In this document: positions 1-60,075 of the stretch, in pieces | Layout of the letters: each line of letters begins with the position of its first letter | Numbering within the stretch: position 1 is the first letter of the stretch | Assembly: GCA_022450565.1 (NCBI GenBank) | Contig: JAKUOP010000011.1 | Location: forward strand, 1 to 60,075 | Origin: Candidatus Nitrosopelagicus sp. | Lineage (GTDB): Archaea > Thermoproteota > Nitrososphaeria > Nitrososphaerales > Nitrosopumilaceae | DNA: 60,075 bases | Direction of reading: 5' to 3' | Position numbers and translations under genes: made by a program | Notes under the pieces: generated by a model | Databases searched by the model: none | Told to the model about the DNA's origin: nothing | What the model saw: only the letters and a program-made list of their open reading frames with translations

Positions 1-165
1 TAGCTTTAGCTTTTCTTGTCTTTGCTTTTCTTGTCTTTGGTTTAGCTTTAGCTTTTCTTGTCTTTGGTTTAGCTTTAGCTTTTCTTGTCTTTGCTTTTCT
101 TGTCTTTGGTTTAGCTTTAGCTTTTCTTGTCTTTGCTTTTCTTGTCTTTGGTTTAGCTTTAGCTT
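1..165 (-). repeat. Nested in-frame tandem repeats encoding KTRKA / KTRKAKAKP
   Basis: Near-identical 15-base and 27-base units alternate, often combining into 42-base blocks. On the minus strand they read KTRKA and KTRKAKAKP. All unit lengths are multiples of three, so copy-number changes would lengthen or shorten the basic tail without a frameshift. The array runs off the left edge. Confidence 0.9.
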
Positions 166-802
166 TCTTTTTCATAATTTCAGATAGCTCGGATGAAATT
201 TTTACAAGTCTATTTTTAGTAGAATCCTCACGAGATTTACTAGAATTAAATTTTTTTGCCGTTGTTTCTACTTTATTCTTACTTACCTTAACCAGTTTAA
301 TCAGTGTTGGTTTTGAATTCAGATTTTTCTTGATTTTACTAGAAATTTTTGATTTTGATTTGTTATACTCGCCAATTGATTCCTGCAATTTTTTCTCCAT
401 TGATTTTCGTTGTTTTATTTCATTTTTGATATCATCAATAACACTTTGAATTACACTCAATCTTGATGCAATAGAATTTTTTTCTTCTTCAGTGTTGGCA
501 AATTCTGATTCACCCTCTAACTGTTCCTTATTCTGTGTCTCTAATCCTAATTTCTCAATAGCGGCCTTTTTCAGTCTTTGAACACTTTCTATCTGGGCCA
601 TTTTCTGATTAAGAACTTGACCTAAATCTTCAGCCTGCTCCCTTGAAGAATTAACTCTTTTCTCTAATGAGGTTAAAGAAGATGAAAATTTCCTGGATGC
701 TGCTTTTGCCTTCTTAAATTCCCTTTCACTTGAACGTCTAATTTTACCTAATTCTAATTTCTGCTTTGTAAGTTTTTTTGCAGTTGATACTAGTGTTGCC
801 AT
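1..802 (-). CDS. Coiled-coil protein with Lys/Ala/Pro repeat tail (3' end outside window)
   Basis: An ATG at 802 opens a frame with no stop before the window edge, so 267 codons are visible and the C-terminus is missing. Residues 1 to about 205 are charged and Gln/Glu/Lys-rich, with heptad-like spacing typical of a long coiled coil. From about residue 210 the protein becomes a basic low-complexity tail built from KTRKA and KTRKAKAKP units. Such Lys/Ala/Pro tails resemble eukaryotic histone H1 tails and some bacterial H1-like proteins, which bind DNA or RNA electrostatically. A nucleic-acid role here is inference; no catalytic domain is visible. It is divergent from the next gene, with an AT-rich 117-base spacer. 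Confidence 0.85.
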   Translation of the reverse strand, partial: MATLVSTAKKLTKQKLELGKIRRSSEREFKKAKAASRKFSSSLTSLEKRVNSSREQAEDLGQVLNQKMAQIESVQRLKKAAIEKLGLETQNKEQLEGESEFANTEEEKNSIASRLSVIQSVIDDIKNEIKQRKSMEKKLQESIGEYNKSKSKISSKIKKNLNSKPTLIKLVKVSKNKVETTAKKFNSSKSREDSTKNRLVKISSELSEIMKKKAKAKPKTRKAKTRKAKAKPKTRKAKTRKAKAKPKTRKAKAKPKTRKAKTRKAKA

Positions 803-919
803 AAAAAATTTATTTTTTTTGCATCCTTAAATTTATGTAAATGTTAGGTTTTGACTTTCATGTAAAGAATTTTAACGCAATTTATGAATTTTAAAAAAAA
901 TATTAGTTAGGCATATTCA

Positions 920-1246
920 ATGAATGATATGGATTTCCATCCATCTCAAATTCCAATTGCAAAGATATTTCATTTGAAAGATGAAAGAGATGCGTCTGAA
1001 GCTGCTCAAGAAATGGTTAAGATCGGATTCTTTTCAGATGATAAGGGTTTCAAAGTTCTAATGCCAAAAAATGACACAAAGATCGCTAAACGAATTGGAT
1101 ATACTGTAACAACTGGTGTAACTTTTGAATTACGGAAAACAGATCAGGATAGAAATATTAGATATTGGACTTACCATGAAGATAAAGAAAACTATGCAAT
1201 AGTTTTTGTAAGTCTAAATGTCTTAGAAAATTTAGGGTTTAACTGA
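920..1246 (+). CDS. Conserved-looking hypothetical protein, 108 aa
   Basis: Intact small ORF with ATG start and a soluble, mixed-charge sequence. No signal peptide, membrane segment or metal motif is visible, and I do not recognise the family. It is divergent from the coiled-coil gene and its last 15 bases overlap the end of the convergent PAP2 gene. An AT-rich promoter-like stretch lies directly upstream. The frame has normal codon use for the window, which supports a real gene. Confidence 0.65.
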   Translation: MNDMDFHPSQIPIAKIFHLKDERDASEAAQEMVKIGFFSDDKGFKVLMPKNDTKIAKRIGYTVTTGVTFELRKTDQDRNIRYWTYHEDKENYAIVFVSLNVLENLGFN

Positions 1247-1903
1247 TCTAAATATTTGATCTAGTTTCAGCTTATTAGAAACAATTCCTGCTAGAAATAT
1301 TCCCAAAATTGTACCACCTATTACATCAAGTGGATAATGCTGAAGGACGTAGACTCTACTAAATGAAATCAATATGGGATATAACCAAATTAGATGTACC
1401 CATCTTGGGAATCTATCAGAAAGGACATAGGTTAGAACGAATGCAAACATTGCAGCCCTAGCTGCGTGTCCAGATGGAAATCCAGCAGTCCAACTTTTGC
1501 CATCACAGAATAATGAAAAACTATCAGGTTCTATACTAATAGGAAATTCAGTACCCTCCCAGGTAAGAAAAGGTCTGTCTCTATCAACACCACATTTTAT
1601 GTATCCAGTGAGAATTGTAGAAATTACTATTAGAATTAAAAGTGTCATACCAATTCTCCGAGTTCTTCGAATTATTAGTAATACAATACTAAATGGAAGC
1701 ATTACAAAGACATTACCTGATTCAGTGATAAGCCAAATTCCCATATCAACACCAGCGTTTCCAGAAGAATCTTGAACCAATTCCATAAAGTTTTTCTCAG
1801 ACTCGAAGGTAGCTTCTGATAATGCAATTATTGTGCATATAAGAAATGCAGCAAGTAATAGAAAAAATGGTCTGGAACGAATGCCAAATAACATATTTTG
1901 CAA
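1232..1903 (-). CDS. PAP2-family membrane phosphatase
   Basis: Phosphatidic acid phosphatase type 2 family member, 223 aa, with about five or six hydrophobic segments. The three signature motifs are present in order: a KxxxxxxRP-type motif (KCGVDRDRP, about residue 105), PSGH (PSGHAARA, about 145), and SRxxxxxHxxxD (SRVYVLQHYPLD, about 182). The histidines form the phosphoryl-transfer site. Family members dephosphorylate lipid phosphates or polyprenyl pyrophosphates at the membrane; the substrate here cannot be told. In archaea, recycling of a prenyl phosphate glycan carrier is a reasonable guess. A TATA-like TATAATATAAG lies upstream on the minus strand. Confidence 0.88.
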   Translation of the reverse strand: MQNMLFGIRSRPFFLLLAAFLICTIIALSEATFESEKNFMELVQDSSGNAGVDMGIWLITESGNVFVMLPFSIVLLIIRRTRRIGMTLLILIVISTILTGYIKCGVDRDRPFLTWEGTEFPISIEPDSFSLFCDGKSWTAGFPSGHAARAAMFAFVLTYVLSDRFPRWVHLIWLYPILISFSRVYVLQHYPLDVIGGTILGIFLAGIVSNKLKLDQIFRSVKP

Positions 1904-2025
1904 TTTAGTATCTAAATTAATTATAACCTCTCTTATATTATATGAACTGCCAAATCAAAAAGTAACAATACAAATTAAAATTTGATCGGATAAAGGAATT
2001 TTAACTAGATAGAAAGACAAAAACT

Positions 2026-3237
2026 GTGAAGATTAGAACATTAGATGATTTTGATGTAAAAGGAAAAACGGTTCTACTAAGAGTTGACATGAATGTTCCA
2101 ATAGATCCTGACACTAAACAAATTACAGGTAATAAAAGAATTGAAGAAGTTGCTATTACAACTAAAGCACTTGATGGTGCCAAGATTGTAATTATATCAC
2201 ATCAAGGTAGAGTTGGCAGAGATGATTTTGTTGGAATGGAAAATCATGCAAAGGAATTAGAAAAATTTTGTGGTAAAAAAGTAAAGTATGTTTCTGATGT
2301 AATAGGAACTCATGCACAAAATGAAATTAAAAATATGAATGATAATGAGATTATTTTGTTAGATAATCTACGATTATGTGCAGAAGAAAATTACGAGTTT
2401 TCGTTGGAAGAAAGTGCAAAAACATTAATGGTTCAGCGATTAAAAGACCTATTTGATTTATTTGTGCTTGATTCATTTCCTAGTGCACATAGAACACATC
2501 CATCATTAGTTGGATTTGCACAAGTTCTACCAACATGTGCAGGTAAATTAGTTGAAAGAGAAGTAAAACAACTAGAGAATATTCTAACTGTTGCTAAATC
2601 ACCATTTGTAATAATTTTGGGTGGATCGAAAGTTGATGATAGATTAAATGCACTCAAAATGATGATAAAAAAGGAAAGAGCAGATAACGTTTTACTAACT
2701 GGATTGATAGGAAACGTATTTCTTCGTGCACAAGGAAGAATCAAATTTCCATTAAATATAAAAAATGAGGATGAATTAGTTTCAGAGGCTCATACACTAA
2801 TTGGTGAATATCCAGACGTCTTTTCAACTCCTGTTGATATTGCAGTAAACAAATATGGGGAAAGATCAGAGATTGATGTACGTGATCTAAACAAAGATGA
2901 TCAGATTTTTGATATTGGTCAAAAAACATTAGATTATTATTCAAAAATGATTAATGGTGCTGGAACAATATTCATTAGTGGTCCTGCTGGTTTTTTTGAG
3001 AAAGAAAATTTTCATTTTGGAACAAAATCTCTACTAGAATCAGTAGCGAATTCAATGGCAACTTCAATTGTAAGTGGCGGGCACCTAACATTTGCACTAA
3101 AAAAATATGATTTATCTGAAAAGGTCAATCATATTAGTACTGCGGGAGGCGCATTAGTTAGATATCTAACAGGTCAAAAGCTGCCTATGATAAAGTGTCT
3201 TGAAGATGCTGCAAACGGTAATAATTCTAAAGTGTAG
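2026..3237 (+). CDS. pgk: Phosphoglycerate kinase
   Basis: Catalyses 3-phosphoglycerate + ATP to 1,3-bisphosphoglycerate + ADP. In autotrophic archaea it probably works mainly in the gluconeogenic direction. The 403 aa length matches the family. The N-terminal substrate motif RVDMNVPID is near residue 20, GGSKVDDR near 202, the C-terminal ISGPAGFFE near 318 and the glycine-rich STAGGALVRYLTG near 370. The start is GTG, giving the canonical opening before RTLDDFDVKGKTVLLRVD. It stands alone on the plus strand, and its last 11 bases overlap the end of the convergent zinc-ribbon gene. Confidence 0.96.
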   Translation: MKIRTLDDFDVKGKTVLLRVDMNVPIDPDTKQITGNKRIEEVAITTKALDGAKIVIISHQGRVGRDDFVGMENHAKELEKFCGKKVKYVSDVIGTHAQNEIKNMNDNEIILLDNLRLCAEENYEFSLEESAKTLMVQRLKDLFDLFVLDSFPSAHRTHPSLVGFAQVLPTCAGKLVEREVKQLENILTVAKSPFVIILGGSKVDDRLNALKMMIKKERADNVLLTGLIGNVFLRAQGRIKFPLNIKNEDELVSEAHTLIGEYPDVFSTPVDIAVNKYGERSEIDVRDLNKDDQIFDIGQKTLDYYSKMINGAGTIFISGPAGFFEKENFHFGTKSLLESVANSMATSIVSGGHLTFALKKYDLSEKVNHISTAGGALVRYLTGQKLPMIKCLEDAANGNNSKV

Positions 3238-3565
3238 CACCACATTCAGTATTAGGACATACTCGTGATTCATCATCACCCAAAAATACATCACTGTTAC
3301 AGGAATTACAAGTGAATTTCTTCATACTATCATAAAGTTTGAACCACTTTGTTGTAAAATTCTGTGCAATGCATCGAACTAATCCATCAGCTTCAATTTT
3401 TTTAAATTGAGTTTCTAGATCATCAATTGTAATTGATTGATCAAAGTTCTGGTCTTTTCTTAATAATTCAAGTATCTGATCGTTGTTAAATCTGACATCA
3501 ATATTGTTAAAATTATCAAATATAATTTTCCGAATCTGTGTTAAAATCAAATTTTGACTACTCAA
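3227..3565 (-). CDS. Zinc-ribbon protein, last gene of the suf operon
   Basis: A 112 aa soluble protein. The first ~80 residues look like a small helical, possibly winged-helix, domain. The C-terminus has four cysteines arranged as CNSC near residue 86 and CPNTEC near 104, a plausible zinc ribbon. The start is TTG, sharing four bases (TTGA) with the sufU stop, which suggests translational coupling and membership of the suf operon. I do not recognise a named family. An Fe-S-related regulatory or accessory role is inference from context only. Confidence 0.75.
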   Translation of the reverse strand: MSSQNLILTQIRKIIFDNFNNIDVRFNNDQILELLRKDQNFDQSITIDDLETQFKKIEADGLVRCIAQNFTTKWFKLYDSMKKFTCNSCNSDVFLGDDESRVCPNTECGATL

Positions 3566-4011
3566 TATAGATTTGCAGCCTCTTCTTTCAAGTTTCCAGC
3601 AGATTCAACATCATTCATTTTCTCTGCAAAATAAGAGTAGATTCCATATTTAAGAGCCTTTAGTGACAATAAAGCACATTTTATCCTTACAGGGCTTGTC
3701 TTAATCAAATGTTCAAGACCTAATTCTGAAAGTAGTTCGTCTTTTTCAAATTTCTTTACATCTTCAAGACTTTTTCCTTTTATCATTTCAGTGAGAACAG
3801 ACGAACATGCCATACAAATAGCACAGCCTTTTCCGTCAAATTTTACATCCGATATTTTCTTGTCATCAATATTGAGATAGAGATCTATACTATCACCGCA
3901 TAAAGGATTGCTATCATGCCTTGTGATATGGGCATCTTCAATCTTGCCATAATTGGATGGATTTCTAGAATATTCTATGATCATCTCAGTGTAGATTGGG
4001 TCTCCACTCAT
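3562..4011 (-). CDS. sufU: SufU-like Fe-S assembly protein
   Basis: IscU/NifU-type scaffold or sulfur-transfer partner of SufS, 149 aa. The three conserved cysteine positions are visible: C38 in NPLCGD, C63 in GKGCAICMACSS (with two further Cys at 66 and 69) and C112 in RIKCALL. The aspartate after the first Cys, typical of the family, is present. It overlaps sufS by four bases (ATGA type) and the downstream zinc-ribbon gene by TTGA. In Bacillus-type systems SufU is a zinc protein that accepts sulfur from SufS; whether it is a scaffold or a carrier here is not decided by sequence. Confidence 0.92.
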   Translation of the reverse strand: MSGDPIYTEMIIEYSRNPSNYGKIEDAHITRHDSNPLCGDSIDLYLNIDDKKISDVKFDGKGCAICMACSSVLTEMIKGKSLEDVKKFEKDELLSELGLEHLIKTSPVRIKCALLSLKALKYGIYSYFAEKMNDVESAGNLKEEAANLY

Positions 4012-5261
4012 AATTTGAACACCTCTGCAACTTGCTCAAGGGAGTCAATTAAAGTGTCAACTTCTTCCTTTGTAGTATAAATATAGAAACTGGCACGATT
4101 AGTAGCGGCAACATTTAGTTTTTCCATCAAAACTTGTGCACAGTGATGACCAGAGCGAATTGCAACACCATTTTTATCAATAATTGTTGCAACGTCGTGT
4201 GGATGAACATCATTAAAGTTGAAAGATATCACACCACTAGCCTTCTGAGGATCTTTTGGACCATATATTGTTAAACCCTTAACTTTTGACATTTTTTCTA
4301 ATGCATATTTGGTCAACTCAGTTTCATGACTTCTAACATTATCCATACCTATTTTTGTAAGATAATCAATTGCCGCTGCAAAACAAATTACATCTGCAAC
4401 ATTAGGTGTACCTGCTTCAAACTTGTATGGAAGATCATTCCAAGTAGTTTCATGCTTGTGAACTTCTCTTATCATATCTCCTCCACCTTGAAATGGTCTC
4501 ATATTTTCTAGTAGTTCCTTACGTGCCCATAAAACACCAACACCGGTTGGGCCTAACATCTTGTGAGCTGAGAAAGCATAGAAATCACATCCAAGACTAG
4601 CAATATCTACTTTCATGTGTGGTACTGCTTGAGCACCATCAACTAGAACTTTTGCTCCAACATTTTTGCATTTCTTTATTACATTATGAATATCAGTTAT
4701 TGTTCCAAGAACATTTGAAACATGGCTAATAGCAACAAGTTTGACCTTACCTGTTGACAAGTATTCGTCTAGTTGCTCTAGAATTAATTCACCATCATCA
4801 TCAATATCGATGTATTTCAGTTCTGCACCTGTTTCCTGTGTAAGTAACTGCCATGGAACTATGTTTGAATGATGCTCATATTCTGTTGTAACCACTATGT
4901 CACCTTTTTGGACATTATCCCTTCCCCATGAATATGCAACTAAATTGATAGCCTCTGTTGTACCTTTAACAAAAACAATCTCTTCACGATTTTGAATGTT
5001 AAGAAACTTGGCAATTTTATCTCTGGTAACCTCAAATGCCTCAGTTGATTCTTCAGCAAGTGCATGAACAGCTCTATGTATGTTGGAATTATGATTCTGA
5101 TAGTAATCAGTAATTGCATCAATTACCTGATTGGGTTTTTGTGTAGTTGCTGCATTATCAAGATAAACCAATTTTTTATCATCACGCACACGTCTGTTAA
5201 GAACTGGAAAATCATTTCTTATTTCTTCTAAGGAGTAGGTATTTGCTTGCATATTAATCAC
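4008..5261 (-). CDS. sufS: Cysteine desulfurase SufS
   Basis: PLP-dependent class V aminotransferase-fold enzyme, 417 aa. It takes sulfur from L-cysteine as a persulfide for Fe-S cluster assembly. The PLP lysine is about residue 234 in FSAHKMLGPTGVG, and the persulfide cysteine about 374 in RSGHHCAQVLM. The short RSGHHC loop is the SufS (group II) type. Stop and start codons overlap with sufD upstream and sufU downstream, so the genes are probably translated as a coupled set. Confidence 0.96.
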   Translation of the reverse strand: MINMQANTYSLEEIRNDFPVLNRRVRDDKKLVYLDNAATTQKPNQVIDAITDYYQNHNSNIHRAVHALAEESTEAFEVTRDKIAKFLNIQNREEIVFVKGTTEAINLVAYSWGRDNVQKGDIVVTTEYEHHSNIVPWQLLTQETGAELKYIDIDDDGELILEQLDEYLSTGKVKLVAISHVSNVLGTITDIHNVIKKCKNVGAKVLVDGAQAVPHMKVDIASLGCDFYAFSAHKMLGPTGVGVLWARKELLENMRPFQGGGDMIREVHKHETTWNDLPYKFEAGTPNVADVICFAAAIDYLTKIGMDNVRSHETELTKYALEKMSKVKGLTIYGPKDPQKASGVISFNFNDVHPHDVATIIDKNGVAIRSGHHCAQVLMEKLNVAATNRASFYIYTTKEEVDTLIDSLEQVAEVFKL

Positions 5262-6655
5262 CTATACTTGTAATGCTGTTCAATTTCTGCATGTTCGTTA
5301 TATCTTGTTTCTTCTACTTCGACTAATGCCTTTAATTGTTCATCATTGTTGATTGATAGTTCTTTACCTTCCCATTTTGATTCTATGAGGTAAGCAATCC
5401 ATGCACGTACCTGATATGACATTGAACGTGATAGTGGTTCCAAGAAGCCTTCAACAATTATTCTTTCAGCTTCTGCTCTACTCAAACAGCGTGAGCCTAG
5501 ATAGAAGATTTGTTCTTCGTCAATTTGTGCAACTGATGCAGAATGAGTTGCTTTAACATCATTTGTTAAAATTTCAAGTCCTGGTATTGCATCAGATTTT
5601 GCACCTTTATCTAATAATATTGAACGACCTGACAAAAATGAGTTAGAATGTGCTGCATTTTCATTTATTCTAATCATTCCCTTGAATAGAGATTTTGACT
5701 TGTCTTTTAGAATTGATTTCTCAACAACTTTTCCTTCCGTTGATTCTTTATTATGATTAACAATTGTGTTAAGATCAAATGATTGCTCTTTATTTCCAAA
5801 AATAACTTCAGAGTCATTTGCCATTGCTCCAGTTCCGTTTAGATGATAATCAATTCTATATCTAGACAGCATTGCGCCAAATAATCCAAGATACCAATTA
5901 ATCTTTGAATCTTGTGCTAATTGTGAATTTCTGGTGGAGAAGTTAATTGAGGATTGATCCATCATTTGAAGTGTAGTCACATCAAGATTGCTATTTGCAC
6001 CGATACTTGTATTCATTAATTCAAGATACGCTTGTTGCTCATTTTTAGGTGAGTATAGTTCTTGGACAATGTTTGCCTTCGCATTATCTTCAACAAATAT
6101 AATATTTCTACTAATAGTAGATATTCCATCTTCAGAAAGGCATGAAAACAGGTGAATTGGTTCATCGATAATCTGATTTTTTGGTATGTAGACAAAAATA
6201 CCTGAATTAAAGGCAGCATTGTTTAAAGCAGTATACTTGTCTTCATTTGAGTTGGATGATTTGATTGCTTTTTCAATTATGTCATGGTTTTGTTTTAGTG
6301 CATCATCGATTGATGCGATGATAACTCCTTTAGACTTTAACTCTTCAGAAAGATTAGCGGATAATATGTTAGAACCAATTTGAATAATTCCATTCTCAGT
6401 TTTTAATTCTTCAACACGTTTTGAAAGAAAATCAGGTATTTTTGAATCAGAGTTAATGGATAATGCAATTTTTTTAGGATTCATACGCTTTGCATCAGTA
6501 TATTTATTGTACAAAGGAGAAACTTCGACTGGTAATTCTTCATAGATGCTAAGTGAACTTTTTCTATATTCTTTTAGCCAATCTGGCTCATTTTTTGATG
6601 AAGAGATTTCATCTATTAGTGAACTTTTAAGTGCTGATAATGCTATTTGTTCCAT
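5258..6655 (-). CDS. sufD: SufD-type Fe-S assembly protein
   Basis: SufB/SufD family protein, 465 aa, with the right-handed beta-helix core typical of the family in its C-terminal half (TNDVKATHSASVAQIDEEQ and LSRAEAERIIVEGFLEP). SufD pairs with SufB in the SufBC2D scaffold. It is called SufD rather than SufB because it is the more divergent of the two paralogues and lies second in the operon. It starts 22 bases after sufB and overlaps sufS by four bases. Confidence 0.9.
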   Translation of the reverse strand: MEQIALSALKSSLIDEISSSKNEPDWLKEYRKSSLSIYEELPVEVSPLYNKYTDAKRMNPKKIALSINSDSKIPDFLSKRVEELKTENGIIQIGSNILSANLSEELKSKGVIIASIDDALKQNHDIIEKAIKSSNSNEDKYTALNNAAFNSGIFVYIPKNQIIDEPIHLFSCLSEDGISTISRNIIFVEDNAKANIVQELYSPKNEQQAYLELMNTSIGANSNLDVTTLQMMDQSSINFSTRNSQLAQDSKINWYLGLFGAMLSRYRIDYHLNGTGAMANDSEVIFGNKEQSFDLNTIVNHNKESTEGKVVEKSILKDKSKSLFKGMIRINENAAHSNSFLSGRSILLDKGAKSDAIPGLEILTNDVKATHSASVAQIDEEQIFYLGSRCLSRAEAERIIVEGFLEPLSRSMSYQVRAWIAYLIESKWEGKELSINNDEQLKALVEVEETRYNEHAEIEQHYKYR

Positions 6656-6677
6656 AATTTATCAAGTAGTAAGATTT

Positions 6678-8078
6678 CTAACCGACTGAATTATCCATTT
6701 CTAGTTTGATAAGTCTATTCAGTTCCACGGCATATTCCATTGGAAGCTCTTTTGTAAATGGCTCCATGAATCCATTAACAATCAATGTTAATGCTTCCTC
6801 TTCAGAGAATCCACGAGTCATTAGATAGAAGATTTGTTCATCACCTATTTTTCCAACAGTTGCTTCATGAGTGATTGTTGCATCTTCTTGGTTAATTTTC
6901 ATATATGGGTATGTGTCTGTTTTTGATGTATCATCTAATAGTAATGCATCACATCTTACAGTTGATTTGACATTTGTTGCACCCTTTGCTACATTTAGTA
7001 AACCTCTGTATGTTGAGCGACCGTCTGCACGACTAACAGATTTTGATGTAATTTTTGATGTTGTGTCAGGTGCTAGATGAACCATTTTTGCACCTGTGTC
7101 CTGATGCTGACCTTTTCCTGCAAATGCAATGGAAAGTGTTTCACCATAAGCTTTTGGTCCCATTAAGTAAATTCCAGGGTATTTCATTGTAATTTTGCTT
7201 CCAATGTTACCATCAATCCATTCAACTGTTGCACCCTCATATGCATAAGCACGTTTTGTAACTAGATTGTAAACATCATTACTCCAATTTTGTATTGTAG
7301 TATATCGTAACTTTGCGTCTTTATGTGCAACTAATTCTACAACTGCAGAGTGCAATGATTCTGAAGAATATACTGGTGCAGTACAACCCTCAATGTAATG
7401 AACTTCGGAACCTTCATCTGCGATAATTAAGGTTCTTTCAAATTGACCAATATTTTCAGCATTAATTCTAAAATATGCCTGTAATGGCATGTCTACTTTT
7501 ACTCCTGGTGGAATATAGATAAATGAACCACCACTCCATACTGCGCTGTTAAGTGCTGCAAATTTATTATCTTCTGGAGGAATCATTTTTCCAAAATATT
7601 TTTTGAAAATTTCAGGCTGTTCTTTTAGAGCAGTGTCTGTATCTAAAAATAGAACTCCTTGTTTTGCTAAATCTTCTCGTAAATTATGATAAACTACTTC
7701 TGATTCATATTGTGCGCCTACACCTGCTAAGAATTTTTTCTCAGCCTCGGGAATACCAAGCTTATCAAATGTGTTTTTGACATCCTCAGGAACATCATCC
7801 CAATTTTTTTCTGTTTTTTCTGAAGCCTTTGCATAATAGTAAATATTTTGAAAATCAATATGACTTAGATCAGCCCCCCATGTTGGCATTGGTTTTTTCA
7901 TAAATGCTTCATAAGAACGAAGCCTAAAATCAAGCATCCATTGTGGCTCGTCTTTCATTTTACTTATTCCAATTACAGTATCCTTTGATAGGCCCTTCTT
8001 ACTCAAGTGAACATACATTTCAGTTGAATCTTTGAAATCATACTTTGAATAATCCATGTCAAGATTTTCAGTTGCCAT
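6678..8078 (-). CDS. sufB: SufB Fe-S cluster scaffold
   Basis: Highly conserved SufB, 466 aa, first gene of the operon. Typical blocks include PEWML-like [10 protein letters not shown] near residue 43, [21 protein letters not shown] near 190, HYIEGCTAP near 231 and the C-terminal [28 protein letters not shown]. SufB is the scaffold on which clusters form with SufC and SufD. A TATA-like box sits about 26 bases upstream, so the mRNA is probably leaderless and starts at the ATG. No sufC ATPase gene is found beside it. Confidence 0.96.
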
Positions 8079-8095
8079 GCGATAATTACAACACT

Positions 8096-8107
8096 GTTAT
8101 TATAAAA
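8096..8107 (-). promoter_or_regulatory. TATA-like box of the suf operon
   Basis: On the minus strand this reads as a TTTTTATAATAA-type element centred about 26 bases before the sufB ATG, the distance expected for an archaeal TATA box of a leaderless transcript. It separates the suf operon from the upstream hem operon. Confidence 0.55.
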
Positions 8108-8138
8108 ATGCCAGTAAAATTAGGTTCTACTAAATAGC

Positions 8139-8948
8139 TTAAGCTAATGAAAATTCTTCCATAACTGCATCAACTGAGCCCTTCACTGTATGAACATCAG
8201 CGATAATATTTGTGACATTAGATTTTTTCAATTCATCAGCAGTGAAAGGACCAATTGCGATCACTTTGGTGTTACCCAACAATTGGATCAATTGCTGTTG
8301 AGCATAATCATTAATCATAATTTCAAAGAATGCCCTTACTGATGATGCACTAGTAAATATTATGCTATCAATTTTATTCTGAGAAAATAGTTCTCTAAAG
8401 TTATTCCATTCAGTTGGATCTCGGAAAGCACAAACATCATAAAGATAAAGTTCGACAACGTTAATTCCAATTTTCTCTAATAAATCCTTCAAAAATGGAG
8501 TTGATGCACCGCTTCTTGGAATAATAGCTTTTTTTCCAACTGCATTAAGTTTAGTGAATACTTCACCTATGCCTACAGATGAATATCGTTCAGGCATATA
8601 TGCAACTTTGATATTTTCCTGTTCTAACGCATCTTTGGTTTTTGGACCAACCGCTAAAACAATTGTGTTGGCAATAGCTAGTTGAAGTTCTTCAAATTTT
8701 GAAATTTTTTTTGCAGTATCAATTAACAAAGTAACAGCTTTTGAACTCATAAATACAGAATAATCTGGTTTCTCACTTTCTAATGATTTCAGAAATTCAT
8801 CAACAATTTTCTCCCCCTTACTGACTAATTCGATAGTAGGAAGTGTAATTGGATTTGCATTTTGTTCTGAAACAAGTTCTACAAACTCTTCTGCATCCTC
8901 TTTTGAACGAGTAATTGCAATAGTTTTTCCATCAATCATTTTTTCCAC
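8139..8948 (-). CDS. hemD: Uroporphyrinogen-III synthase
   Basis: Converts hydroxymethylbilane to uroporphyrinogen III with ring D inversion. At 269 aa it has the bilobed HemD layout: the opening GKTIAITRSKEDAEEF block, a VFMSSKAV segment near residue 65, the FTSASSVRAFFEI block near 200 and the C-terminal VIAIGPFTADELKK. HemD proteins are poorly conserved, but these blocks plus position at the end of hemL-hemC-cobA make the call firm. Its start overlaps the end of cobA by 13 bases. Confidence 0.93.
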   Translation of the reverse strand: MEKMIDGKTIAITRSKEDAEEFVELVSEQNANPITLPTIELVSKGEKIVDEFLKSLESEKPDYSVFMSSKAVTLLIDTAKKISKFEELQLAIANTIVLAVGPKTKDALEQENIKVAYMPERYSSVGIGEVFTKLNAVGKKAIIPRSGASTPFLKDLLEKIGINVVELYLYDVCAFRDPTEWNNFRELFSQNKIDSIIFTSASSVRAFFEIMINDYAQQQLIQLLGNTKVIAIGPFTADELKKSNVTNIIADVHTVKGSVDAVMEEFSLA

Positions 8949-9679
8949 CCAATTGTATCTGAAAGATCAACTACACGACCTATTATAATATTAGTTGGAG
9001 GTTTAATGTTATTTTTTTTAATTTTGGTGGAAATATTAGAAACAGTTCCCTTGATCATTCTTTGTTTTGGTGTGGTACCATTTTGAATCACTGCAACTGG
9101 CATGGATTTATCCATACCACCCTCGATTAATTTTTTTGTGATTATTCCAATTCTTGAAAGACCCATCATAATCACAATTGTATCTACAGATTTTGCTAGT
9201 TTCTTCCATTTAACAGTCTCACTTTTCTTTTCTGGATCCTCATGACCTGTTACAAATACCACGGATGATGCAAACTGCCTGTGGGTTAATGGTATACCTG
9301 CATATGTTGCAGAGCCTATTCCAGAAGTAATTCCAGGAATTATCTCATACTTGATATTATATGATTTTAGAAGCTCTGCTTCTTCGCCACCACGACCAAA
9401 AATTATTGGGTCACCACCTTTTAATCTAACAACAGTTTTTTTTAGTTTTGCAAATTTTACCATTAGTTCGTTAGTATTATCTTGATGTGTTGTATCATCA
9501 CCGACAGCCCTTCCTACATAGATAGACTCAGCACGTTTGGGAATCATGTTGAGAATTTTCTTACTAACTAATCTATCATATAGAACTACATCAGCTTTTT
9601 TGATTACCTCAATTGCTCTTAGTGTAATTAGATTAGGATCTCCTGGTCCTGCTCCAACTAGATAGACTTTACCTGTCAT
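8936..9679 (-). CDS. cobA: Uroporphyrinogen-III C-methyltransferase (SUMT)
   Basis: SAM-dependent methylation of uroporphyrinogen III to precorrin-2, the branch point toward siroheme, cobalamin and the archaeal alternative heme route. The 247 aa length matches single-domain SUMT. Signatures: VYLVGAGPGDPNLITL at the N-terminus, VVRLKGGDPIIFGRGGEE near residue 85, and YAGIPLTHR near 130. It lies between hemC and hemD, with short overlaps on both sides, so flux from the common pathway is co-expressed with the branch enzyme. No siroheme synthase domain is fused. Confidence 0.95.
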   Translation of the reverse strand: MTGKVYLVGAGPGDPNLITLRAIEVIKKADVVLYDRLVSKKILNMIPKRAESIYVGRAVGDDTTHQDNTNELMVKFAKLKKTVVRLKGGDPIIFGRGGEEAELLKSYNIKYEIIPGITSGIGSATYAGIPLTHRQFASSVVFVTGHEDPEKKSETVKWKKLAKSVDTIVIMMGLSRIGIITKKLIEGGMDKSMPVAVIQNGTTPKQRMIKGTVSNISTKIKKNNIKPPTNIIIGRVVDLSDTIGWKK

Positions 9680-10611
9680 TGCTTATTCCACTCTTCCAAC
9701 TCTTCTCTCCAATTAGAAGCAATCTCTTTAACGCCTCTGTCTCTCAATTCATCACCCAGTAATCTACCCAATACATGTGGTTCTTCAATACTTCCAGTTT
9801 TTTCTAGAATAATTGATTTTTTCCCATCCATGGAATATACTGCAACCTTTAATGTTAATGAATTTGCATCAGACGTTGCAATTGCACCTACAGGAAATCT
9901 ACATCCAGAATCAACCGAATTTGATAATGCACGTTCTGCTTCAATTTCCATTCTAGATCTATAATCTTCAATTTTTTTTAACATTTGTAGTGTACTAGAA
10001 TTATCTTTTCTCGATACAATTGCAAGTGCGCCTTGACCTGGAGATGGTACAAAATCATTCGTTGGCAATTTTGAAATCTTGATGTCAGTTCCAAGTCTTG
10101 TAATTCCCGCCTGTGCCAAAACAATTCCGTCAAATTTCCCTTCTTCAACCTTCTTGATTCGTGTTTCAATATTACCTCTAACAGGTTTTACAATCACATC
10201 TGGCCGTTTACGAGTTACTTGTACTGCACGCCTTAAACTACTACTGCCTATTACAGAACCAGATGGAATTTCTTCAATATCAAATCCATCTCTAGTTATT
10301 AGTACATCATTTACTGCTTCACGTTTTGGAATACAAGAGATTATCAGATTTGGATCTAGTTGTGATGGTACATCTTTTAGACTGTGAACAGCAAAATCAA
10401 CTTCCTTTTCAAACACTGCCCTGTCTATCTCTTTTTCAAATATGCCTTTTTGTTCCATTGCAAATAGGGGTCTTGTGTCAGTATCACCTTTGGTGGTAAT
10501 TGGTTTAATATCAAATGATAAAGATGAGTCTGTCTTTTGTAATTCAGAAATAACCCAATCTGTTTGTGCTATTGATAACTTGCTTCCACGAGCCCCTACT
10601 GTAAAATTCAA
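9676..10611 (-). CDS. hemC: Hydroxymethylbilane synthase (porphobilinogen deaminase)
   Basis: Polymerises four porphobilinogen units to hydroxymethylbilane. 311 aa, normal length. The catalytic Asp is about residue 80 in VHSLKDVPS, and the dipyrromethane cofactor cysteine is C237 in DSGCRFPVG. GSSSLRR near 122 binds the pyrrole carboxylates. It overlaps cobA (four bases) and hemL (four bases). Confidence 0.96.
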   Translation of the reverse strand: MNFTVGARGSKLSIAQTDWVISELQKTDSSLSFDIKPITTKGDTDTRPLFAMEQKGIFEKEIDRAVFEKEVDFAVHSLKDVPSQLDPNLIISCIPKREAVNDVLITRDGFDIEEIPSGSVIGSSSLRRAVQVTRKRPDVIVKPVRGNIETRIKKVEEGKFDGIVLAQAGITRLGTDIKISKLPTNDFVPSPGQGALAIVSRKDNSSTLQMLKKIEDYRSRMEIEAERALSNSVDSGCRFPVGAIATSDANSLTLKVAVYSMDGKKSIILEKTGSIEEPHVLGRLLGDELRDRGVKEIASNWREELEEWNKQ

Positions 10612-11885
10612 TTTTTCACCTGTTTTAGCGATAATCCATAAGCACCTAATGTTTTAGTTATGTCAGCATCTGTATGTGCATCTGATAGAAAAACAGTCTC
10701 ATACTGTGATGGCGCAATAAAAATTCCATTTTTTAGAAGATTTGAAAAAAGTTTCTGGAATTTTTTTGTATTTGATTTTTTTGCTGTTTTATAATCTATA
10801 ACCTTTTGATTTGTAAAGAAAATTTGGAACATCGATGATATTGAGTTTATTGTGTGTGGTATGTGATAATCAGTAGCCAAATCATCAATCTCATCAACCA
10901 TAATTTTACAATAACGTTCAAGTTTTGGATATAATCTATTTTTGATTTTATTGATTGTTTTGATAGAACTTATTGCAGCAGTAACTGAGATTGGATTTCC
11001 TGCAAATGTACTTGCCTGATAGACTTTACCATCTGGTGATAATTTATTCATAATTTCTTTTTTACCGCCTACTGCTGCAATTGTAAACCCATTACCTAAT
11101 GCCTTGCCTAGTGTAGTAATATCAGGTTGAATATGAAAGAATTTCTGTGCTCCACCCTCAGAAATTCTAAATCCATTTACCACTTCATCAAAAATTAATG
11201 GAACGTCATACTGCTTTGTGATTTTTCTTACATCAGAAAGAAAATTCTTTTCTGGTAATACAAGACCCATGTTTGCAAGAACAGGCTCTATAATAAGACC
11301 TGCAACATCTTTATTTTTTGTTAAAGTTTTTTCTAATTCGTTGATATCGTTATATGGCACAACAAGTGTATTTTTTGAGACTTCATCTAATCCTCCATCT
11401 GATATTGATATACCGTTGTGTGCAGAACCTGAACCAGCCTTTACTAGAACGGTATCATATGCACCGTGATAACAGCCCTCAAATTTTATTATCTTTTTCT
11501 TCTTTGTAAAGCCCCTAGCAAGTCTAATTGCAGTCATAGTTGCTTCTGCTCCTGTATTTACGGTTCTAACTTTTTTAATTGATGGAAAATTTTTGATGAT
11601 GAGTTTGGATAATTCAATTTCTAATGCAGTTGGTGTTGTGTATAATGTACCTTTTTTTAATTGTGAAGATACAGTGGAAATAATTTCCTTTCTGGTATGA
11701 CCTAATAGTAGAGCACCATAACCGTTACAAAAATCTGTATACCTGTTCCCATCCTCATCCCATAATGAACTTCCTTCTGAGCGTTTTACAAAAAATGGAT
11801 AAGGTTCAATATATCTTACAGGGCTGTTTACGCCTGATGGAATCACCTTCTTTGCATCTGAAAATAATTTCCTAGATTTTGCCAA
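10608..11885 (-). CDS. hemL: Glutamate-1-semialdehyde 2,1-aminomutase
   Basis: PLP enzyme making 5-aminolevulinate from glutamate-1-semialdehyde, as in the C5 tetrapyrrole pathway. 425 aa. The PLP lysine is about K261 in TTLGKALGNGF; IFDEVVNGFR near 231 holds the PLP-contacting Asp; VNTGAEATMTAIRLAR near 109 is the phosphate-binding block. First gene of hemL-hemC-cobA-hemD. The partner hemA (glutamyl-tRNA reductase) and hemB are not in this window. Confidence 0.95.
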   Translation of the reverse strand: MAKSRKLFSDAKKVIPSGVNSPVRYIEPYPFFVKRSEGSSLWDEDGNRYTDFCNGYGALLLGHTRKEIISTVSSQLKKGTLYTTPTALEIELSKLIIKNFPSIKKVRTVNTGAEATMTAIRLARGFTKKKKIIKFEGCYHGAYDTVLVKAGSGSAHNGISISDGGLDEVSKNTLVVPYNDINELEKTLTKNKDVAGLIIEPVLANMGLVLPEKNFLSDVRKITKQYDVPLIFDEVVNGFRISEGGAQKFFHIQPDITTLGKALGNGFTIAAVGGKKEIMNKLSPDGKVYQASTFAGNPISVTAAISSIKTINKIKNRLYPKLERYCKIMVDEIDDLATDYHIPHTINSISSMFQIFFTNQKVIDYKTAKKSNTKKFQKLFSNLLKNGIFIAPSQYETVFLSDAHTDADITKTLGAYGLSLKQVKN

Positions 11886-11921
11886 TACGCCTAATTTGTT
11901 TACAGGTATTATATTCTAAAC

Positions 11922-14900
11922 TTACTCTGTTGTCTCACAATTCAAGACTAAATCAGTATTTAGTTCATTAACGGTCTTGTACAAATCAAGATCATCTCCG
12001 CCATTAACAATATCAAGCCCAAGTCCACCTTTCAAAACATCCTCACCAGATTGACCTTTGATTATGTCACTGCCTGAACCACCAGAAATATTGTCATTTC
12101 CTTCATCTCCAAATATTATATCATCGCCATCACCGGCTAAAATGCAATCATTCCCTTTGTCACCAGAAATAATATCGTCACCAGAAAATGAAAATATCAA
12201 ATCAGGTAAATTGGTGCCAATTAGAATATCATCATCCGGAGTTCCTAAAATCTGATTATAGTAAGATTCTGATTTACCACATGCTTGAACAGAAATATTT
12301 TGAATTAATGAAGATGTATTTCCTGATGTGTCAGTAACTGTCCATGTCACTGTTGTTTCGCCAAGTGGGAAGAACTCAGGAGCATTGTTAGACACAATAG
12401 GACTAACATCCACAATATCAGTTGCTATAGCAGTTCCAATTTCTAATATATTTTCTAATGATGTTGCATCTAATATGATATCATCTGGAACTTCCAAAAC
12501 AGGTGCGGTTTCATCAACAATAGTAATTTTTTGTGTAATACTAGATGAATTTCCTGATTCATCAGTGGCTATCCATGTCACTGTTGTTTCTCCAAGTGGG
12601 AATAAATTGTTTGTATTATTATCTAATCTAACATCACTAACTGAATCTAAAACTTGTGGAGGCAACAATTCAATCTGTGTGTCAGTTGCTGATGTAGCAT
12701 CAGTAACAATATCAACTGGTTGTGAAATTATTGGTGCAGTTGTATCAATAATATTTACTAATTGAGTAGCATTAGCAGAGTTTCCTGATGTGTCAGTAAC
12801 TGTCCATGTTACTACTGTTTCACCAAGTGGGAAGAACTCAGGAGCATCGTTAGATACATTTCCTATTGATACAGAATCAAATGTTTCTGGAATTCCTATA
12901 TTCACAATATTTCTGTCAAATGATTCTGCTTCAGTTGCAATATCTGATGGTGATGCTATAACAGGTAAAATAGTATCAGAAACTGTAATTTTTTGTGTAA
13001 TACTAGATGAATTTCCTGATTCGTCAGTGGCTATCCATGTCACTGTTGTTTCTCCAAGTGGGAAGAACTCAGGAGCATTGTTAGTGATTGATGAAATACC
13101 TACCAGATCATATGTTGATGGCACATCAAGTTCTACAGAATTAGAGTTTGCATTCTGTGCCTCAGATGTGATGTTTGATGGAATTATAAATTCAGGGCTG
13201 GTTGTATCAACAATACTTACCAATTGTTCTGCACTTGTAGTATTTCCTGATGTGTCAGTAACTGTCCATGTCACTGCTGTTTCACCAAGTGGGAAGAACT
13301 CAGGAGCATCATTCACAAGTGATGCGATCTCTACATGATCATAAACACGTGGATTTTCTAATTCAATAGTATTTTCAGAATTGTGTTTTGCTTCAGTAAT
13401 TATAGCCCTAGGTGGAAAAATATCAGGATTTGTTGTATCTACAACTGTAATTATTTGTGATCCGTCTGTGGAATTATTGTAATTATCAACTACTATCCAT
13501 GTCACTGTTGTTTCACCAAGTGGGAAGAATTCAGGAGCATTGTTAGTGATTGATGAAATACCAGAAATATCTTCATAAAGTAAATCACCTAGATTATCTA
13601 CACTAGTATTAACACCTGTGGCCTCAAATACTATATCATCAGGAATAGTAATAGTTGGTTGTGTCGTATCAACTACGGTAATAATTTGGGTTTGAGTAAT
13701 AGCATTTCCTGATTCATCAGTGACAGTCCATGTGACTGTTGTTTCGCCAAAGGAAAAATTAGATGGTGCATCATTCATAATATTGACTTCTTGTATGTCA
13801 TAGATTTCAGGGAAACCAAGTGTTACACCTACACCGTCAGATGTTACTGCTTCCAGAACTATATCATTAATTGTAATAATTGGTGCTGTAGTATCAACAA
13901 CACTTACCAATTGTTCTGCACTTGTAGTATTTCCTGATGTGTCAGTAACTGTCCATGTCACTGTTGTTTCGCCAAGTGGGAAGAACTCAGGAGCATCATT
14001 AGTTAATTCGTCGATAGCAATATTGTCAAATGCTGTTGGTTCAAACAAAATGACTTGATTTTCAGTAAGGTTTGTTGCTTCAAATACTATATCCTCTGGC
14101 TGCGTTATTGTTGGATTATGTGTATCCTTTAATTGAATAATTTGTTCCATTGTAGAAACATTACCCATAACGTCTGTTACAGTCCAAGTCACTACAGTTT
14201 CACCAAGTGAAAATGTTTCAGGTGCATTATTTTCAATTGATATTATACCAACAGCATCAGAAACACTTGGTTGATTAAGTTCAATTGTGTTCTGATTGAA
14301 TGATCTGGCTTCTCCCATGATTCTTGGTAATGGTGATATTTCAGGTGGGGTTGTGTCCTGAACAGTAATAATTTGTGATGCTATTGCCATATTTCCTGAA
14401 CCGTCAATTGCAGTCCAAATTATTGTAGATATTCCAAGTGGAAACTTTTCAGGTGCATTATTTGATAATGATAGGATGCCACTTTCATCATCAGCTGTAG
14501 CATGACCAATTTTTACACTGGTTAATCCACCAGATGCTTCAGCTATAACATTATCAGGCACAGAAATTACTGGTTTGACAAAATCATTTGGAATAGAAAC
14601 GGGTGGTGGTAGTATCAATTCTGGCTCAACTGTAACTTCTGGCTCAACTGTAACTTCTGGCTCAACTGTAACTTCTGGCTCAACTGTAACTTCTGGCTGA
14701 TTAGGTATTGTAGATATTGCAAGTGGTGTTTCAAATTTTTGAATTCTGTGTGAGTTAGTATCTACTGCAAATAGATAACCATTGTTTGAAATTAAAACAT
14801 CTTTTGGAAGATTAAATTCGCCATTACCAGTTCCGTATTGACCCCACTGTGAAAGGGTTAAACCTTCTGAATCAATGTGCACAATTCTATAATTTGCAGA

Positions 14901-15647
14901 ATCTATTGTATACAAATTACCATTTTTATCAATGTCTACACCTGAAGCAGCAATTGGAAACCCACCATATCTTCCATCAAAAGTTTTTAATAATTCATAA
15001 TCAGGACTATACTTTACAATTTTTTTTAATCTATCATCGGCAACAAAGATATTTCCAGTTGAGTCAACAGCGAGGTCTACAGGACTTCGAAAACTTGAAT
15101 CATCAATTCCTTGCTTACCAAACCCTGAAACATATTCACCGTCAAAAGTAAATTTTTGAACTCTATTATTTCCTGTGTCGGCAACAAACAAACTATCATT
15201 GTCAATAAAAAGACCTCTTGGCGATTTAAATTCGCCATTAGATTTTCCAGTAGTACCCCACTGTAAAACAAAATTTCCATCTAAATCAAATTTTTGAATT
15301 TTATTTAGTTTGTTATCTGAAACGAAAACAAAGTTTTCTGAAACTGCTATTCCTTGCGGTGAATTGAACTCACCTGGATCAGAACCATTTATTCCCCATG
15401 CCTTAGTAAAATTTCCTGAATCATCAAAAACCTGAATTCTGGAATTTCCAAGATCTGTTACATAAACACTACCATCATTACCTTCTGCTATACGTTGTGG
15501 AAAAAGGAAATTGCCTGGGTTTATTTTTCCAGATTCACCCCAATCAAGCTCAAATGCATGATTACTAATTCCATAGGATGTTTGTGGTAAAGAAACAGCT
15601 ACGGTTAGTACTGATAATAGTACCACTAGTGACATTGCTACACGCAT
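11922..15647 (-). CDS. Secreted NHL-HYR-RTX-like repeat protein, 1241 aa
   Basis: Starts with a signal peptide (hydrophobic residues 4-18). Residues ~30-305 hold about six NHL-type repeats such as VADTGNNRVQKF, probably a beta-propeller. Residues ~318-345 are a PEVTVE repeat linker. Residues ~350-1120 contain ten HYR-like Ig modules, recognisable by APEFFPLGETTVTWTVTD followed by VVDTTAP. The C-terminus (~1130-1220) has GDDIISGDKGND-type glycine/aspartate repeats resembling RTX calcium-binding nonapeptides. HYR and RTX-like repeats point to an extracellular adhesive or calcium-stabilised surface protein; the function is inferred. There is no sorting signal or C-terminal membrane helix, so the attachment mode is unknown. 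Confidence 0.88.
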   Translation of the reverse strand: MRVAMSLVVLLSVLTVAVSLPQTSYGISNHAFELDWGESGKINPGNFLFPQRIAEGNDGSVYVTDLGNSRIQVFDDSGNFTKAWGINGSDPGEFNSPQGIAVSENFVFVSDNKLNKIQKFDLDGNFVLQWGTTGKSNGEFKSPRGLFIDNDSLFVADTGNNRVQKFTFDGEYVSGFGKQGIDDSSFRSPVDLAVDSTGNIFVADDRLKKIVKYSPDYELLKTFDGRYGGFPIAASGVDIDKNGNLYTIDSANYRIVHIDSEGLTLSQWGQYGTGNGEFNLPKDVLISNNGYLFAVDTNSHRIQKFETPLAISTIPNQPEVTVEPEVTVEPEVTVEPEVTVEPELILPPPVSIPNDFVKPVISVPDNVIAEASGGLTSVKIGHATADDESGILSLSNNAPEKFPLGISTIIWTAIDGSGNMAIASQIITVQDTTPPEISPLPRIMGEARSFNQNTIELNQPSVSDAVGIISIENNAPETFSLGETVVTWTVTDVMGNVSTMEQIIQLKDTHNPTITQPEDIVFEATNLTENQVILFEPTAFDNIAIDELTNDAPEFFPLGETTVTWTVTDTSGNTTSAEQLVSVVDTTAPIITINDIVLEAVTSDGVGVTLGFPEIYDIQEVNIMNDAPSNFSFGETTVTWTVTDESGNAITQTQIITVVDTTQPTITIPDDIVFEATGVNTSVDNLGDLLYEDISGISSITNNAPEFFPLGETTVTWIVVDNYNNSTDGSQIITVVDTTNPDIFPPRAIITEAKHNSENTIELENPRVYDHVEIASLVNDAPEFFPLGETAVTWTVTDTSGNTTSAEQLVSIVDTTSPEFIIPSNITSEAQNANSNSVELDVPSTYDLVGISSITNNAPEFFPLGETTVTWIATDESGNSSSITQKITVSDTILPVIASPSDIATEAESFDRNIVNIGIPETFDSVSIGNVSNDAPEFFPLGETVVTWTVTDTSGNSANATQLVNIIDTTAPIISQPVDIVTDATSATDTQIELLPPQVLDSVSDVRLDNNTNNLFPLGETTVTWIATDESGNSSSITQKITIVDETAPVLEVPDDIILDATSLENILEIGTAIATDIVDVSPIVSNNAPEFFPLGETTVTWTVTDTSGNTSSLIQNISVQACGKSESYYNQILGTPDDDILIGTNLPDLIFSFSGDDIISGDKGNDCILAGDGDDIIFGDEGNDNISGGSGSDIIKGQSGEDVLKGGLGLDIVNGGDDLDLYKTVNELNTDLVLNCETTE
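14623..14694 (-). repeat. Four perfect 18-base tandem repeats (PEVTVE linker)
   Basis: The plus-strand unit GGCTCAACTGTAACTTCT occurs four times in a row without mismatch and encodes PEVTVE on the minus strand. Perfect identity suggests recent expansion or slippage. Unit length is divisible by three, so copy changes only alter linker length between the propeller and the HYR array. Confidence 0.95.
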
Positions 15648-15748
15648 TAAAATTTACTAAAAATTTTGAAAGAAGATCAGGCATGTGAGTATTTTTTGTG
15701 ATTTTTGTCAAATTCAGTGTTTGTGATTTGTGCGATTCACGCCTAAGA

Positions 15749-16525
15749 TTAGAATGGCTTGTTCACATCTCTTGTAAAGACGTAACTGGCTAGACCAATC
15801 ATGATTACACTGAATGCAACCAAGATTGATACACTAAGTAATGCAGACCAACCCTCAACAAAACCTGACATCATTTCACGAACTAAAATAACAGTATAAC
15901 TTACAGGATTAAACGCAGCAATTGATGCAAGCCAATCAGGCATTAATGCTAATGGAAACAATGCCGGACTAAGCAAAAATAATGGCATTCCTAAAAAGTT
16001 AATTATTCCCCAAAAAGTTTCTTGTGACTTTGCTGCTGCTGCAACCATAACTGAGATTCCAGAAAAACCAATTGAAAATAATATTACAATTGCCATAATT
16101 GGTCCAATCATCCATAAATGAGGCATACTAACTCCAATTGCCAAAGCAATTCCCAAAATTAACGAAGCCTGAAATGCAGCAATTAAAGAGATTGCAAGCA
16201 TTTTTCCAAGAGCAATTGAAGATCTAGAGATTGGTGAAGTTAATGCCTTATTCATAAATCCATATCGTCTATCCCAAAGCGTGTTAACACCACCAAAGAT
16301 ACTTGTAAAAATTGCAGTAAGTATGATAACACCAGGTGCCATAAATTCAATATATTCTCCGTCAAAACCAACCGATTGAATTAGTGGCTGTGTACCTGCA
16401 AAAATATTTCCCATTACAATTATCCAAATTGCAGGTTGAATTAATCTTATAATAACACCACTTTTGGATTTTCTATAGCGCTTCATCTCACGCCAAAAAA
16501 TTGCATATGTATCTGATGTAATCAT
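15749..16525 (-). CDS. ABC-2 type transporter permease
   Basis: Integral membrane subunit of a DrrAB-type exporter, 258 aa, with about six hydrophobic segments and the ABC-2 pattern. It opens with a cytoplasmic FWREMKRYRKSKSG stretch; GVNTLWDRRYGFMNKALTSPISR near residue 80 is the typical coupling region, and FNPVSYTVILVRE near 205 the C-terminal signature. It overlaps the ATPase gene by four bases, so the two are cotranscribed. Substrate unknown: lipids, drugs or polymers are all exported by relatives. Confidence 0.92.
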   Translation of the reverse strand: MITSDTYAIFWREMKRYRKSKSGVIIRLIQPAIWIIVMGNIFAGTQPLIQSVGFDGEYIEFMAPGVIILTAIFTSIFGGVNTLWDRRYGFMNKALTSPISRSSIALGKMLAISLIAAFQASLILGIALAIGVSMPHLWMIGPIMAIVILFSIGFSGISVMVAAAAKSQETFWGIINFLGMPLFLLSPALFPLALMPDWLASIAAFNPVSYTVILVREMMSGFVEGWSALLSVSILVAFSVIMIGLASYVFTRDVNKPF

Positions 16526-17526
16526 AGTCCTCTTCTCCTATTTAGATTGAATTCTTTTCTCTTGTTTAATTTTTGAGTTGTATCATCACGTAAGTTATGT
16601 CCTGTATATGATATGAAAACATCATCTAGGGTTGGCTTATTTAGTGATAATGAGTCAATCTCTATACCCATTTCAGTTGTAGTTTGAAAAATTTTAGGTA
16701 TAACTTCTGAGCACTGTGATGACTTTATTGTTATTTCACCTTGTTTTCTGGTTACTTGGTTTACAAACTCAATTTGCTTAATTCTATTAATTAATTCATC
16801 TTGTTTTGCAATTCCATCAATTAACGAAAATGAAATCATATCATTTCCCATCGCATTTTTCATGATTTCAGGTGTATCAATAACCTGAATTTTTCCATAA
16901 TCAATAATACCTACACGATCACAGAGCTTGTCGGCCTCCTCCATGTAATGAGTAGAAACAAAAAGCGTCATCTCAAATTCTTTGTGTATTTTTCTAATGT
17001 ATTCCCAAATCTTTCTTCTGGTCTGTATATCAAGCCCAACAGTAGGCTCGTCTAGGAAAAGTACTTTGGGTCTATGTATTAATCCACAAGCAATATCGAG
17101 TCTCTTTCTCATTCCACCAGAATAAGTTATTGCTGCTTCATTTTGTTTTTCTTCAAGTTCGACTAGAGAAATCACTTCATCAATTCTAGACTCTACTAGA
17201 TCCTTTGGCATTTGACTAATTCTAGATTGAAAAACTAGGTTTTCTCTACCAGTAAGATATTCATCGACGCCGATTTCTTGTTGAACATAACCTATATTTT
17301 CCCTTACTTTTTTTGCCTGTGTCACAACGTCAAAGCCTTGAACTGATGCATTTCCGGAAGTTGGCTTTAACAATGTTGTAAGGATCATCATTGTGGTGCT
17401 TTTTCCTGCACCATTTGGTCCCAAAAATCCAAAGATTTCACCCTCCTCAATTTGAAATGAAATATTATCTACGGCTTTGAACTTTTCAAAATTTTTTGAA
17501 AGCGAATCTACTTTTATTGCATGCAT
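16522..17526 (-). CDS. ABC transporter ATP-binding protein (DrrA-like)
   Basis: 334 aa ATPase of the exporter. Walker A GPNGAGKST near residue 36, signature YSGGMRKRLD near 140, Walker B VLFLDEPTVGLD near 156, and switch His in STHYMEEADKLCDRVG near 192. A ~100-residue C-terminal domain follows the nucleotide-binding domain, as in DrrA/CcmA-type proteins. It pairs with the downstream ABC-2 permease. The substrate cannot be inferred. Confidence 0.93.
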   Translation of the reverse strand: MHAIKVDSLSKNFEKFKAVDNISFQIEEGEIFGFLGPNGAGKSTTMMILTTLLKPTSGNASVQGFDVVTQAKKVRENIGYVQQEIGVDEYLTGRENLVFQSRISQMPKDLVESRIDEVISLVELEEKQNEAAITYSGGMRKRLDIACGLIHRPKVLFLDEPTVGLDIQTRRKIWEYIRKIHKEFEMTLFVSTHYMEEADKLCDRVGIIDYGKIQVIDTPEIMKNAMGNDMISFSLIDGIAKQDELINRIKQIEFVNQVTRKQGEITIKSSQCSEVIPKIFQTTTEMGIEIDSLSLNKPTLDDVFISYTGHNLRDDTTQKLNKRKEFNLNRRRGL

Positions 17527-17600
17527 AACTAATGATAAAATTTAGATTATAACATCATTGCGAATTATATTATAAATATTGTAAAAATCTAAGAGATTCT

Positions 17601-17687
17601 ATGCAGGGAAACAAGATTATGTATTTTATGGGAGTTGGAGGCTCTATTGCCATTGCACTGTTTGCTGCATCTATGATGCTCAGGTGA
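17601..17687 (+). CDS. 28-residue membrane microprotein, GTGA-coupled to next gene
   Basis: ATG at 17601, stop TGA at 17685. The peptide has a short basic N-terminus (MQGNKIMYF), one hydrophobic helix rich in Gly/Ala/Ile/Met, and a final Arg, which fits a single-pass membrane peptide. A TATA-like TATATTATAAATA at 17566-17578 lies at the right distance for a leaderless start exactly at this ATG. Its stop overlaps the GTG start of the next gene (GTGA). The promoter and the overlap together are why I call it a gene despite its size. Function unknown. Confidence 0.62.
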   Translation: MQGNKIMYFMGVGGSIAIALFAASMMLR

Positions 17688-18019
17688 AAATTTTGTCTAT
17701 CGCAAATAATCTCACATTCAAAGCAATTCTAACAACTATAGGAAGAAATACTGGAAAGGAACATTCCGTATGGGCAAAGGCAGTAACTTATAATGATATG
17801 ATATATTTTTCCAGAAGAAATCCAAATAGTGATTGGTTAAAAAATGCCATTGCTAATCCGGAGGTGAAAGTTGAATTTGACGGGGAAAAATTTTCAGGTA
17901 TTGCTAGATTAGTTAAAGATGAAGGACTTGCTAGAAAAATTTCATCTATAAAGTATACTGAAAAGAGTAGGCAGGAAGAATCAAGAGTTGTGTTAGAAGT
18001 TGAATTATCTAGTGTATAA
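17684..18019 (+). CDS. DUF385/F420-type split beta-barrel oxidoreductase-like protein
   Basis: 111 aa. The pattern LTTIGRNTGKEHSVWAKAV, then FSRRNPNSDWLKNAIANPEVKVEFDG, matches the deazaflavin (F420)-dependent nitroreductase-like family (DUF385/PNPOx-like fold), where the Arg/Lys region binds the cofactor phosphate and the DWLKNAIANPEV segment is characteristic. It is shorter than the usual ~130-150 aa. The start is GTG overlapping the stop of the microprotein. An F420 enzyme role is plausible because cofE lies in the same window, but substrate and cofactor are inferred. Confidence 0.75.
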   Translation: MKILSIANNLTFKAILTTIGRNTGKEHSVWAKAVTYNDMIYFSRRNPNSDWLKNAIANPEVKVEFDGEKFSGIARLVKDEGLARKISSIKYTEKSRQEESRVVLEVELSSV

Positions 18020-18021
18020 TC

Positions 18022-18678
18022 TCAGACAATATGAATAACTGTAGATAGTCCTCGACGGTCAATCTCAATATTGTCCTTTATTTCACTTACGATTATAGTA
18101 AAGGAAATAACATCACGTTGATTGCATTCTTCTGCATTAAGTTTTAGATGAATGTCCATTAGATCATATTCCGTGTCAGAAATATTTGTTTCATCAAAAA
18201 ATGCTTTTCCTGTAGTTTCAATTCTAAATCTTTGATCTTTTTGATGGATGCCTAATTTTGTTTTTCTACCCTCACGACCAGCAGCCTTTACATGGACATC
18301 GATTATTCCAGATTTTGCCATTGTATATTCAGATTTTTGATTCACAAAAACACCTATTTGAAATGGCTTTCCTGCAGTTGCCTCTGCCATTTTTTGTATC
18401 CCATCATTCATTACAACATCGACTGCCTTGATAGATTGAGGAACTTTTGCAAGCCAATTGTTAGTCTTTTCAATTATGGCTGTAATTTCTTTCCTTCTTT
18501 TTTTGTCTTCATCTATAGTAATTTCATTTCTCTTCGAGTACAAATCAACCCATTCAAGATAACTTCCGGAGATATCTTCTATAAAGTCAATACATGTTCT
18601 TTTGTAATCTGTGACATTATCGGTTCGTTCAGAAGCATCATCGGTTCTCATACCGTCATAATCCATTGGCATTGCCAT
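18022..18678 (-). CDS. Hypothetical protein, 218 aa
   Basis: Soluble protein, no signal peptide or metal motif. Residues ~20-100 look helical and charged; the C-terminal half (QIGVFVNQKSEYTMAKSG, then FTIIVSEIKDNIEIDRRG) looks beta-rich. Family not recognised. It converges with the DUF385 gene, leaving a two-base gap, and is divergent from the next plus-strand gene with a 58-base shared promoter region. Confidence 0.7.
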   Translation of the reverse strand: MAMPMDYDGMRTDDASERTDNVTDYKRTCIDFIEDISGSYLEWVDLYSKRNEITIDEDKKRRKEITAIIEKTNNWLAKVPQSIKAVDVVMNDGIQKMAEATAGKPFQIGVFVNQKSEYTMAKSGIIDVHVKAAGREGRKTKLGIHQKDQRFRIETTGKAFFDETNISDTEYDLMDIHLKLNAEECNQRDVISFTIIVSEIKDNIEIDRRGLSTVIHIV

Positions 18679-18736
18679 AATTTTCTCAAGAATCTTGTTC
18701 TAAAAAACTAATCTAAATATTGCATAGTTTCCAAGT

Positions 18737-19234
18737 ATGTGTATGCTGTTCACTACTATTACTGAGGATTTACAGAAGGAATTAAAAAAAAATTTTGCCC
18801 AAATTAGATTTCTAATCAAAAAGAATCCAGCAATTGCGTATAAAGAAATCTTGGAAATTGGTAAAAAAGTTGGAGAAAAATATAACATAGAACTACTTGT
18901 TAATTTTCCTCATGAAGGAAAAATTGATAATTTTGATATGTATGGAAAGCAAGATTTGAGTTTTCTAGTAGATAAAGAAAAGAGAAGATTTCCGATAGAC
19001 CGTGAAATTATAAAGGAAAAAGCTAAGGAGATTTTAGGTAATGTAAAAACGGAAGATGCGTATATGTACGAAGACAAGGAGGGTGCTAGAATAATTTTTA
19101 ATGATAATATTCAAGATAAAATCGACATTCTACCACATTCCCTACATGTATGGTACGAATTCACAGAACCAGTGACTGAATTTTGTAATTGGCTCTTAGA
19201 AAACGTCTATTTGATGAAAGAGGAACAAGAATAG
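18737..19234 (+). CDS. Hypothetical protein, 165 aa
   Basis: Charged soluble protein with no recognised domain. The start at 18737 gives MCMLF; the ATG two codons later (18743) is equally possible. The sequence has a helical N-terminal half (EDLQKELKKNFAQIRFLIKK) and Tyr/Trp-rich C-terminal part (HSLHVWYEFTEPVTEFCNW). It ends one base before the convergent TPR-like gene. No function assigned. Confidence 0.7.
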   Translation: MCMLFTTITEDLQKELKKNFAQIRFLIKKNPAIAYKEILEIGKKVGEKYNIELLVNFPHEGKIDNFDMYGKQDLSFLVDKEKRRFPIDREIIKEKAKEILGNVKTEDAYMYEDKEGARIIFNDNIQDKIDILPHSLHVWYEFTEPVTEFCNWLLENVYLMKEEQE

Positions 19235-19235
19235 A

Positions 19236-19589
19236 TTATTCTAATTGGTTTAGAATGTCTTTGACTTGATGATTCTCATTATCTACGGAAAGGATTTTTT
19301 TACAGCAATCTATTACCTTGTCATCATCTTTTAGAAATTGATAAACCCTTAGTTTTATAGAAAGTGCTTCTACATCAAATTCATCAATATCTAGAACTTT
19401 TTCAATATAATGAAGTGTTTTATTTTCATCTCGTAGAATATAATACATACTACCCATAATGAAAAGAAAATCTGGATCTTTTGAAAACTTTTCTTCTAAA
19501 GTATTTGCAAAATGAATAGCTTCTTCATATTCACCATTCTCTATAAATTTTCTTAGTTTTCGTTTGGGATAATTAAACAAGCCAGTCAT
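19236..19589 (-). CDS. Small TPR-like protein
   Basis: 117 aa, all-helical. Three 34-residue TPR-like units are visible, e.g. GEYEEAIHFANTLEEKFSKD, DPDFLFIMGSMYYILRDENK and DDKVIDCCKKILSVDNENHQ. TPR proteins act as protein-protein adaptors. It is probably cytosolic as there is no signal peptide. Partners are unknown. It starts 44 bases downstream of the stop of the large secreted protein gene, in the same direction. Confidence 0.75.
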   Translation of the reverse strand: MTGLFNYPKRKLRKFIENGEYEEAIHFANTLEEKFSKDPDFLFIMGSMYYILRDENKTLHYIEKVLDIDEFDVEALSIKLRVYQFLKDDDKVIDCCKKILSVDNENHQVKDILNQLE

Positions 19590-19633
19590 TTCTTAAATTA
19601 ATTTACTATCATGCTAGATTTTAACAATTGGTT

Positions 19634-21118
19634 TTAGGATATTTTCATTATTCCATTAGATATTAGCCACTGTATTCCGGTAACAAATGCTTTATCATCA
19701 ATTTGACCATCATACCACCATCCTGCATTATTTTTAATCCATCCAGGTATTGAATTTCCTCCACTACTAGTACCCTGAGCGGTTTCTGGGATTTCCATTA
19801 TTCCTGAATTGATTAGATATTGAATACTTGTGACAAATGCTGCGTCATCAATTTGACCATCATACCACCATCCTGCATTATTTTTTACCCAGTCTGGAAT
19901 CTTAATTTCATTATCACCAAATGTTTGAACTATCTCTGGTTTTTCTCCAGCAATGTTTACGTCAAACATTATGTAGCCTGTATCATCACCACTAGGTATA
20001 ACCATTTCAGGACCCATACCATATACCATTATAACGAATTTTGCTGTTCCTGGATCCTCATCAACAATTGTAGTTCGATAAACTTGTCCTGATGTTGTGA
20101 AAAGCTTTTGTCTACCCTCATCTTGTGCTATGGAACGAATTAAATCACCATTTTCATCAACGACCCAGATGTCATAATGAACTTCATTAACAAATTCAGT
20201 TGGATTTACAGTTCTCATGAAATTTATGAACCATTCCATATCACAGCCAGGAAGAGGACTTGGAGGACCGTATTTGAGATCAATAATAACTGAATAAGAA
20301 TTGGTTGTTTCGTTAATTGATACTTTATCATAATCAGTTGGACATCCAATTGCAGCTTGTTGTGATTCAGTTGATTGAATTTCTGCGAATGGATTTGAGG
20401 TAACATAATAATCATAATCTAATAATTCAAATTCATATTCAACTGGTGGAACACCTGAACTTACATGAACATGTGTCTTAGCTTTAACAGGAAATGGAAA
20501 TTCATCTACAACCCAAACCTGACTTTTTACACCACCTGTCTTCCATTGTATTAAAACTGTATCAAAAGTATCAGCTGGTGTGGTAATAGTTTCAATTGCA
20601 GTTGGAAGTATTTGTTCCCCACCAATGTTAGCAATCTTTCCCCATGATGCTGCAGAAAATTCTTTTGGTCCTTTACCTGTTAAGACATCTCCTGCTGTGT
20701 TAACTATTTCTTTTGTTGCATAAGCTGACAACCAAGCAATTGATGATTTGTAAGCACCACGGTATGGTGAAATATTATCAGAGCCCCCAGTTGGTTCTGG
20801 AGCAACATCACCTACATGCATTTCGCCTATAATGACTTTATTTCCATCCTCTACCATTACTTGAATGATGAATTTTTCCTCAGTTCCAAATGTTCTCTTA
20901 TCACTAACCCACATCGACATGACAAAATCGGTACAATCTTTGTAGTCAGTATGACATATTTCATAACTGAAATAATCTCCAATCTCAAGACTTTCACCTA
21001 CATACCAATCTCCATCAAGATTGACACCACCTGCTGAATATTGTGCATGTGCTTGTTGATACGCAAAAGGAATTATTAGTAAAACTGCAAAAATCACAAT
21101 TAATTTTATTGGACCCAC
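19634..21118 (-). CDS. Secreted protein with two C-terminal NNAGWWYDG domains
   Basis: 494 aa with a clear signal peptide (residues ~4-25, ending AHAQ). A large beta-rich extracellular region of unknown family follows. The C-terminus carries two tandem ~40-residue units, each with a W-[VI]-KNNAGWWYDGQIDD core followed by a FVT.IQ(Y/W)LI..GIM.I helix. This unit is common at the ends of predicted secreted proteins in marine Thaumarchaeota. An extracellular attachment or folding role for the unit is inference. No transmembrane anchor is visible after the repeats. Confidence 0.85.
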   Translation of the reverse strand: MGPIKLIVIFAVLLIIPFAYQQAHAQYSAGGVNLDGDWYVGESLEIGDYFSYEICHTDYKDCTDFVMSMWVSDKRTFGTEEKFIIQVMVEDGNKVIIGEMHVGDVAPEPTGGSDNISPYRGAYKSSIAWLSAYATKEIVNTAGDVLTGKGPKEFSAASWGKIANIGGEQILPTAIETITTPADTFDTVLIQWKTGGVKSQVWVVDEFPFPVKAKTHVHVSSGVPPVEYEFELLDYDYYVTSNPFAEIQSTESQQAAIGCPTDYDKVSINETTNSYSVIIDLKYGPPSPLPGCDMEWFINFMRTVNPTEFVNEVHYDIWVVDENGDLIRSIAQDEGRQKLFTTSGQVYRTTIVDEDPGTAKFVIMVYGMGPEMVIPSGDDTGYIMFDVNIAGEKPEIVQTFGDNEIKIPDWVKNNAGWWYDGQIDDAAFVTSIQYLINSGIMEIPETAQGTSSGGNSIPGWIKNNAGWWYDGQIDDKAFVTGIQWLISNGIMKIS

Positions 21119-21201
21119 AAAATCAAACCTAAATTTAGTAAGATAAATGTTTCATAGAATAATCTAAGTAAATAAAGAAAAAAAGGAAAAATAGAAAGTT
21201 C

Positions 21202-21348
21202 CTATGATAGTGCGCTTACTGCTTCTTTACAGACGTCAGTATTACACTGGCAATCGTGGCTACATATACAGTGGCCCTGCATTGCACAATCACATGAGTA
21301 ATCTGGATCGCCTGAATCTGCTTCACAGCCACATGCTTGATCTGTCAT
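21202..21348 (-). CDS. Metallothionein-like Cys-rich protein, 48 aa
   Basis: ATG at 21348, TAG at 21202. The 48 residues include nine cysteines (6, 8, 19, 21, 27, 29, 33, 35, 40), eight of them in four CxC pairs, plus His26 and His31 and several Asp/Glu. Dense CxC motifs in a tiny acidic protein are the hallmark of metallothioneins, which bind Zn, Cu or Cd in thiolate clusters. A TTTTAAGAG-type TATA element (21371-21379, read on the minus strand) is about 26 bases upstream, fitting a leaderless transcript. It is not similar enough to a named family for me to assign one; metal binding is inference from composition. Confidence 0.72.
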   Translation of the reverse strand: MTDQACGCEADSGDPDYSCDCAMQGHCICSHDCQCNTDVCKEAVSALS

Positions 21349-21406
21349 AGGATGAATAGATCAGACTTGGTTTTAAGAGTTTTCGACATTTTCTAACAGC
21401 GTTATG

Positions 21407-22288
21407 TTACATCCATTCGTCCTTGAGTAGATTGTTTGCAATTTCATTCAGTGTATTGACATAAGATTCGTGTTTAACACTGTCATTTTCTAGATCAAAT
21501 CCAGTTTTCAGAACATGAGTAAATTCTGATATCTCTTTTGGTGAATTTGATATCTTAAAGAAATTATTTCTGTTAACATTTCCCAAATAGAAATAACAGT
21601 CAGATAGAAGTGAGTTCTCAATCAAGTAATCAGCCTTGTTTTTAATAATCACCGAATGATTATTTTTTTCAATCATGTCAGAAAACCCCTGAGTAGATTT
21701 CAGCATTCTAGACAAAAGTGAATGAGTAGATCTTTCAAGACCAATACATTCAGTGATTAAAGATATTGAATCATTCAGTTTACTTAGTTTTAGATTTCTA
21801 ATTGTATCTAACGTATGAACAGGAAAATTTTGTTTTCCATTTAGGGCTAATATTGCATCAATAAGAAAATATGCTGCACATTTAATCCAACAAGATGCAA
21901 CTGGTTCAGATGTAACTAAATCATCTTTGGCTTTGGCTAAACACACTTGTGATTCAATAACACATTTTTTAGAATATGTTGCAAGTATTGATTCCTTTTT
22001 TTCCTTAATTTTTGATAAAAAGATCTTTAATTCCCATTTTGGATCATTTATTATCTGTATATTTTGATATTGGGATAAAACTTCTATTCTAGATTCATTT
22101 AGATTCGCATGATGTAATCTGACAAATTCATTCTCTAATTCAACAATTGAATCATCTAGATCTGTATTATCAAATATTACAACATTATAATCACAGCAAA
22201 CATGATTAATCTTTTCTGCCCTACAACCACCTAATCCAACTGGATGTTCCAGTGAGGGAATTTTGTCTAATATGATTTTATTTTCCAT
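21407..22288 (-). CDS. Hypothetical protein, 293 aa
   Basis: Soluble protein with several cysteines, including GGCRAEKINHVCC near residue 21 and VASCWIKCAAYFLIDA near 128. No recognised domain. The mostly helical middle (ALNGKQNFPVHTLDTIRN, then ECIGLERSTHSLLSR) could suggest a nucleotidyltransferase-substrate-like or HEPN-like helical bundle, but I see no catalytic motif. It sits just upstream of the metallothionein-like gene on the same strand, which has its own promoter. Confidence 0.7.
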   Translation of the reverse strand: MENKIILDKIPSLEHPVGLGGCRAEKINHVCCDYNVVIFDNTDLDDSIVELENEFVRLHHANLNESRIEVLSQYQNIQIINDPKWELKIFLSKIKEKKESILATYSKKCVIESQVCLAKAKDDLVTSEPVASCWIKCAAYFLIDAILALNGKQNFPVHTLDTIRNLKLSKLNDSISLITECIGLERSTHSLLSRMLKSTQGFSDMIEKNNHSVIIKNKADYLIENSLLSDCYFYLGNVNRNNFFKISNSPKEISEFTHVLKTGFDLENDSVKHESYVNTLNEIANNLLKDEWM

Positions 22289-22396
22289 ACTAATTGAGGA
22301 ATCATATTTTCTATAAATTAACTAACCCACTAAATTTTACCAAACAATTAATGCAAAACACTTGCTTTAAATTGTGAATCATACTGATTTTTTTCA

Positions 22397-22471
22397 GCTC
22401 CTATAGTGTAGTCCGGCCAAGCATACTGCCCTCTCAAGGCAGTGACTCGGGTTCAAATCCCGATGGGAGCA
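22397..22471 (+). tRNA. tRNA-Glu(CTC)
   Basis: Cloverleaf complete: acceptor GCTCCTA with TGGGAGC, anticodon stem CTGCC/GGCAG with loop CTCTCAA (anticodon CTC), T-arm CGGGTTCAAATCCCG, discriminator A. CCA is not encoded. A TTTAAA box at 22366-22371 is about 28 bases upstream. Confidence 0.96.
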
Positions 22472-22503
22472 TACTTCATTTATGGGATGATCTAAGATAT
22501 TTT

Positions 22504-23166
22504 ATGGATCTTAGAAGTTTGAAATTAAAAGAGCAATATAGGTCAGATAATGACAATATAATTGCAGACTTTTTTATTCCGTGTTTGAGTAATTGTATTC
22601 AGTTTGATAGAGCGATTGAATATGTTACATTACAAGGTTTGTCAACACTAACACTAGGCTTTCATAATTCAACTCCAAGCGCAAGAATAAGGATGATTAC
22701 AGGTCATCAGTTCACAATCAGTGATTTGAATACACTATCAAAAATTTTTATAAAAAATGGAAATAGCCGTATAAATTTTAATCCTGAATTAATTCGTGAT
22801 GTAAAACTCGAAATTATAAGAAAACTGTTTACATCTGGAAATCTAATGCTTAAAGTTGCTATTCCTAGTTCGGAAGAGGTTGATGGAACATTTGCTGAAA
22901 AAGTTGGAATTTTTCAAGATGCAAACGGTGATGCTGTGGCATTTTCTGGAAGCTCAAATGTTTCATTTGATAGGCAAAATAAGAATTATGAATCAATTGA
23001 CGTGTTTACGTCATGGAATGATAAAACAAGAGTGGATATTAAAAAACAGGATTTTGAAAATCTTTGGTCAAATGAAACAAAATCTGTCTCAGTGTATGAT
23101 TTTGAGTATGCAGAAAAACACAATCTACTCAAGTATTCATCGGAATGGGCTGTAAATTTCAATTAG
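22504..23166 (+). CDS. Lone PLD-like (helicase-associated) domain protein
   Basis: 220 aa. The stretch from TFAEKVGIFQDANGDAVAFS through GSSNVSFDRQNKNYESIDVF to KQDFENLW matches the phospholipase-D-like domain found at the N-terminus of some SNF2/DEAD-type helicases in defence and repair loci. Here the helicase motor is absent: the frame stops soon after the domain. Where relatives have HxK (FHEK), this protein has AEK, so the catalytic His is lost and nuclease activity is doubtful. It begins 33 bases after tRNA-Glu. It could be a DNA-binding remnant of an integrated element or a stand-alone domain. Confidence 0.65.
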   Translation: MDLRSLKLKEQYRSDNDNIIADFFIPCLSNCIQFDRAIEYVTLQGLSTLTLGFHNSTPSARIRMITGHQFTISDLNTLSKIFIKNGNSRINFNPELIRDVKLEIIRKLFTSGNLMLKVAIPSSEEVDGTFAEKVGIFQDANGDAVAFSGSSNVSFDRQNKNYESIDVFTSWNDKTRVDIKKQDFENLWSNETKSVSVYDFEYAEKHNLLKYSSEWAVNFN

Positions 23167-23167
23167 C

Positions 23168-23740
23168 TTAGAATTTAAAATCTTTCATTTTCAATTCTGA
23201 TTTATTCTCTTGAAAACTCATCTTTGAAATTTTATAATAAATTACTTCCCCTCTTCGCTCTATTACCGCAACAATTGGTTCTTTTCCCATTTGTGTAATT
23301 TCATAAATATTTTTTTGTATCTGTCCAATTTTTTCTTGGGTTCCTTCATTTAATGCAAATACAAGGTATTTTGCAGATTTAGTTCCAAAATGGCCTCTTT
23401 CATAGACTCGAAAGTCAGAACCAAAGCCAAATCCGTCTTTTATAACATAACCACGAGTTCTTAGATCTCGAAAGATTAAAAATTTGGTTAGTATGTCTGC
23501 GTTCGATTTAATACAAGTTTGCATTAAGCCATCAAAATCAATTGTTGTTTTTCCTTTGTTAAGTTTCAATTTTTTAGAATACAGAAGATATAATGTTTCA
23601 ATCATATTAAGACCATAAATTCCAGTTGTGGTTTCCCCATATCCTTTTTGTTCTAATTCATTTTGCATTTTTTGGTTTTTAATAATAGTCTGATCTTTTA
23701 CTAGATTGCCTTGTACTTTAGATTCTAAGTCAGATGACAT
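23168..23740 (-). CDS. endA: tRNA-splicing endonuclease EndA
   Basis: 190 aa. Cleaves bulge-helix-bulge introns from pre-tRNAs; a tRNA-Ser with an intron occurs in this window. The C-terminal catalytic domain is recognisable by FLIFRDLRTRGYVIKDGFG and FGSDFRVYERG (Tyr about 113) and KYLVFAL. The usual triad is Tyr-His-Lys with His in an H(S/A)xYLV motif. Here that position is Ser122 (SAKYLV) and the only nearby His is 117, directly after YERG. A candidate Lys is 170 (VIYYK). Quaternary state (homo- or heteromeric) is not clear. Confidence 0.9.
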   Translation of the reverse strand: MSSDLESKVQGNLVKDQTIIKNQKMQNELEQKGYGETTTGIYGLNMIETLYLLYSKKLKLNKGKTTIDFDGLMQTCIKSNADILTKFLIFRDLRTRGYVIKDGFGFGSDFRVYERGHFGTKSAKYLVFALNEGTQEKIGQIQKNIYEITQMGKEPIVAVIERRGEVIYYKISKMSFQENKSELKMKDFKF

Positions 23741-23849
23741 AATGACTAGATGTGAATTTCCAATATAAGAATAAAGATATTCGTTAGTAAATGTTCAGAA
23801 AGAGCCAATTTTCTAACCTTTAAAATAGGGCGGTTAATGTTTTTTCAAT

Positions 23850-24350
23850 ATGCACGGTCAATGCTATCGAAGAAGTAACGGACAGCCATATGCCCGTAAG
23901 GAATACATAAAAGGCAAACCACAATCTAAGATTGCCAAATTTAATAGTGGAAATGCTAAAGGCGACTATGACGTATGTGTTCAATTATTGATAAATGAAA
24001 AAGTTCAGATACGCCACATGGCAATTGAAGCAACTAGACTTGCAGCAAATAAGTCACTTGAAAAAGTAACTGGTGAAAGCGGATATTCATCTAGACTCAG
24101 AGTTTTTCCACACATATTACTAAGAGAAAACAAAATGATTGCAGCTGCAGGTGCAGATAGACTTCAGGAGGGAATGAGAAGAGCATTTGGTAAAGCAACC
24201 AGTCTTGCAGCAAGAGTAAAACAAGGACAAGTAATAATGGAAATGAATGTAAAGAGGCAGCATCTAGAAGCAGCTAAAAAAGCATTGAAGGCAGCATGTG
24301 TAAAACTTCCAGGTACTCCAACAATTAAAATAATTGATTTAAAAAAGTAG
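23850..24350 (+). CDS. rpl10e: Ribosomal protein L10e (uL16)
   Basis: 166 aa large-subunit protein near the A-site and P-site tRNAs, archaeal counterpart of bacterial L16. The start MHGQCYRRSNGQPYARKEYI and the RVFPHILLRENKMIAAAGADR and GMRRAFGKA blocks are diagnostic. A CTTTAAAATAGG TATA-like element lies about 28 bases upstream. It stands alone, not in a ribosomal operon. Confidence 0.95.
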   Translation: MHGQCYRRSNGQPYARKEYIKGKPQSKIAKFNSGNAKGDYDVCVQLLINEKVQIRHMAIEATRLAANKSLEKVTGESGYSSRLRVFPHILLRENKMIAAAGADRLQEGMRRAFGKATSLAARVKQGQVIMEMNVKRQHLEAAKKALKAACVKLPGTPTIKIIDLKK

Positions 24351-24354
24351 AAAT

Positions 24355-24621
24355 TCAGAAACCTAATTTTCCCTGAAAATTCTTTTGATTCGATTTAACG
24401 AACTCAAGGAATTCTAAAAATTCATCCGTTGTTGGGTCCCTACCTAATATTCTTCTGTGCTGATAGTAAAATGAATTGTAAAGACGCCCAATCATAATAC
24501 CGTAGCTTAATGATTTAGAATCTAGGGAATCCATTGAAGAGATAATTTTTGAAATTTCATCATTTTTTACAAAAATTTCATCCAGTTTATCAGATATTAT
24601 ATTACGAATTTTTTCATCCAT
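24355..24621 (-). CDS. Hypothetical protein, 88 aa
   Basis: Small helical soluble protein (DEKIRNIISDKLDEIF at the start, DEFLEFLEFVKSNQKNF near the end). No recognised motif. It ends four bases from the convergent L10e gene. ATG start. Function unknown. Confidence 0.65.
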   Translation of the reverse strand: MDEKIRNIISDKLDEIFVKNDEISKIISSMDSLDSKSLSYGIMIGRLYNSFYYQHRRILGRDPTTDEFLEFLEFVKSNQKNFQGKLGF

Positions 24622-24703
24622 GCGTATAGTATAACTTTCTGATTAAAAACAATGTTGGAAAAATCATTACGCTTTAATATCCTATTTTTAATTTAACGAT
24701 TGA

Positions 24704-24777
24704 GCAGTCGTCGTATAGTTTGGTTATTATTCTAGCTTGCCAAGTTAGTGACCCGGGTTCGAATCCCGGCGACTGCA
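24704..24777 (+). tRNA. tRNA-Gly(GCC)
   Basis: Acceptor GCAGTCG pairs with CGACTGC; anticodon stem CTAGC/GTTAG with loop TTGCCAA (anticodon GCC); T-arm CCGGGTTCGAATCCCGG; discriminator A. No intron and no encoded CCA. A GCTTTAATATCC box about 28 bases upstream resembles the element before tRNA-Glu. Confidence 0.96.
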
Positions 24778-24779
24778 TT

Positions 24780-25202
24780 CTAATTTTTGTTGGTTTTTAA
24801 TCCATTTTCTATTATATCTAATGCTGCTATTGCTCGCTCAGGTTTTGGTAGTTGAATCATGAAGATATTTCCCGGAGAATTTTTTGCTGCTATTGCAAGC
24901 ATTGAATTTTCTGCTAATAATCTAAAAAAGATAATATGCTCATTTGCATTAACCAGTATTTTTTCATTAATTCCACCATATGAAAATGTTAATGAGATTT
25001 CTACAAACACATGACCTAAACCATCTTGCAGAATATTCAAATCTGTGTCAACAGAAAGAGGTTTTCCAGAAACTTTTGTTAGCATATCATCAAATTTCTT
25101 TTGTTCAAAACCAATACATGGTACTTGTATATCATTAAAATCTTGAATTGATAAATCCTTATGAGATTGCTCTAGAAGATTTTTTAATTCGTCGTTTGAC
25201 AA
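24780..25202 (-). CDS. Hypothetical protein cotranscribed with antiporter, 140 aa
   Basis: Soluble 140 aa protein starting with TTG immediately after the antiporter stop (TAATTG), so the two are very likely one transcript. The pattern of a beta-rich middle (GHVFVEISLTFSYGG, KILVNANEHIIFFRLLAEN) and helical end (PKPERAIAALDIIENG) is not one I can name. A role in regulating the antiporter is only a guess from position. It ends two bases from tRNA-Gly. Confidence 0.7.
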   Translation of the reverse strand: MSNDELKNLLEQSHKDLSIQDFNDIQVPCIGFEQKKFDDMLTKVSGKPLSVDTDLNILQDGLGHVFVEISLTFSYGGINEKILVNANEHIIFFRLLAENSMLAIAAKNSPGNIFMIQLPKPERAIAALDIIENGLKTNKN

Positions 25203-26528
25203 TTACTTCCTCAATAACTTTGGGATTACTTTATCGCCCATTTTAACTAAAAATGGAGTTATGATAGCTGTGATAATTGTAATTACACCAATTAATGGGA
25301 ATAGAAATGCACTAACAACACCTGCATCTACTCCAACTTTGATTATTACAATTGAGAATTCCCCACGCGGTGCTGCTAATGTGAATGCAGATCTCAGAGA
25401 TTTTCCACGTTCCTGCCTGAAAATGAAATTACCTAGGAGATTTCCACCAAATTTCATTGATAGTGCAACTACGATTAAAGCAATTGCAACAAAGATGTAA
25501 TTTTCGAGTTGTCTAACATCCATAAGAGCACCAACAGACACAAAAAATATGGCTACGAACATGTCTTTAATTGGACTAGAAAGTATCTTTGAGACTTCCG
25601 CTGATTTTGATTCTGCAATAAGAACTCCCGCAAGGAACGCACCTATAGCAACGGATAATCCTACCACATTAGCTAGTAATGAGTAACCAAAACAAACTCC
25701 CAAAATCGCCAAAAGTAGAATTTCTCTATTTTCAGCACTAGCAACTCTGTCAACCAGTTTTGGTATAGTCCTAATTCCTACTGTAAAAGTACCGACGATT
25801 AAGACACCAGCAACAACGACCACTGCAATAATGCCTTCTATTGATACATTACCTACTAATGCAATTGATTCAAGTGATGCTATTAGAATTACTGCTATTA
25901 CATCTTCAACAATTAAAATACCCAAAACCAGAATCGATGACTCTTTCTTTATCTTCCCTGCTTCCTCTAAGACCTTGACAATTATTGCAGTACTACTTAT
26001 TGATAATGCAGCTGCCAAGAACAATGAATCCATGAAAGCCAACCCCATACTGGTACAAACATAAAACACTAATCCTAATGTCATGAATAGACCCAATGTT
26101 CCTACTCCAATTGCTACCTTCCCAATAGACCGTATTTTTGCAAACGGGAATTCAATACCAATTACAAAAAGTAGTAATATGACACCAATTTCTGCAAATA
26201 CATTTAATGCAGCAATATCAGATAAAATTCCAATTCCTTCTCCAACTGTATCATTCGCACTTTCTGACAGAAATGGTGCCCATAAAGGTGAAAGTGGCCC
26301 AATTAACATTCCTGCAAATAGATATCCTATGATTAATGGTTGACGAATTTTAAAGAATGCTAATGTGACAATTCCTGCAAGAATCATAATTATTGCCAAA
26401 TCAGTTACAAATGTATCATGAGGCATCTGTAAGGGGTTAATTTTATCTACAAGATCCCATAAACCACCAGTAATAGATGATTGAGTATTCCCCTCTGATT
26501 CAACTTGAAGAAAAAAATTCTGCACCAT
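25203..26528 (-). CDS. Cation:proton antiporter, CPA2/KefB-type
   Basis: 441 aa, about 12 hydrophobic segments, in the monovalent cation:proton antiporter-2 family (Na+/H+ or K+/H+). Characteristic blocks are QPLIIGYLFAGMLIGP near residue 63, FAEIGVILLLFVIGIEF near 112, ALSISSTAIIVKVL near 175 and the cytoplasmic-facing FTLAAPRGEFSIVI near 388. There is no C-terminal TrkA-N or RCK domain, unlike KefB/C. It sits in the cytoplasmic membrane. Ion specificity is not visible. A TTTTAAGGA-type TATA element is about 27 bases upstream of the ATG. Confidence 0.92.
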   Translation of the reverse strand: MVQNFFLQVESEGNTQSSITGGLWDLVDKINPLQMPHDTFVTDLAIIMILAGIVTLAFFKIRQPLIIGYLFAGMLIGPLSPLWAPFLSESANDTVGEGIGILSDIAALNVFAEIGVILLLFVIGIEFPFAKIRSIGKVAIGVGTLGLFMTLGLVFYVCTSMGLAFMDSLFLAAALSISSTAIIVKVLEEAGKIKKESSILVLGILIVEDVIAVILIASLESIALVGNVSIEGIIAVVVVAGVLIVGTFTVGIRTIPKLVDRVASAENREILLLAILGVCFGYSLLANVVGLSVAIGAFLAGVLIAESKSAEVSKILSSPIKDMFVAIFFVSVGALMDVRQLENYIFVAIALIVVALSMKFGGNLLGNFIFRQERGKSLRSAFTLAAPRGEFSIVIIKVGVDAGVVSAFLFPLIGVITIITAIITPFLVKMGDKVIPKLLRK

Positions 26529-26603
26529 TACTTTAGATCTAAATTCCTTAAAACGATTTAGAGGATAATGACTTTATTATCATTTTTTTCTATGACTAAT
26601 ATT

Positions 26604-26663
26604 CTGGGATGATGATCAGAGTGACTGATTTGTGAGGAAATAAGCTCTGGGGTATCTGACCAG
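26604..26663 (+). ncRNA. Probable C/D box sRNA (2'-O-methylation guide)
   Basis: In the antiporter/zinc-finger intergenic region the plus strand shows all C/D elements in order: 5' stem CTGG (26604-26607), C box ATGATGA (26609-26615), D' box CTGA (26625-26628), C' box GTGAGGA (26632-26638, one mismatch to RTGATGA), D box CTGA (26656-26659), 3' stem CCAG (26660-26663). The D'-C' spacer is three bases, as is typical; the guide regions are 9 and 17 bases. Such RNAs guide fibrillarin methylation of rRNA or tRNA. I could not identify a target. Confidence 0.6.
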
Positions 26664-26700
26664 GTTTTGGTAATTCTAATAGAACCTATCTTATTAATAG

Positions 26701-26717
26701 TACCGTACTATACGGTA
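26701..26717. promoter_or_regulatory. Perfect palindromic operator candidate
   Basis: TACCGTACTATACGGTA is a perfect 7-base inverted repeat with a 3-base centre. It lies between a TTATTAATA TATA-like element (26691-26699) and the ATG at 26722, where a bound repressor would block transcription start. GC pairs within the arms make it unlikely to be an accident of AT-rich sequence. Confidence 0.6.
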
Positions 26718-26721
26718 ATAT

Positions 26722-26829
26722 ATGTTAGAATGTGAATATTGTCAGCAACATTTTGTTGAGAACCGAAATGGTTTAGCTGAAAAAACATTTCATGAGATAC
26801 TTCATGATCCAGAGATTATCAACAATTAA
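26722..26829 (+). CDS. Single C2H2 zinc-finger microprotein, 35 aa
   Basis: ATG at 26722 and TAA at 26827 encode 35 residues with C4-x2-C7 and H24-x3-H28, a classic C2H2 ligand set, though the Cys-to-His spacing (16) is longer than the usual 12. The start lies about 26 bases from a TATA-like element, so the mRNA is probably leaderless. The palindrome directly upstream could be its operator. A DNA-binding or protein-binding role is inference; single-finger archaeal proteins are known but diverse. Confidence 0.65.
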   Translation: MLECEYCQQHFVENRNGLAEKTFHEILHDPEIINN

Positions 26830-26891
26830 TCTCCATTGCTCTTCTTTTTTTATACTGAACTTTTTAAACCACAGATGTGACTTGACAGCAT

Positions 26892-28094
26892 ATGGTAGAA
26901 AAGAAAAAAATCAAGAAAGTATCTACAAGATCAAAAAGAGATCCAACCCCTGCACAATTATTCAATAAAGTAACAACAGTTTCAGAATCAACAAAAGCAT
27001 TATCTAAAGAAATCAAAGGAATGGCCAAAATTTTCAAAGAGAATCAAAGAATTCTGGTTGCTATGAGCGATATGATGGAATCACTAAATACAACAATGGC
27101 ACAAATGCAGAAACAGTCTAAGCAGATTGGTATAATTGAAGAAGATACACAAAGGTTACTTTCAGGTTTGAATCAAGTTAAAGTTCATGAGAAATTTATT
27201 ACAAAACTGAACAAGCAGACAGATGACTTGGACAGAAAAATGTCAAAGATTGATGACAAACCAAAAACACAGGAAATTATGAAGACGGTAAATGAGAGCA
27301 TTAATTCAATAAGAAACAATTCCAAAATGATTATGACTATAGCAAATAGAGTGGATGATGTAAAAGAGAAAATTGATGAAGTGTCAAAGAAGGGAGGTAC
27401 ATCTGAGATTAAATCACAAATTGATGAACTACGTGAGAATATAAAATCAATAACGAATCGAACAGGTGATATTGGAAATGACATGTCAAATCTAAAGAAT
27501 GAGATTGGAGGAATTATTTCAAATCCAAAGATTTCAACAATCATAGGTGATGGAATGAAGACATTCAAATCAGAAATAGAAGAGAAGATATCCAACATTT
27601 CCAATATGATTAATCGCTCAGATGAAATGGCTTCAGAATTTCATAAAAAAACAGATAAAGTAATTCATGAAATGCAAGGAATCAAAGGAGTCACAAGCAA
27701 GGCGTCAGATGACAATTCAAAGGAAGTAATGGCGATACTGAAACTAAACGAATATCAATCTAGCATAAGAATGCAGGCAGAATCAAAATATGGTGATATT
27801 AAAGATATAGAAAAAATGACAGTTCAGACAACAGAAATCATTAATCTATTTGATCGGTTATCAATTGAAACTGAAGATAAGATTCCATTACCCTCTGAGG
27901 TAAGAAGATGGGCAGTTGGGAAAATTTTTGACTGTGCTGATAAATGGGAATTAAGATTTTCTGAAATTTTTAATGTTCTAAAAGATAATTTAGGTAAAGA
28001 ACTGTTGAAGGAGACAATACGGATAAAACAAGTCAGGGATATTTTTGGAATTAGAGCAGTTGACGAAATCAGAAATGAACTAAATATATCCTAA
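26892..28094 (+). CDS. Long coiled-coil protein, 400 aa
   Basis: Basic N-terminus (MVEKKKIKKVSTRSKRDPTP), then a heptad-rich coiled coil from about residue 25 to 285 with many Ile/Met/Leu, then a globular C-terminal ~110 residues (DRLSIETEDKIPLPSEVRRW, ADKWELRFSEIFNVL). There is no signal peptide or membrane helix. The methyl-accepting-like repeats (NNSKMIMTIANRVDDVKEKI) only reflect coiled-coil composition; no chemotaxis hairpin is present. The basic start could bind nucleic acid or membrane. CTTTTTAAACC lies ~28 bases upstream as TATA element. Function unknown. Confidence 0.8.
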   Translation: MVEKKKIKKVSTRSKRDPTPAQLFNKVTTVSESTKALSKEIKGMAKIFKENQRILVAMSDMMESLNTTMAQMQKQSKQIGIIEEDTQRLLSGLNQVKVHEKFITKLNKQTDDLDRKMSKIDDKPKTQEIMKTVNESINSIRNNSKMIMTIANRVDDVKEKIDEVSKKGGTSEIKSQIDELRENIKSITNRTGDIGNDMSNLKNEIGGIISNPKISTIIGDGMKTFKSEIEEKISNISNMINRSDEMASEFHKKTDKVIHEMQGIKGVTSKASDDNSKEVMAILKLNEYQSSIRMQAESKYGDIKDIEKMTVQTTEIINLFDRLSIETEDKIPLPSEVRRWAVGKIFDCADKWELRFSEIFNVLKDNLGKELLKETIRIKQVRDIFGIRAVDEIRNELNIS

Positions 28095-30109
28095 ACATCT
28101 TTTGAGAAATCATATTCTTTCATTTGCTGTTTCTTTTTGTTTAGTACAGCAAATATAGCAAGTAGTGCAGCAATCCAAATTGAACTAAAGATTATGTTTG
28201 AAAAACTAACATACATGTAAGGAATTGCATCAGCCAGATTTTCTTGTAAAACATTAGCTCTATCACGAATATCTGTTATTCCAGTGTGATATGCTGCGCT
28301 GTCAGTTGGTACTGCTGCAATTTTTTCTGCACTGGCTATCATAACATTTAGATCAGTTTGTATCCTTACAAAGTTTGTAGTGTCTGTTGGAAATATCCAA
28401 ACTGGGTTACCAGATGTTGGAAGATGACCCTTTATTGCTTTAAGATCAGCTAGAATTGATTGTGGATCAGCTGATGCCATTGTTCTATCCAACAATCCAA
28501 CTGACATGTCTAGTGGATAAACATCGGTGCTATAACCTACAAATGCCATGTATGCACCGATAACAATTATTGCAAAAATTCCGCCAAGTGCAAGTTTGTA
28601 AAAGTGATTTGCCATTTTTTCATCCTTTGTTATTTTATGGTCACTAAACTTTGGTCTTTTATATCTTGTATGTGAGAAGCTAAGCCAAGCTATGTAGAAG
28701 AAGCCTACTGCTTGCAAGCCGATTATAGGCGCAAAAATTGGATTATTAGAAAATATGGCAATGAAAATCCCCAGTATGCCATATACGGCAAAGAATAGTT
28801 CCAAAAGTGTAGTTTTTGTAAATGGAAGATTATATGCTTTACCTCTCCAATCATCATCATTTTTGATTATGCCATACTTTGGAGTTCTTAGAAACTCATT
28901 TTTCTTGCCTACTGCACCGTCAAAAACTGCGACAGTATTATTTACAGACATTCCAATTGAGTAAACAAGAAGATATGGTAACGCCTTTGCATGTGCTTTC
29001 CAGTTATCTTTGTACATTTTATTAATCACAAGAAGATATGCACCTGGACCCATGGCAAGATATGTTGCTAATGTTAGTGCTGGTAAAAAGCTAACAATAT
29101 AGAGATTAACTTGCGATGCAAGTAGTACAGGCAATGTAATAAATTGTATAAGCATTAATGGGAAAACAATATGTCTTGTAAGTTGGATAAATGCTTGTAA
29201 TTTTGCATCAAACGCAATTTTTCGTTTTAAAAGAATGTCACCTAGAAGCTTAATTGCACACTGTATTGATCCTTTGGCCCAACGAAACTGTTGTCTTTTT
29301 GCACCATTCATTTGGACAGGTAATTCTGCATCAACTACAATATCTGGTAGGAATAGGCATTTCCAACCTTTCATTTGTGCTCTATAACTTAGATCCAAGT
29401 CTTCAACAAGAGTAGCAGTATGCCAGCCACCAGCGTCATCAATGCATTCTTTTCTCCAAATTCCAGCAGTTCCATTAAAATTCATAAACAAGTGGGAATT
29501 GCTTTTTGCTTTCTGTTCAACGAGAAAATGAAAATCTAGATTCAATGCCTGTGCTTGGGTAAGAGCAGAATAATCTTGGTTTACATGCCCCCATCTACAC
29601 TGAACCAAACCAATTTTTGAGTTTGTAAAATGTGGTATTGCTTTTTTCAAGTACCATTCTGGTGGTATAAAATCAGCATCAAATATTGCAACAAAATCAC
29701 TTGTTGTAGATTTCATTGCATGTTTTAGTGCTCCCGCCTTGTATCCTGCTCTGGTTCCTCTCCTTACATGTGAGATATCAAACCCTTGACTTTGATATTT
29801 GAGAACAGTCTGGTGCATCAAATTTACTGTATCATCATCAGAATCATCTAAGACCATGATTCGCATTTTGTCTTTAGGATAATCCTGTGCACATACTGCA
29901 TCCACTAATCTAGTTGCGACATATTTTTCATTGTAAATAGGAAGTTGTATTGTTATTGTAGGTTCGCCTATCTCAGATACAGAATTCTCATCTTTTCTTC
30001 TGCTAGATAAGAATGCCAAGTAGTAAAAATTGCAGGTATAACCAATTATCACGATTGCACAAAATAGGAAAATCTGAAATACAAACTGTGTGAATGGATT
30101 ACCTTCCAT
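28091..30109 (-). CDS. Processive family 2 glycosyltransferase (cellulose synthase-like)
   Basis: 672 aa membrane enzyme. One hydrophobic segment at residues ~10-32, then a cytoplasmic GT2 domain: DDSDDDT near 88, DAD at ~144-146, the third Asp in VEDLDLSYRAQ near 237, and QQFRW at 273-277. D, DxD, D, QxxRW is the signature of processive beta-glycosyltransferases such as cellulose and hyaluronan synthases. About five more hydrophobic segments follow, then an extracellular-looking stretch (~525-635) and a final helix with a Lys-rich tail. It probably makes or extends an exported glycan; donor sugar unknown. It overlaps the convergent coiled-coil gene by four bases. Confidence 0.9.
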   Translation of the reverse strand: MEGNPFTQFVFQIFLFCAIVIIGYTCNFYYLAFLSSRRKDENSVSEIGEPTITIQLPIYNEKYVATRLVDAVCAQDYPKDKMRIMVLDDSDDDTVNLMHQTVLKYQSQGFDISHVRRGTRAGYKAGALKHAMKSTTSDFVAIFDADFIPPEWYLKKAIPHFTNSKIGLVQCRWGHVNQDYSALTQAQALNLDFHFLVEQKAKSNSHLFMNFNGTAGIWRKECIDDAGGWHTATLVEDLDLSYRAQMKGWKCLFLPDIVVDAELPVQMNGAKRQQFRWAKGSIQCAIKLLGDILLKRKIAFDAKLQAFIQLTRHIVFPLMLIQFITLPVLLASQVNLYIVSFLPALTLATYLAMGPGAYLLVINKMYKDNWKAHAKALPYLLVYSIGMSVNNTVAVFDGAVGKKNEFLRTPKYGIIKNDDDWRGKAYNLPFTKTTLLELFFAVYGILGIFIAIFSNNPIFAPIIGLQAVGFFYIAWLSFSHTRYKRPKFSDHKITKDEKMANHFYKLALGGIFAIIVIGAYMAFVGYSTDVYPLDMSVGLLDRTMASADPQSILADLKAIKGHLPTSGNPVWIFPTDTTNFVRIQTDLNVMIASAEKIAAVPTDSAAYHTGITDIRDRANVLQENLADAIPYMYVSFSNIIFSSIWIAALLAIFAVLNKKKQQMKEYDFSKDV

Positions 30110-30158
30110 AGTCTAACAATTCTGAACGTTTCTGGCTATTTATATTTGAAATTAAGTG

Positions 30159-31118
30159 CTATTTTTGTTCAAATATTTTGATTGCTTCTGGAGGACAAAC
30201 TCCTTCACATGCTAAGCAAAATATGCAGTCTGGTTCTCCACCCATAAGTGGTTTCTTTGCAGAACCTGCATTTCCAGGAAATTCTGCCCATTCATAAACT
30301 CCAACTGGGCATGCATCAATACATGCGCCGTCACCTACACAGATATCATAATCAACGGAGACAAATTCGCCCCATACACCCAATACTTTATTGTCAGTTC
30401 CTACACGTCCCCATGTTTTAATCTCATATTGAGATGGGGCTGTAAAGGATGCAGATTGTGACATCTTTGATTTGTATTCAACATCAATTGGTCCAGCAAT
30501 TGGTTCGTCTCCAGTGCGTTTTATTTCATTCTTAATTGCACCTGCAGTTGGTACTTCTAATTTTTCCTCAACTGGTTTTGGTTTTGCATCAGGTACAATT
30601 TGTGCAAGTGGAGTTAGTTCTTCTAGTTTAATCCATGCTTGATCTTCAGAAATTTTTTCTGTTTTAATAAGAGATTCAATCATTTTATCGGATAATATTG
30701 TGTTTCTTAGTATGGTATCTATAATCATCTTTGCAAAATGGTCTGCTTTCTTTCTATAATCTGTAATCCATTGAGGATCACCGAATTTGTCCAATGGAAA
30801 AATCTGGTAGATTATATCAACCACTTCACCTGAAACAATTTCAACTGTGATACTTAGATCTACTTTTTCATAGTCTTTTGAAAATTTGTCTTGCATGCTT
30901 TCTTCGGTCCATGTATATGTTGCAAAAATTCTATCAGCATACATATCCATGTCAAAAGTCTTTTTAAGACCATCATGGATTGATTTCATTTCTGCGGGAT
31001 CGTCCAGTTTTATAGGTAATCTGTAAAGGCCTAATTTGTAGCCGTGCAAAGGATATACACCACGTTTAGCCGTAGGAGACTCCATTGTGTAGACTCGTTC
31101 CTTTAGCAAGAGAGACAT
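30159..31118 (-). CDS. Ferredoxin-domain fusion protein, Sulfolobus-type dicluster
   Basis: 319 aa. Residues 1-~220 are an unrecognised domain with a Pro/Lys-rich linker (~176-190). The C-terminal ~75 residues closely resemble the Sulfolobus-type ferredoxin: cluster I ligands C260, D263, C266, C270 (CVGDGACIDACP) and cluster II C298, C301, C304, C308 (CIFCLACEGVCP). Asp at the second cluster I position is the pattern linked to a [3Fe-4S] or convertible cluster. Redox shuttling in the cytosol is likely, possibly for the 2-oxoacid oxidoreductase in this window; that link is inference. Confidence 0.87.
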   Translation of the reverse strand: MSLLLKERVYTMESPTAKRGVYPLHGYKLGLYRLPIKLDDPAEMKSIHDGLKKTFDMDMYADRIFATYTWTEESMQDKFSKDYEKVDLSITVEIVSGEVVDIIYQIFPLDKFGDPQWITDYRKKADHFAKMIIDTILRNTILSDKMIESLIKTEKISEDQAWIKLEELTPLAQIVPDAKPKPVEEKLEVPTAGAIKNEIKRTGDEPIAGPIDVEYKSKMSQSASFTAPSQYEIKTWGRVGTDNKVLGVWGEFVSVDYDICVGDGACIDACPVGVYEWAEFPGNAGSAKKPLMGGEPDCIFCLACEGVCPPEAIKIFEQK

Positions 31119-31219
31119 TTAATATGATTTAGTAGAAATTAGTTAAAAACCTTTCAAAAAAGGGCTGTGATTACGACTATCTCTATAATTTTTATGTAGT
31201 TAACTTTGAATGGATCACC

Positions 31220-32035
31220 GTGAAACTAAAGAATGTAGCCATAGTCAGTAAATTTGGCTCAAAAATATCAGAGGATGCTGCAAAGCTTATTTCAAAAAAA
31301 TTACTTGCAAAAAAATCAAAAGTTACTACTATTTCACCAGTCAAAGTTGCTGGGGCAAAACAAGTAGAATCATTAGACGAATTACGCAAAATAAAATTGG
31401 ATTTAGTAATTACATTAGGTGGAGACGGAACAACACTAAGAACTTTTAGGAATTTGCAAAATGAAACACCAATCCTAACAATAAATGTTGGAGGAAATAG
31501 AGGGATTTTATCTGAAATAACATTGGACGATTTTGATAAGGCAATGGAAAGTATAATCAAAAATAAGATTTGGTTGGATAAGAGAACGAGGGTAGCTGCA
31601 TCATGTAATGGTGAGGAGTTTGCACCAGCGCTAAATGAAATTTATGTCAATAGAAAAAATTTAACAAAAACTGCAGAATTCGAGATAAAATTCCAGAATG
31701 ATACTGTTAAACAAAAAATGGATGGTGTTATAATTTCAACACCAAGTGGTTCTACAGGACATTCATTCTCTATTGGAGGTCCATTGCTGCATGAAAGTCT
31801 AGATGTTTTGATAATAACCCCAGTTGCACCTGTTCATAGATTACCATCAATTGTTGTACCAGATCAAAAAGTTGAGATTAACTGTTCACATGATTGCAAT
31901 ATTGTAATGGATGCCCAAATGATTAGATCTGCTGGGGTTGGGGAAACAATTACAATTAAAAAATTTAGAAAACAAGCAGTTTTTGTTAGATTAAGAAAAA
32001 AAGGATTAAGACAGATGAATAAACTTGGTTTCTAG
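31220..32035 (+). CDS. nadK: NAD+ kinase
   Basis: 271 aa, GTG start. Phosphorylates NAD+ to NADP+. Diagnostic motifs: LVITLGGDGTTLRTF near residue 62 (the GGDG loop), NVGGNRGILSEI near 93 and the DGVIISTPSGSTGHSFSIGGP block near 172. Length fits archaeal and bacterial NadK. It overlaps the downstream nob1 gene by 11 bases. Confidence 0.95.
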   Translation: MKLKNVAIVSKFGSKISEDAAKLISKKLLAKKSKVTTISPVKVAGAKQVESLDELRKIKLDLVITLGGDGTTLRTFRNLQNETPILTINVGGNRGILSEITLDDFDKAMESIIKNKIWLDKRTRVAASCNGEEFAPALNEIYVNRKNLTKTAEFEIKFQNDTVKQKMDGVIISTPSGSTGHSFSIGGPLLHESLDVLIITPVAPVHRLPSIVVPDQKVEINCSHDCNIVMDAQMIRSAGVGETITIKKFRKQAVFVRLRKKGLRQMNKLGF

Positions 32036-32507
32036 AGTTTTAGATGCAACTGCATTCTATGCTGGAATTCCATTTACCTCACAATCAACACATTATGTAA
32101 CAACTTTAGTCTATGACGAAATTAAACATATTAAAAAAAATCATGATGCACTGCAAATTCTCATCAATACAAATCGATTACTAGTAAAACAACCACAAAC
32201 GGAATTTGAGGAGCGTGTCAAAATATGTGCAAAAAAAACGGGTGATATTCACAGTTTGTCTGAAGGAGATATTTCATGCATTGCACTATCCTTAGAATTA
32301 AACACAGAATTGATTTCTGATGATTTTGCAGTGACAAATGTTTCCAAAAAACTTGGAATTAATACGATTCCATTAATGACAAATGGTATCAAGATTGTTG
32401 GTAAATGGATATTTTATTGTCCCGCATGTAAAAAAGATTTTTCAGATGAAAAAAATTGTTTGTTATGTGGAAATAAACTCAAAAAGAAACTTGTTAAAAC
32501 AAAATAA
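32025..32507 (+). CDS. nob1: rRNA maturation endonuclease Nob1
   Basis: 160 aa. PIN domain (acidic residues in VLDATAFYAGIP near the start, YDEIKH, LSEGDISCIALSLEL and ISDDFAV) followed by a zinc ribbon CPAC...CLLC at about residues 131-148. Nob1 cleaves the 3' end of 16S rRNA precursor. The start is TTG, overlapping nadK by 11 bases. The length and PIN-ribbon order match archaeal Nob1. Confidence 0.92.
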   Translation: MVSRVLDATAFYAGIPFTSQSTHYVTTLVYDEIKHIKKNHDALQILINTNRLLVKQPQTEFEERVKICAKKTGDIHSLSEGDISCIALSLELNTELISDDFAVTNVSKKLGINTIPLMTNGIKIVGKWIFYCPACKKDFSDEKNCLLCGNKLKKKLVKTK

Positions 32508-32526
32508 TCTTTTTATGTTTTTACTT

Positions 32527-33216
32527 TTAATCATGTAAGGTCTTTTGATTAGATGTTTTCGTGTGTTTGCTTTTCTTTTCTAGCATTTTTTTGATTTTTT
32601 TTGCACGAGTTTCTCCCAAACCAGGAATTTTTGCTAATTCTTTTGAAGTTGCACTTAATGCAAGAATAGGGGAACCATACTTCTCAAGTATTCTAATAGC
32701 AATTTTTTCACCTATTCCAGGAAGACTGCATAGGACAGAAAGCTGTTGTTTTTGAATATCATTAGATTTTTTAATTTTTTTAAGAAATGGACCTTTAATT
32801 GGTTCTTTTTTAGAACACATAGATACAAGTAATTTTGCTGTATGACTTGCATTTGGTGTAGGAATGATTGGAATTTTGAAATCAATTGCAACTGTTGAAA
32901 GTGCACCATAAAAAATTAGTGGGTTTTCGGTAATTGATTCAATTTCATCCACATTTCCTTCTATTAATAATATGGGATTTTGAAAATGTTCTTTCAATCT
33001 ATTACATTGATCAAATAATCTACCATCAAAAACTGATGAGACTAAATCCTGAATGCTTTTCCTTTCAACTACAGTCTCAGGTCCAACAATATAGTCACCA
33101 ATTTGCAATGTTTTGATTTCAGTGTTTATTCCAATTGCAGTAAGTAGTTTTGGAATCCCACTCTTTTTCTCCCTCTCATCAATAATTATTCGTAGATCAC
33201 TTACTTTCATATACAA
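32527..33216 (-). CDS. XPF/ERCC4-type structure-specific nuclease (short archaeal form)
   Basis: 229 aa. ERCC4 nuclease motif with IIDEREKK (residue ~11), GDYIVGPETVVERKSIQDLV (40-59, the GDx...ERKxxxD signature), then tandem helix-hairpin-helix motifs near 165-210 (LCSLPGIGEKIA, LAKIPGLGETRAKK). There is no helicase domain, so this is the short crenarchaeal/thaumarchaeal form rather than Hef. It cuts branched DNA and usually works with PCNA. The C-terminal NQKTLHD is at best a degenerate PIP box. Confidence 0.92.
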   Translation of the reverse strand: MYMKVSDLRIIIDEREKKSGIPKLLTAIGINTEIKTLQIGDYIVGPETVVERKSIQDLVSSVFDGRLFDQCNRLKEHFQNPILLIEGNVDEIESITENPLIFYGALSTVAIDFKIPIIPTPNASHTAKLLVSMCSKKEPIKGPFLKKIKKSNDIQKQQLSVLCSLPGIGEKIAIRILEKYGSPILALSATSKELAKIPGLGETRAKKIKKMLEKKSKHTKTSNQKTLHD

Positions 33217-33255
33217 AATAAAATGAAATTGTTAATATCTTATTTGGAATTTTAG

Positions 33256-33639
33256 TTATTTCTCTGGATTATTCGAATTTGGTGGTGTTGGATTCTTGAG
33301 CATTTCTTGAATCTTTTTCTCTTGTTCCTGAAGGCTAGACTTTATTCTCTCTTCTTGCTTACTCAAAACTGTAATTTGTGTTTTAGATAATTCCTTTTTC
33401 TCTTCTAATTCTTCAATTAGTTGCTTTTTGGTTGATTTAATCAAAATAGAGCCAGCATGTTTGAAGACTTGATCATCATCACCAGCCTTTTTTAATTCCT
33501 CTAATGCTTTATCAGCTTCAGCTGAATCCATTTCTACTTGTTGTTTTTGTGCCATAATTGACTGAAGACTTTGTTGTGATTGCTGTAATTTTCCAATTTG
33601 TTCTTGGAGCCATGGTGGCATTTGCTGACCTGATGACAT
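33256..33639 (-). CDS. pfdB: Prefoldin beta subunit
   Basis: 127 aa: coiled coil, short beta hairpin (VFKHAGSILIKSTKKQLIEEL near residue 58), coiled coil, the prefoldin beta pattern. It assembles with prefoldin alpha into an alpha2beta4 chaperone that hands unfolded proteins to the thermosome. It lies at the end of the exosome gene cluster, a common archaeal arrangement. A fragment probably belonging to the alpha subunit is at the right edge of the window. Confidence 0.93.
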   Translation of the reverse strand: MSSGQQMPPWLQEQIGKLQQSQQSLQSIMAQKQQVEMDSAEADKALEELKKAGDDDQVFKHAGSILIKSTKKQLIEELEEKKELSKTQITVLSKQEERIKSSLQEQEKKIQEMLKNPTPPNSNNPEK

Positions 33640-33663
33640 GAAGTTTTTTGTTATATTGTTCTA

Positions 33664-33909
33664 TTATGTGTTTACAGAGTCAATTGAATCGATTGATGCC
33701 TGAATTAGTCGTAGGGTAGAATTCAAATTTGCCCGTAATTGTGGGATTTGTTTTGACTCAATTTCTACTAATATTTTTTTATTAAATGACATTTTTGTAT
33801 TTGTTGGATTTTCTGGATAAAACTTGTTATCTGTTGCAATTGAATCAAATATTGCTTTAGTTTTCTCTTTTGCAGTTAATTCTATTTTAGCATTAAAGTT
33901 TAACGTCAT
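33664..33909 (-). CDS. pcc1: KEOPS complex subunit Pcc1
   Basis: 81 aa. Matches the Pcc1 family: a beta sheet region followed by the C-terminal helix RANLNSTLRLIQASIDSID. Pcc1 is the dimerisation subunit of KEOPS, which helps add t6A to tRNAs. It overlaps the L37Ae gene by 17 bases in another frame and sits in the usual place of the archaeal exosome superoperon. Confidence 0.85.
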   Translation of the reverse strand: MTLNFNAKIELTAKEKTKAIFDSIATDNKFYPENPTNTKMSFNKKILVEIESKQIPQLRANLNSTLRLIQASIDSIDSVNT

Positions 33910-34102
33910 ATGCTGTTCCAGCTACTTTAAAACCACATTTTTTACATGACCAAACTCCGACTGCCTCTCTACTAAAAGGACCTCCACAATCTGGGCATTT
34001 TCTTTTTGCTTTAAGAATTCTATGAACTTGTGAGTATTGTTTTCTTGGTTTAATTCCATATCTAGCTCCAAGACCTTTCAAAGGTGATTGTTTTTTTGCC
34101 AT
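33893..34102 (-). CDS. rpl37ae: Ribosomal protein L37Ae (eL43)
   Basis: 69 aa large-subunit zinc protein. The zinc finger is CPDC...CKKC at about residues 36-57, with the typical KGLGARYGIKPRKQY lead. The start is taken at ATG 34102 (MAKKQSPLKG), one base after the rrp42 stop, rather than any in-frame codon further upstream inside rrp42. Confidence 0.94.
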   Translation of the reverse strand: MAKKQSPLKGLGARYGIKPRKQYSQVHRILKAKRKCPDCGGPFSREAVGVWSCKKCGFKVAGTAYDVKL

Positions 34103-34103
34103 T

Positions 34104-34922
34104 CTAGTTACTTCCTTCACTGGCAGTTTTAATAATTTCTCGTATTTTCTTGCCAACTTGTATGGACATCTCAGCACAATTGGTTAATTGTTCATGAGTG
34201 AATCCTTCTGAACCACCCTTCTGTAAGGCAACAATATTACCATCAGAGTTAGTTGTAATTGTAATTCTAGCATCAAGGCAAGTCCATTCATCCATATTTG
34301 GGTCAACCAAGATATGTTCGCCAATTCTAATCATAGTAACAGAAACAGGCAATGTTGCAATTGGAGGATCACTAACCTCGCCTTCAATTTTTACAGGAGC
34401 GTCATCTTTCATCTCGTATTTTGGAAGTTTGCAGGAATTTAATGCAGCAGTGGTGGCATAAGAACATACATCAAATAGATTGCCATCATGATCTGTTACT
34501 GCATTATCACAAAATATTCCAATAACAGACTTGTCCTTTTCAAGAACCAATTGCTTCATGTCTAGCATCTTACTTTCTCTAATTCCTCTGTCTGTTACTC
34601 TTGCTAATTCTACAACATCTGGAGTTGGTGGTCCGGTTTCAGCCGTAGGATGAGCAATTGGTAAAATTTCAGCGGTACACATCAACATACCCTGATCACC
34701 AGTATCTGGAAATGGTCTTTCTGGTTGAACCTTGACTCCTGCTACCACTTCAGTATCACCTAATCGTGCCCTAGCAGAACCTTCTGCTTTGGGAATTACA
34801 CCGATATCAATAGAAAGTTCTCTTGGTTGGTCTAATGAACGACCATCCAATCTTTTTCCATCTTTTAGTAATTCAAGAATGTGTGTTTTTTTCAATGTGT
34901 CAATAATTGGGGAATTAGCCAT
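34104..34922 (-). CDS. rrp42: Exosome subunit Rrp42
   Basis: About 272 aa RNase PH-like, non-catalytic subunit of the archaeal exosome ring. Blocks: GKRLDGRSLDQPRELSIDIG at residue ~18, LGDTEVVAGVKV, and NLFDVCSYATTAAL near 155. The start ATG at 34922 (MANSPIIDTL) overlaps the end of rrp41 by eight bases, so coupling is likely. Further upstream in-frame codons lie within rrp41 and are not used here. Confidence 0.94.
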   Translation of the reverse strand: MANSPIIDTLKKTHILELLKDGKRLDGRSLDQPRELSIDIGVIPKAEGSARARLGDTEVVAGVKVQPERPFPDTGDQGMLMCTAEILPIAHPTAETGPPTPDVVELARVTDRGIRESKMLDMKQLVLEKDKSVIGIFCDNAVTDHDGNLFDVCSYATTAALNSCKLPKYEMKDDAPVKIEGEVSDPPIATLPVSVTMIRIGEHILVDPNMDEWTCLDARITITTNSDGNIVALQKGGSEGFTHEQLTNCAEMSIQVGKKIREIIKTASEGSN

Positions 34923-35658
34923 TGTTCTGATCTCCTTTTGCAAAATACTTGTCTTGTAATGCCTTTTTCTGAATTTCATAAACCTGTTTACATCCATCGA
35001 TTCCAATCTCAAGACATTTTTTATACTCATCAGACGTTAGGATTCCATCTAGTTGTAACAAAGTAACTTTCTCAAGATTTGGCATGTAACCTACTGGTAA
35101 GTCAGCCTGGCCAGCTTGATCTTCTTCATTATTTACATCTAGAATGATTGTATCTGCAGCTTTTCCTGCAGCACAGCCAGCAACCAAGTCTCGCATTGGT
35201 ATTCCAGCATCAGCTAATGCAACTGATGCACCTGTTAGTGCTGCACAACGTGTCCCACCGTCTGCTTGTAAAACTTCCATGTAGACATCTACTGCGGTTC
35301 TAGGAAATTGTTTCAACATTACGGCAGGTTCAAGTGCTTCTTTGATGACTTTACTTATCTCAATTTCTCTTCTTGATGGTGCAGGATTTTTTCTTTCACC
35401 GACTGAAAATGGTGTCATGTGATATCTGCAACGTAGAATTCCTGTATTGGTATCTGACATATGTTTTGGGTGAACATCACGTGGTCCATAAACACCTACT
35501 AAAATTTTGTTATCACCAAATTCGATGTATGCTGAGCCATTTGCGTTTTTTAGAACACCTGCCTTGATTGATACTTTTCTGGTTTCATTTACCTTTCTTC
35601 CATCGGAACGAATTCCGTTTTCGTCTAGTAAAACAATATCTGTATCTCTTCCACCCAT
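34915..35658 (-). CDS. rrp41: Exosome catalytic subunit Rrp41
   Basis: 247 aa RNase PH-type phosphorolytic RNase, active partner of Rrp42 in the hexameric ring. Motifs: GIRSDGRKVNETRKVSI near residue 15, ILRCRYHMTPFS near 74, the phosphate-binding QADGGTRCAALTGASVALADA near 130, and the catalytic acidic region NNEEDQAGQADLPVGY near 175. It is adjacent to rrp4 (two-base gap) and overlaps rrp42. Confidence 0.96.
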   Translation of the reverse strand: MGGRDTDIVLLDENGIRSDGRKVNETRKVSIKAGVLKNANGSAYIEFGDNKILVGVYGPRDVHPKHMSDTNTGILRCRYHMTPFSVGERKNPAPSRREIEISKVIKEALEPAVMLKQFPRTAVDVYMEVLQADGGTRCAALTGASVALADAGIPMRDLVAGCAAGKAADTIILDVNNEEDQAGQADLPVGYMPNLEKVTLLQLDGILTSDEYKKCLEIGIDGCKQVYEIQKKALQDKYFAKGDQNNG

Positions 35659-35660
35659 TT

Positions 35661-36341
35661 TTATTCACTCTTTGATTCTAACATTTCATTTACTTTATCT
35701 GTCAAATTTGCAATATGTGCTTGCTCTTCAATCAATTCTATGGCATTTATTGCCTTTATTAATCCATTTGAATCTTCACATGAGATAACTAATAATCCGT
35801 TTTGGCCTATCGTGACATTTGCATTTGTTGCATTTTCAATCATTTGTATCATAGAACCACGTTTACCAATTAATCTGGGAACTTTACTTGGAGAAATCTG
35901 TAATAACTCTCCTGAATCAATTTTTCCTAATTCACGTCCTGAAATTGTTAATAGGGGATCTCTTGTTCTGTCAGAATTTACAATTCTTGCGACAATAAGA
36001 TCACCGTTAGCAAGTTTTGATGTAAGATCATCTGAATGTGAGGAGAAGTCTCTACCAAAAACATCTGATGCTGGTAGCATTCCATCATAACATGAATTTA
36101 TGTTAACTTGCCAAGACATAGCAGAGTGTGAAATAATTTTTCCAATAACTAAATCATCATCTTTTGGAATGTAGCCTCCAGTTAATGGTATTACACGTAC
36201 ATTACCGTCTCGTATATCGGATAAACCAATAATGCTGGAAACAATCTTGTTTCCTTCCATGAAAGTATTCTGTTCAGATCTGTAATTACCAGAAACGATA
36301 ACTTCGCCTGGAATTACATGGCGATTTTTTTCATTGGTCAT
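35661..36341 (-). CDS. rrp4: Exosome RNA-binding subunit Rrp4
   Basis: 226 aa. S1 domain (residues ~60-135, including VIGKIISHSAMSWQVNINSC) and KH domain (~140-205, VPRLIGKRGSMIQMIENATN, with the GxxG-type loop KRGS). Rrp4 forms the cap that feeds RNA to the Rrp41/42 ring. It overlaps the SBDS gene by four bases. Confidence 0.95.
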   Translation of the reverse strand: MTNEKNRHVIPGEVIVSGNYRSEQNTFMEGNKIVSSIIGLSDIRDGNVRVIPLTGGYIPKDDDLVIGKIISHSAMSWQVNINSCYDGMLPASDVFGRDFSSHSDDLTSKLANGDLIVARIVNSDRTRDPLLTISGRELGKIDSGELLQISPSKVPRLIGKRGSMIQMIENATNANVTIGQNGLLVISCEDSNGLIKAINAIELIEEQAHIANLTDKVNEMLESKSE

Positions 36342-37027
36342 TGTATTACCTCAACAAATGCTGTACCTTTAGTTATTGCACCTAATCTATCAATCACGTT
36401 TGGTCTTGCGGCAGCTGGTATTTCTAGTATTGCTTTTAGTGAGCCATTTGGTTGCCAATCTTCTTTTTTTAGAGTTCCAGTAGATTTTAAAACGGTATAT
36501 GATTGTGCAACAAATTGAGCTGGAACAGATATTTCCAAAACTAGATTCTCAGTTTTAAGTGGGATGATAGAACGTAATTTTTCTACAATATCATTAATCT
36601 GATCATCAGCATTTTTGAATGGATCAATTGAAACTCGGCCATCAGTCATTGCTTGTTCAATTCTTAATGGTGGATGTGGAAGATGTGTCTTAGGATCAAC
36701 ATATGTTTTTGAAATGAATGTAACAATCTGTTTTTTCTTTTCGGCAGTCATTTTTTTTCTTTGTTCTGTAGTTAGATTTAGTTCACCCTTCTTCATTATA
36801 ATTTTGGCAATTTCCATAGAATCTTGAGTTTTGAAAACTTGGGTGAGTTTTTCATTTGTTGCACGATTGCCTTTACTAGAGTCAGTATAGATCTCATCAG
36901 ATACGAGAATTTTTGAGATTTCAGATATTTTTCCAAGTTTATAATCAAATGCAGGATCAGGTTTTACCAATAATTCGAATTTTTCATTAGCAAATGTATA
37001 TCTGACAACAGAAACTTTGTCAACCAT
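36338..37027 (-). CDS. Ribosome maturation protein SBDS/Sdo1
   Basis: About 229 aa. N-terminal FYSH domain starting VSVVRYTFANEKFELLVKPD, then the helical and ferredoxin-like C-terminal domains (VAQSYTVLKSTGTLKKEDWQ, SLKAILEIPAAARPNVID). In eukaryotes SBDS releases eIF6 from 60S subunits; the archaeal protein sits with the exosome genes. The ATG at 37027 (MVDKVSVVRY) is chosen; an ATG seven codons earlier (37048) is possible. A 60-90 base divergent promoter is shared with rpoD. Confidence 0.92.
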   Translation of the reverse strand: MVDKVSVVRYTFANEKFELLVKPDPAFDYKLGKISEISKILVSDEIYTDSSKGNRATNEKLTQVFKTQDSMEIAKIIMKKGELNLTTEQRKKMTAEKKKQIVTFISKTYVDPKTHLPHPPLRIEQAMTDGRVSIDPFKNADDQINDIVEKLRSIIPLKTENLVLEISVPAQFVAQSYTVLKSTGTLKKEDWQPNGSLKAILEIPAAARPNVIDRLGAITKGTAFVEVIQ

Positions 37028-37113
37028 AGTCTGGTTTGATACATTCAATCTATTTATCTCTGATGAAAATCTAGTTAGCTATTTATTTGGACTGGATAGT
37101 TTTTCATTAAGAT

Positions 37114-37716
37114 TTGTCATTACAAATTATTAATCAAGGTGAACAGAAAATATCTGTTAAATTACAAGGAATGCCTTTACAATATGCTAACGCATTAAGA
37201 AGAATCTGCCTTAATGGTGTTCCAATCTTTGCTATCGATACAGTAGATATACTAGAAAATTCATCAATTTTGGCTGATGAGGGAATTGCACATAGATTAG
37301 GACTAATACCATTAAAAACTGAATTATCAGCGATTGAAACAAGTGGCGATTCAGACAGGATAATGCTAACGTTAGACTCTGGTGATTCAATAGAGACTAG
37401 AACAATATTTTCAGGTGAAATAGAATCTCAAGATGATACAATTAAACCAATTTCAGAAAAAATCCCAATTGTGACACTTGCACCAAATCAGAGAATTAAA
37501 TTTGAGGCACATGCAAGATTGGGTAGAGGAATTGAACATGCAAAATGGAACTCATCAAACATTGCAACATTAACTGAGACGGACAAAGATGATGAACATA
37601 TTTTAACTGTTGAAACTACAGGAGCGTTAGAACCAAAAGATATTATTCTTGCTAGCATCAATGAATTATCTAATAGACTGGATAAGTTTAAAGAAACAGT
37701 ATCGGGTTTGAAATAA
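37114..37716 (+). CDS. rpoD: RNA polymerase subunit D (Rpo3)
   Basis: 200 aa, archaeal homologue of bacterial alpha/Rpb3. QYANALRRICLNGVPIFAIDTVDI near residue 23 and ILADEGIAHRLGLIPL near 51 are diagnostic of the alpha-motif. No ferredoxin-like Cys cluster is inserted, unlike the crenarchaeal/euryarchaeal forms with an Fe-S domain. The start is TTG. It heads rpoD-L18e-L13-S9. Confidence 0.94.
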   Translation: MSLQIINQGEQKISVKLQGMPLQYANALRRICLNGVPIFAIDTVDILENSSILADEGIAHRLGLIPLKTELSAIETSGDSDRIMLTLDSGDSIETRTIFSGEIESQDDTIKPISEKIPIVTLAPNQRIKFEAHARLGRGIEHAKWNSSNIATLTETDKDDEHILTVETTGALEPKDIILASINELSNRLDKFKETVSGLK

Positions 37717-37758
37717 CAGACATACACATTATATTTGGGTTCTAGAGTGATTTTATCT

Positions 37759-38106
37759 ATGGCAAGTCAAGTATTCATTCAATTGGCAAAAGAACTGAAA
37801 AATGCTGCAAAAAATAACGATGCACCAATTTGGATGAAATTATCTAAATCTGCATTAAAGTCTAATTCTAATCAAAAAACTATCAATCTTAAAAAAATTG
37901 ATGAAAACTCAAGTGAGGGTAATGCTGTAATTATTCTAGGCAAAGTCTTAGGAACTGGTAAAATTTCCCATAAAATCAGTTTATCTTCATTTTCCATCTC
38001 TAACTCTGCTGCTAGTAAGATTAAAGAATCAGGTGGAGAAGTCTTGAAATTTTCTGAAATGATTGAAAAATATCCAACAGGTACTGGTGTTAAAATTATT
38101 GGCTAA
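37759..38106 (+). CDS. rpl18e: Ribosomal protein L18e
   Basis: About 115 aa. Recognised by VLGTGKISHKISLSSFSISN and the following SAASKIKESGGEVLKFSEM. The start is taken at ATG 37759 (MASQVFIQLAKELK). A TTG at 37735 is in frame, but it lies inside a TATA-like ATTATATTT element positioned about 26 bases before the ATG, which favours the ATG. The end overlaps the L13 start. Confidence 0.92.
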   Translation: MASQVFIQLAKELKNAAKNNDAPIWMKLSKSALKSNSNQKTINLKKIDENSSEGNAVIILGKVLGTGKISHKISLSSFSISNSAASKIKESGGEVLKFSEMIEKYPTGTGVKIIG

Positions 38107-38566
38107 ACAACAAGAACAAGTAATTGACAATAGTAAACCAACCGTAGTGGATGGAACTAACCTAATTGCTGGAAGATTATGTTCAAATGTTGCTAAACTT
38201 TTACGAAATGGAAATAGAGTTTTTATTATAAACTGCGAAAAAATAATGATTAGTGGAAAAAAATCCAGTATAATCGGTGAATACGAAGACTTTCTAAAAA
38301 TTCATAGTATTATTCACCCAAGGCATGGTCCATTTCATCCAAGAAGACCTGACACTATTATCAAGAGAATGGTTAGAGGAATGCTACCAAAAGAAAAACC
38401 ATCTAAAAAAACAGATCTTGCAAGACTTAGAACATACATTGGTGTGCCAAAAGAAGTTAAAGGGTTAGAGAAAATTCAATTTGAGAAATCGAAAATTACA
38501 AAATCACCATCTAATTACACTAGTATGGCAGAACTTAGTAGATACATAGGTGGTACTAACTTTTGA
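38099..38566 (+). CDS. rpl13: Ribosomal protein L13 (uL13)
   Basis: About 155 aa. Core features: VVDGTNLIAGRLCSNVAKLL near the start, KRMVRGMLPKEKPSKK in the middle and the basic C-terminus. The start is probably TTG at 38099, overlapping the L18e stop by eight bases; an earlier in-frame TTG at 38063 would lie within L18e. It ends with TTGA overlap into S9. Confidence 0.92.
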   Translation: MAKQQEQVIDNSKPTVVDGTNLIAGRLCSNVAKLLRNGNRVFIINCEKIMISGKKSSIIGEYEDFLKIHSIIHPRHGPFHPRRPDTIIKRMVRGMLPKEKPSKKTDLARLRTYIGVPKEVKGLEKIQFEKSKITKSPSNYTSMAELSRYIGGTNF

Positions 38567-39012
38567 TTCCAAAAACAGAAATTTATTTTGCATCACGAAA
38601 AACAGCTAGTGCTCATGTATATATCACAAAAGGAGTAGGCAAAGTACGAATCAACAATATTCCAGTTGAAATGTTGGAGCCTGAAATTGCAAGAGAAGTT
38701 GTTTTAATGCCATTAGAAATTATTGGTGAGGAACTTAGAGATAAAGTCAATATTTCAGTAAGAGTGAAAGGTGGCGGATTTATGGGTCAAGCATACGCAG
38801 TATCTACTGCAATGTCTAGAGCACTCATTGGACTAACAAAATCCAAAAAAGAACCAAAAGATCATCCATTCAATAAATCAAAGCGCGAAGATCTTAGAAA
38901 AAGAATTGGGGAATTTGATCAGTATCTTATCAGTGGAGATGCAAGAAGAAAAGAACCAAAGAAATTTGGTGGTCCAGGCGCTAGAAGAAGAAAACAAAAA
39001 TCATACCGATAG
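38563..39012 (+). CDS. rps9: Ribosomal protein S9 (uS9)
   Basis: 149 aa. FASRKTASAHVYITKGVGKV at the start, VRVKGGGFMGQAYAVSTAMSR in the middle and the C-terminal KFGGPGARRRKQKSYR that reaches toward the P-site tRNA. TTG start overlapping the L13 stop (TTGA). The usual archaeal neighbours rpoN and rpoK do not follow. Confidence 0.95.
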   Translation: MIPKTEIYFASRKTASAHVYITKGVGKVRINNIPVEMLEPEIAREVVLMPLEIIGEELRDKVNISVRVKGGGFMGQAYAVSTAMSRALIGLTKSKKEPKDHPFNKSKREDLRKRIGEFDQYLISGDARRKEPKKFGGPGARRRKQKSYR

Positions 39013-39025
39013 AAACATTCTGTAT

Positions 39026-39613
39026 TTATTTAAAAATGGAGGGCGTGTCAGATTTTTTTTCAAATACATCTATAGCATTTTCTGACTGCATGGTAAGTGC
39101 AATATCATCTAATCCTTCAAGTAATCTTCGTTTTTTGTCCGATTGTATTTCAAAATTCTCTTGAATGTTGTCTCCTCTTATTGTTTGATTTTCAAGATCT
39201 ATTTCCAATTCACTAATATCAGTAAAAATACGTTGAAGCACATTCCTGCTTACCTGTATTGGAAGTACGCCATTTTTGAAACAATTGCTATAAAAAATGT
39301 CTGCAAAAGAGGGTGCGATTATAACTGAAAATCCATAATCTTTTAGAGCCCAAACTGCATGTTCCCGAGAGGATCCACATCCAAAATTTTCATTTGTGAC
39401 TAGTATTTTTGAACTTGCATACTTTGATTCATTTAAAATGAAATCTTTTTTTGGACTTCCGTCATTTTCAAATCTCCAGTTGTAAAAAAGATATTTTCCG
39501 AAACCAACCTTGTGGATGAGTTTTAGAAATTGCTTTGGGACAATTTGATCTGTGTCAACATTTGCTTTATCAAAGGGTGTAACAATACTACGAATTTTTT
39601 TAAATTTTTCCAA
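39026..39613 (-). CDS. leuD: 3-isopropylmalate dehydratase small subunit, bacterial type
   Basis: 195 aa swivelling domain of the aconitase superfamily. FDKANVDTDQIVPKQFLKLI near residue 14 and ENFGCGSSREHAVWALKDYG near 75 are diagnostic. With LeuC it isomerises 2- to 3-isopropylmalate in leucine biosynthesis. It lies three bases after leuC. The length matches bacterial LeuD (~200 aa), unlike the shorter archaeal type encoded downstream at 41036. Confidence 0.93.
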   Translation of the reverse strand: MEKFKKIRSIVTPFDKANVDTDQIVPKQFLKLIHKVGFGKYLFYNWRFENDGSPKKDFILNESKYASSKILVTNENFGCGSSREHAVWALKDYGFSVIIAPSFADIFYSNCFKNGVLPIQVSRNVLQRIFTDISELEIDLENQTIRGDNIQENFEIQSDKKRRLLEGLDDIALTMQSENAIDVFEKKSDTPSIFK

Positions 39614-39616
39614 TTT

Positions 39617-41026
39617 TTAGTACCACTCTCTAATGTCAATAAAATGCCCTTCAATTGCTGCAGCTGCAGCCATTACAGGACTAACTAAATGTGTACGACC
39701 TCCTGCACCTTGTCTTCCTTCAAAGTTTCTATTAGAAGTACTTGCACAGCGTTCGCCTGGCTTTAAGATATCTGGATTCATCCCTAAACACATGCTGCAT
39801 CCAGATTCTCTCCATTCAAAATTTGCATCTTTGAAAATTTTATCAAGACCCATTTGTTCAGCCTCATGTTTGACCATTTGTGAACCAGGTACAATCATTG
39901 CATTCAAATTTGAAGATACACTTTTTCCCTTAACAACTTCCGCTACATCAACCAAGTCTTCTATTCTAGAATTTGTGCATGAGCCGATGAATATTCTATC
40001 TAATTGAATTTCTGTTACAGGGGTACCTGGTTCCAAATCCATGTATGAAAGCGCTTTTTCTGCACTGTGTGTTTTGACAGAATCACCTTTACCAAACTCT
40101 TCTGGCGATGGAATATTTTCTGTCACATCACAAACCATTGCAGGATTTGTTCCCCAGCTTACTTGCGGGGCAATTTGATCAACGTTAATTGTATAACTTT
40201 TATCAAATTTTGTATTCGGATCAGTATGTAGATTCTCTTTCCAACCATCTACCAATTCATCATAATTACTTGGTGTAAATTCACGTTTATTCAAATAATC
40301 AAATGTTTTTTCATCAGGAGCAACAAGCCCTGCTCTTGAACCTGCTTCAATTGACATATTACAAATTGTCATTCTCTGCTCCATTGAAAGATCAGATATT
40401 GCATCTCCACGGTATTCCAACACATGACCTGCTCCACCAGCCGTTCCTATCTGACGGATTATACTAAGGATGATATCTTTTGAAGTGATTGTGAACGAAT
40501 TCTTTCTCTTTCCAGTAGCAATTATTTCAAAGGACTTTGGTTTTTCAAGCCAAAGTGTCTGTGTTGCCAAGACATGTTCTACTTCGCTTGTTCCAATTCC
40601 AAATGCAAACGCACCAAATGCGCCTTGTGTTGATGTATGACTATCTCCGCAAACAATTGTTGCACCAGGTAAAGTGATACCAAGTTGGGGACCAATTACA
40701 TGAACAATTCCTTGATTTTTACTATTCTTACCAAAAAGACGGATTCCAAAATCTTTACAATTATTTTCTAATGTTTGGATTTGAATTGATGAGGTTTCAT
40801 CTAATATAGGCAATGATCTGTCTGTGGTTGGTATATTATGGTCAACTGTGGCAATTGTAAGATCTGGTCTTCGTACTTTTCTATTGTTTGTACGTAACCC
40901 TTCAAATGCTTGTGGTGATGTAACCTCATGAATTAAGTGTCTGTCAATATAGATTAATGATGGCTCATTTTCCTTTTCCTTAACAACATGTGAACTCCAG
41001 ATTTTTTCAAATAATGTTTCAGACAT
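39617..41026 (-). CDS. leuC: 3-isopropylmalate dehydratase large subunit, bacterial type
   Basis: 469 aa. [4Fe-4S] ligands in [12 protein letters not shown] (Cys near 347) and [10 protein letters not shown] (near 409). The active-site [20 protein letters not shown] near 131 and [17 protein letters not shown] near 29 mark LeuC. The bacterial-type length (~466 aa) contrasts with the second large subunit at 41515. It is in tandem with leuD. Confidence 0.94.
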
Positions 41027-41035
41027 TCTAGATAA

Positions 41036-41518
41036 TCACTTTTTATATTTGAACAAACCACCTGCAGAAATTATTTTTGCAATTATTTCTGAGAATGGTT
41101 TTATTGCGTATGTCTCATTTTTTGAAATATTTTTTATCTCATTTTTTTCTATGTCTATTTCTAGTTCATCATTATTTGAAATTGTTTGGTATGTTTTTTC
41201 ATCTATCTCAATTGGTAAGAGAAACGCACCGTCCACAGAATTTCTATAAAAAATTCTTGCAAATGATACTGCCAACACTGCTTTAATTCCACATGTAGAA
41301 AGTGCAATTGGTGCATGTTCTCTAGATGAACCACATCCAAAATTCTTTCCAGCTAAAAGAAAGTCACCTTCATGAACTTTGGAATGAAATTCGGGATCTA
41401 ATCCTTCCATAGCATGTTTAGCTAATTCGTTATAATCATGAATTTTTAGATATGTGCCTGGAATAATTACATCTGTATCTATGTTATCTCTTTCATATTT
41501 GATTACATTACCTTTCAA
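41036..41518 (-). CDS. Archaeal-type isopropylmalate/homoaconitate dehydratase small subunit
   Basis: 160 aa, the short archaeal LeuD2/HacB form. YERDNIDTDVIIPGTYLKI near the start and GKNFGCGSSREHAPIALSTCG near 57 are typical. The substrate loop reads YLKI. In methanogen studies loop residues after YL help separate homoaconitases (basic residue) from isopropylmalate isomerases; Lys here hints at homoaconitate, but this is inference. It overlaps the large subunit gene by four bases. Confidence 0.85.
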   Translation of the reverse strand: MKGNVIKYERDNIDTDVIIPGTYLKIHDYNELAKHAMEGLDPEFHSKVHEGDFLLAGKNFGCGSSREHAPIALSTCGIKAVLAVSFARIFYRNSVDGAFLLPIEIDEKTYQTISNNDELEIDIEKNEIKNISKNETYAIKPFSEIIAKIISAGGLFKYKK

Positions 41519-42801
41519 TTCAAATCCCTCGGATCAGTAATTTTACCTGTTACAGCAGATGCAGCAGCGACTAATGGTGATGCAAGATAAGTCTGTGAGT
41601 CAATATGACCCATACGACCAGGAAAATTCCTGTTGGTTGTACTAATACATATTTCATCTTTTGCTAACACGCCCATATGTGCGCCACAACATGCTCCACA
41701 TGTAGGTGGACCAACCATTGCACCGGCATCCATGAATATTTGCAACAAGCCATCCTGCATTGCTCTTTTGTATATTGATATTGCTGCTGGTAATACTTCT
41801 GTTCTAATCTTTACTTGCTTACCTTTGAGAATTTTTGCAGCCGCCAAAAGATCTTCATATTTTGCACCAGTGCAAGAGCCAATGTATGCTTTGTCTAATT
41901 CAATTGATGAAACATCTCTAACCTGTGTTATATTTTCAGGGGAATATGGTTTCGCTACAATTGGTTCAATTTCAGATGCTTCATATTCAAAAAGTTTTGC
42001 GTATTCTGCATCTTCATCTGATTTTATTTGGTTTAAGTTGGTTGCACCACGCTGTTGCAAATAGTTTATAGTTTTTTCATCTGCTTCAATTATTCCATTC
42101 TTAGCACCAGCCTCTGTTGTCATATTTGTTAATGTCAATCTACTCTCAACTGACATTTCATCAATTCCACTACCGCCAAACTGCATTGTATTATAAGCAC
42201 CACCGTCAGTACCAATATCACCTATAATCTTCAGAATGAAATCCTTAGCCATTACATGCTCTGGTAATTTACCATTTAGTTTGAAATAGAAAGTTTCAGG
42301 AACTTTGAACCATATTTCACCATTTAGTAATACATATGCAACATCTGTATGACCCAAACCACATGCAAATGCACCTAACGCGCCAGTGGTATTTGTATGA
42401 GAATCACCACCAACATACACTTCGCCAGGTGAAACTAATGCTTCTTCATGTGATAATGTATGACATATTCCGTACTGGCCCATTCCATATTTGAAATGTT
42501 TCTCTATTCCATACTTTTTTGTAAATTCAGATAATTTTACTATGTTTTCAGCAGAAATCTTCTCTGCTGTAGGAACAAAATGATCCTCAGCAACCCATAC
42601 TTTTGATGAATCATGTAATTTTGACGTGTCAATTCCTTGATCATTTAACTTATCAAATACCTTGATAACACCTGGACCAGACACGTCATGTATCATTACT
42701 TTATCAACATTTGCAAATACCACGTCGTCTGGTGATACACTGCTTCTTCCTGAGGCACGAGCAAGTATTTTTTCAGTTATATTCATGAACGACAATGCCA
42801 A
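41515..42801 (-). CDS. Archaeal-type isopropylmalate/homoaconitate dehydratase large subunit
   Basis: 428 aa. Fe-S ligands in IGSCTGAKYEDL (near 309) and CGACCGAHMGVL (near 370); VGGDSHTNTTGALGAFACGLG near 129. The family (LeuC/HacA, ~420 aa) includes homoaconitases for alpha-aminoadipate lysine synthesis and isopropylmalate isomerases. Because a complete bacterial-type LeuCD lies next to it, a separate role such as homoaconitate hydration for lysine is likely, not proved. Confidence 0.88.
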   Translation of the reverse strand: MALSFMNITEKILARASGRSSVSPDDVVFANVDKVMIHDVSGPGVIKVFDKLNDQGIDTSKLHDSSKVWVAEDHFVPTAEKISAENIVKLSEFTKKYGIEKHFKYGMGQYGICHTLSHEEALVSPGEVYVGGDSHTNTTGALGAFACGLGHTDVAYVLLNGEIWFKVPETFYFKLNGKLPEHVMAKDFILKIIGDIGTDGGAYNTMQFGGSGIDEMSVESRLTLTNMTTEAGAKNGIIEADEKTINYLQQRGATNLNQIKSDEDAEYAKLFEYEASEIEPIVAKPYSPENITQVRDVSSIELDKAYIGSCTGAKYEDLLAAAKILKGKQVKIRTEVLPAAISIYKRAMQDGLLQIFMDAGAMVGPPTCGACCGAHMGVLAKDEICISTTNRNFPGRMGHIDSQTYLASPLVAAASAVTGKITDPRDLN

Positions 42802-42858
42802 TTCTTGAGATTAAAAGCTTTTCAGAACAATAATTAGCGAATAATTAGTAGTCACAGT

Positions 42859-43632
42859 ATGACACTAACAGTAATTCCACTTAAAGCAAGATATCAGAAA
42901 TCAGAATTTGATTTATTTAATGAAATTACTAAAACCCTTTCTGAAAATGGGGTTTTGCTAGAAAATGGGGATGTAATAGTAATTTCAAGTAAATATATTG
43001 CAAGTTCACAGGGTAGAATATTAGATATTGATAAGGTAACTATTTCAGAAAATGCAAATCATGTTTCTAAAAAATATAAGATGGATCCAAAATTTGTAGA
43101 GATTGTATTAAGAGAGTCAGACAAAATATTTGGTGGCATTTCGGGATTCATAATTACGTCATCTGACAACATTCTTGCTCCAAATGCTGGAATTGATAAA
43201 TCAAATTCTAATGGGACAAGGCTGATTTTATATCCTGAAAACCCATATCAAATTGCTGAGATACTTAAAAGAAAAATTTTTTTTGATTACTCTGTGCATG
43301 TTGGTATAATTATTACTGATAGTAGATTAATGCCCGCAAGAGTTGGTACAGTTGGTGTTGCAATTGCATGTTCAGGATTAGAACCTGTCAAAGATTTGCG
43401 TGGGCAACATGATCTTGATGGCAACCCATTAAAAGTTACATTTCAAGCAACGGCCGATAATCTTGCATCAATCGCAAACCATAAAATGGGTGAAGGTTCC
43501 GAATCACAACCAATTGCAATAGTAAGAGATTCAGAATGTGAGTTAACTAGTAGGAAGATAGAACCCACCGAAATGTCAATTTCTCATGAAGAATGTGTGT
43601 ATGTTAGAGGTTTTTCAAATAGATTAAATTAA
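42859..43632 (+). CDS. cofE: Coenzyme F420-0:L-glutamate ligase
   Basis: 257 aa. GTP-dependent addition of glutamates to F420-0. Diagnostic: ENGDVIVISSKYIASSQGRI near residue 34, ITSSDNILAPNAGIDKSN near 96, ITDSRLMPARVGTVGVAIACSG near 153 and the metal-binding GQHDLDGNPLKVT near 184. Homologous to FbiB N-terminus but single-domain, as in archaea. Indicates that the organism makes F420. Divergent from the dehydratase genes. Confidence 0.95.
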   Translation: MTLTVIPLKARYQKSEFDLFNEITKTLSENGVLLENGDVIVISSKYIASSQGRILDIDKVTISENANHVSKKYKMDPKFVEIVLRESDKIFGGISGFIITSSDNILAPNAGIDKSNSNGTRLILYPENPYQIAEILKRKIFFDYSVHVGIIITDSRLMPARVGTVGVAIACSGLEPVKDLRGQHDLDGNPLKVTFQATADNLASIANHKMGEGSESQPIAIVRDSECELTSRKIEPTEMSISHEECVYVRGFSNRLN

Positions 43633-43667
43633 TTGTTTTAAATAGAAGGTTTTGAAAATCGAGATAA

Positions 43668-44219
43668 ATGCATTACATAACAAAATATCCTAAAACTGTA
43701 ACATTGATGGATGGTGTGAAAGAGAAAATTTATGTAAATAAAAAAACTGGTGTTGAAGAACTCCATGTTGTTGTAAAAGAAAATGTAGAAAAAATTCAAA
43801 AAATTCTTGCGCAAGAAGGTGCTACTAAAGTTAAATTTGAGCACAAACAACCATTTCAAATTGGTAACGGTTTATCAATTAAATTAAAAAAACCATGGGA
43901 AATGCATGTAAGACTGTTTGATATTGAAAAAGGTTTAGTATCAATACAGGCAGAGGTGGAAATTTCGCGAGATTATCTCCAACATCTATTTAGTCAGCGA
44001 ACAGCCGTAGTTTATGAAATAGAATCCATTCTAAAAAAACATAAAATAGAATATAGGGTGTGGAATGGTAGAATAAGCAAGTATATTCAAACAATTTTTG
44101 AAAATTATAAAATAAAAATTTCTACGCCTGACATTCCAGTATTTGCATGGAAACCAATGTTATTTATGATTAGTACAGTTGGGCTCATGTATTTATGGAA
44201 ATATCTTGCTACAATTTGA
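43668..44219 (+). CDS. Tail-anchored hypothetical protein, 183 aa
   Basis: Soluble N-terminal ~150 residues with alternating strands and Lys-rich helices, ending in one hydrophobic segment (MLFMISTVGLMYLWKYL, about 163-180) that looks like a C-terminal membrane anchor. No recognised family. ATG start. It lies 35 bases after cofE in the same direction and may be cotranscribed. Confidence 0.72.
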   Translation: MHYITKYPKTVTLMDGVKEKIYVNKKTGVEELHVVVKENVEKIQKILAQEGATKVKFEHKQPFQIGNGLSIKLKKPWEMHVRLFDIEKGLVSIQAEVEISRDYLQHLFSQRTAVVYEIESILKKHKIEYRVWNGRISKYIQTIFENYKIKISTPDIPVFAWKPMLFMISTVGLMYLWKYLATI

Positions 44220-44252
44220 AACTTTAATTACAATTTCTAATTCTTGCTAATA

Positions 44253-44792
44253 TTGTCAAACGAATCAGATAAACTAACTTTGAAACATTTTGGAGTATCT
44301 CCATGGGAAATTAACGTGATGACCAGTCTTTTCCAAAAAAAAATTCTTACAACAGACGAAGAAATTGAAAGAGATTATGAAGATAAATATGTAAGTATGG
44401 TTGAAATTCCAATTCCATATTCATTTAATGAAGAATTCTTCAAATGGTTTGAGTATAAAGAATGGGAACGAGTAAAAGGAATTTTCAAAGAAATGAAGAG
44501 GAGAAGAGGTGATGGAAAAGCAATTAAAATTGATCTTAGTTTTGCTGGAGAACCTTCAATTAGATTCATTATAGACGCGGACGAAGGTCAGTGGTTTCGT
44601 GCATCAGTAGAAAAGATTGACTTTCTTTTAGAATTATTAGAATATCATCTGGATCCAAAAAAACTTCCTGACAATGTAACAGAAATAGAATATAATTTCG
44701 ATATAGATGCTGTTAGGTGGCGAATGAATACTGTAATTTCAAATGGAAAAAAATTCCAGAATTCTAAAGATGGTTGGAAGATTATTACTTGA
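44253..44792 (+). CDS. Hypothetical protein, about 179 aa
   Basis: Soluble acidic protein. The start is TTG at 44253 (SNESDKLTLKHFG) or TTG at 44244, three codons earlier; neither has a clear Shine-Dalgarno. The C-terminal half includes PSIRFIIDADEGQWFRASVE and NFDIDAVRWRMNTVISN. Not a family I recognise. Its end overlaps the convergent 144 aa gene by eight bases. Confidence 0.68.
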   Translation: MSNESDKLTLKHFGVSPWEINVMTSLFQKKILTTDEEIERDYEDKYVSMVEIPIPYSFNEEFFKWFEYKEWERVKGIFKEMKRRRGDGKAIKIDLSFAGEPSIRFIIDADEGQWFRASVEKIDFLLELLEYHLDPKKLPDNVTEIEYNFDIDAVRWRMNTVISNGKKFQNSKDGWKIIT

Positions 44793-45219
44793 TATCCTTT
44801 TCTAATGGTTCAACCATTTCATGTAGTGTACTATACTTTGTTTCAATAAATTTAATCGATTCTTCAAGTTTTTTGGATTTTCCATATTTGTAACGGATTA
44901 ATTCACGATGATGCCAAAAGTTCTTGCCTTCCTCTATTGTAATTGTAGTAAAATAATCTGTTCCCTTTATTGTATCAGGTAATTTCATAGAATATGGGAA
45001 AAGAAATTCTACCACAAACCATTCGTCACCATCAGGGTAATCGGAACCAGTTTCAATGTCAAAAAAAATGTGCAACAAATTGGATTTCATTAATCCATCA
45101 TCAACAATTGATGGATGATTCACATTAGATTTTTTGAAATCTAATTTCATTAATTCAGTTTCAAAAAAGCCCTTGATGATTGACTTACGAAATATTTTGT
45201 TTGCCTCTACTATTTTCAA
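44785..45219 (-). CDS. Hypothetical protein, 144 aa
   Basis: Soluble protein with a beta-rich middle (NLLHIFFDIETGSDYPDGDE, FVVEFLFPYSMKL) and a His-Arg segment FWHHRELIRYKYG. No recognised domain. It lies downstream of the oxidoreductase beta gene on the same strand, 36 bases after its stop if transcription reads through. Function unknown. Confidence 0.68.
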   Translation of the reverse strand: MKIVEANKIFRKSIIKGFFETELMKLDFKKSNVNHPSIVDDGLMKSNLLHIFFDIETGSDYPDGDEWFVVEFLFPYSMKLPDTIKGTDYFTTITIEEGKNFWHHRELIRYKYGKSKKLEESIKFIETKYSTLHEMVEPLEKDIK

Positions 45220-45255
45220 TTGTATTGTGATATGATTAAAACTATCTAATAATCA

Positions 45256-46239
45256 TTATTCATTTTTTGTTTTTTCAACATTTAATGAATCTAAAATTTT
45301 GTCTATATTTGTAATAGATTTTCCGTCACGTGAAATTTTTTGTAAAGCTGATGGATTTTCTAAATAATTTGGAATTTTATCAGTTAATCTTCTAGTAAAT
45401 GGTGTAATTAACTCATTTTTATAAAATATTCCAGTAGGTATTTTTGAATCCCATTCTAACGATTTTACAATTGCTTGTGTTTTTTTCTGATTTAATTCAG
45501 TTTCGTCACTATAGTGTACAACTGGATCATAATCAGTGTCTTCTAGTTTGTAAATACGAGGCATTGGTTTTTTGGTGGTCTCATCAATTCTATCTTCTCC
45601 ACTAAACCAATCTCGTGTGTTGATATCATTGTACGTAGGACATGGTTGTAAAACATCTAAAAATGCAAGACCTTTGTGTCGTACTGCAGCAACAATTAGA
45701 TCTTTTAATTGACGTACGTCGTATGAATAACCTCTAGCAACAAATGTAAATCCACTAGCAATAGCTAATCCAATTGGATTGACGTTATAATTGATGTTAG
45801 GTGTAGGAAGAGATTTAGTTTTTTCACCAAGTTTTAGAGTAGGTGATGCTTGACCTTTGGTTAATCCATAAACAGCATTATCAAATATTATGTATGTCAT
45901 ATCCACGTTACGTCGACCAGCGGCAACAAAATGACCTGCACCAATTCCAAGACCATCACCGTCTCCGCCTACAGCAATAATTTCCAGATTGGGATTTGCA
46001 ATTTTAGCACCTTGTGCAAAAGTTAGAACTCGTCCATGCAGAGTGTGTACTCCAAAAACATTAATGAAATGAGATGTTTTTCCAGAGCATCCAATACCTG
46101 AGAATATTGCAGATTGGTGTCTAGGAATTTCCATTTCTGCTAATGCCATTTGAATGGCATTAACAATTCCAAAGTCTCCACAACCAGGGCACCAATCATT
46201 ATGTACGTCAGTTTTAAAATCCCCTACTTTAAGCACCAT
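45256..46239 (-). CDS. korB: 2-oxoacid:ferredoxin oxidoreductase beta subunit
   Basis: 327 aa TPP-binding subunit. Four cysteine ligands for the [4Fe-4S] cluster: WCPGCGDFG (about 17, 20), FSGIGCSGK (about 51) and LQPCPTYND (about 200). TPP/Mg site: [14 protein letters not shown] near 92. Like Sulfolobus two-subunit enzymes it lacks a fused delta subunit. It oxidises pyruvate and/or 2-oxoglutarate to acyl-CoA, or runs in the reductive direction. It overlaps the alpha gene by 11 bases. Confidence 0.92.
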
Positions 46240-48139
46240 ATGTCAAAACCTCTCTTTTTTGCGCATTGTTGTTAGTAATTTTTTTTAATGTGTCGTATAT
46301 TTCAGTACAAGTCATTGGTCTTCCTGTGAATTTTAGAATGTAATAATCAGGATCTTTTTCCAAGTTTTGCCTAATTAATGAGCCAAGTTGGCCATCGTAA
46401 TTTGCTTCAACATTGATAATAGTTTTAGAGTTAGAAAGATGTTTTTTTAATAGTTCTTTTGGGAATGGATGTAACAGTTTAATTTCAATAAAACCAATAT
46501 CGATTCCATCATTTTTTAACATCTCAATTGCGTCAAGAATTGGACCTTGGGTTGACCCCCATGAAACAATACAAAAATCACCTTCAGAATGTTGTATTAT
46601 TTGTTCAGATTCAGGAATTTTTTCAAGAATGTAACCTAAACGCGATTGTCTTTTATCCATCTTTTCCACACGGTTTACTGGATCCTCAGATATGTGACCT
46701 TGTGTGTCACTTTCATCTCCAGTATTCCAAAATATTCCATTTTCCAAACCTAATTTTGATCTAGGGGATATTCCATCTTCTGTATGTGCAAATCTGTTAT
46801 AATTATCTGAAGTAATTTCTTCTAATAGTTTTCCTCTATCAATGTTGACTTTGGTTTCATCAAATCTCTCACAAGTAGTAACAGAACTAGCAATGAATTT
46901 GTCTAACATGTGTATGACAGGGACTTGGAAAATATCAGCGTAATTAAAGACCTGAGTTGTATCATAGAAACTATCTGAAACATTACCAGATGCATAGACA
47001 ATTCTAGGAAATTCTCCAACACCGGAATTTATTGCACACAATAAATCATCTTGACCATGACGTGTAGGCAAGCCGGTTGATGGTCCACTTCTTTGATAAA
47101 ATGTAATAACAACTGGAACTTCATTAATTCCTGCCCAACTCAAACATTCAGTCATCAATGCAAATCCAGGTCCAGAAGTACATGTTGCAGAACGTACACC
47201 GGTTAAAGAAGAACCAATTGCCATACCTATTGCCGATATTTCATCTTCGGTTTGTACCACAAGGGTGGAACCAGGACGACCTTCATTAATTTCAAGTATT
47301 TCATTAGTTTCAAGAAAATTACTTTCATCAGTTGCGGGAGTTATTGGATAGTATGATTGAAATCTACAACCAGAAATTATTTTTCCAATGGACGTACCAT
47401 AATATCCTTGAACAAGAATTGTATTATCTTGAATATCTTTTGTCGCAAATTTCAGATTATTATGTTCAAATTTTGCAGCAGCATAATTGTAAGCAAAATT
47501 TGCAGCAGACACATTAATCTCAGCTATGGGTTTTTTCTTTGAAAAAATTGAATTGACTGAATCTGTTAGTTTTTCAGAAGGGATCATTAATAGTCCAAGT
47601 GATAATGAAACTCCCAGAACATTGAACATACGACTCATATTTTTAATTCGTGGATTTTCCAATTTTTCAGATAATTCAGTTAAAAGACTACGGAAAGAGA
47701 CAGAATGAACTTTCACACCATTTTCAGATGCTAAATCTAACATTCCTTTAACAGTTGCTTCTTTATTTTTGGACTTTAGAAGATTTTCCAGTCTATCTTT
47801 AAAATCATTTTCAAATGTAATAACATCTGAAACTCTCATATTTTCTAAAGTTGAGTCATAAATGATAATTCCATTTTCTAAAACATCATCAGCATGACGG
47901 AAGATGGTTTCTGCATCAAATGCAATTAGCATATTTGTTCCTTTTACACTAGAACGTATTTTTTCGTCAGATATACGAACTGCAAAATAGCTATGTTCGC
48001 CTTTAATGTTTGAATAATATTCACGTTTTCCAAATATTTGATATCCCATTTTTGAGAAAACCTGGGAGAATATGTTTGCAGCAGTTTCAACACCACTACC
48101 TTGTGGTCCACCAATCATCCATGTAAAATCAGTAGCCAT
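46229..48139 (-). CDS. korA: 2-oxoacid:ferredoxin oxidoreductase fused gamma-alpha subunit
   Basis: About 636 aa. An N-terminal gamma domain ([16 protein letters not shown] near residue 7) is fused to the alpha domain carrying [14 protein letters not shown] near 260, the motif recognised in Sulfolobus-type enzymes. The start is set at ATG 48139 ([11 protein letters not shown]); the in-frame extension up to 48238 overlaps the Cys-rich gene in another frame and lacks similarity to the family. Substrate (pyruvate vs 2-oxoglutarate) cannot be fixed by sequence alone. Confidence 0.92.
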
Positions 48140-48140
48140 T

Positions 48141-48275
48141 CTATCCACCTGTTGCCGCATCAAATAATGCACACTCGCATTTATCACGTTCACCACAATA
48201 TGGGCAAACACAAATACATTGTTCAATGGGTTTTTCACATTCGGAACAATTTAGAAGTTCATCAGAGGAAGACAA
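48141..48275 (-). CDS. Cys-rich zinc-ribbon-like microprotein, 44 aa
   Basis: TTG start at 48275, TAG at 48141, just before the korA ATG. 44 residues with eight cysteines: CSEC (10, 13), CICVCPYC (20, 22, 24, 27) and CEC (33, 35), ending ALFDAATGG. Likely one or two zinc or Fe-S sites. A TATA element ~24 bases upstream supports the TTG as a leaderless start. It probably leads the korAB transcript. Role unknown; a small electron-transfer or metal-sensing protein is speculation. Confidence 0.68.
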   Translation of the reverse strand: MSSSDELLNCSECEKPIEQCICVCPYCGERDKCECALFDAATGG

Positions 48276-48288
48276 TATTTCTAGTAGT

Positions 48289-48303
48289 ATTAAATATTAT
48301 AAA
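48289..48303. promoter_or_regulatory. Shared bidirectional TATA-like element
   Basis: A near-palindromic TTAAATATTATAAAT stretch is centred about 24-27 bases from both the TTG at 48275 (minus) and the ATG at 48323 (plus). One AT-box could serve both leaderless genes. Confidence 0.5.
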
Positions 48304-48322
48304 TGGTTTGACCATACATTCA

Positions 48323-49291
48323 ATGAAAAAACGTTTCAGTGTGTTGGTTACAAGACGCCTACATAGATCTGCACTAAAAGAGTTAGAGAAAAAATGCAAT
48401 GTCCACTTACATTCAGGGGAAATTCCAATTGCAAAAAAAAATCTAATAAATAAAATTAAAGATATGGAAGGTTTGATTTGCCACCCTTATGATATAGTAG
48501 ATAAAGAAGTCATCAGTAATGCAGAGAATCTCAAAGTAATTAGTACTTTTAGTGTGGGTTTTGATCATATTGATATAAAATTTGCAAAATCTCGGAAGAT
48601 CAAAATTGGCTATACCCCAGAAGTTTTGACAAATGCAACAGCCGAATTAACAATCGGATTAATTTTAGACGCATTGAGGAGAATTTCAGAGGGGGATAGA
48701 ATTATTCGCGATAAAAAATGGAATCAGATTTTTGGTGCCTATGATTATACAGGAATAGAAGTCTCAGGTAAAATTATAGGAATTATAGGAATGGGGAGAA
48801 TTGGTAGAGAGGTTGCAAGGAAGGCAAATGGTTTGGGCATGAAAGTGATTTATCATAATAGAAAACCAATCTCAAAGAGATTAGAAAGAATGTTGAAGGC
48901 AAAGTATGTCTCAGAAAATGCACTCTACAAAAATAGTGATATAATTTCGCTTCATGTTCCTTACAACAATAATACACATCATTTAATGAATTCAAAAATT
49001 TTTAAAATTATGAAAAAAACTTCTTTTCTGATAAATACATCCAGAGGAAAAATTGTAAATGAAAAACATCTAGTTTCTGCATTGAAAACAAAACAGATTC
49101 AAGGTGCAGGAATGGATGTATACGAAATGGAACCAATTAAGAAAGATAATCCATTATTAAAATTAGAAAATGTTGTTTTATCTCCACATGTTGGGAGTTC
49201 AACTAAAGAAACAAGACAAAAAATGTCAGATATCACAGCAAAAAATCTAATTTTAGGATTAGAAGGAAAAAAATTACTTTATTCAGTTTAA
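48323..49291 (+). CDS. D-2-hydroxyacid dehydrogenase (glyoxylate/hydroxypyruvate reductase family)
   Basis: About 322 aa NAD(P)-dependent dehydrogenase. Rossmann motif GIIGMGRIGREVARKA (near residue 155), catalytic Arg in NTSRGKIVNE (near 238), Glu near 270 and His in LSPHVGSS (near 290). No ACT domain, so not 3-phosphoglycerate dehydrogenase with regulation. ATG 48323 is chosen; in-frame upstream codons lie antisense to korA and the Cys-rich gene. Substrate unknown. Confidence 0.9.
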   Translation: MKKRFSVLVTRRLHRSALKELEKKCNVHLHSGEIPIAKKNLINKIKDMEGLICHPYDIVDKEVISNAENLKVISTFSVGFDHIDIKFAKSRKIKIGYTPEVLTNATAELTIGLILDALRRISEGDRIIRDKKWNQIFGAYDYTGIEVSGKIIGIIGMGRIGREVARKANGLGMKVIYHNRKPISKRLERMLKAKYVSENALYKNSDIISLHVPYNNNTHHLMNSKIFKIMKKTSFLINTSRGKIVNEKHLVSALKTKQIQGAGMDVYEMEPIKKDNPLLKLENVVLSPHVGSSTKETRQKMSDITAKNLILGLEGKKLLYSV

Positions 49292-49554
49292 TCTAACTGG
49301 ATAAGCATATCATCGGGATTACCCTTAACACAATCAGTTCCCACTGCTTTTAGTTTCTGAAACTCTAGTGTCCCATCAGGGATTTTTCCTATTTTTTGAA
49401 GCTCCCCAATTTTTACAGATACAACATCCTTATGTTTTTCACATGTAATTCCAACCATGTAAGAATCATCATTATGAATTATTTCTACAACATATTCAGG
49501 CGGATTTACACAATCACGATCATTTTGTTTTACAGAACATCTATCAGGTAACAT
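49288..49554 (-). CDS. Small hypothetical protein with Cys/His ligand pattern, 88 aa
   Basis: C6, C15 and C38-x2-H41 (DRCSVKQNDRDCVNPP, then GITCEKHKD) could form a single zinc site. A further Cys is near residue 75. No recognised family name. It overlaps the end of the convergent dehydrogenase gene by four bases and lies just downstream of the FAD oxidase, likely in the same transcript. Confidence 0.7.
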   Translation of the reverse strand: MLPDRCSVKQNDRDCVNPPEYVVEIIHNDDSYMVGITCEKHKDVVSVKIGELQKIGKIPDGTLEFQKLKAVGTDCVKGNPDDMLIQLD

Positions 49555-49577
49555 AAGAATACCAATTTGAGGGAATA

Positions 49578-50885
49578 TTAAATTTGTTCTATTATAGAAT
49601 TAAAATCCCATAATGAATTTTTTTGGGATTTAGGATTCTTCAAAAATCCTTTATCCTGTAATTTTTTAACAACTAAAGCAGAATATGCAGGTGCTCCAGT
49701 TGCACCTGGTGAGTTATAATTTACAATATGAAATGAGTTTTGACCTTCACGCTCCAGAACATCAGGTATGAAATTTCCTTCAGGAGAAATAACAGGAGTT
49801 CGTATTCCTGCAGTCCCTTTTTTGGTGAAATAATTAGGTTCAAGTGAAGGGATGAAATTCATTACACGCTGAACCATTGCATCTTTTGAGATTGAGCTTC
49901 TAAATTCATGCGTAATTAAAGATAAGAAATCAGGATTTAGGAATAATTTTTTTGCACCGCCAGTTAAGATGTCACCTAATTTCGATATTGTAGTTTGTAT
50001 ATCAGTTACAAATCCATCATAAGTTTCAGGCGTGGGAACAGGCACAGCGTTAGGACCAATTTCAGTAGTTCCATTTGCACGTTTAATCCAATGAGGATCA
50101 AGAAATGGAAACTCAGGATGTCTTGCAACGGAATAGATGTTTGTTTTTACAATATCAGCATAGTTACTATCAGCTATCCAATATTCACCTCTGAAATGAA
50201 GATCGGAGTATGATTCAAACAAATCAAATTGCTTTGCAATATCAAGCGAATTACCACCAGAGCAATTGATAATATATTTACACTCAATAGATGAATTGTC
50301 TGTGAAATTGATTTGAACAGAATCATTTTTCTGTTGAAATGATTTTACAGTTTTTTGAAAAATAAATTCTGTAGAATTTTGTCTTGAAATATTCTTAATT
50401 TCTTGAGTTAGTTTTGAATAATCAGTTGATACATCATCTTTGCAAAGTAACCCAGAATAACATTCAAGATTTTTTTCTTTTTGTTTTAATCCATTGGAAT
50501 CAAGTATTAACAAACTATCCTCATTTACACCATTTTCTATTCCCCATTTTTGATATTTTTCCAATGTTTTATGTTGCAATTCATCTATTGCAACTTCTAT
50601 CGTTCCAATCTCCATCCAGGGAGATTGAGTTTGTATTGCAAGTGTTTTCCACAAATTACGGGAGAGGTATGCAGATTTTGCAAAAATTTTTTTCTTTTCA
50701 GGATCAAGATAGAAAGGAGTATGAACTACGCCAGTATTTCGACCACTAGTATGTTTTGCAACATCAGATTCTTTGTCTATCACACATACACTTGAATCAT
50801 AAAGATTTGAAATCCAATATGAGATTGTTGTACCTAAAATTCCACCACCGATTATACCAATATCAAAATTTTTCAATGAGTTCAA
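49578..50885 (-). CDS. FAD-dependent oxidoreductase, LhgO-like (L-2-hydroxyglutarate oxidase family)
   Basis: 435 aa, DAO fold. FAD-binding GIIGGGILGTTISYW at residue ~10 and HTSGRNTGVVHTPFY near 45. The block FRGEYWIAD followed by YSVARHPEFPFLDPHW and GTTEIGPNAVPV matches LhgO-type enzymes. LhgO oxidises L-2-hydroxyglutarate to 2-oxoglutarate, which would suit the nearby 2-oxoacid oxidoreductase, but other 2-hydroxyacids or amino acids are possible. Confidence 0.85.
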   Translation of the reverse strand: MNSLKNFDIGIIGGGILGTTISYWISNLYDSSVCVIDKESDVAKHTSGRNTGVVHTPFYLDPEKKKIFAKSAYLSRNLWKTLAIQTQSPWMEIGTIEVAIDELQHKTLEKYQKWGIENGVNEDSLLILDSNGLKQKEKNLECYSGLLCKDDVSTDYSKLTQEIKNISRQNSTEFIFQKTVKSFQQKNDSVQINFTDNSSIECKYIINCSGGNSLDIAKQFDLFESYSDLHFRGEYWIADSNYADIVKTNIYSVARHPEFPFLDPHWIKRANGTTEIGPNAVPVPTPETYDGFVTDIQTTISKLGDILTGGAKKLFLNPDFLSLITHEFRSSISKDAMVQRVMNFIPSLEPNYFTKKGTAGIRTPVISPEGNFIPDVLEREGQNSFHIVNYNSPGATGAPAYSALVVKKLQDKGFLKNPKSQKNSLWDFNSIIEQI

Positions 50886-50917
50886 TCATACTTGCTTAAA
50901 TTTTAAATTAAAGATGG

Positions 50918-51016
50918 CGCCGGGAGAGAGATTTGAACTCTCGATCCCTTGCGAGAACGCGCTTTATGGTTTGGTAATTTCCAGGCGCGCGCCCTACCAG
51001 GCTAGGCGACCCCGGC
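50918..51016 (-). tRNA. tRNA-Ser(GGA) with a short intron
   Basis: Acceptor GCCGGGG pairs with TCCCGGC; the anticodon stem CGCGC/GCGCG encloses CTGGAA and, after an insert, A, giving anticodon GGA. A 15-base intron is inferred at 50964-50978, at the usual position 37/38. A long variable arm (TCTC/GGGA, loop GCAA) confirms Ser. The T-arm is GAGAGTTCAAATCTCTC. The bases after the discriminator G read CCA (50915-50917). TTTTTATAATGATATT upstream serves as TATA element. Confidence 0.93.
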
Positions 51017-51073
51017 AATAGCTTTCGCCAAATTACAACTAGAATATCATTATAAAAATGCACTAGAAATGAA

Positions 51074-51520
51074 TTATTTCAAAATATTGATTGTGACAAT
51101 TTTCTCTATAATTTCTTCCTCAATGGTAATTGCTTTAACTGAAATTTTGTATGCACCCTCAAGAATTTGGGTTTCATCGTTTTTTAGCTGATTCCAAACA
51201 AATTCAACTTCTTCATGAGATTCAAGTTTTGAAATAACCTGTGAGGAGATCGGTGAATAGATTGGTATGCTATCTAATTGCTTAATAACTAAACCATAAG
51301 AAGTGTCAGGGAATCCTAATTCATCGGTACCAGAGTTAACGATCTTTATTGTAATTGGTTCGCCAAGTTTGAAATCAGTTTTTTCTGTGACTACTGATAA
51401 AGACGTTCCATCAACATAGACCAGTTGTTCCTCAATTCCAAATTCATACAAAAATATTCCAAACAATGGACCTGCTATTACACCCAATGCAATAGCTAAA
51501 ATTAATCCTCTTGGAAACAT
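51074..51520 (-). CDS. Membrane-anchored Ig-like (BsuPI-type) protein, 148 aa
   Basis: N-terminal hydrophobic segment (residues ~5-27) that could be an uncleaved anchor or signal, then a beta-rich domain: FKLGEPITIKIVNSGTDELG and a EGAYKISVKA strand near the end. The pattern resembles intracellular proteinase inhibitor-like (BsuPI) or other Ig-like folds. Probably extracytoplasmic. It lies directly downstream of cbf5 in the same direction. Role unknown. Confidence 0.7.
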   Translation of the reverse strand: MFPRGLILAIALGVIAGPLFGIFLYEFGIEEQLVYVDGTSLSVVTEKTDFKLGEPITIKIVNSGTDELGFPDTSYGLVIKQLDSIPIYSPISSQVISKLESHEEVEFVWNQLKNDETQILEGAYKISVKAITIEEEIIEKIVTINILK

Positions 51521-51533
51521 TTCTTTTTCCTCC

Positions 51534-52529
51534 TTATTCTTTTGGAGATGGACTGGTTCTCCAACTTTTAGGATATGTGTTTGGTTTCATAATAATTCTT
51601 TTTGTTTGAAATGCATATCCTTTGTTGTTTTCTTTAATTTCTGATTCTGATAATAATGCTTCTGCAAGTGCAATTATCTCTCCTTTTTGAGAGTATACAC
51701 CAACTAGGTCACCTTGTAAAAGATTTGGAGATATTTGTAATATGCCTGGTATGGCAAGCTGTGCACCATGACATAAAGAATCAATTGCTGAATCCCGAAT
51801 AACTACTGATTTAATTTCACTTAATGTGTGCTCTATCGGCAAAATAATTTTTTTAAGTTTTGTTCCATCCTCAGTTTCCTTCCACGTATAATATGCATCT
51901 GCTACTTCATGCATTGTTACTAACTGTTCTTCAGTAAATTGATGAACCTTCGAGCGTCTTAGTTCAATCATAGAACCTCCAAAACCTAAAATTTCTCCCA
52001 TATCATAATATAATTTTCTAATGTATGTTCCAGCCTCGCATAAAACACGCAATAATACTAGCCTTTCTTTCTGTTCTAGTAATTCTAATTCATAAATAGT
52101 TCTAGTTCTTGTTTGACGTACAACCGATGAACGTTGAGGTGGTTTTTGATAGATTTCCCCTCTGAATAAGTCTAGAGTCTGAAGTAGTTTCTCTTTTGAG
52201 GGTAGTGAATGTAAACGACCTAAACCAATGTATTCTTTTGGTCCTAATAGTAAAACACCCAATGCCTTAGTTCCTTCTCCTAAGCCTAGTGGAAGCACTC
52301 CAGAAACTTGTGGATCTAATGTACCACTATGACCAATCTTAGGAATTTCTAGAATTCTTTTTGTCCATGCAACAACTTCATGGCTTGTAGGACCTGGTGG
52401 CTTATCAACTAGAATTAGACCATATTCTAAAAGTTGTTCAATGGTTCTTTGATCATATTTTACACCATATTCTGGATTTGTAATATCCTCATCAATTTTT
52501 ACTAAATTCTCTAATTGTTTTAAAGTCAA
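51534..52529 (-). CDS. cbf5: H/ACA RNP pseudouridine synthase Cbf5
   Basis: 331 aa TruB-family catalytic subunit of archaeal H/ACA RNPs, also able to make Psi55 in tRNA. LILVDKPPGPTSHEVVAWTK near residue 38, catalytic Asp72 in GHSGTLDPQVSGVLP, and a C-terminal PUA domain (~245-320) with LQGDLVGVYSQKGEIIALAE. It overlaps cmk by four bases, part of the archaeal spc-distal cluster. Confidence 0.95.
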   Translation of the reverse strand: MTLKQLENLVKIDEDITNPEYGVKYDQRTIEQLLEYGLILVDKPPGPTSHEVVAWTKRILEIPKIGHSGTLDPQVSGVLPLGLGEGTKALGVLLLGPKEYIGLGRLHSLPSKEKLLQTLDLFRGEIYQKPPQRSSVVRQTRTRTIYELELLEQKERLVLLRVLCEAGTYIRKLYYDMGEILGFGGSMIELRRSKVHQFTEEQLVTMHEVADAYYTWKETEDGTKLKKIILPIEHTLSEIKSVVIRDSAIDSLCHGAQLAIPGILQISPNLLQGDLVGVYSQKGEIIALAEALLSESEIKENNKGYAFQTKRIIMKPNTYPKSWRTSPSPKE

Positions 52530-53086
52530 AGTAATTCTCTCACAGTAGTTTTTGCAATATCTAGGACCTCTTCGGCATTAAGATCATCTGTATTGATAAT
52601 CTTATCAAATACTGAAAGATCCTCACCGAATTCAAAATTATAAAGTGATTTGTAAATTTTCTTATTTTCATCAAATCTTTTTTTTACTACTTCTAATGCA
52701 GCTAATTCAGTAACTTTATCACGAGTTTTCATCCTCTTTGCACTATTTTCAAAACTGCCTGAAAGCCATAACTTGATACCATCATTAACTAACCATGGAA
52801 GAGTATAACTTGTAATAACCACATTACCCTGATGAAAATATTCCTGTAATTTCTGATCAACTTTTTTATCGAATTCAGGGTTGGTTTTTCGTTTGTCTAG
52901 AAAGTTCATTCCATCTTGAGTATCCCACCAATCATCACCTTTTGATGAAAATCCTTCCTCTTCTGCCAGTTCTTTTAGTATATCACCACCACTAAGATGT
53001 TTTAAACTAAATTCTTCTGCTAAGCCTTTTGCCACTGTGGTTTTTCCAATAGCAGGGGGACCAGAAATTATTACGGATCTTAACAA
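52526..53086 (-). CDS. cmk: Cytidylate kinase, archaeal type
   Basis: 186 aa. P-loop ISGPPAIGKTTVAKGL at residue ~7, then LKHLSGGDILKELAEEEG, the archaeal Cmk signature. Phosphorylates CMP/dCMP. It lies between the DUF106 and cbf5 genes, the conserved order, but without the L34e and L14e genes that separate them in many other archaea. Confidence 0.92.
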   Translation of the reverse strand: MLRSVIISGPPAIGKTTVAKGLAEEFSLKHLSGGDILKELAEEEGFSSKGDDWWDTQDGMNFLDKRKTNPEFDKKVDQKLQEYFHQGNVVITSYTLPWLVNDGIKLWLSGSFENSAKRMKTRDKVTELAALEVVKKRFDENKKIYKSLYNFEFGEDLSVFDKIINTDDLNAEEVLDIAKTTVRELL

Positions 53087-53087
53087 G

Positions 53088-53708
53088 TTATCCTAAATCC
53101 ATTTGAGTCTTAGTTACTTTCATTATGATTCCACTGAATGCAATGGAAGCTAAGAAATACATGGCCCACAAGTAGATTTCATTTTCCTGACCACAATACT
53201 GTGCTTCGGCTACTTTAGCAGCAGTACATGTCAATTCAAACCAGTCACCAGGAATTACGTTTAATGGAATTGGTGATATGCCAACAGTGTATGAAAATAA
53301 CTGTGGTAGAACAAAGTAGAAAATTAACAATAATGGTATAATTGTAATCATCATTGGACGAATGTTCATTTGCATCATTTCCATGTTCATTTTATTCATG
53401 TAAGCAGATTTTTTGTTTGCTTTAGCAATTCTTTCTTGATCCTTTGATCTAAATGCAGCCATACGTTCCTTTTGCCATGATCTTACTTCTTTTGTAATTC
53501 TTCTCCATTTTACTTGATCAACCATCTTTCGTCTGATTCCAGAGTTAAACAGATTAAGTAGAATTGCAAATCCTACCATTCCAAAGAATGATGGAATCAT
53601 TCCCTTAACCATTGGGTCAGCACTTCCAAGAGGACCTTCTCTAATTCCAAACATATCCATTTGGAGAAATAGCACGTCGATAAAATTTAGAATAATATTG
53701 AATTCCAT
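53088..53708 (-). CDS. DUF106/EMC3-family membrane protein (YidC/Oxa1-like)
   Basis: 206 aa, with about three or four hydrophobic segments and a cytoplasmic basic coiled coil (residues ~60-115, NSGIRRKMVDQVKWRRITKE, MNKMNMEMMQMNIRPMMITI). This is the archaeal Ylp1/DUF106 group, related to Oxa1/YidC/EMC3 insertases. Its position next to secY and adk supports a role in membrane protein insertion. Confidence 0.9.
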   Translation of the reverse strand: MEFNIILNFIDVLFLQMDMFGIREGPLGSADPMVKGMIPSFFGMVGFAILLNLFNSGIRRKMVDQVKWRRITKEVRSWQKERMAAFRSKDQERIAKANKKSAYMNKMNMEMMQMNIRPMMITIIPLLLIFYFVLPQLFSYTVGISPIPLNVIPGDWFELTCTAAKVAEAQYCGQENEIYLWAMYFLASIAFSGIIMKVTKTQMDLG

Positions 53709-54299
53709 TTAAACACCTATTGTTTTTATTACCTTATTTGCCGCCTCTTCAACCTTTCCCTCATTATTGAGAATGACCTTAATCGGTGAACCTGTAAGTA
53801 CAGAGCAGCTAGAGAGCATTGATTCTTGAATTGCAAGTTCGTTTTTAATACCACCTATTGAGATTTTATCCCTGTTTCTTGTCTTATCTTTCATTCGTCG
53901 ATCGAATATTTCAGAGGGATGTGCAGAGATTATTATAAAATGTGTAGGTTGGAGTATCTGTAGCACATGATTAGGCAAACCTGGATAAAATCCGGATTTT
54001 GAAGCTATGAAAGCGTGTGTGTCGACAAAGACAACATCATCTTTCAAATTTGATATTTCCTCTGCAGCCATTTTTTGCAGTTCCTTCTGTTTTTCAACAG
54101 GTAGTTTTCTTAGTTCATCTCTGTCATTCACACCAAGTTTTTTGGCCTGTTCGAACATTACAGTTCCATAGCTTTTTACACTTGCATGTTTACTCTCACC
54201 ATTTAGTTTATCGACAACTGTAGTGACAAGTGTAGTCTTCCCTACACCAGGAATTCCAACTATGACAACTCGTTTATTTTCTACCAAGCAAAGCACCAA
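53709..54299 (-). CDS. adkA: Adenylate kinase, archaeal type
   Basis: 196 aa. P-loop VIVGIPGVGKTTLVTTV at residue ~11, VFVDTHAFIASKSGFYPGLP near 92, and the Arg-rich lid-like segment DRRMKDKTRNRDKIS near 142. Archaeal AdkA forms trimers. It overlaps secY by 26 bases and lies one base from the DUF106 gene. Confidence 0.93.
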   Translation of the reverse strand: MVLCLVENKRVVIVGIPGVGKTTLVTTVVDKLNGESKHASVKSYGTVMFEQAKKLGVNDRDELRKLPVEKQKELQKMAAEEISNLKDDVVFVDTHAFIASKSGFYPGLPNHVLQILQPTHFIIISAHPSEIFDRRMKDKTRNRDKISIGGIKNELAIQESMLSSCSVLTGSPIKVILNNEGKVEEAANKVIKTIGV

Positions 54300-55704
54300 G
54301 ACGCGGCATTACGACCTCTACTTGTTCTTTCACTAGTTGGTTATAATAGTTAATCAAGATATCAACTGTCAGTAATACTCCAATACCAGTGCCAAATACA
54401 CCCAAAACATCAGAAACACCTGCGATCAGACCAAGAATCATTGAACCTAGTAGTGTTACAGATGGAATATACCGATTAAGTAGAGATTCAATTGGTTTGT
54501 TTGATCTTCTAAATCCTGGGACTTGAACATCAGCATCAAGTAGATTTTGTGCAGCTTTCTTTGATGATAGTCCACCTAATTCTACCCAAAGTTTTCCAAA
54601 TACGACTACTATGCCAATCATAAATAAAACATACAAAACTCCACGTGTTGGATCTAAGGCAAGTGCATCTAATCCTCTTGGTGGAGTGATATAGTAAATT
54701 AGTCCCCCAATTGGTGAAGACGGACTTGTCGGGTCAAACTGTCCCAGCACGTTAAGAAATTGATTAGCATTCCGCGGGTTAAACTGCGCCCAAAACATTT
54801 GTCCAAGGAAAACTGCATTTGCAGTTAGTGCAGATGCTAAAATTACTGGTATGTTTGATACATACATCATCTTAATTGGATATGTTGCAGCAAATCCACG
54901 ATATTTTGTTGAAACAATTGGAATCTCTACTTTCATTCCTTGTGTATAAACTAGAATCAAAAGTATGCCAGCCGTCAGGGCTAATCCAAATATACTCGGG
55001 AGTTGGTTTGATCTGAACAGCGATTCAGCAACATCCCCATATTGAACCATCTGACCAATATACGGGAAAATACCGATGCTTCCTCCATCACCTGCTGGAA
55101 GCGGGCTAAATATACTCCAAAGTATTTGCTGAGCTACACCTGCAGCAATAAATATACTAATTCCACTGCCCAAACCCCAACCTTTTTGGATTAATTCATC
55201 TAGGAACATAACTATAACAGACGCACCCATCAGTTGCCCAATCAGAATATACATTACAGTAGGCTCAGAAATGTTTGGACCATACACGGCAACACCGTAT
55301 ACAGCAGATTCTGCAACAATTACAACATATGTCACGAGCTTGGTTGCTGTTTGAAATACTCCTCTTTCAGCTGGATTCTTAAAATCAAATTTTAGAATGT
55401 CTGAACCACGTAACAATTGCATAAGTAATCCACCAGTTACAATAGGTCCAATGCCAAGTTCAACAAGGGAGCCTTGTTGTGATGCAAAGATTACTCTTGC
55501 AAATGCCAGAAAGTCAAATTCTGGTGCAGTGGCACCAAAAAGTGGAGTTTGGCCCATTACCAGATAAATAACTAATGCCCCACATGTCCAAGTAAGTTTT
55601 GTTTGTAACGAAAGTTTTTTCTTTGGTTTTGGAACTTGTGGAACGTAAGGTTCAGCCTTAGCTACAATTTTTCGTATAGTTTCAGTTAATGTTCCTTCAG
55701 CCAT
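54274..55704 (-). CDS. secY: Protein translocase subunit SecY
   Basis: 476 aa, ten membrane segments. TWTCGALVIYLVMGQTPLFG near residue 34 is TM1, RGSDILKFDFKNPAERGVFQ near 100 and EIPIVSTKYRGFAATYPIK near 262 are typical archaeal SecY loops. Forms the translocon with SecE and SecG-beta. It overlaps L15 upstream and adk downstream by short stretches. Confidence 0.96.
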   Translation of the reverse strand: MAEGTLTETIRKIVAKAEPYVPQVPKPKKKLSLQTKLTWTCGALVIYLVMGQTPLFGATAPEFDFLAFARVIFASQQGSLVELGIGPIVTGGLLMQLLRGSDILKFDFKNPAERGVFQTATKLVTYVVIVAESAVYGVAVYGPNISEPTVMYILIGQLMGASVIVMFLDELIQKGWGLGSGISIFIAAGVAQQILWSIFSPLPAGDGGSIGIFPYIGQMVQYGDVAESLFRSNQLPSIFGLALTAGILLILVYTQGMKVEIPIVSTKYRGFAATYPIKMMYVSNIPVILASALTANAVFLGQMFWAQFNPRNANQFLNVLGQFDPTSPSSPIGGLIYYITPPRGLDALALDPTRGVLYVLFMIGIVVVFGKLWVELGGLSSKKAAQNLLDADVQVPGFRRSNKPIESLLNRYIPSVTLLGSMILGLIAGVSDVLGVFGTGIGVLLTVDILINYYNQLVKEQVEVVMPRLGALLGRK

Positions 55705-56197
55705 TGTTGTTTTCTACGTCTTCATTTTTTGCTTCTTCGGCAGGTACTTCAGTATTTTTGTCAGTTTTTTGAACAGGTAGTGTTACTTCCCCACCAGATT
55801 TTTTGATTTTCTCCTGAGCTGCTTCACTAGCCCGTTTGACTATAACAGTATAAGCATTATTTACTTCTCCACCGCCTAGAAGCTTGTCAATTTCTAAGCT
55901 TGTAAGATCTAAAACATTTTTTGAGTTCTCAGATTTGCCTGATTTGGAAAACAAATCATCTAGATCACGTACGTTTATCCATTTTTTTGTGATTATTGAA
56001 ACTGATAGAGGACGGTGTGTAGATTCATGACCAAAATGATCTTGATCCTCTTTAATTACAGTACTTGCTAAATGTTTAAGATGACCAGAACGTCCAAGAC
56101 CTCCTTTGTGTCCAAATGATCTATGCTGACCAACTTGACCCCATCCCATATGTCTTCCACCTCTAAGTTTTCTTGTTTTTCTTAATCTTGTTGCCAT
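55697..56197 (-). CDS. rpl15: Ribosomal protein L15 (uL15)
   Basis: 166 aa. RKTRKLRGGRHMGWGQVGQH at the start and GHKGGLGRSG are diagnostic. The C-terminal ~30 residues are an acidic/Asn-rich extension (KNTEVPAEEAKNEDVENNNG) beyond the usual ~145 aa. It follows L30 in the spc order and overlaps secY by eight bases. Confidence 0.94.
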   Translation of the reverse strand: MATRLRKTRKLRGGRHMGWGQVGQHRSFGHKGGLGRSGHLKHLASTVIKEDQDHFGHESTHRPLSVSIITKKWINVRDLDDLFSKSGKSENSKNVLDLTSLEIDKLLGGGEVNNAYTVIVKRASEAAQEKIKKSGGEVTLPVQKTDKNTEVPAEEAKNEDVENNNG

Positions 56198-56198
56198 T

Positions 56199-56666
56199 TT
56201 ACATCATCCTTTTTACAATTACGGAAAGTTCCTTGTTATGCCCCAAAACACCTTTTTGCCCATACAATTTTTTTGTACTTCGTTTGAATCCATGTCTAGG
56301 TGGATCCATTGCAAACCAAGGTTTTAGTGGTTTTAATTTTGATAATGAGGTTTTACCTTCTGCTAACGATGTTGCGAGTTCATCAATTGATGTAAATCCA
56401 ATTGAGGTAATATCCTCATTTGTGACTTTTTTATAGCCAGATTTTCTGGCTTTTTTGTCTAATAGTTCCTTTACAGTCTCTGTATCAATTTCCTGCCAAG
56501 ATATGTAATGCTGCACTTTACGTAGCATTCCAATGGTATTTTCTTTTTCAGGAATAATAGTTGCTCGATATTTTTTTTCTAATTTCAATAGTGTCATAGT
56601 TGTCTCTGCCCAATATGGTACATCAGCTTGTCCACTTATTCTTAAAACCAAAAATGCTTTTGCCAT
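56199..56666 (-). CDS. rpl30: Ribosomal protein L30 (uL30)
   Basis: About 155 aa, archaeal long form. KAFLVLRISGQADVPYWAET at the start, ENTIGMLRKVQHYISW near 40 and PPRHGFKRSTKKLYGQKGVL near 125. ATG 56666 is chosen. A TTG three codons upstream (56675) overlaps the S5 stop as TTGA and is an alternative, matching other TTGA junctions in this window. Confidence 0.93.
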   Translation of the reverse strand: MAKAFLVLRISGQADVPYWAETTMTLLKLEKKYRATIIPEKENTIGMLRKVQHYISWQEIDTETVKELLDKKARKSGYKKVTNEDITSIGFTSIDELATSLAEGKTSLSKLKPLKPWFAMDPPRHGFKRSTKKLYGQKGVLGHNKELSVIVKRMM

Positions 56667-56671
56667 ACCAA

Positions 56672-57391
56672 TCAACCCTGACTGAATGTTTGCCTAAGGC
56701 ATTCCAATAGTGCTTTTGATGTTGAATTCATTGTTCCAGTAGAACCTTTAGTAAAAGTCCATGCATCCTTTATTCCTGCAAGTCGCAATAAGTTTCTGAT
56801 TTTTCCTCCAGCCACAATACCTAATCCTCTAGGACCTGGTAATAGTTCAATACTTACACTACCACCTTTACCACGGACTTTGTAAGGAACAGAATGTTTT
56901 TGATCACATCTACATTCCCAACTTCCGCATCCAAGCTTCACTGGGCTGACATTTAGAAATGCAGCGTTGTTTGCTTTTTCAATTGCAATTCTCATTTGTT
57001 TTGATTTACCTAAACCAATTCCTAACCAACCGTTTTCATTTCCTGCAGCTACAAGTGCTTTGAACCGTGTTGATTGACCATTGGGTGTCATTTTTTGAAT
57101 TAAACCTACATCAATAACTTCAGTTTTTAGATCAGGCAATAGTTTTTTAATAATTCCTGCTTCTTGAATTCTAAAACCTTTTTCATAAATTTCTTCCATG
57201 GCAGTTATTTCTCCAGAAGATACTTTTTTTCCTAGTATAGTTTTTGGAATCCATTCAGGTTCTACATGTTCTTTCCTAGGACGTCGTGGTCTATCACCTT
57301 GTCTACCGCCTCTACCAGGTGGTCCGCCTCTACCAGGTGGTCCGCCTCTACCAGGTGGTCCGCCTCTATTTTGTTGTGTAGTTTGACTCAT
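56672..57391 (-). CDS. rps5: Ribosomal protein S5 (uS5) with N-terminal RGG repeats
   Basis: 239 aa. Residues ~9-30 are RGGPPG repeats, followed by a basic linker and the S5 domains: double-stranded-RNA-like KTEVIDVGLIQKMTPNGQST region and VRGKGGSVSIELLPGPRGLG near 175. S5 lies at the mRNA entry channel. RGG repeats are RNA-binding elements rarely found on S5; the repeats look recently expanded. Confidence 0.94.
   Translation of the reverse strand: MSQTTQQNRGGPPGRGGPPGRGGPPGRGGRQGDRPRRPRKEHVEPEWIPKTILGKKVSSGEITAMEEIYEKGFRIQEAGIIKKLLPDLKTEVIDVGLIQKMTPNGQSTRFKALVAAGNENGWLGIGLGKSKQMRIAIEKANNAAFLNVSPVKLGCGSWECRCDQKHSVPYKVRGKGGSVSIELLPGPRGLGIVAGGKIRNLLRLAGIKDAWTFTKGSTGTMNSTSKALLECLRQTFSQG
57315..57368 (-). 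repeat. Three perfect 18-base repeats encoding RGGPPG
   Basis: The plus-strand unit CCAGGTGGTCCGCCTCTA occurs three times exactly, with a half unit before it. On the minus strand it encodes RGGPPG in the S5 N-terminus. The GC content is far above the surroundings. Confidence 0.95.
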
Positions 57392-57876
57392 GTTGTTTTT
57401 CCTTCTGAATCTATTTGTGTTTTAAAACTTGATATGTCATTTTTAATTTTTAGATGTTCACCGTTAATTCTACTCTCAGATGGGAATGTTTCAGAATCAG
57501 CAGGTACGTCTAAACCAGCATCGATTACACCTTTGAGTGCAGCTGCCATTCTTTGCGTATATTTTTTAGTACCAGTATAAAGAATTGCATTTTTTGTACC
57601 TTTGGAAACTGCTCTTTTGCCTGCAAGATAACCAGTAAGATATGATGCTGATATGCTTTTTCTAGAACCCTTCCAGCCAATTTTAATTAGAAATCGAGAA
57701 TGTGCAGAAACCAATACCTTATCGCCAGAAATAATAGGTTTTAGGATTTGGACTTGGGTATTCTCATTAGTAACATTTACCGAGATAAAATCACGTTTTC
57801 CCATCAACATTGCCTTTCTTTTACGATAGTTAGTTTTCTCAGTACGGATTCTATGTAAGATTTTTGTATATGCCAT
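57388..57876 (-). CDS. rpl18: Ribosomal protein L18 (uL18)
   Basis: 162 aa, 5S rRNA-binding protein. RRKAMLMG-like RKRKAMLMGKRDFISVNVTN near the start, SYLTGYLAGKRAVSKGTKNA near 88 and IDAGLDVPADSETFPSESR near 117. It is the first gene of this segment of the spc cluster; the usual upstream L19e and L32e are replaced by argF. It overlaps S5 by four bases. Confidence 0.94.
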   Translation of the reverse strand: MAYTKILHRIRTEKTNYRKRKAMLMGKRDFISVNVTNENTQVQILKPIISGDKVLVSAHSRFLIKIGWKGSRKSISASYLTGYLAGKRAVSKGTKNAILYTGTKKYTQRMAAALKGVIDAGLDVPADSETFPSESRINGEHLKIKNDISSFKTQIDSEGKTT

Positions 57877-57897
57877 TATATGGAAAAACTTGGAATT

Positions 57898-57910
57898 CCT
57901 ATTATAAACC
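57898..57910 (-). promoter_or_regulatory. TATA-like box of the L18-S5-L30-L15-secY operon
   Basis: The minus strand reads GGTTTATAATAGG, centred about 27 bases before the L18 ATG and squeezed between the argF stop and L18. This implies that the ribosomal segment has its own leaderless promoter. Confidence 0.6.
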
Positions 57911-58831
57911 TTAGACGTTTAGTAAGGAAACTAATAGTGCTTTTTGGACATGGAGCCTATTTTCAGCTTCGTCCCATACAACAGATTGTGGACCATCAAT
58001 TACTACACTGCTAACCTCTTGATCCCTTTTTGCAGGAAGGCAGTGAAGAAATATTGCATCTTTCTTTGCTTGCTCCATCAAATTTGGTGTAACTGTGAAT
58101 TTTGGAAGAAATTTCTCAAGTCTATTTTTATCTGTATTGTGAATTGAAACGAATGTATCCGTCATCACAACATCTGCATTTTCAACTGCTTTAATCGGGT
58201 CATTTGTAATTTCAATATCTGTATGTAGTTTAGCTGTTGAGACAGCAACACTACTTGGTTCAAAACCATCAGGAGTTGCAACTGAAATCTGCGTCTTTAA
58301 TTTTGAACAACCAAGTATCAATGAATTGCATACATTGTTACCATCACCAATCCAGGCAATTTTTATTTTTTTTAGATTCTTCTTATGTTCTTTAATAGTC
58401 ATAAAATCGGCAAGAATCTGACAAGGATGATACAAGTCTGATAACCCATTTATCACTGGTATACTGGAATGTTCGGAAAATTCTTCTAAAGTATCATGAT
58501 CATATACACGTGCCATTATCACATCAACATATCTTGATAATGTCTTTGCAGTATCAGAAATTGTCTCACCGCGTGCCATCTGAAGATTATCTGCAGACAG
58601 AGTTATGGCGTGTCCACCAAGCTGTAACATTCCAACTTCAAAACTAACACGTGTGCGTGTAGAGGGTTTTTCAAAAATCATTGCAAGTGTTTTGTTCTGT
58701 AGAATGGGTTTTTCATGTCCCTTCTTTTGTTGTTTTTTAAATTCAAGACCAAGTTCCAACAAATGTTCAATTTCTTTAGAATCCAGTTCGTCCAATGTTA
58801 AGATATTCTTATTTTTAATTTTCAAATTCAT
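57911..58831 (-). CDS. argF: Ornithine carbamoyltransferase
   Basis: 306 aa. Carbamoyl-phosphate motif FEKPSTRTRVSFEVG near residue 53, HPCQ near 136, and ornithine-binding HCLP near 265 (FLHCLPAKRDQEVS). Makes citrulline for arginine synthesis. It lies between ftsY and the ribosomal cluster in the same direction. Confidence 0.95.
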   Translation of the reverse strand: MNLKIKNKNILTLDELDSKEIEHLLELGLEFKKQQKKGHEKPILQNKTLAMIFEKPSTRTRVSFEVGMLQLGGHAITLSADNLQMARGETISDTAKTLSRYVDVIMARVYDHDTLEEFSEHSSIPVINGLSDLYHPCQILADFMTIKEHKKNLKKIKIAWIGDGNNVCNSLILGCSKLKTQISVATPDGFEPSSVAVSTAKLHTDIEITNDPIKAVENADVVMTDTFVSIHNTDKNRLEKFLPKFTVTPNLMEQAKKDAIFLHCLPAKRDQEVSSVVIDGPQSVVWDEAENRLHVQKALLVSLLNV

Positions 58832-58872
58832 AAAAGATAGACTAGTAATTGTCTCTTATAGTTTTGGAAATA

Positions 58873-60006
58873 TTATGGATTTGGTCTTCCATCAGAAATC
58901 CATTTTTTTATTTTCTTGGCTAATTCGTTTGCCTGTTTGTCATTTTCAGGAGGAGGAACATCAAACAAATCTGCATATTCGTTGATATCATCTGTATCTA
59001 TACCATCAAAAGGATCACTTTCATCTGGTGCTGGTGTTGGTTCTGGTTCTGGTGTTGGTTCTGATAATGAAATCGTAGAATCTAATTCTAATTCATTCTC
59101 ATTTTCTTCAAAAACATTTTCTAAAAATGTATTTTTGTTAAATGAAATAATATCATCATATTCTTGACCAGTACCGACATAGATAACGGGTGTAGAAGTC
59201 ACTTTTACTATTGATAATGCAGCACCGCCACGTGCATCTGCATCACTTTTAGTTAAAATTGAACCATTAAGTGTTACATGATTATGAAACTCTCTTGCCT
59301 GATTTACAGTATCATTACCAGCAAGTGAATCACCAACAAAAATTTTGAAGTCTGGCTGAACAACTTTGGTAATTTTTTCTATTTGCTCCATCAAATTTGC
59401 ACTGGTTTGCATTCTACCAGCCGTATCAACTAAAACACAATCAATTTTGTGTGATTTAGCATATAATACCGCATCTTTAGCTACTGCCGCAGGATCAGAG
59501 CCATAATTCTGAGCAATAATTTTAAGATTTAATCTGTTTGCGTGTTCACGAAGTTGCTCAATTGCTCCAGCACGATATGTATCAGCAGCTGCAATTACAA
59601 CAGAAAATTTTGAATTTTTTAACATGTTTGCTATCTTGGCAAGAGTAGTGGTTTTTCCTGTTCCATTAATACCCACAAATACAATAATGTAAGGTTCCCC
59701 AGATTCCTTCTTGCCTTTAATATTTGAAATAAGATCAATACTTCCAGCTGAATCAAATGTTTCATGAATATACTGAATCAAACTTTTTTTGATAAAACTT
59801 TCAATTGTCTTCTTCTCAACTTTGGTCCCTACTAATTTTTCTTTCAGTGAATCCTTAATAGAATCAATAACCTCTGTTGCAACATCAGATTCTAAAAGAT
59901 TAATCTCAAGTTGAAATAAAATATCCTCAATATCTTTTTCTTTAAGCTCTTTTTCACTGAATCCTTTTGATACGTCAGAAAATGCTTTTTTTAGATTATC
60001 AAACAT
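58873..60006 (-). CDS. ftsY: Signal recognition particle receptor FtsY with acidic C-terminal tail
   Basis: 377 aa SRP receptor GTPase. N domain residues 1-~85; G domain with GINGTGKTT (112-120), DTYRAGA (142-148), DTAGR (194-198), TKSD (252-255) and VGTGQEYDD (277-285). Canonical FtsY ends soon after this, here near residue 300. A ~77-residue extension follows, rich in Glu/Asp/Pro (EPTPEPEPTPAPDESDPF) and ending in a helix KQANELAKKIKKWISDGRPN. There is no N-terminal acidic A domain as in E. coli. Confidence 0.94.
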   Translation of the reverse strand: MFDNLKKAFSDVSKGFSEKELKEKDIEDILFQLEINLLESDVATEVIDSIKDSLKEKLVGTKVEKKTIESFIKKSLIQYIHETFDSAGSIDLISNIKGKKESGEPYIIVFVGINGTGKTTTLAKIANMLKNSKFSVVIAAADTYRAGAIEQLREHANRLNLKIIAQNYGSDPAAVAKDAVLYAKSHKIDCVLVDTAGRMQTSANLMEQIEKITKVVQPDFKIFVGDSLAGNDTVNQAREFHNHVTLNGSILTKSDADARGGAALSIVKVTSTPVIYVGTGQEYDDIISFNKNTFLENVFEENENELELDSTISLSEPTPEPEPTPAPDESDPFDGIDTDDINEYADLFDVPPPENDKQANELAKKIKKWISDGRPNP

Positions 60007-60009
60007 GGT

Positions 60010-60075
60010 TTATTTTTGGGCTTGTTGTGATTTCTGAATAAAACTTTGCATTTGTTGTTTTCCTATCTCTAAATT
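60010..60075 (-). CDS. Partial CDS, probable prefoldin alpha C-terminus
   Basis: Twenty-one codons end at the TAA at 60010, just before the ftsY ATG; the start lies beyond the window. The visible end is helical and Gln-rich (GKQQMQSFIQKSQQAQK), as in prefoldin alpha. Prefoldin alpha next to ftsY is a common archaeal arrangement. The call rests on that context and composition. Confidence 0.5.
   Translation of the reverse strand, partial: NLEIGKQQMQSFIQKSQQAQK

Follow-up and report, generated by a model that had tools for sequence, protein, structure and literature searches.

MT-A, a nine-cysteine metallothionein-like protein family of the Nitrosopumilaceae, and a membrane protein that carries its domain as a tail

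Does a cysteine-rich open reading frame of only 48 codons, found in a 60,075-nucleotide stretch of Candidatus Nitrosopelagicus sp. DNA (the window), code for a protein, and would this protein hold metal as metallothioneins do? The Nitrosopumilaceae, the family to which the window is assigned as judged by named relatives, rank among the most abundant archaea of the sea and have a copper-heavy metabolism. A search of 5.39 million papers did not find the phrase "archaeal metallothionein". Publications in which metallothionein occurs together with Nitrosopumilus or Thaumarchaeota appear, judged by title, abstract and word counts, to mention both only in passing.

The open reading frame, its conservation and its genomic setting

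The reading frame occupies positions 21202 to 21348 of the minus strand, with its ATG at 21348 and its TAG ending at 21202. The product, named here MT-A, is MTDQACGCEADSGDPDYSCDCAMQGHCICSHDCQCNTDVCKEAVSALS. The initial annotation of this locus named no strand; the plus strand has stops in the MT-A frame, and it is the minus-strand translation that displays the nine cysteines, all but one in four CxC pairs, and the two histidines that were described. The cysteine spacing is C-1-C-10-C-1-C-5-C-1-C-3-C-1-C-4-C. The protein is acidic and has one aromatic residue. No other of the 626 window ORFs of at least 30 amino acids has as many CxC pairs, and dinucleotide-shuffled windows yielded on average 0.025 ORFs shorter than 110 amino acids with at least four such pairs.

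A profile search recovered MT-A, or the fused form described below, from every one of the 63 family members sampled; 62 of these genomes have a free copy. Genome G445 is the one high-quality member where the profile found the fused form only. A search with the single sequence detected MT-A in 51 of 101 near genomes; many of those in which it was missed are incomplete. The weak match of this search at G054:C1:359662 was discarded as no short Cys-rich ORF lies there. Among 398 genomes of the phylum the profile gave no credible match in other families, the one weak match having an internal stop. In named genomes 229 stretches encode MT-A, and the best 80 of these belong to Nitrosopumilus, Nitrosopelagicus, Nitrosarchaeum, Nitrosotenuis and like records. 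A viral or plasmid origin was rejected, as the viral contigs and plasmids searched gave no relative. A nine-cysteine gene that is family-wide and not found in the sister families searched makes intracellular copper holding testable with one small protein.

The absence of homologues keeping the cysteine pattern had been named in the initial annotation as one of the observations that would speak against it. Homologues were found, and all nine cysteines are invariant across 109 codon-aligned copies; a median dN/dS of about 0.15 shows these copies to be under purifying selection. The importance ascribed to the two histidines did not hold, since neither position is constant: 81 of the 109 copies have His at position 26, and 19 have it at position 31. 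Many residues other than cysteine are near-invariant, namely D3, Q4, A5, G7, E9, G13, D20, M23, Q24, D32 and E42, and a spacing of 34 to 35 residues is fixed in 153 copies of the domain.

Transcription signals flank the gene on both sides. The TATA element ascribed to it was recovered as TTAAAA at positions 21371 to 21376 of the minus strand, which places it 28 to 23 bases upstream of the start codon. Across 65 non-redundant upstream sequences a TATA-like box sits at this position, with near-invariant T/A bases at -29 to -23 relative to the ATG. A T-rich run just after the stop (21170 to 21197, minus strand) is a likely archaeal terminator. Such runs, defined as 10 or more T within 15 bases no more than 50 nt after the stop, follow 97% of 114 copies, against 12.5% of 50-mers drawn at random from the window. 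These signals suggest a leaderless, one-gene transcript. With promoter and terminator signals of its own, MT-A is not favoured to form an operon with the gene upstream.

This upstream gene (21407 to 22288, minus strand) codes for a protein of 293 amino acids and is found on the same strand in 63 of the 63 loci long enough to tell. The protein has no match in Pfam or NCBIfam; its AlphaFold2 model (pLDDT 89.7) has a nucleotidyltransferase-like fold, Foldseek matching nucleotidyltransferases with a best E of 3e-4. The Asp pair of the nucleotidyltransferase motif is not kept in all copies, reading CDYN in the window and CDYD or CEYN elsewhere, so that the protein may be an inactive nucleotidyltransferase. 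Nothing connecting this gene to metal was found. The downstream neighbour (19634 to 21118, minus strand) codes for 494 amino acids with a signal-like N-terminal segment and two C-terminal W-KNNAGWWYDG repeats, equally without match in Pfam or NCBIfam, and lies downstream on the strand of MT-A in all 65 loci long enough to tell. No recognised metal gene adjoins MT-A at its locus. Genes lying upstream beyond the 293-residue gene persist in only about half of the loci, and positions 22504 to 23740 of the window may correspond to a variable region. One of the genes there is weakly PLD-like (Pfam PLDc_2, E 0.0046); an NCBIfam anti-phage PLD model aligns with an E of 2e-6, far under its cut-off.

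Two metagenome-assembled genomes titled Nitrososphaeraceae (L129 and L145) carry MT-A. Their 293- and 494-residue neighbours match those of Nitrosopumilaceae, so that the titles are probably wrong, by misnaming or contamination.

The shortness of the frame is what could suggest a chance ORF without product. Set against the conserved cysteine pattern, a dN/dS of 0.15, the positioned promoter and terminator and the conserved gene order, this reading is hardly credible. By its relatives, selection, signals and conserved position, the MT-A frame is a genuine gene.

Comparison with metallothioneins and zinc clusters

MT-A is small, Cys-rich and bears CxC motifs (48 residues, nine cysteines, four CxC pairs), the sequence features of the metallothionein class, whose members also bind several d10 metal ions in a thiolate cluster and serve in metal buffering or detoxification, often being induced by metal. 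No named metallothionein family matches it over its cut-off, and Pfam, NCBIfam and PDB sequences gave no usable match. PDB alignments to UBR1 and UBR2, with E values no better than 0.37, were set aside as noise from cysteine richness.

MT-A is close in pattern to the beta-domain of vertebrate metallothioneins (Pfam PF00131, Metallothio). Both have nine cysteines arranged as four CxC pairs plus one, and both have a core spaced CxC-x5-CxC-x3-CxC, which in the vertebrate domain forms its first part. The vertebrate sequence used for this comparison was recognised by a PDB search as metallothionein-2. In MT-A, by contrast, the core is preceded by the first CxC at a distance of 9-10 residues and followed by the last cysteine after 4 residues. 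MT-A differs further from vertebrate metallothionein in being acidic, in its aromatic residue and in lacking a second (alpha) domain. The PF00131 profile aligns MT-A under its cut-off in several relatives, at profile positions 5-29, which correspond to the beta-domain. At the MT-A locus of relatives its best scores are 11.9-13.8 bits against a curated cut-off of 23 bits, with none in genome G000; two MT-A members are matched, with a best E of 0.019. Random placement of four CxC blocks yields successive gaps of five and three in 0.9% of cases, so convergence with the vertebrate core has to be reckoned with. Prokaryotic metallothioneins of the SmtA type (PF02069, Metallothio_Pro) are likewise small and Cys-rich, but their profile has no match at the MT-A locus in 61 genomes and none over its 33-bit cut-off anywhere in them, while a control genome scores over this value. 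MT-A looks metallothionein-like in its working and stands outside the named metallothionein families tested.

Structure prediction by AlphaFold2 gave no confident metal-free fold (pLDDT 55.7, pTM 0.30). The sole helix of the model is C-terminal, at residues 38-47, and neither Foldseek nor PDB profiles found a match. The alignment behind the model is shallow, so that its low confidence, which would fit a protein ordered by metal, is weak evidence for such a protein.

MT-A is probably a cytosolic, metallothionein-like thiolate buffer for Cu(I) and/or Zn(II). We infer expression of MT-A, its cytosolic location, metal binding and buffering, as well as the metal and the geometry of the cluster. In the mechanism that is proposed, MT-A would be a family-wide core gene product made from its own leaderless transcript. 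Its nine thiolates would wrap a cluster of metal ions, of Zn3Cys9-like type or containing several Cu(I), and in this way MT-A would store Cu(I) and/or Zn(II) and give them up again.

The near-invariant residues other than cysteine exceed the needs of a pure thiolate buffer and argue against this reading. They count in favour of the main alternative, a structural or regulatory Zn3Cys9 mini-domain acting in the manner of the eukaryotic CXC or pre-SET zinc clusters, which would bind a partner protein or nucleic acid and whose metal would be a permanent part of the fold rather than a cargo. The fixed 34 to 35-residue spacing and the predicted C-terminal helix also speak for such a domain, as does the reuse of the module on a membrane protein. 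Against it, eukaryotic CXC/TCR or pre-SET Zn3Cys9 domains of Pfam found no match in 21 members at E values up to 10, no PDB profile or fold match was obtained and the AlphaFold2 confidence is low. The copper genes that accompany the related family of 38 residues also count against a structural zinc cluster. This alternative is rather unlikely, and the thiolate buffer is favoured over it.

A second nine-cysteine family and neighbouring copper genes

A rarer nine-cysteine family, of about 38 amino acids (L201-L211, L213-L215), is found in the same archaeal family. Its presence is sporadic (four of 300 genomes of the phylum) and it is absent from the window's genome. It shares with MT-A the nine cysteines, the four CxC pairs and an identical CxC-x5-CxC-x3-CxC core; the lone cysteine precedes the core in the 38-residue family, while it follows the core in MT-A. 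Alignment of the two profiles by hhalign gave a probability of 93.7 over 33 columns, a score to be read with the reservation that Cys-rich profiles inflate similarity, so that the apparent homology could be convergence. The copper-thionein of Neurospora crassa (PDB 1m0j), a chain of 28 residues, could be aligned with the 38-residue family over CxC-KxGTCxCGxxCxC with a non-significant E of 4.9.

Nine genomes with the 38-residue gene were examined with wider flanks. The gene lies between genes for a CopA-type ATPase and a DsbD-like protein in three of them and adjoins a CopC-CopD fusion in two others (L222:1632-1748, L223:6122-6238, L227:6405-6536, L226:6384-6500 and L230:6016-6132 for the five genes); a sixth has a neighbourhood judged by eye to be partly similar. 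In L222 a second copy, of 57 amino acids, is found near the first (5193-5366, minus strand). In Nitrososphaera viennensis, an ammonia oxidiser of soil, the genes with the strongest upregulation when copper is limiting include CopC/D and dsbD (PMC7785015). The copper context is provided solely by the neighbours of the 38-residue relative and concerns this relative rather than MT-A.

As far as sequence can tell, the metallothionein-like reading of the initial annotation is borne out by the invariant cysteines, the CxC pairs, the beta-domain core, the homologues and the copper-linked 38-residue relative, and its Cu/Zn idea is plausible. The tie that it drew to ammonia oxidation is weak and unsupported, MT-A being confined to one family and not found in the other searched families of the order. 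At least some of these other families are also ammonia oxidisers.

The fused form on a membrane protein

An MT-A-type domain is also found as the C-terminal tail of a protein of ~455 amino acids in about 37 of the 63 genomes. This host protein has a signal-like start, an ectodomain, one C-terminal membrane segment, a basic stretch and, in many cases, a linker rich in Pro. By the positive-inside rule its cysteine tail is predicted to be cytoplasmic. In many relatives, the module that is free in MT-A would also be anchored at the cytoplasmic side of the membrane, where it would end a protein with a single membrane pass. If this form were a metal store, its position at the membrane would be an unusual placement for a thiolate store.

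Two types of tail were distinguished, EEAACGCAASAE and DQACGCEADSGDP. The latter resembles free MT-A and often retains its start Met. The host protein is more widespread than the cysteine tail and is present in further families of the order. The genome (L187) and genus of the window have it without the Cys domain, and the window's copy, like most other tail-less ones, ends in MPKGWKPE. Examples of fused and/or tail-less host proteins are found in L031, L033, L080 and others.

This architecture invites the proposal of a membrane-linked copper or zinc donor or sensor, in which the free protein and the fused tail would pass metal to, or report it to, the membrane protein family bearing the tail. 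The recurrence of the domain as a tail in about 37 of the 63 genomes is in keeping with the proposal, and so are the signal-like N-terminus, the single C-terminal membrane segment and the cytoplasmic side predicted for the tail. The occurrence of a host protein without tail in the window's own genome and genus counts against it. The host protein moreover has no Pfam match and gives no sign of metal handling. Such a donor or sensor is quite improbable, and a thiolate buffer is preferred as the role of MT-A.

The relation between free and fused copies was compared within eight genomes. In two of them the proteins are identical, with DNA identity of 95-98%; in the other six the copies are not near-identical. 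Over the eight genomes, same-genome pairs (86.5%) are no closer than cross-genome pairs (87.3%). General gene conversion between the free gene and the fused tail within a genome was therefore rejected, and exchange is suggested to be local only. A broader scheme, in which a family-wide archaeal metallothionein exists in free and membrane-tethered forms that exchange their module and act as soluble and inner-membrane thiolate stores, is put forward tentatively, as a possibility that falls well short of the likely. In L031 and L033, the fused-form gene is divergent from a gene of 306 amino acids, which we take to be cofD.
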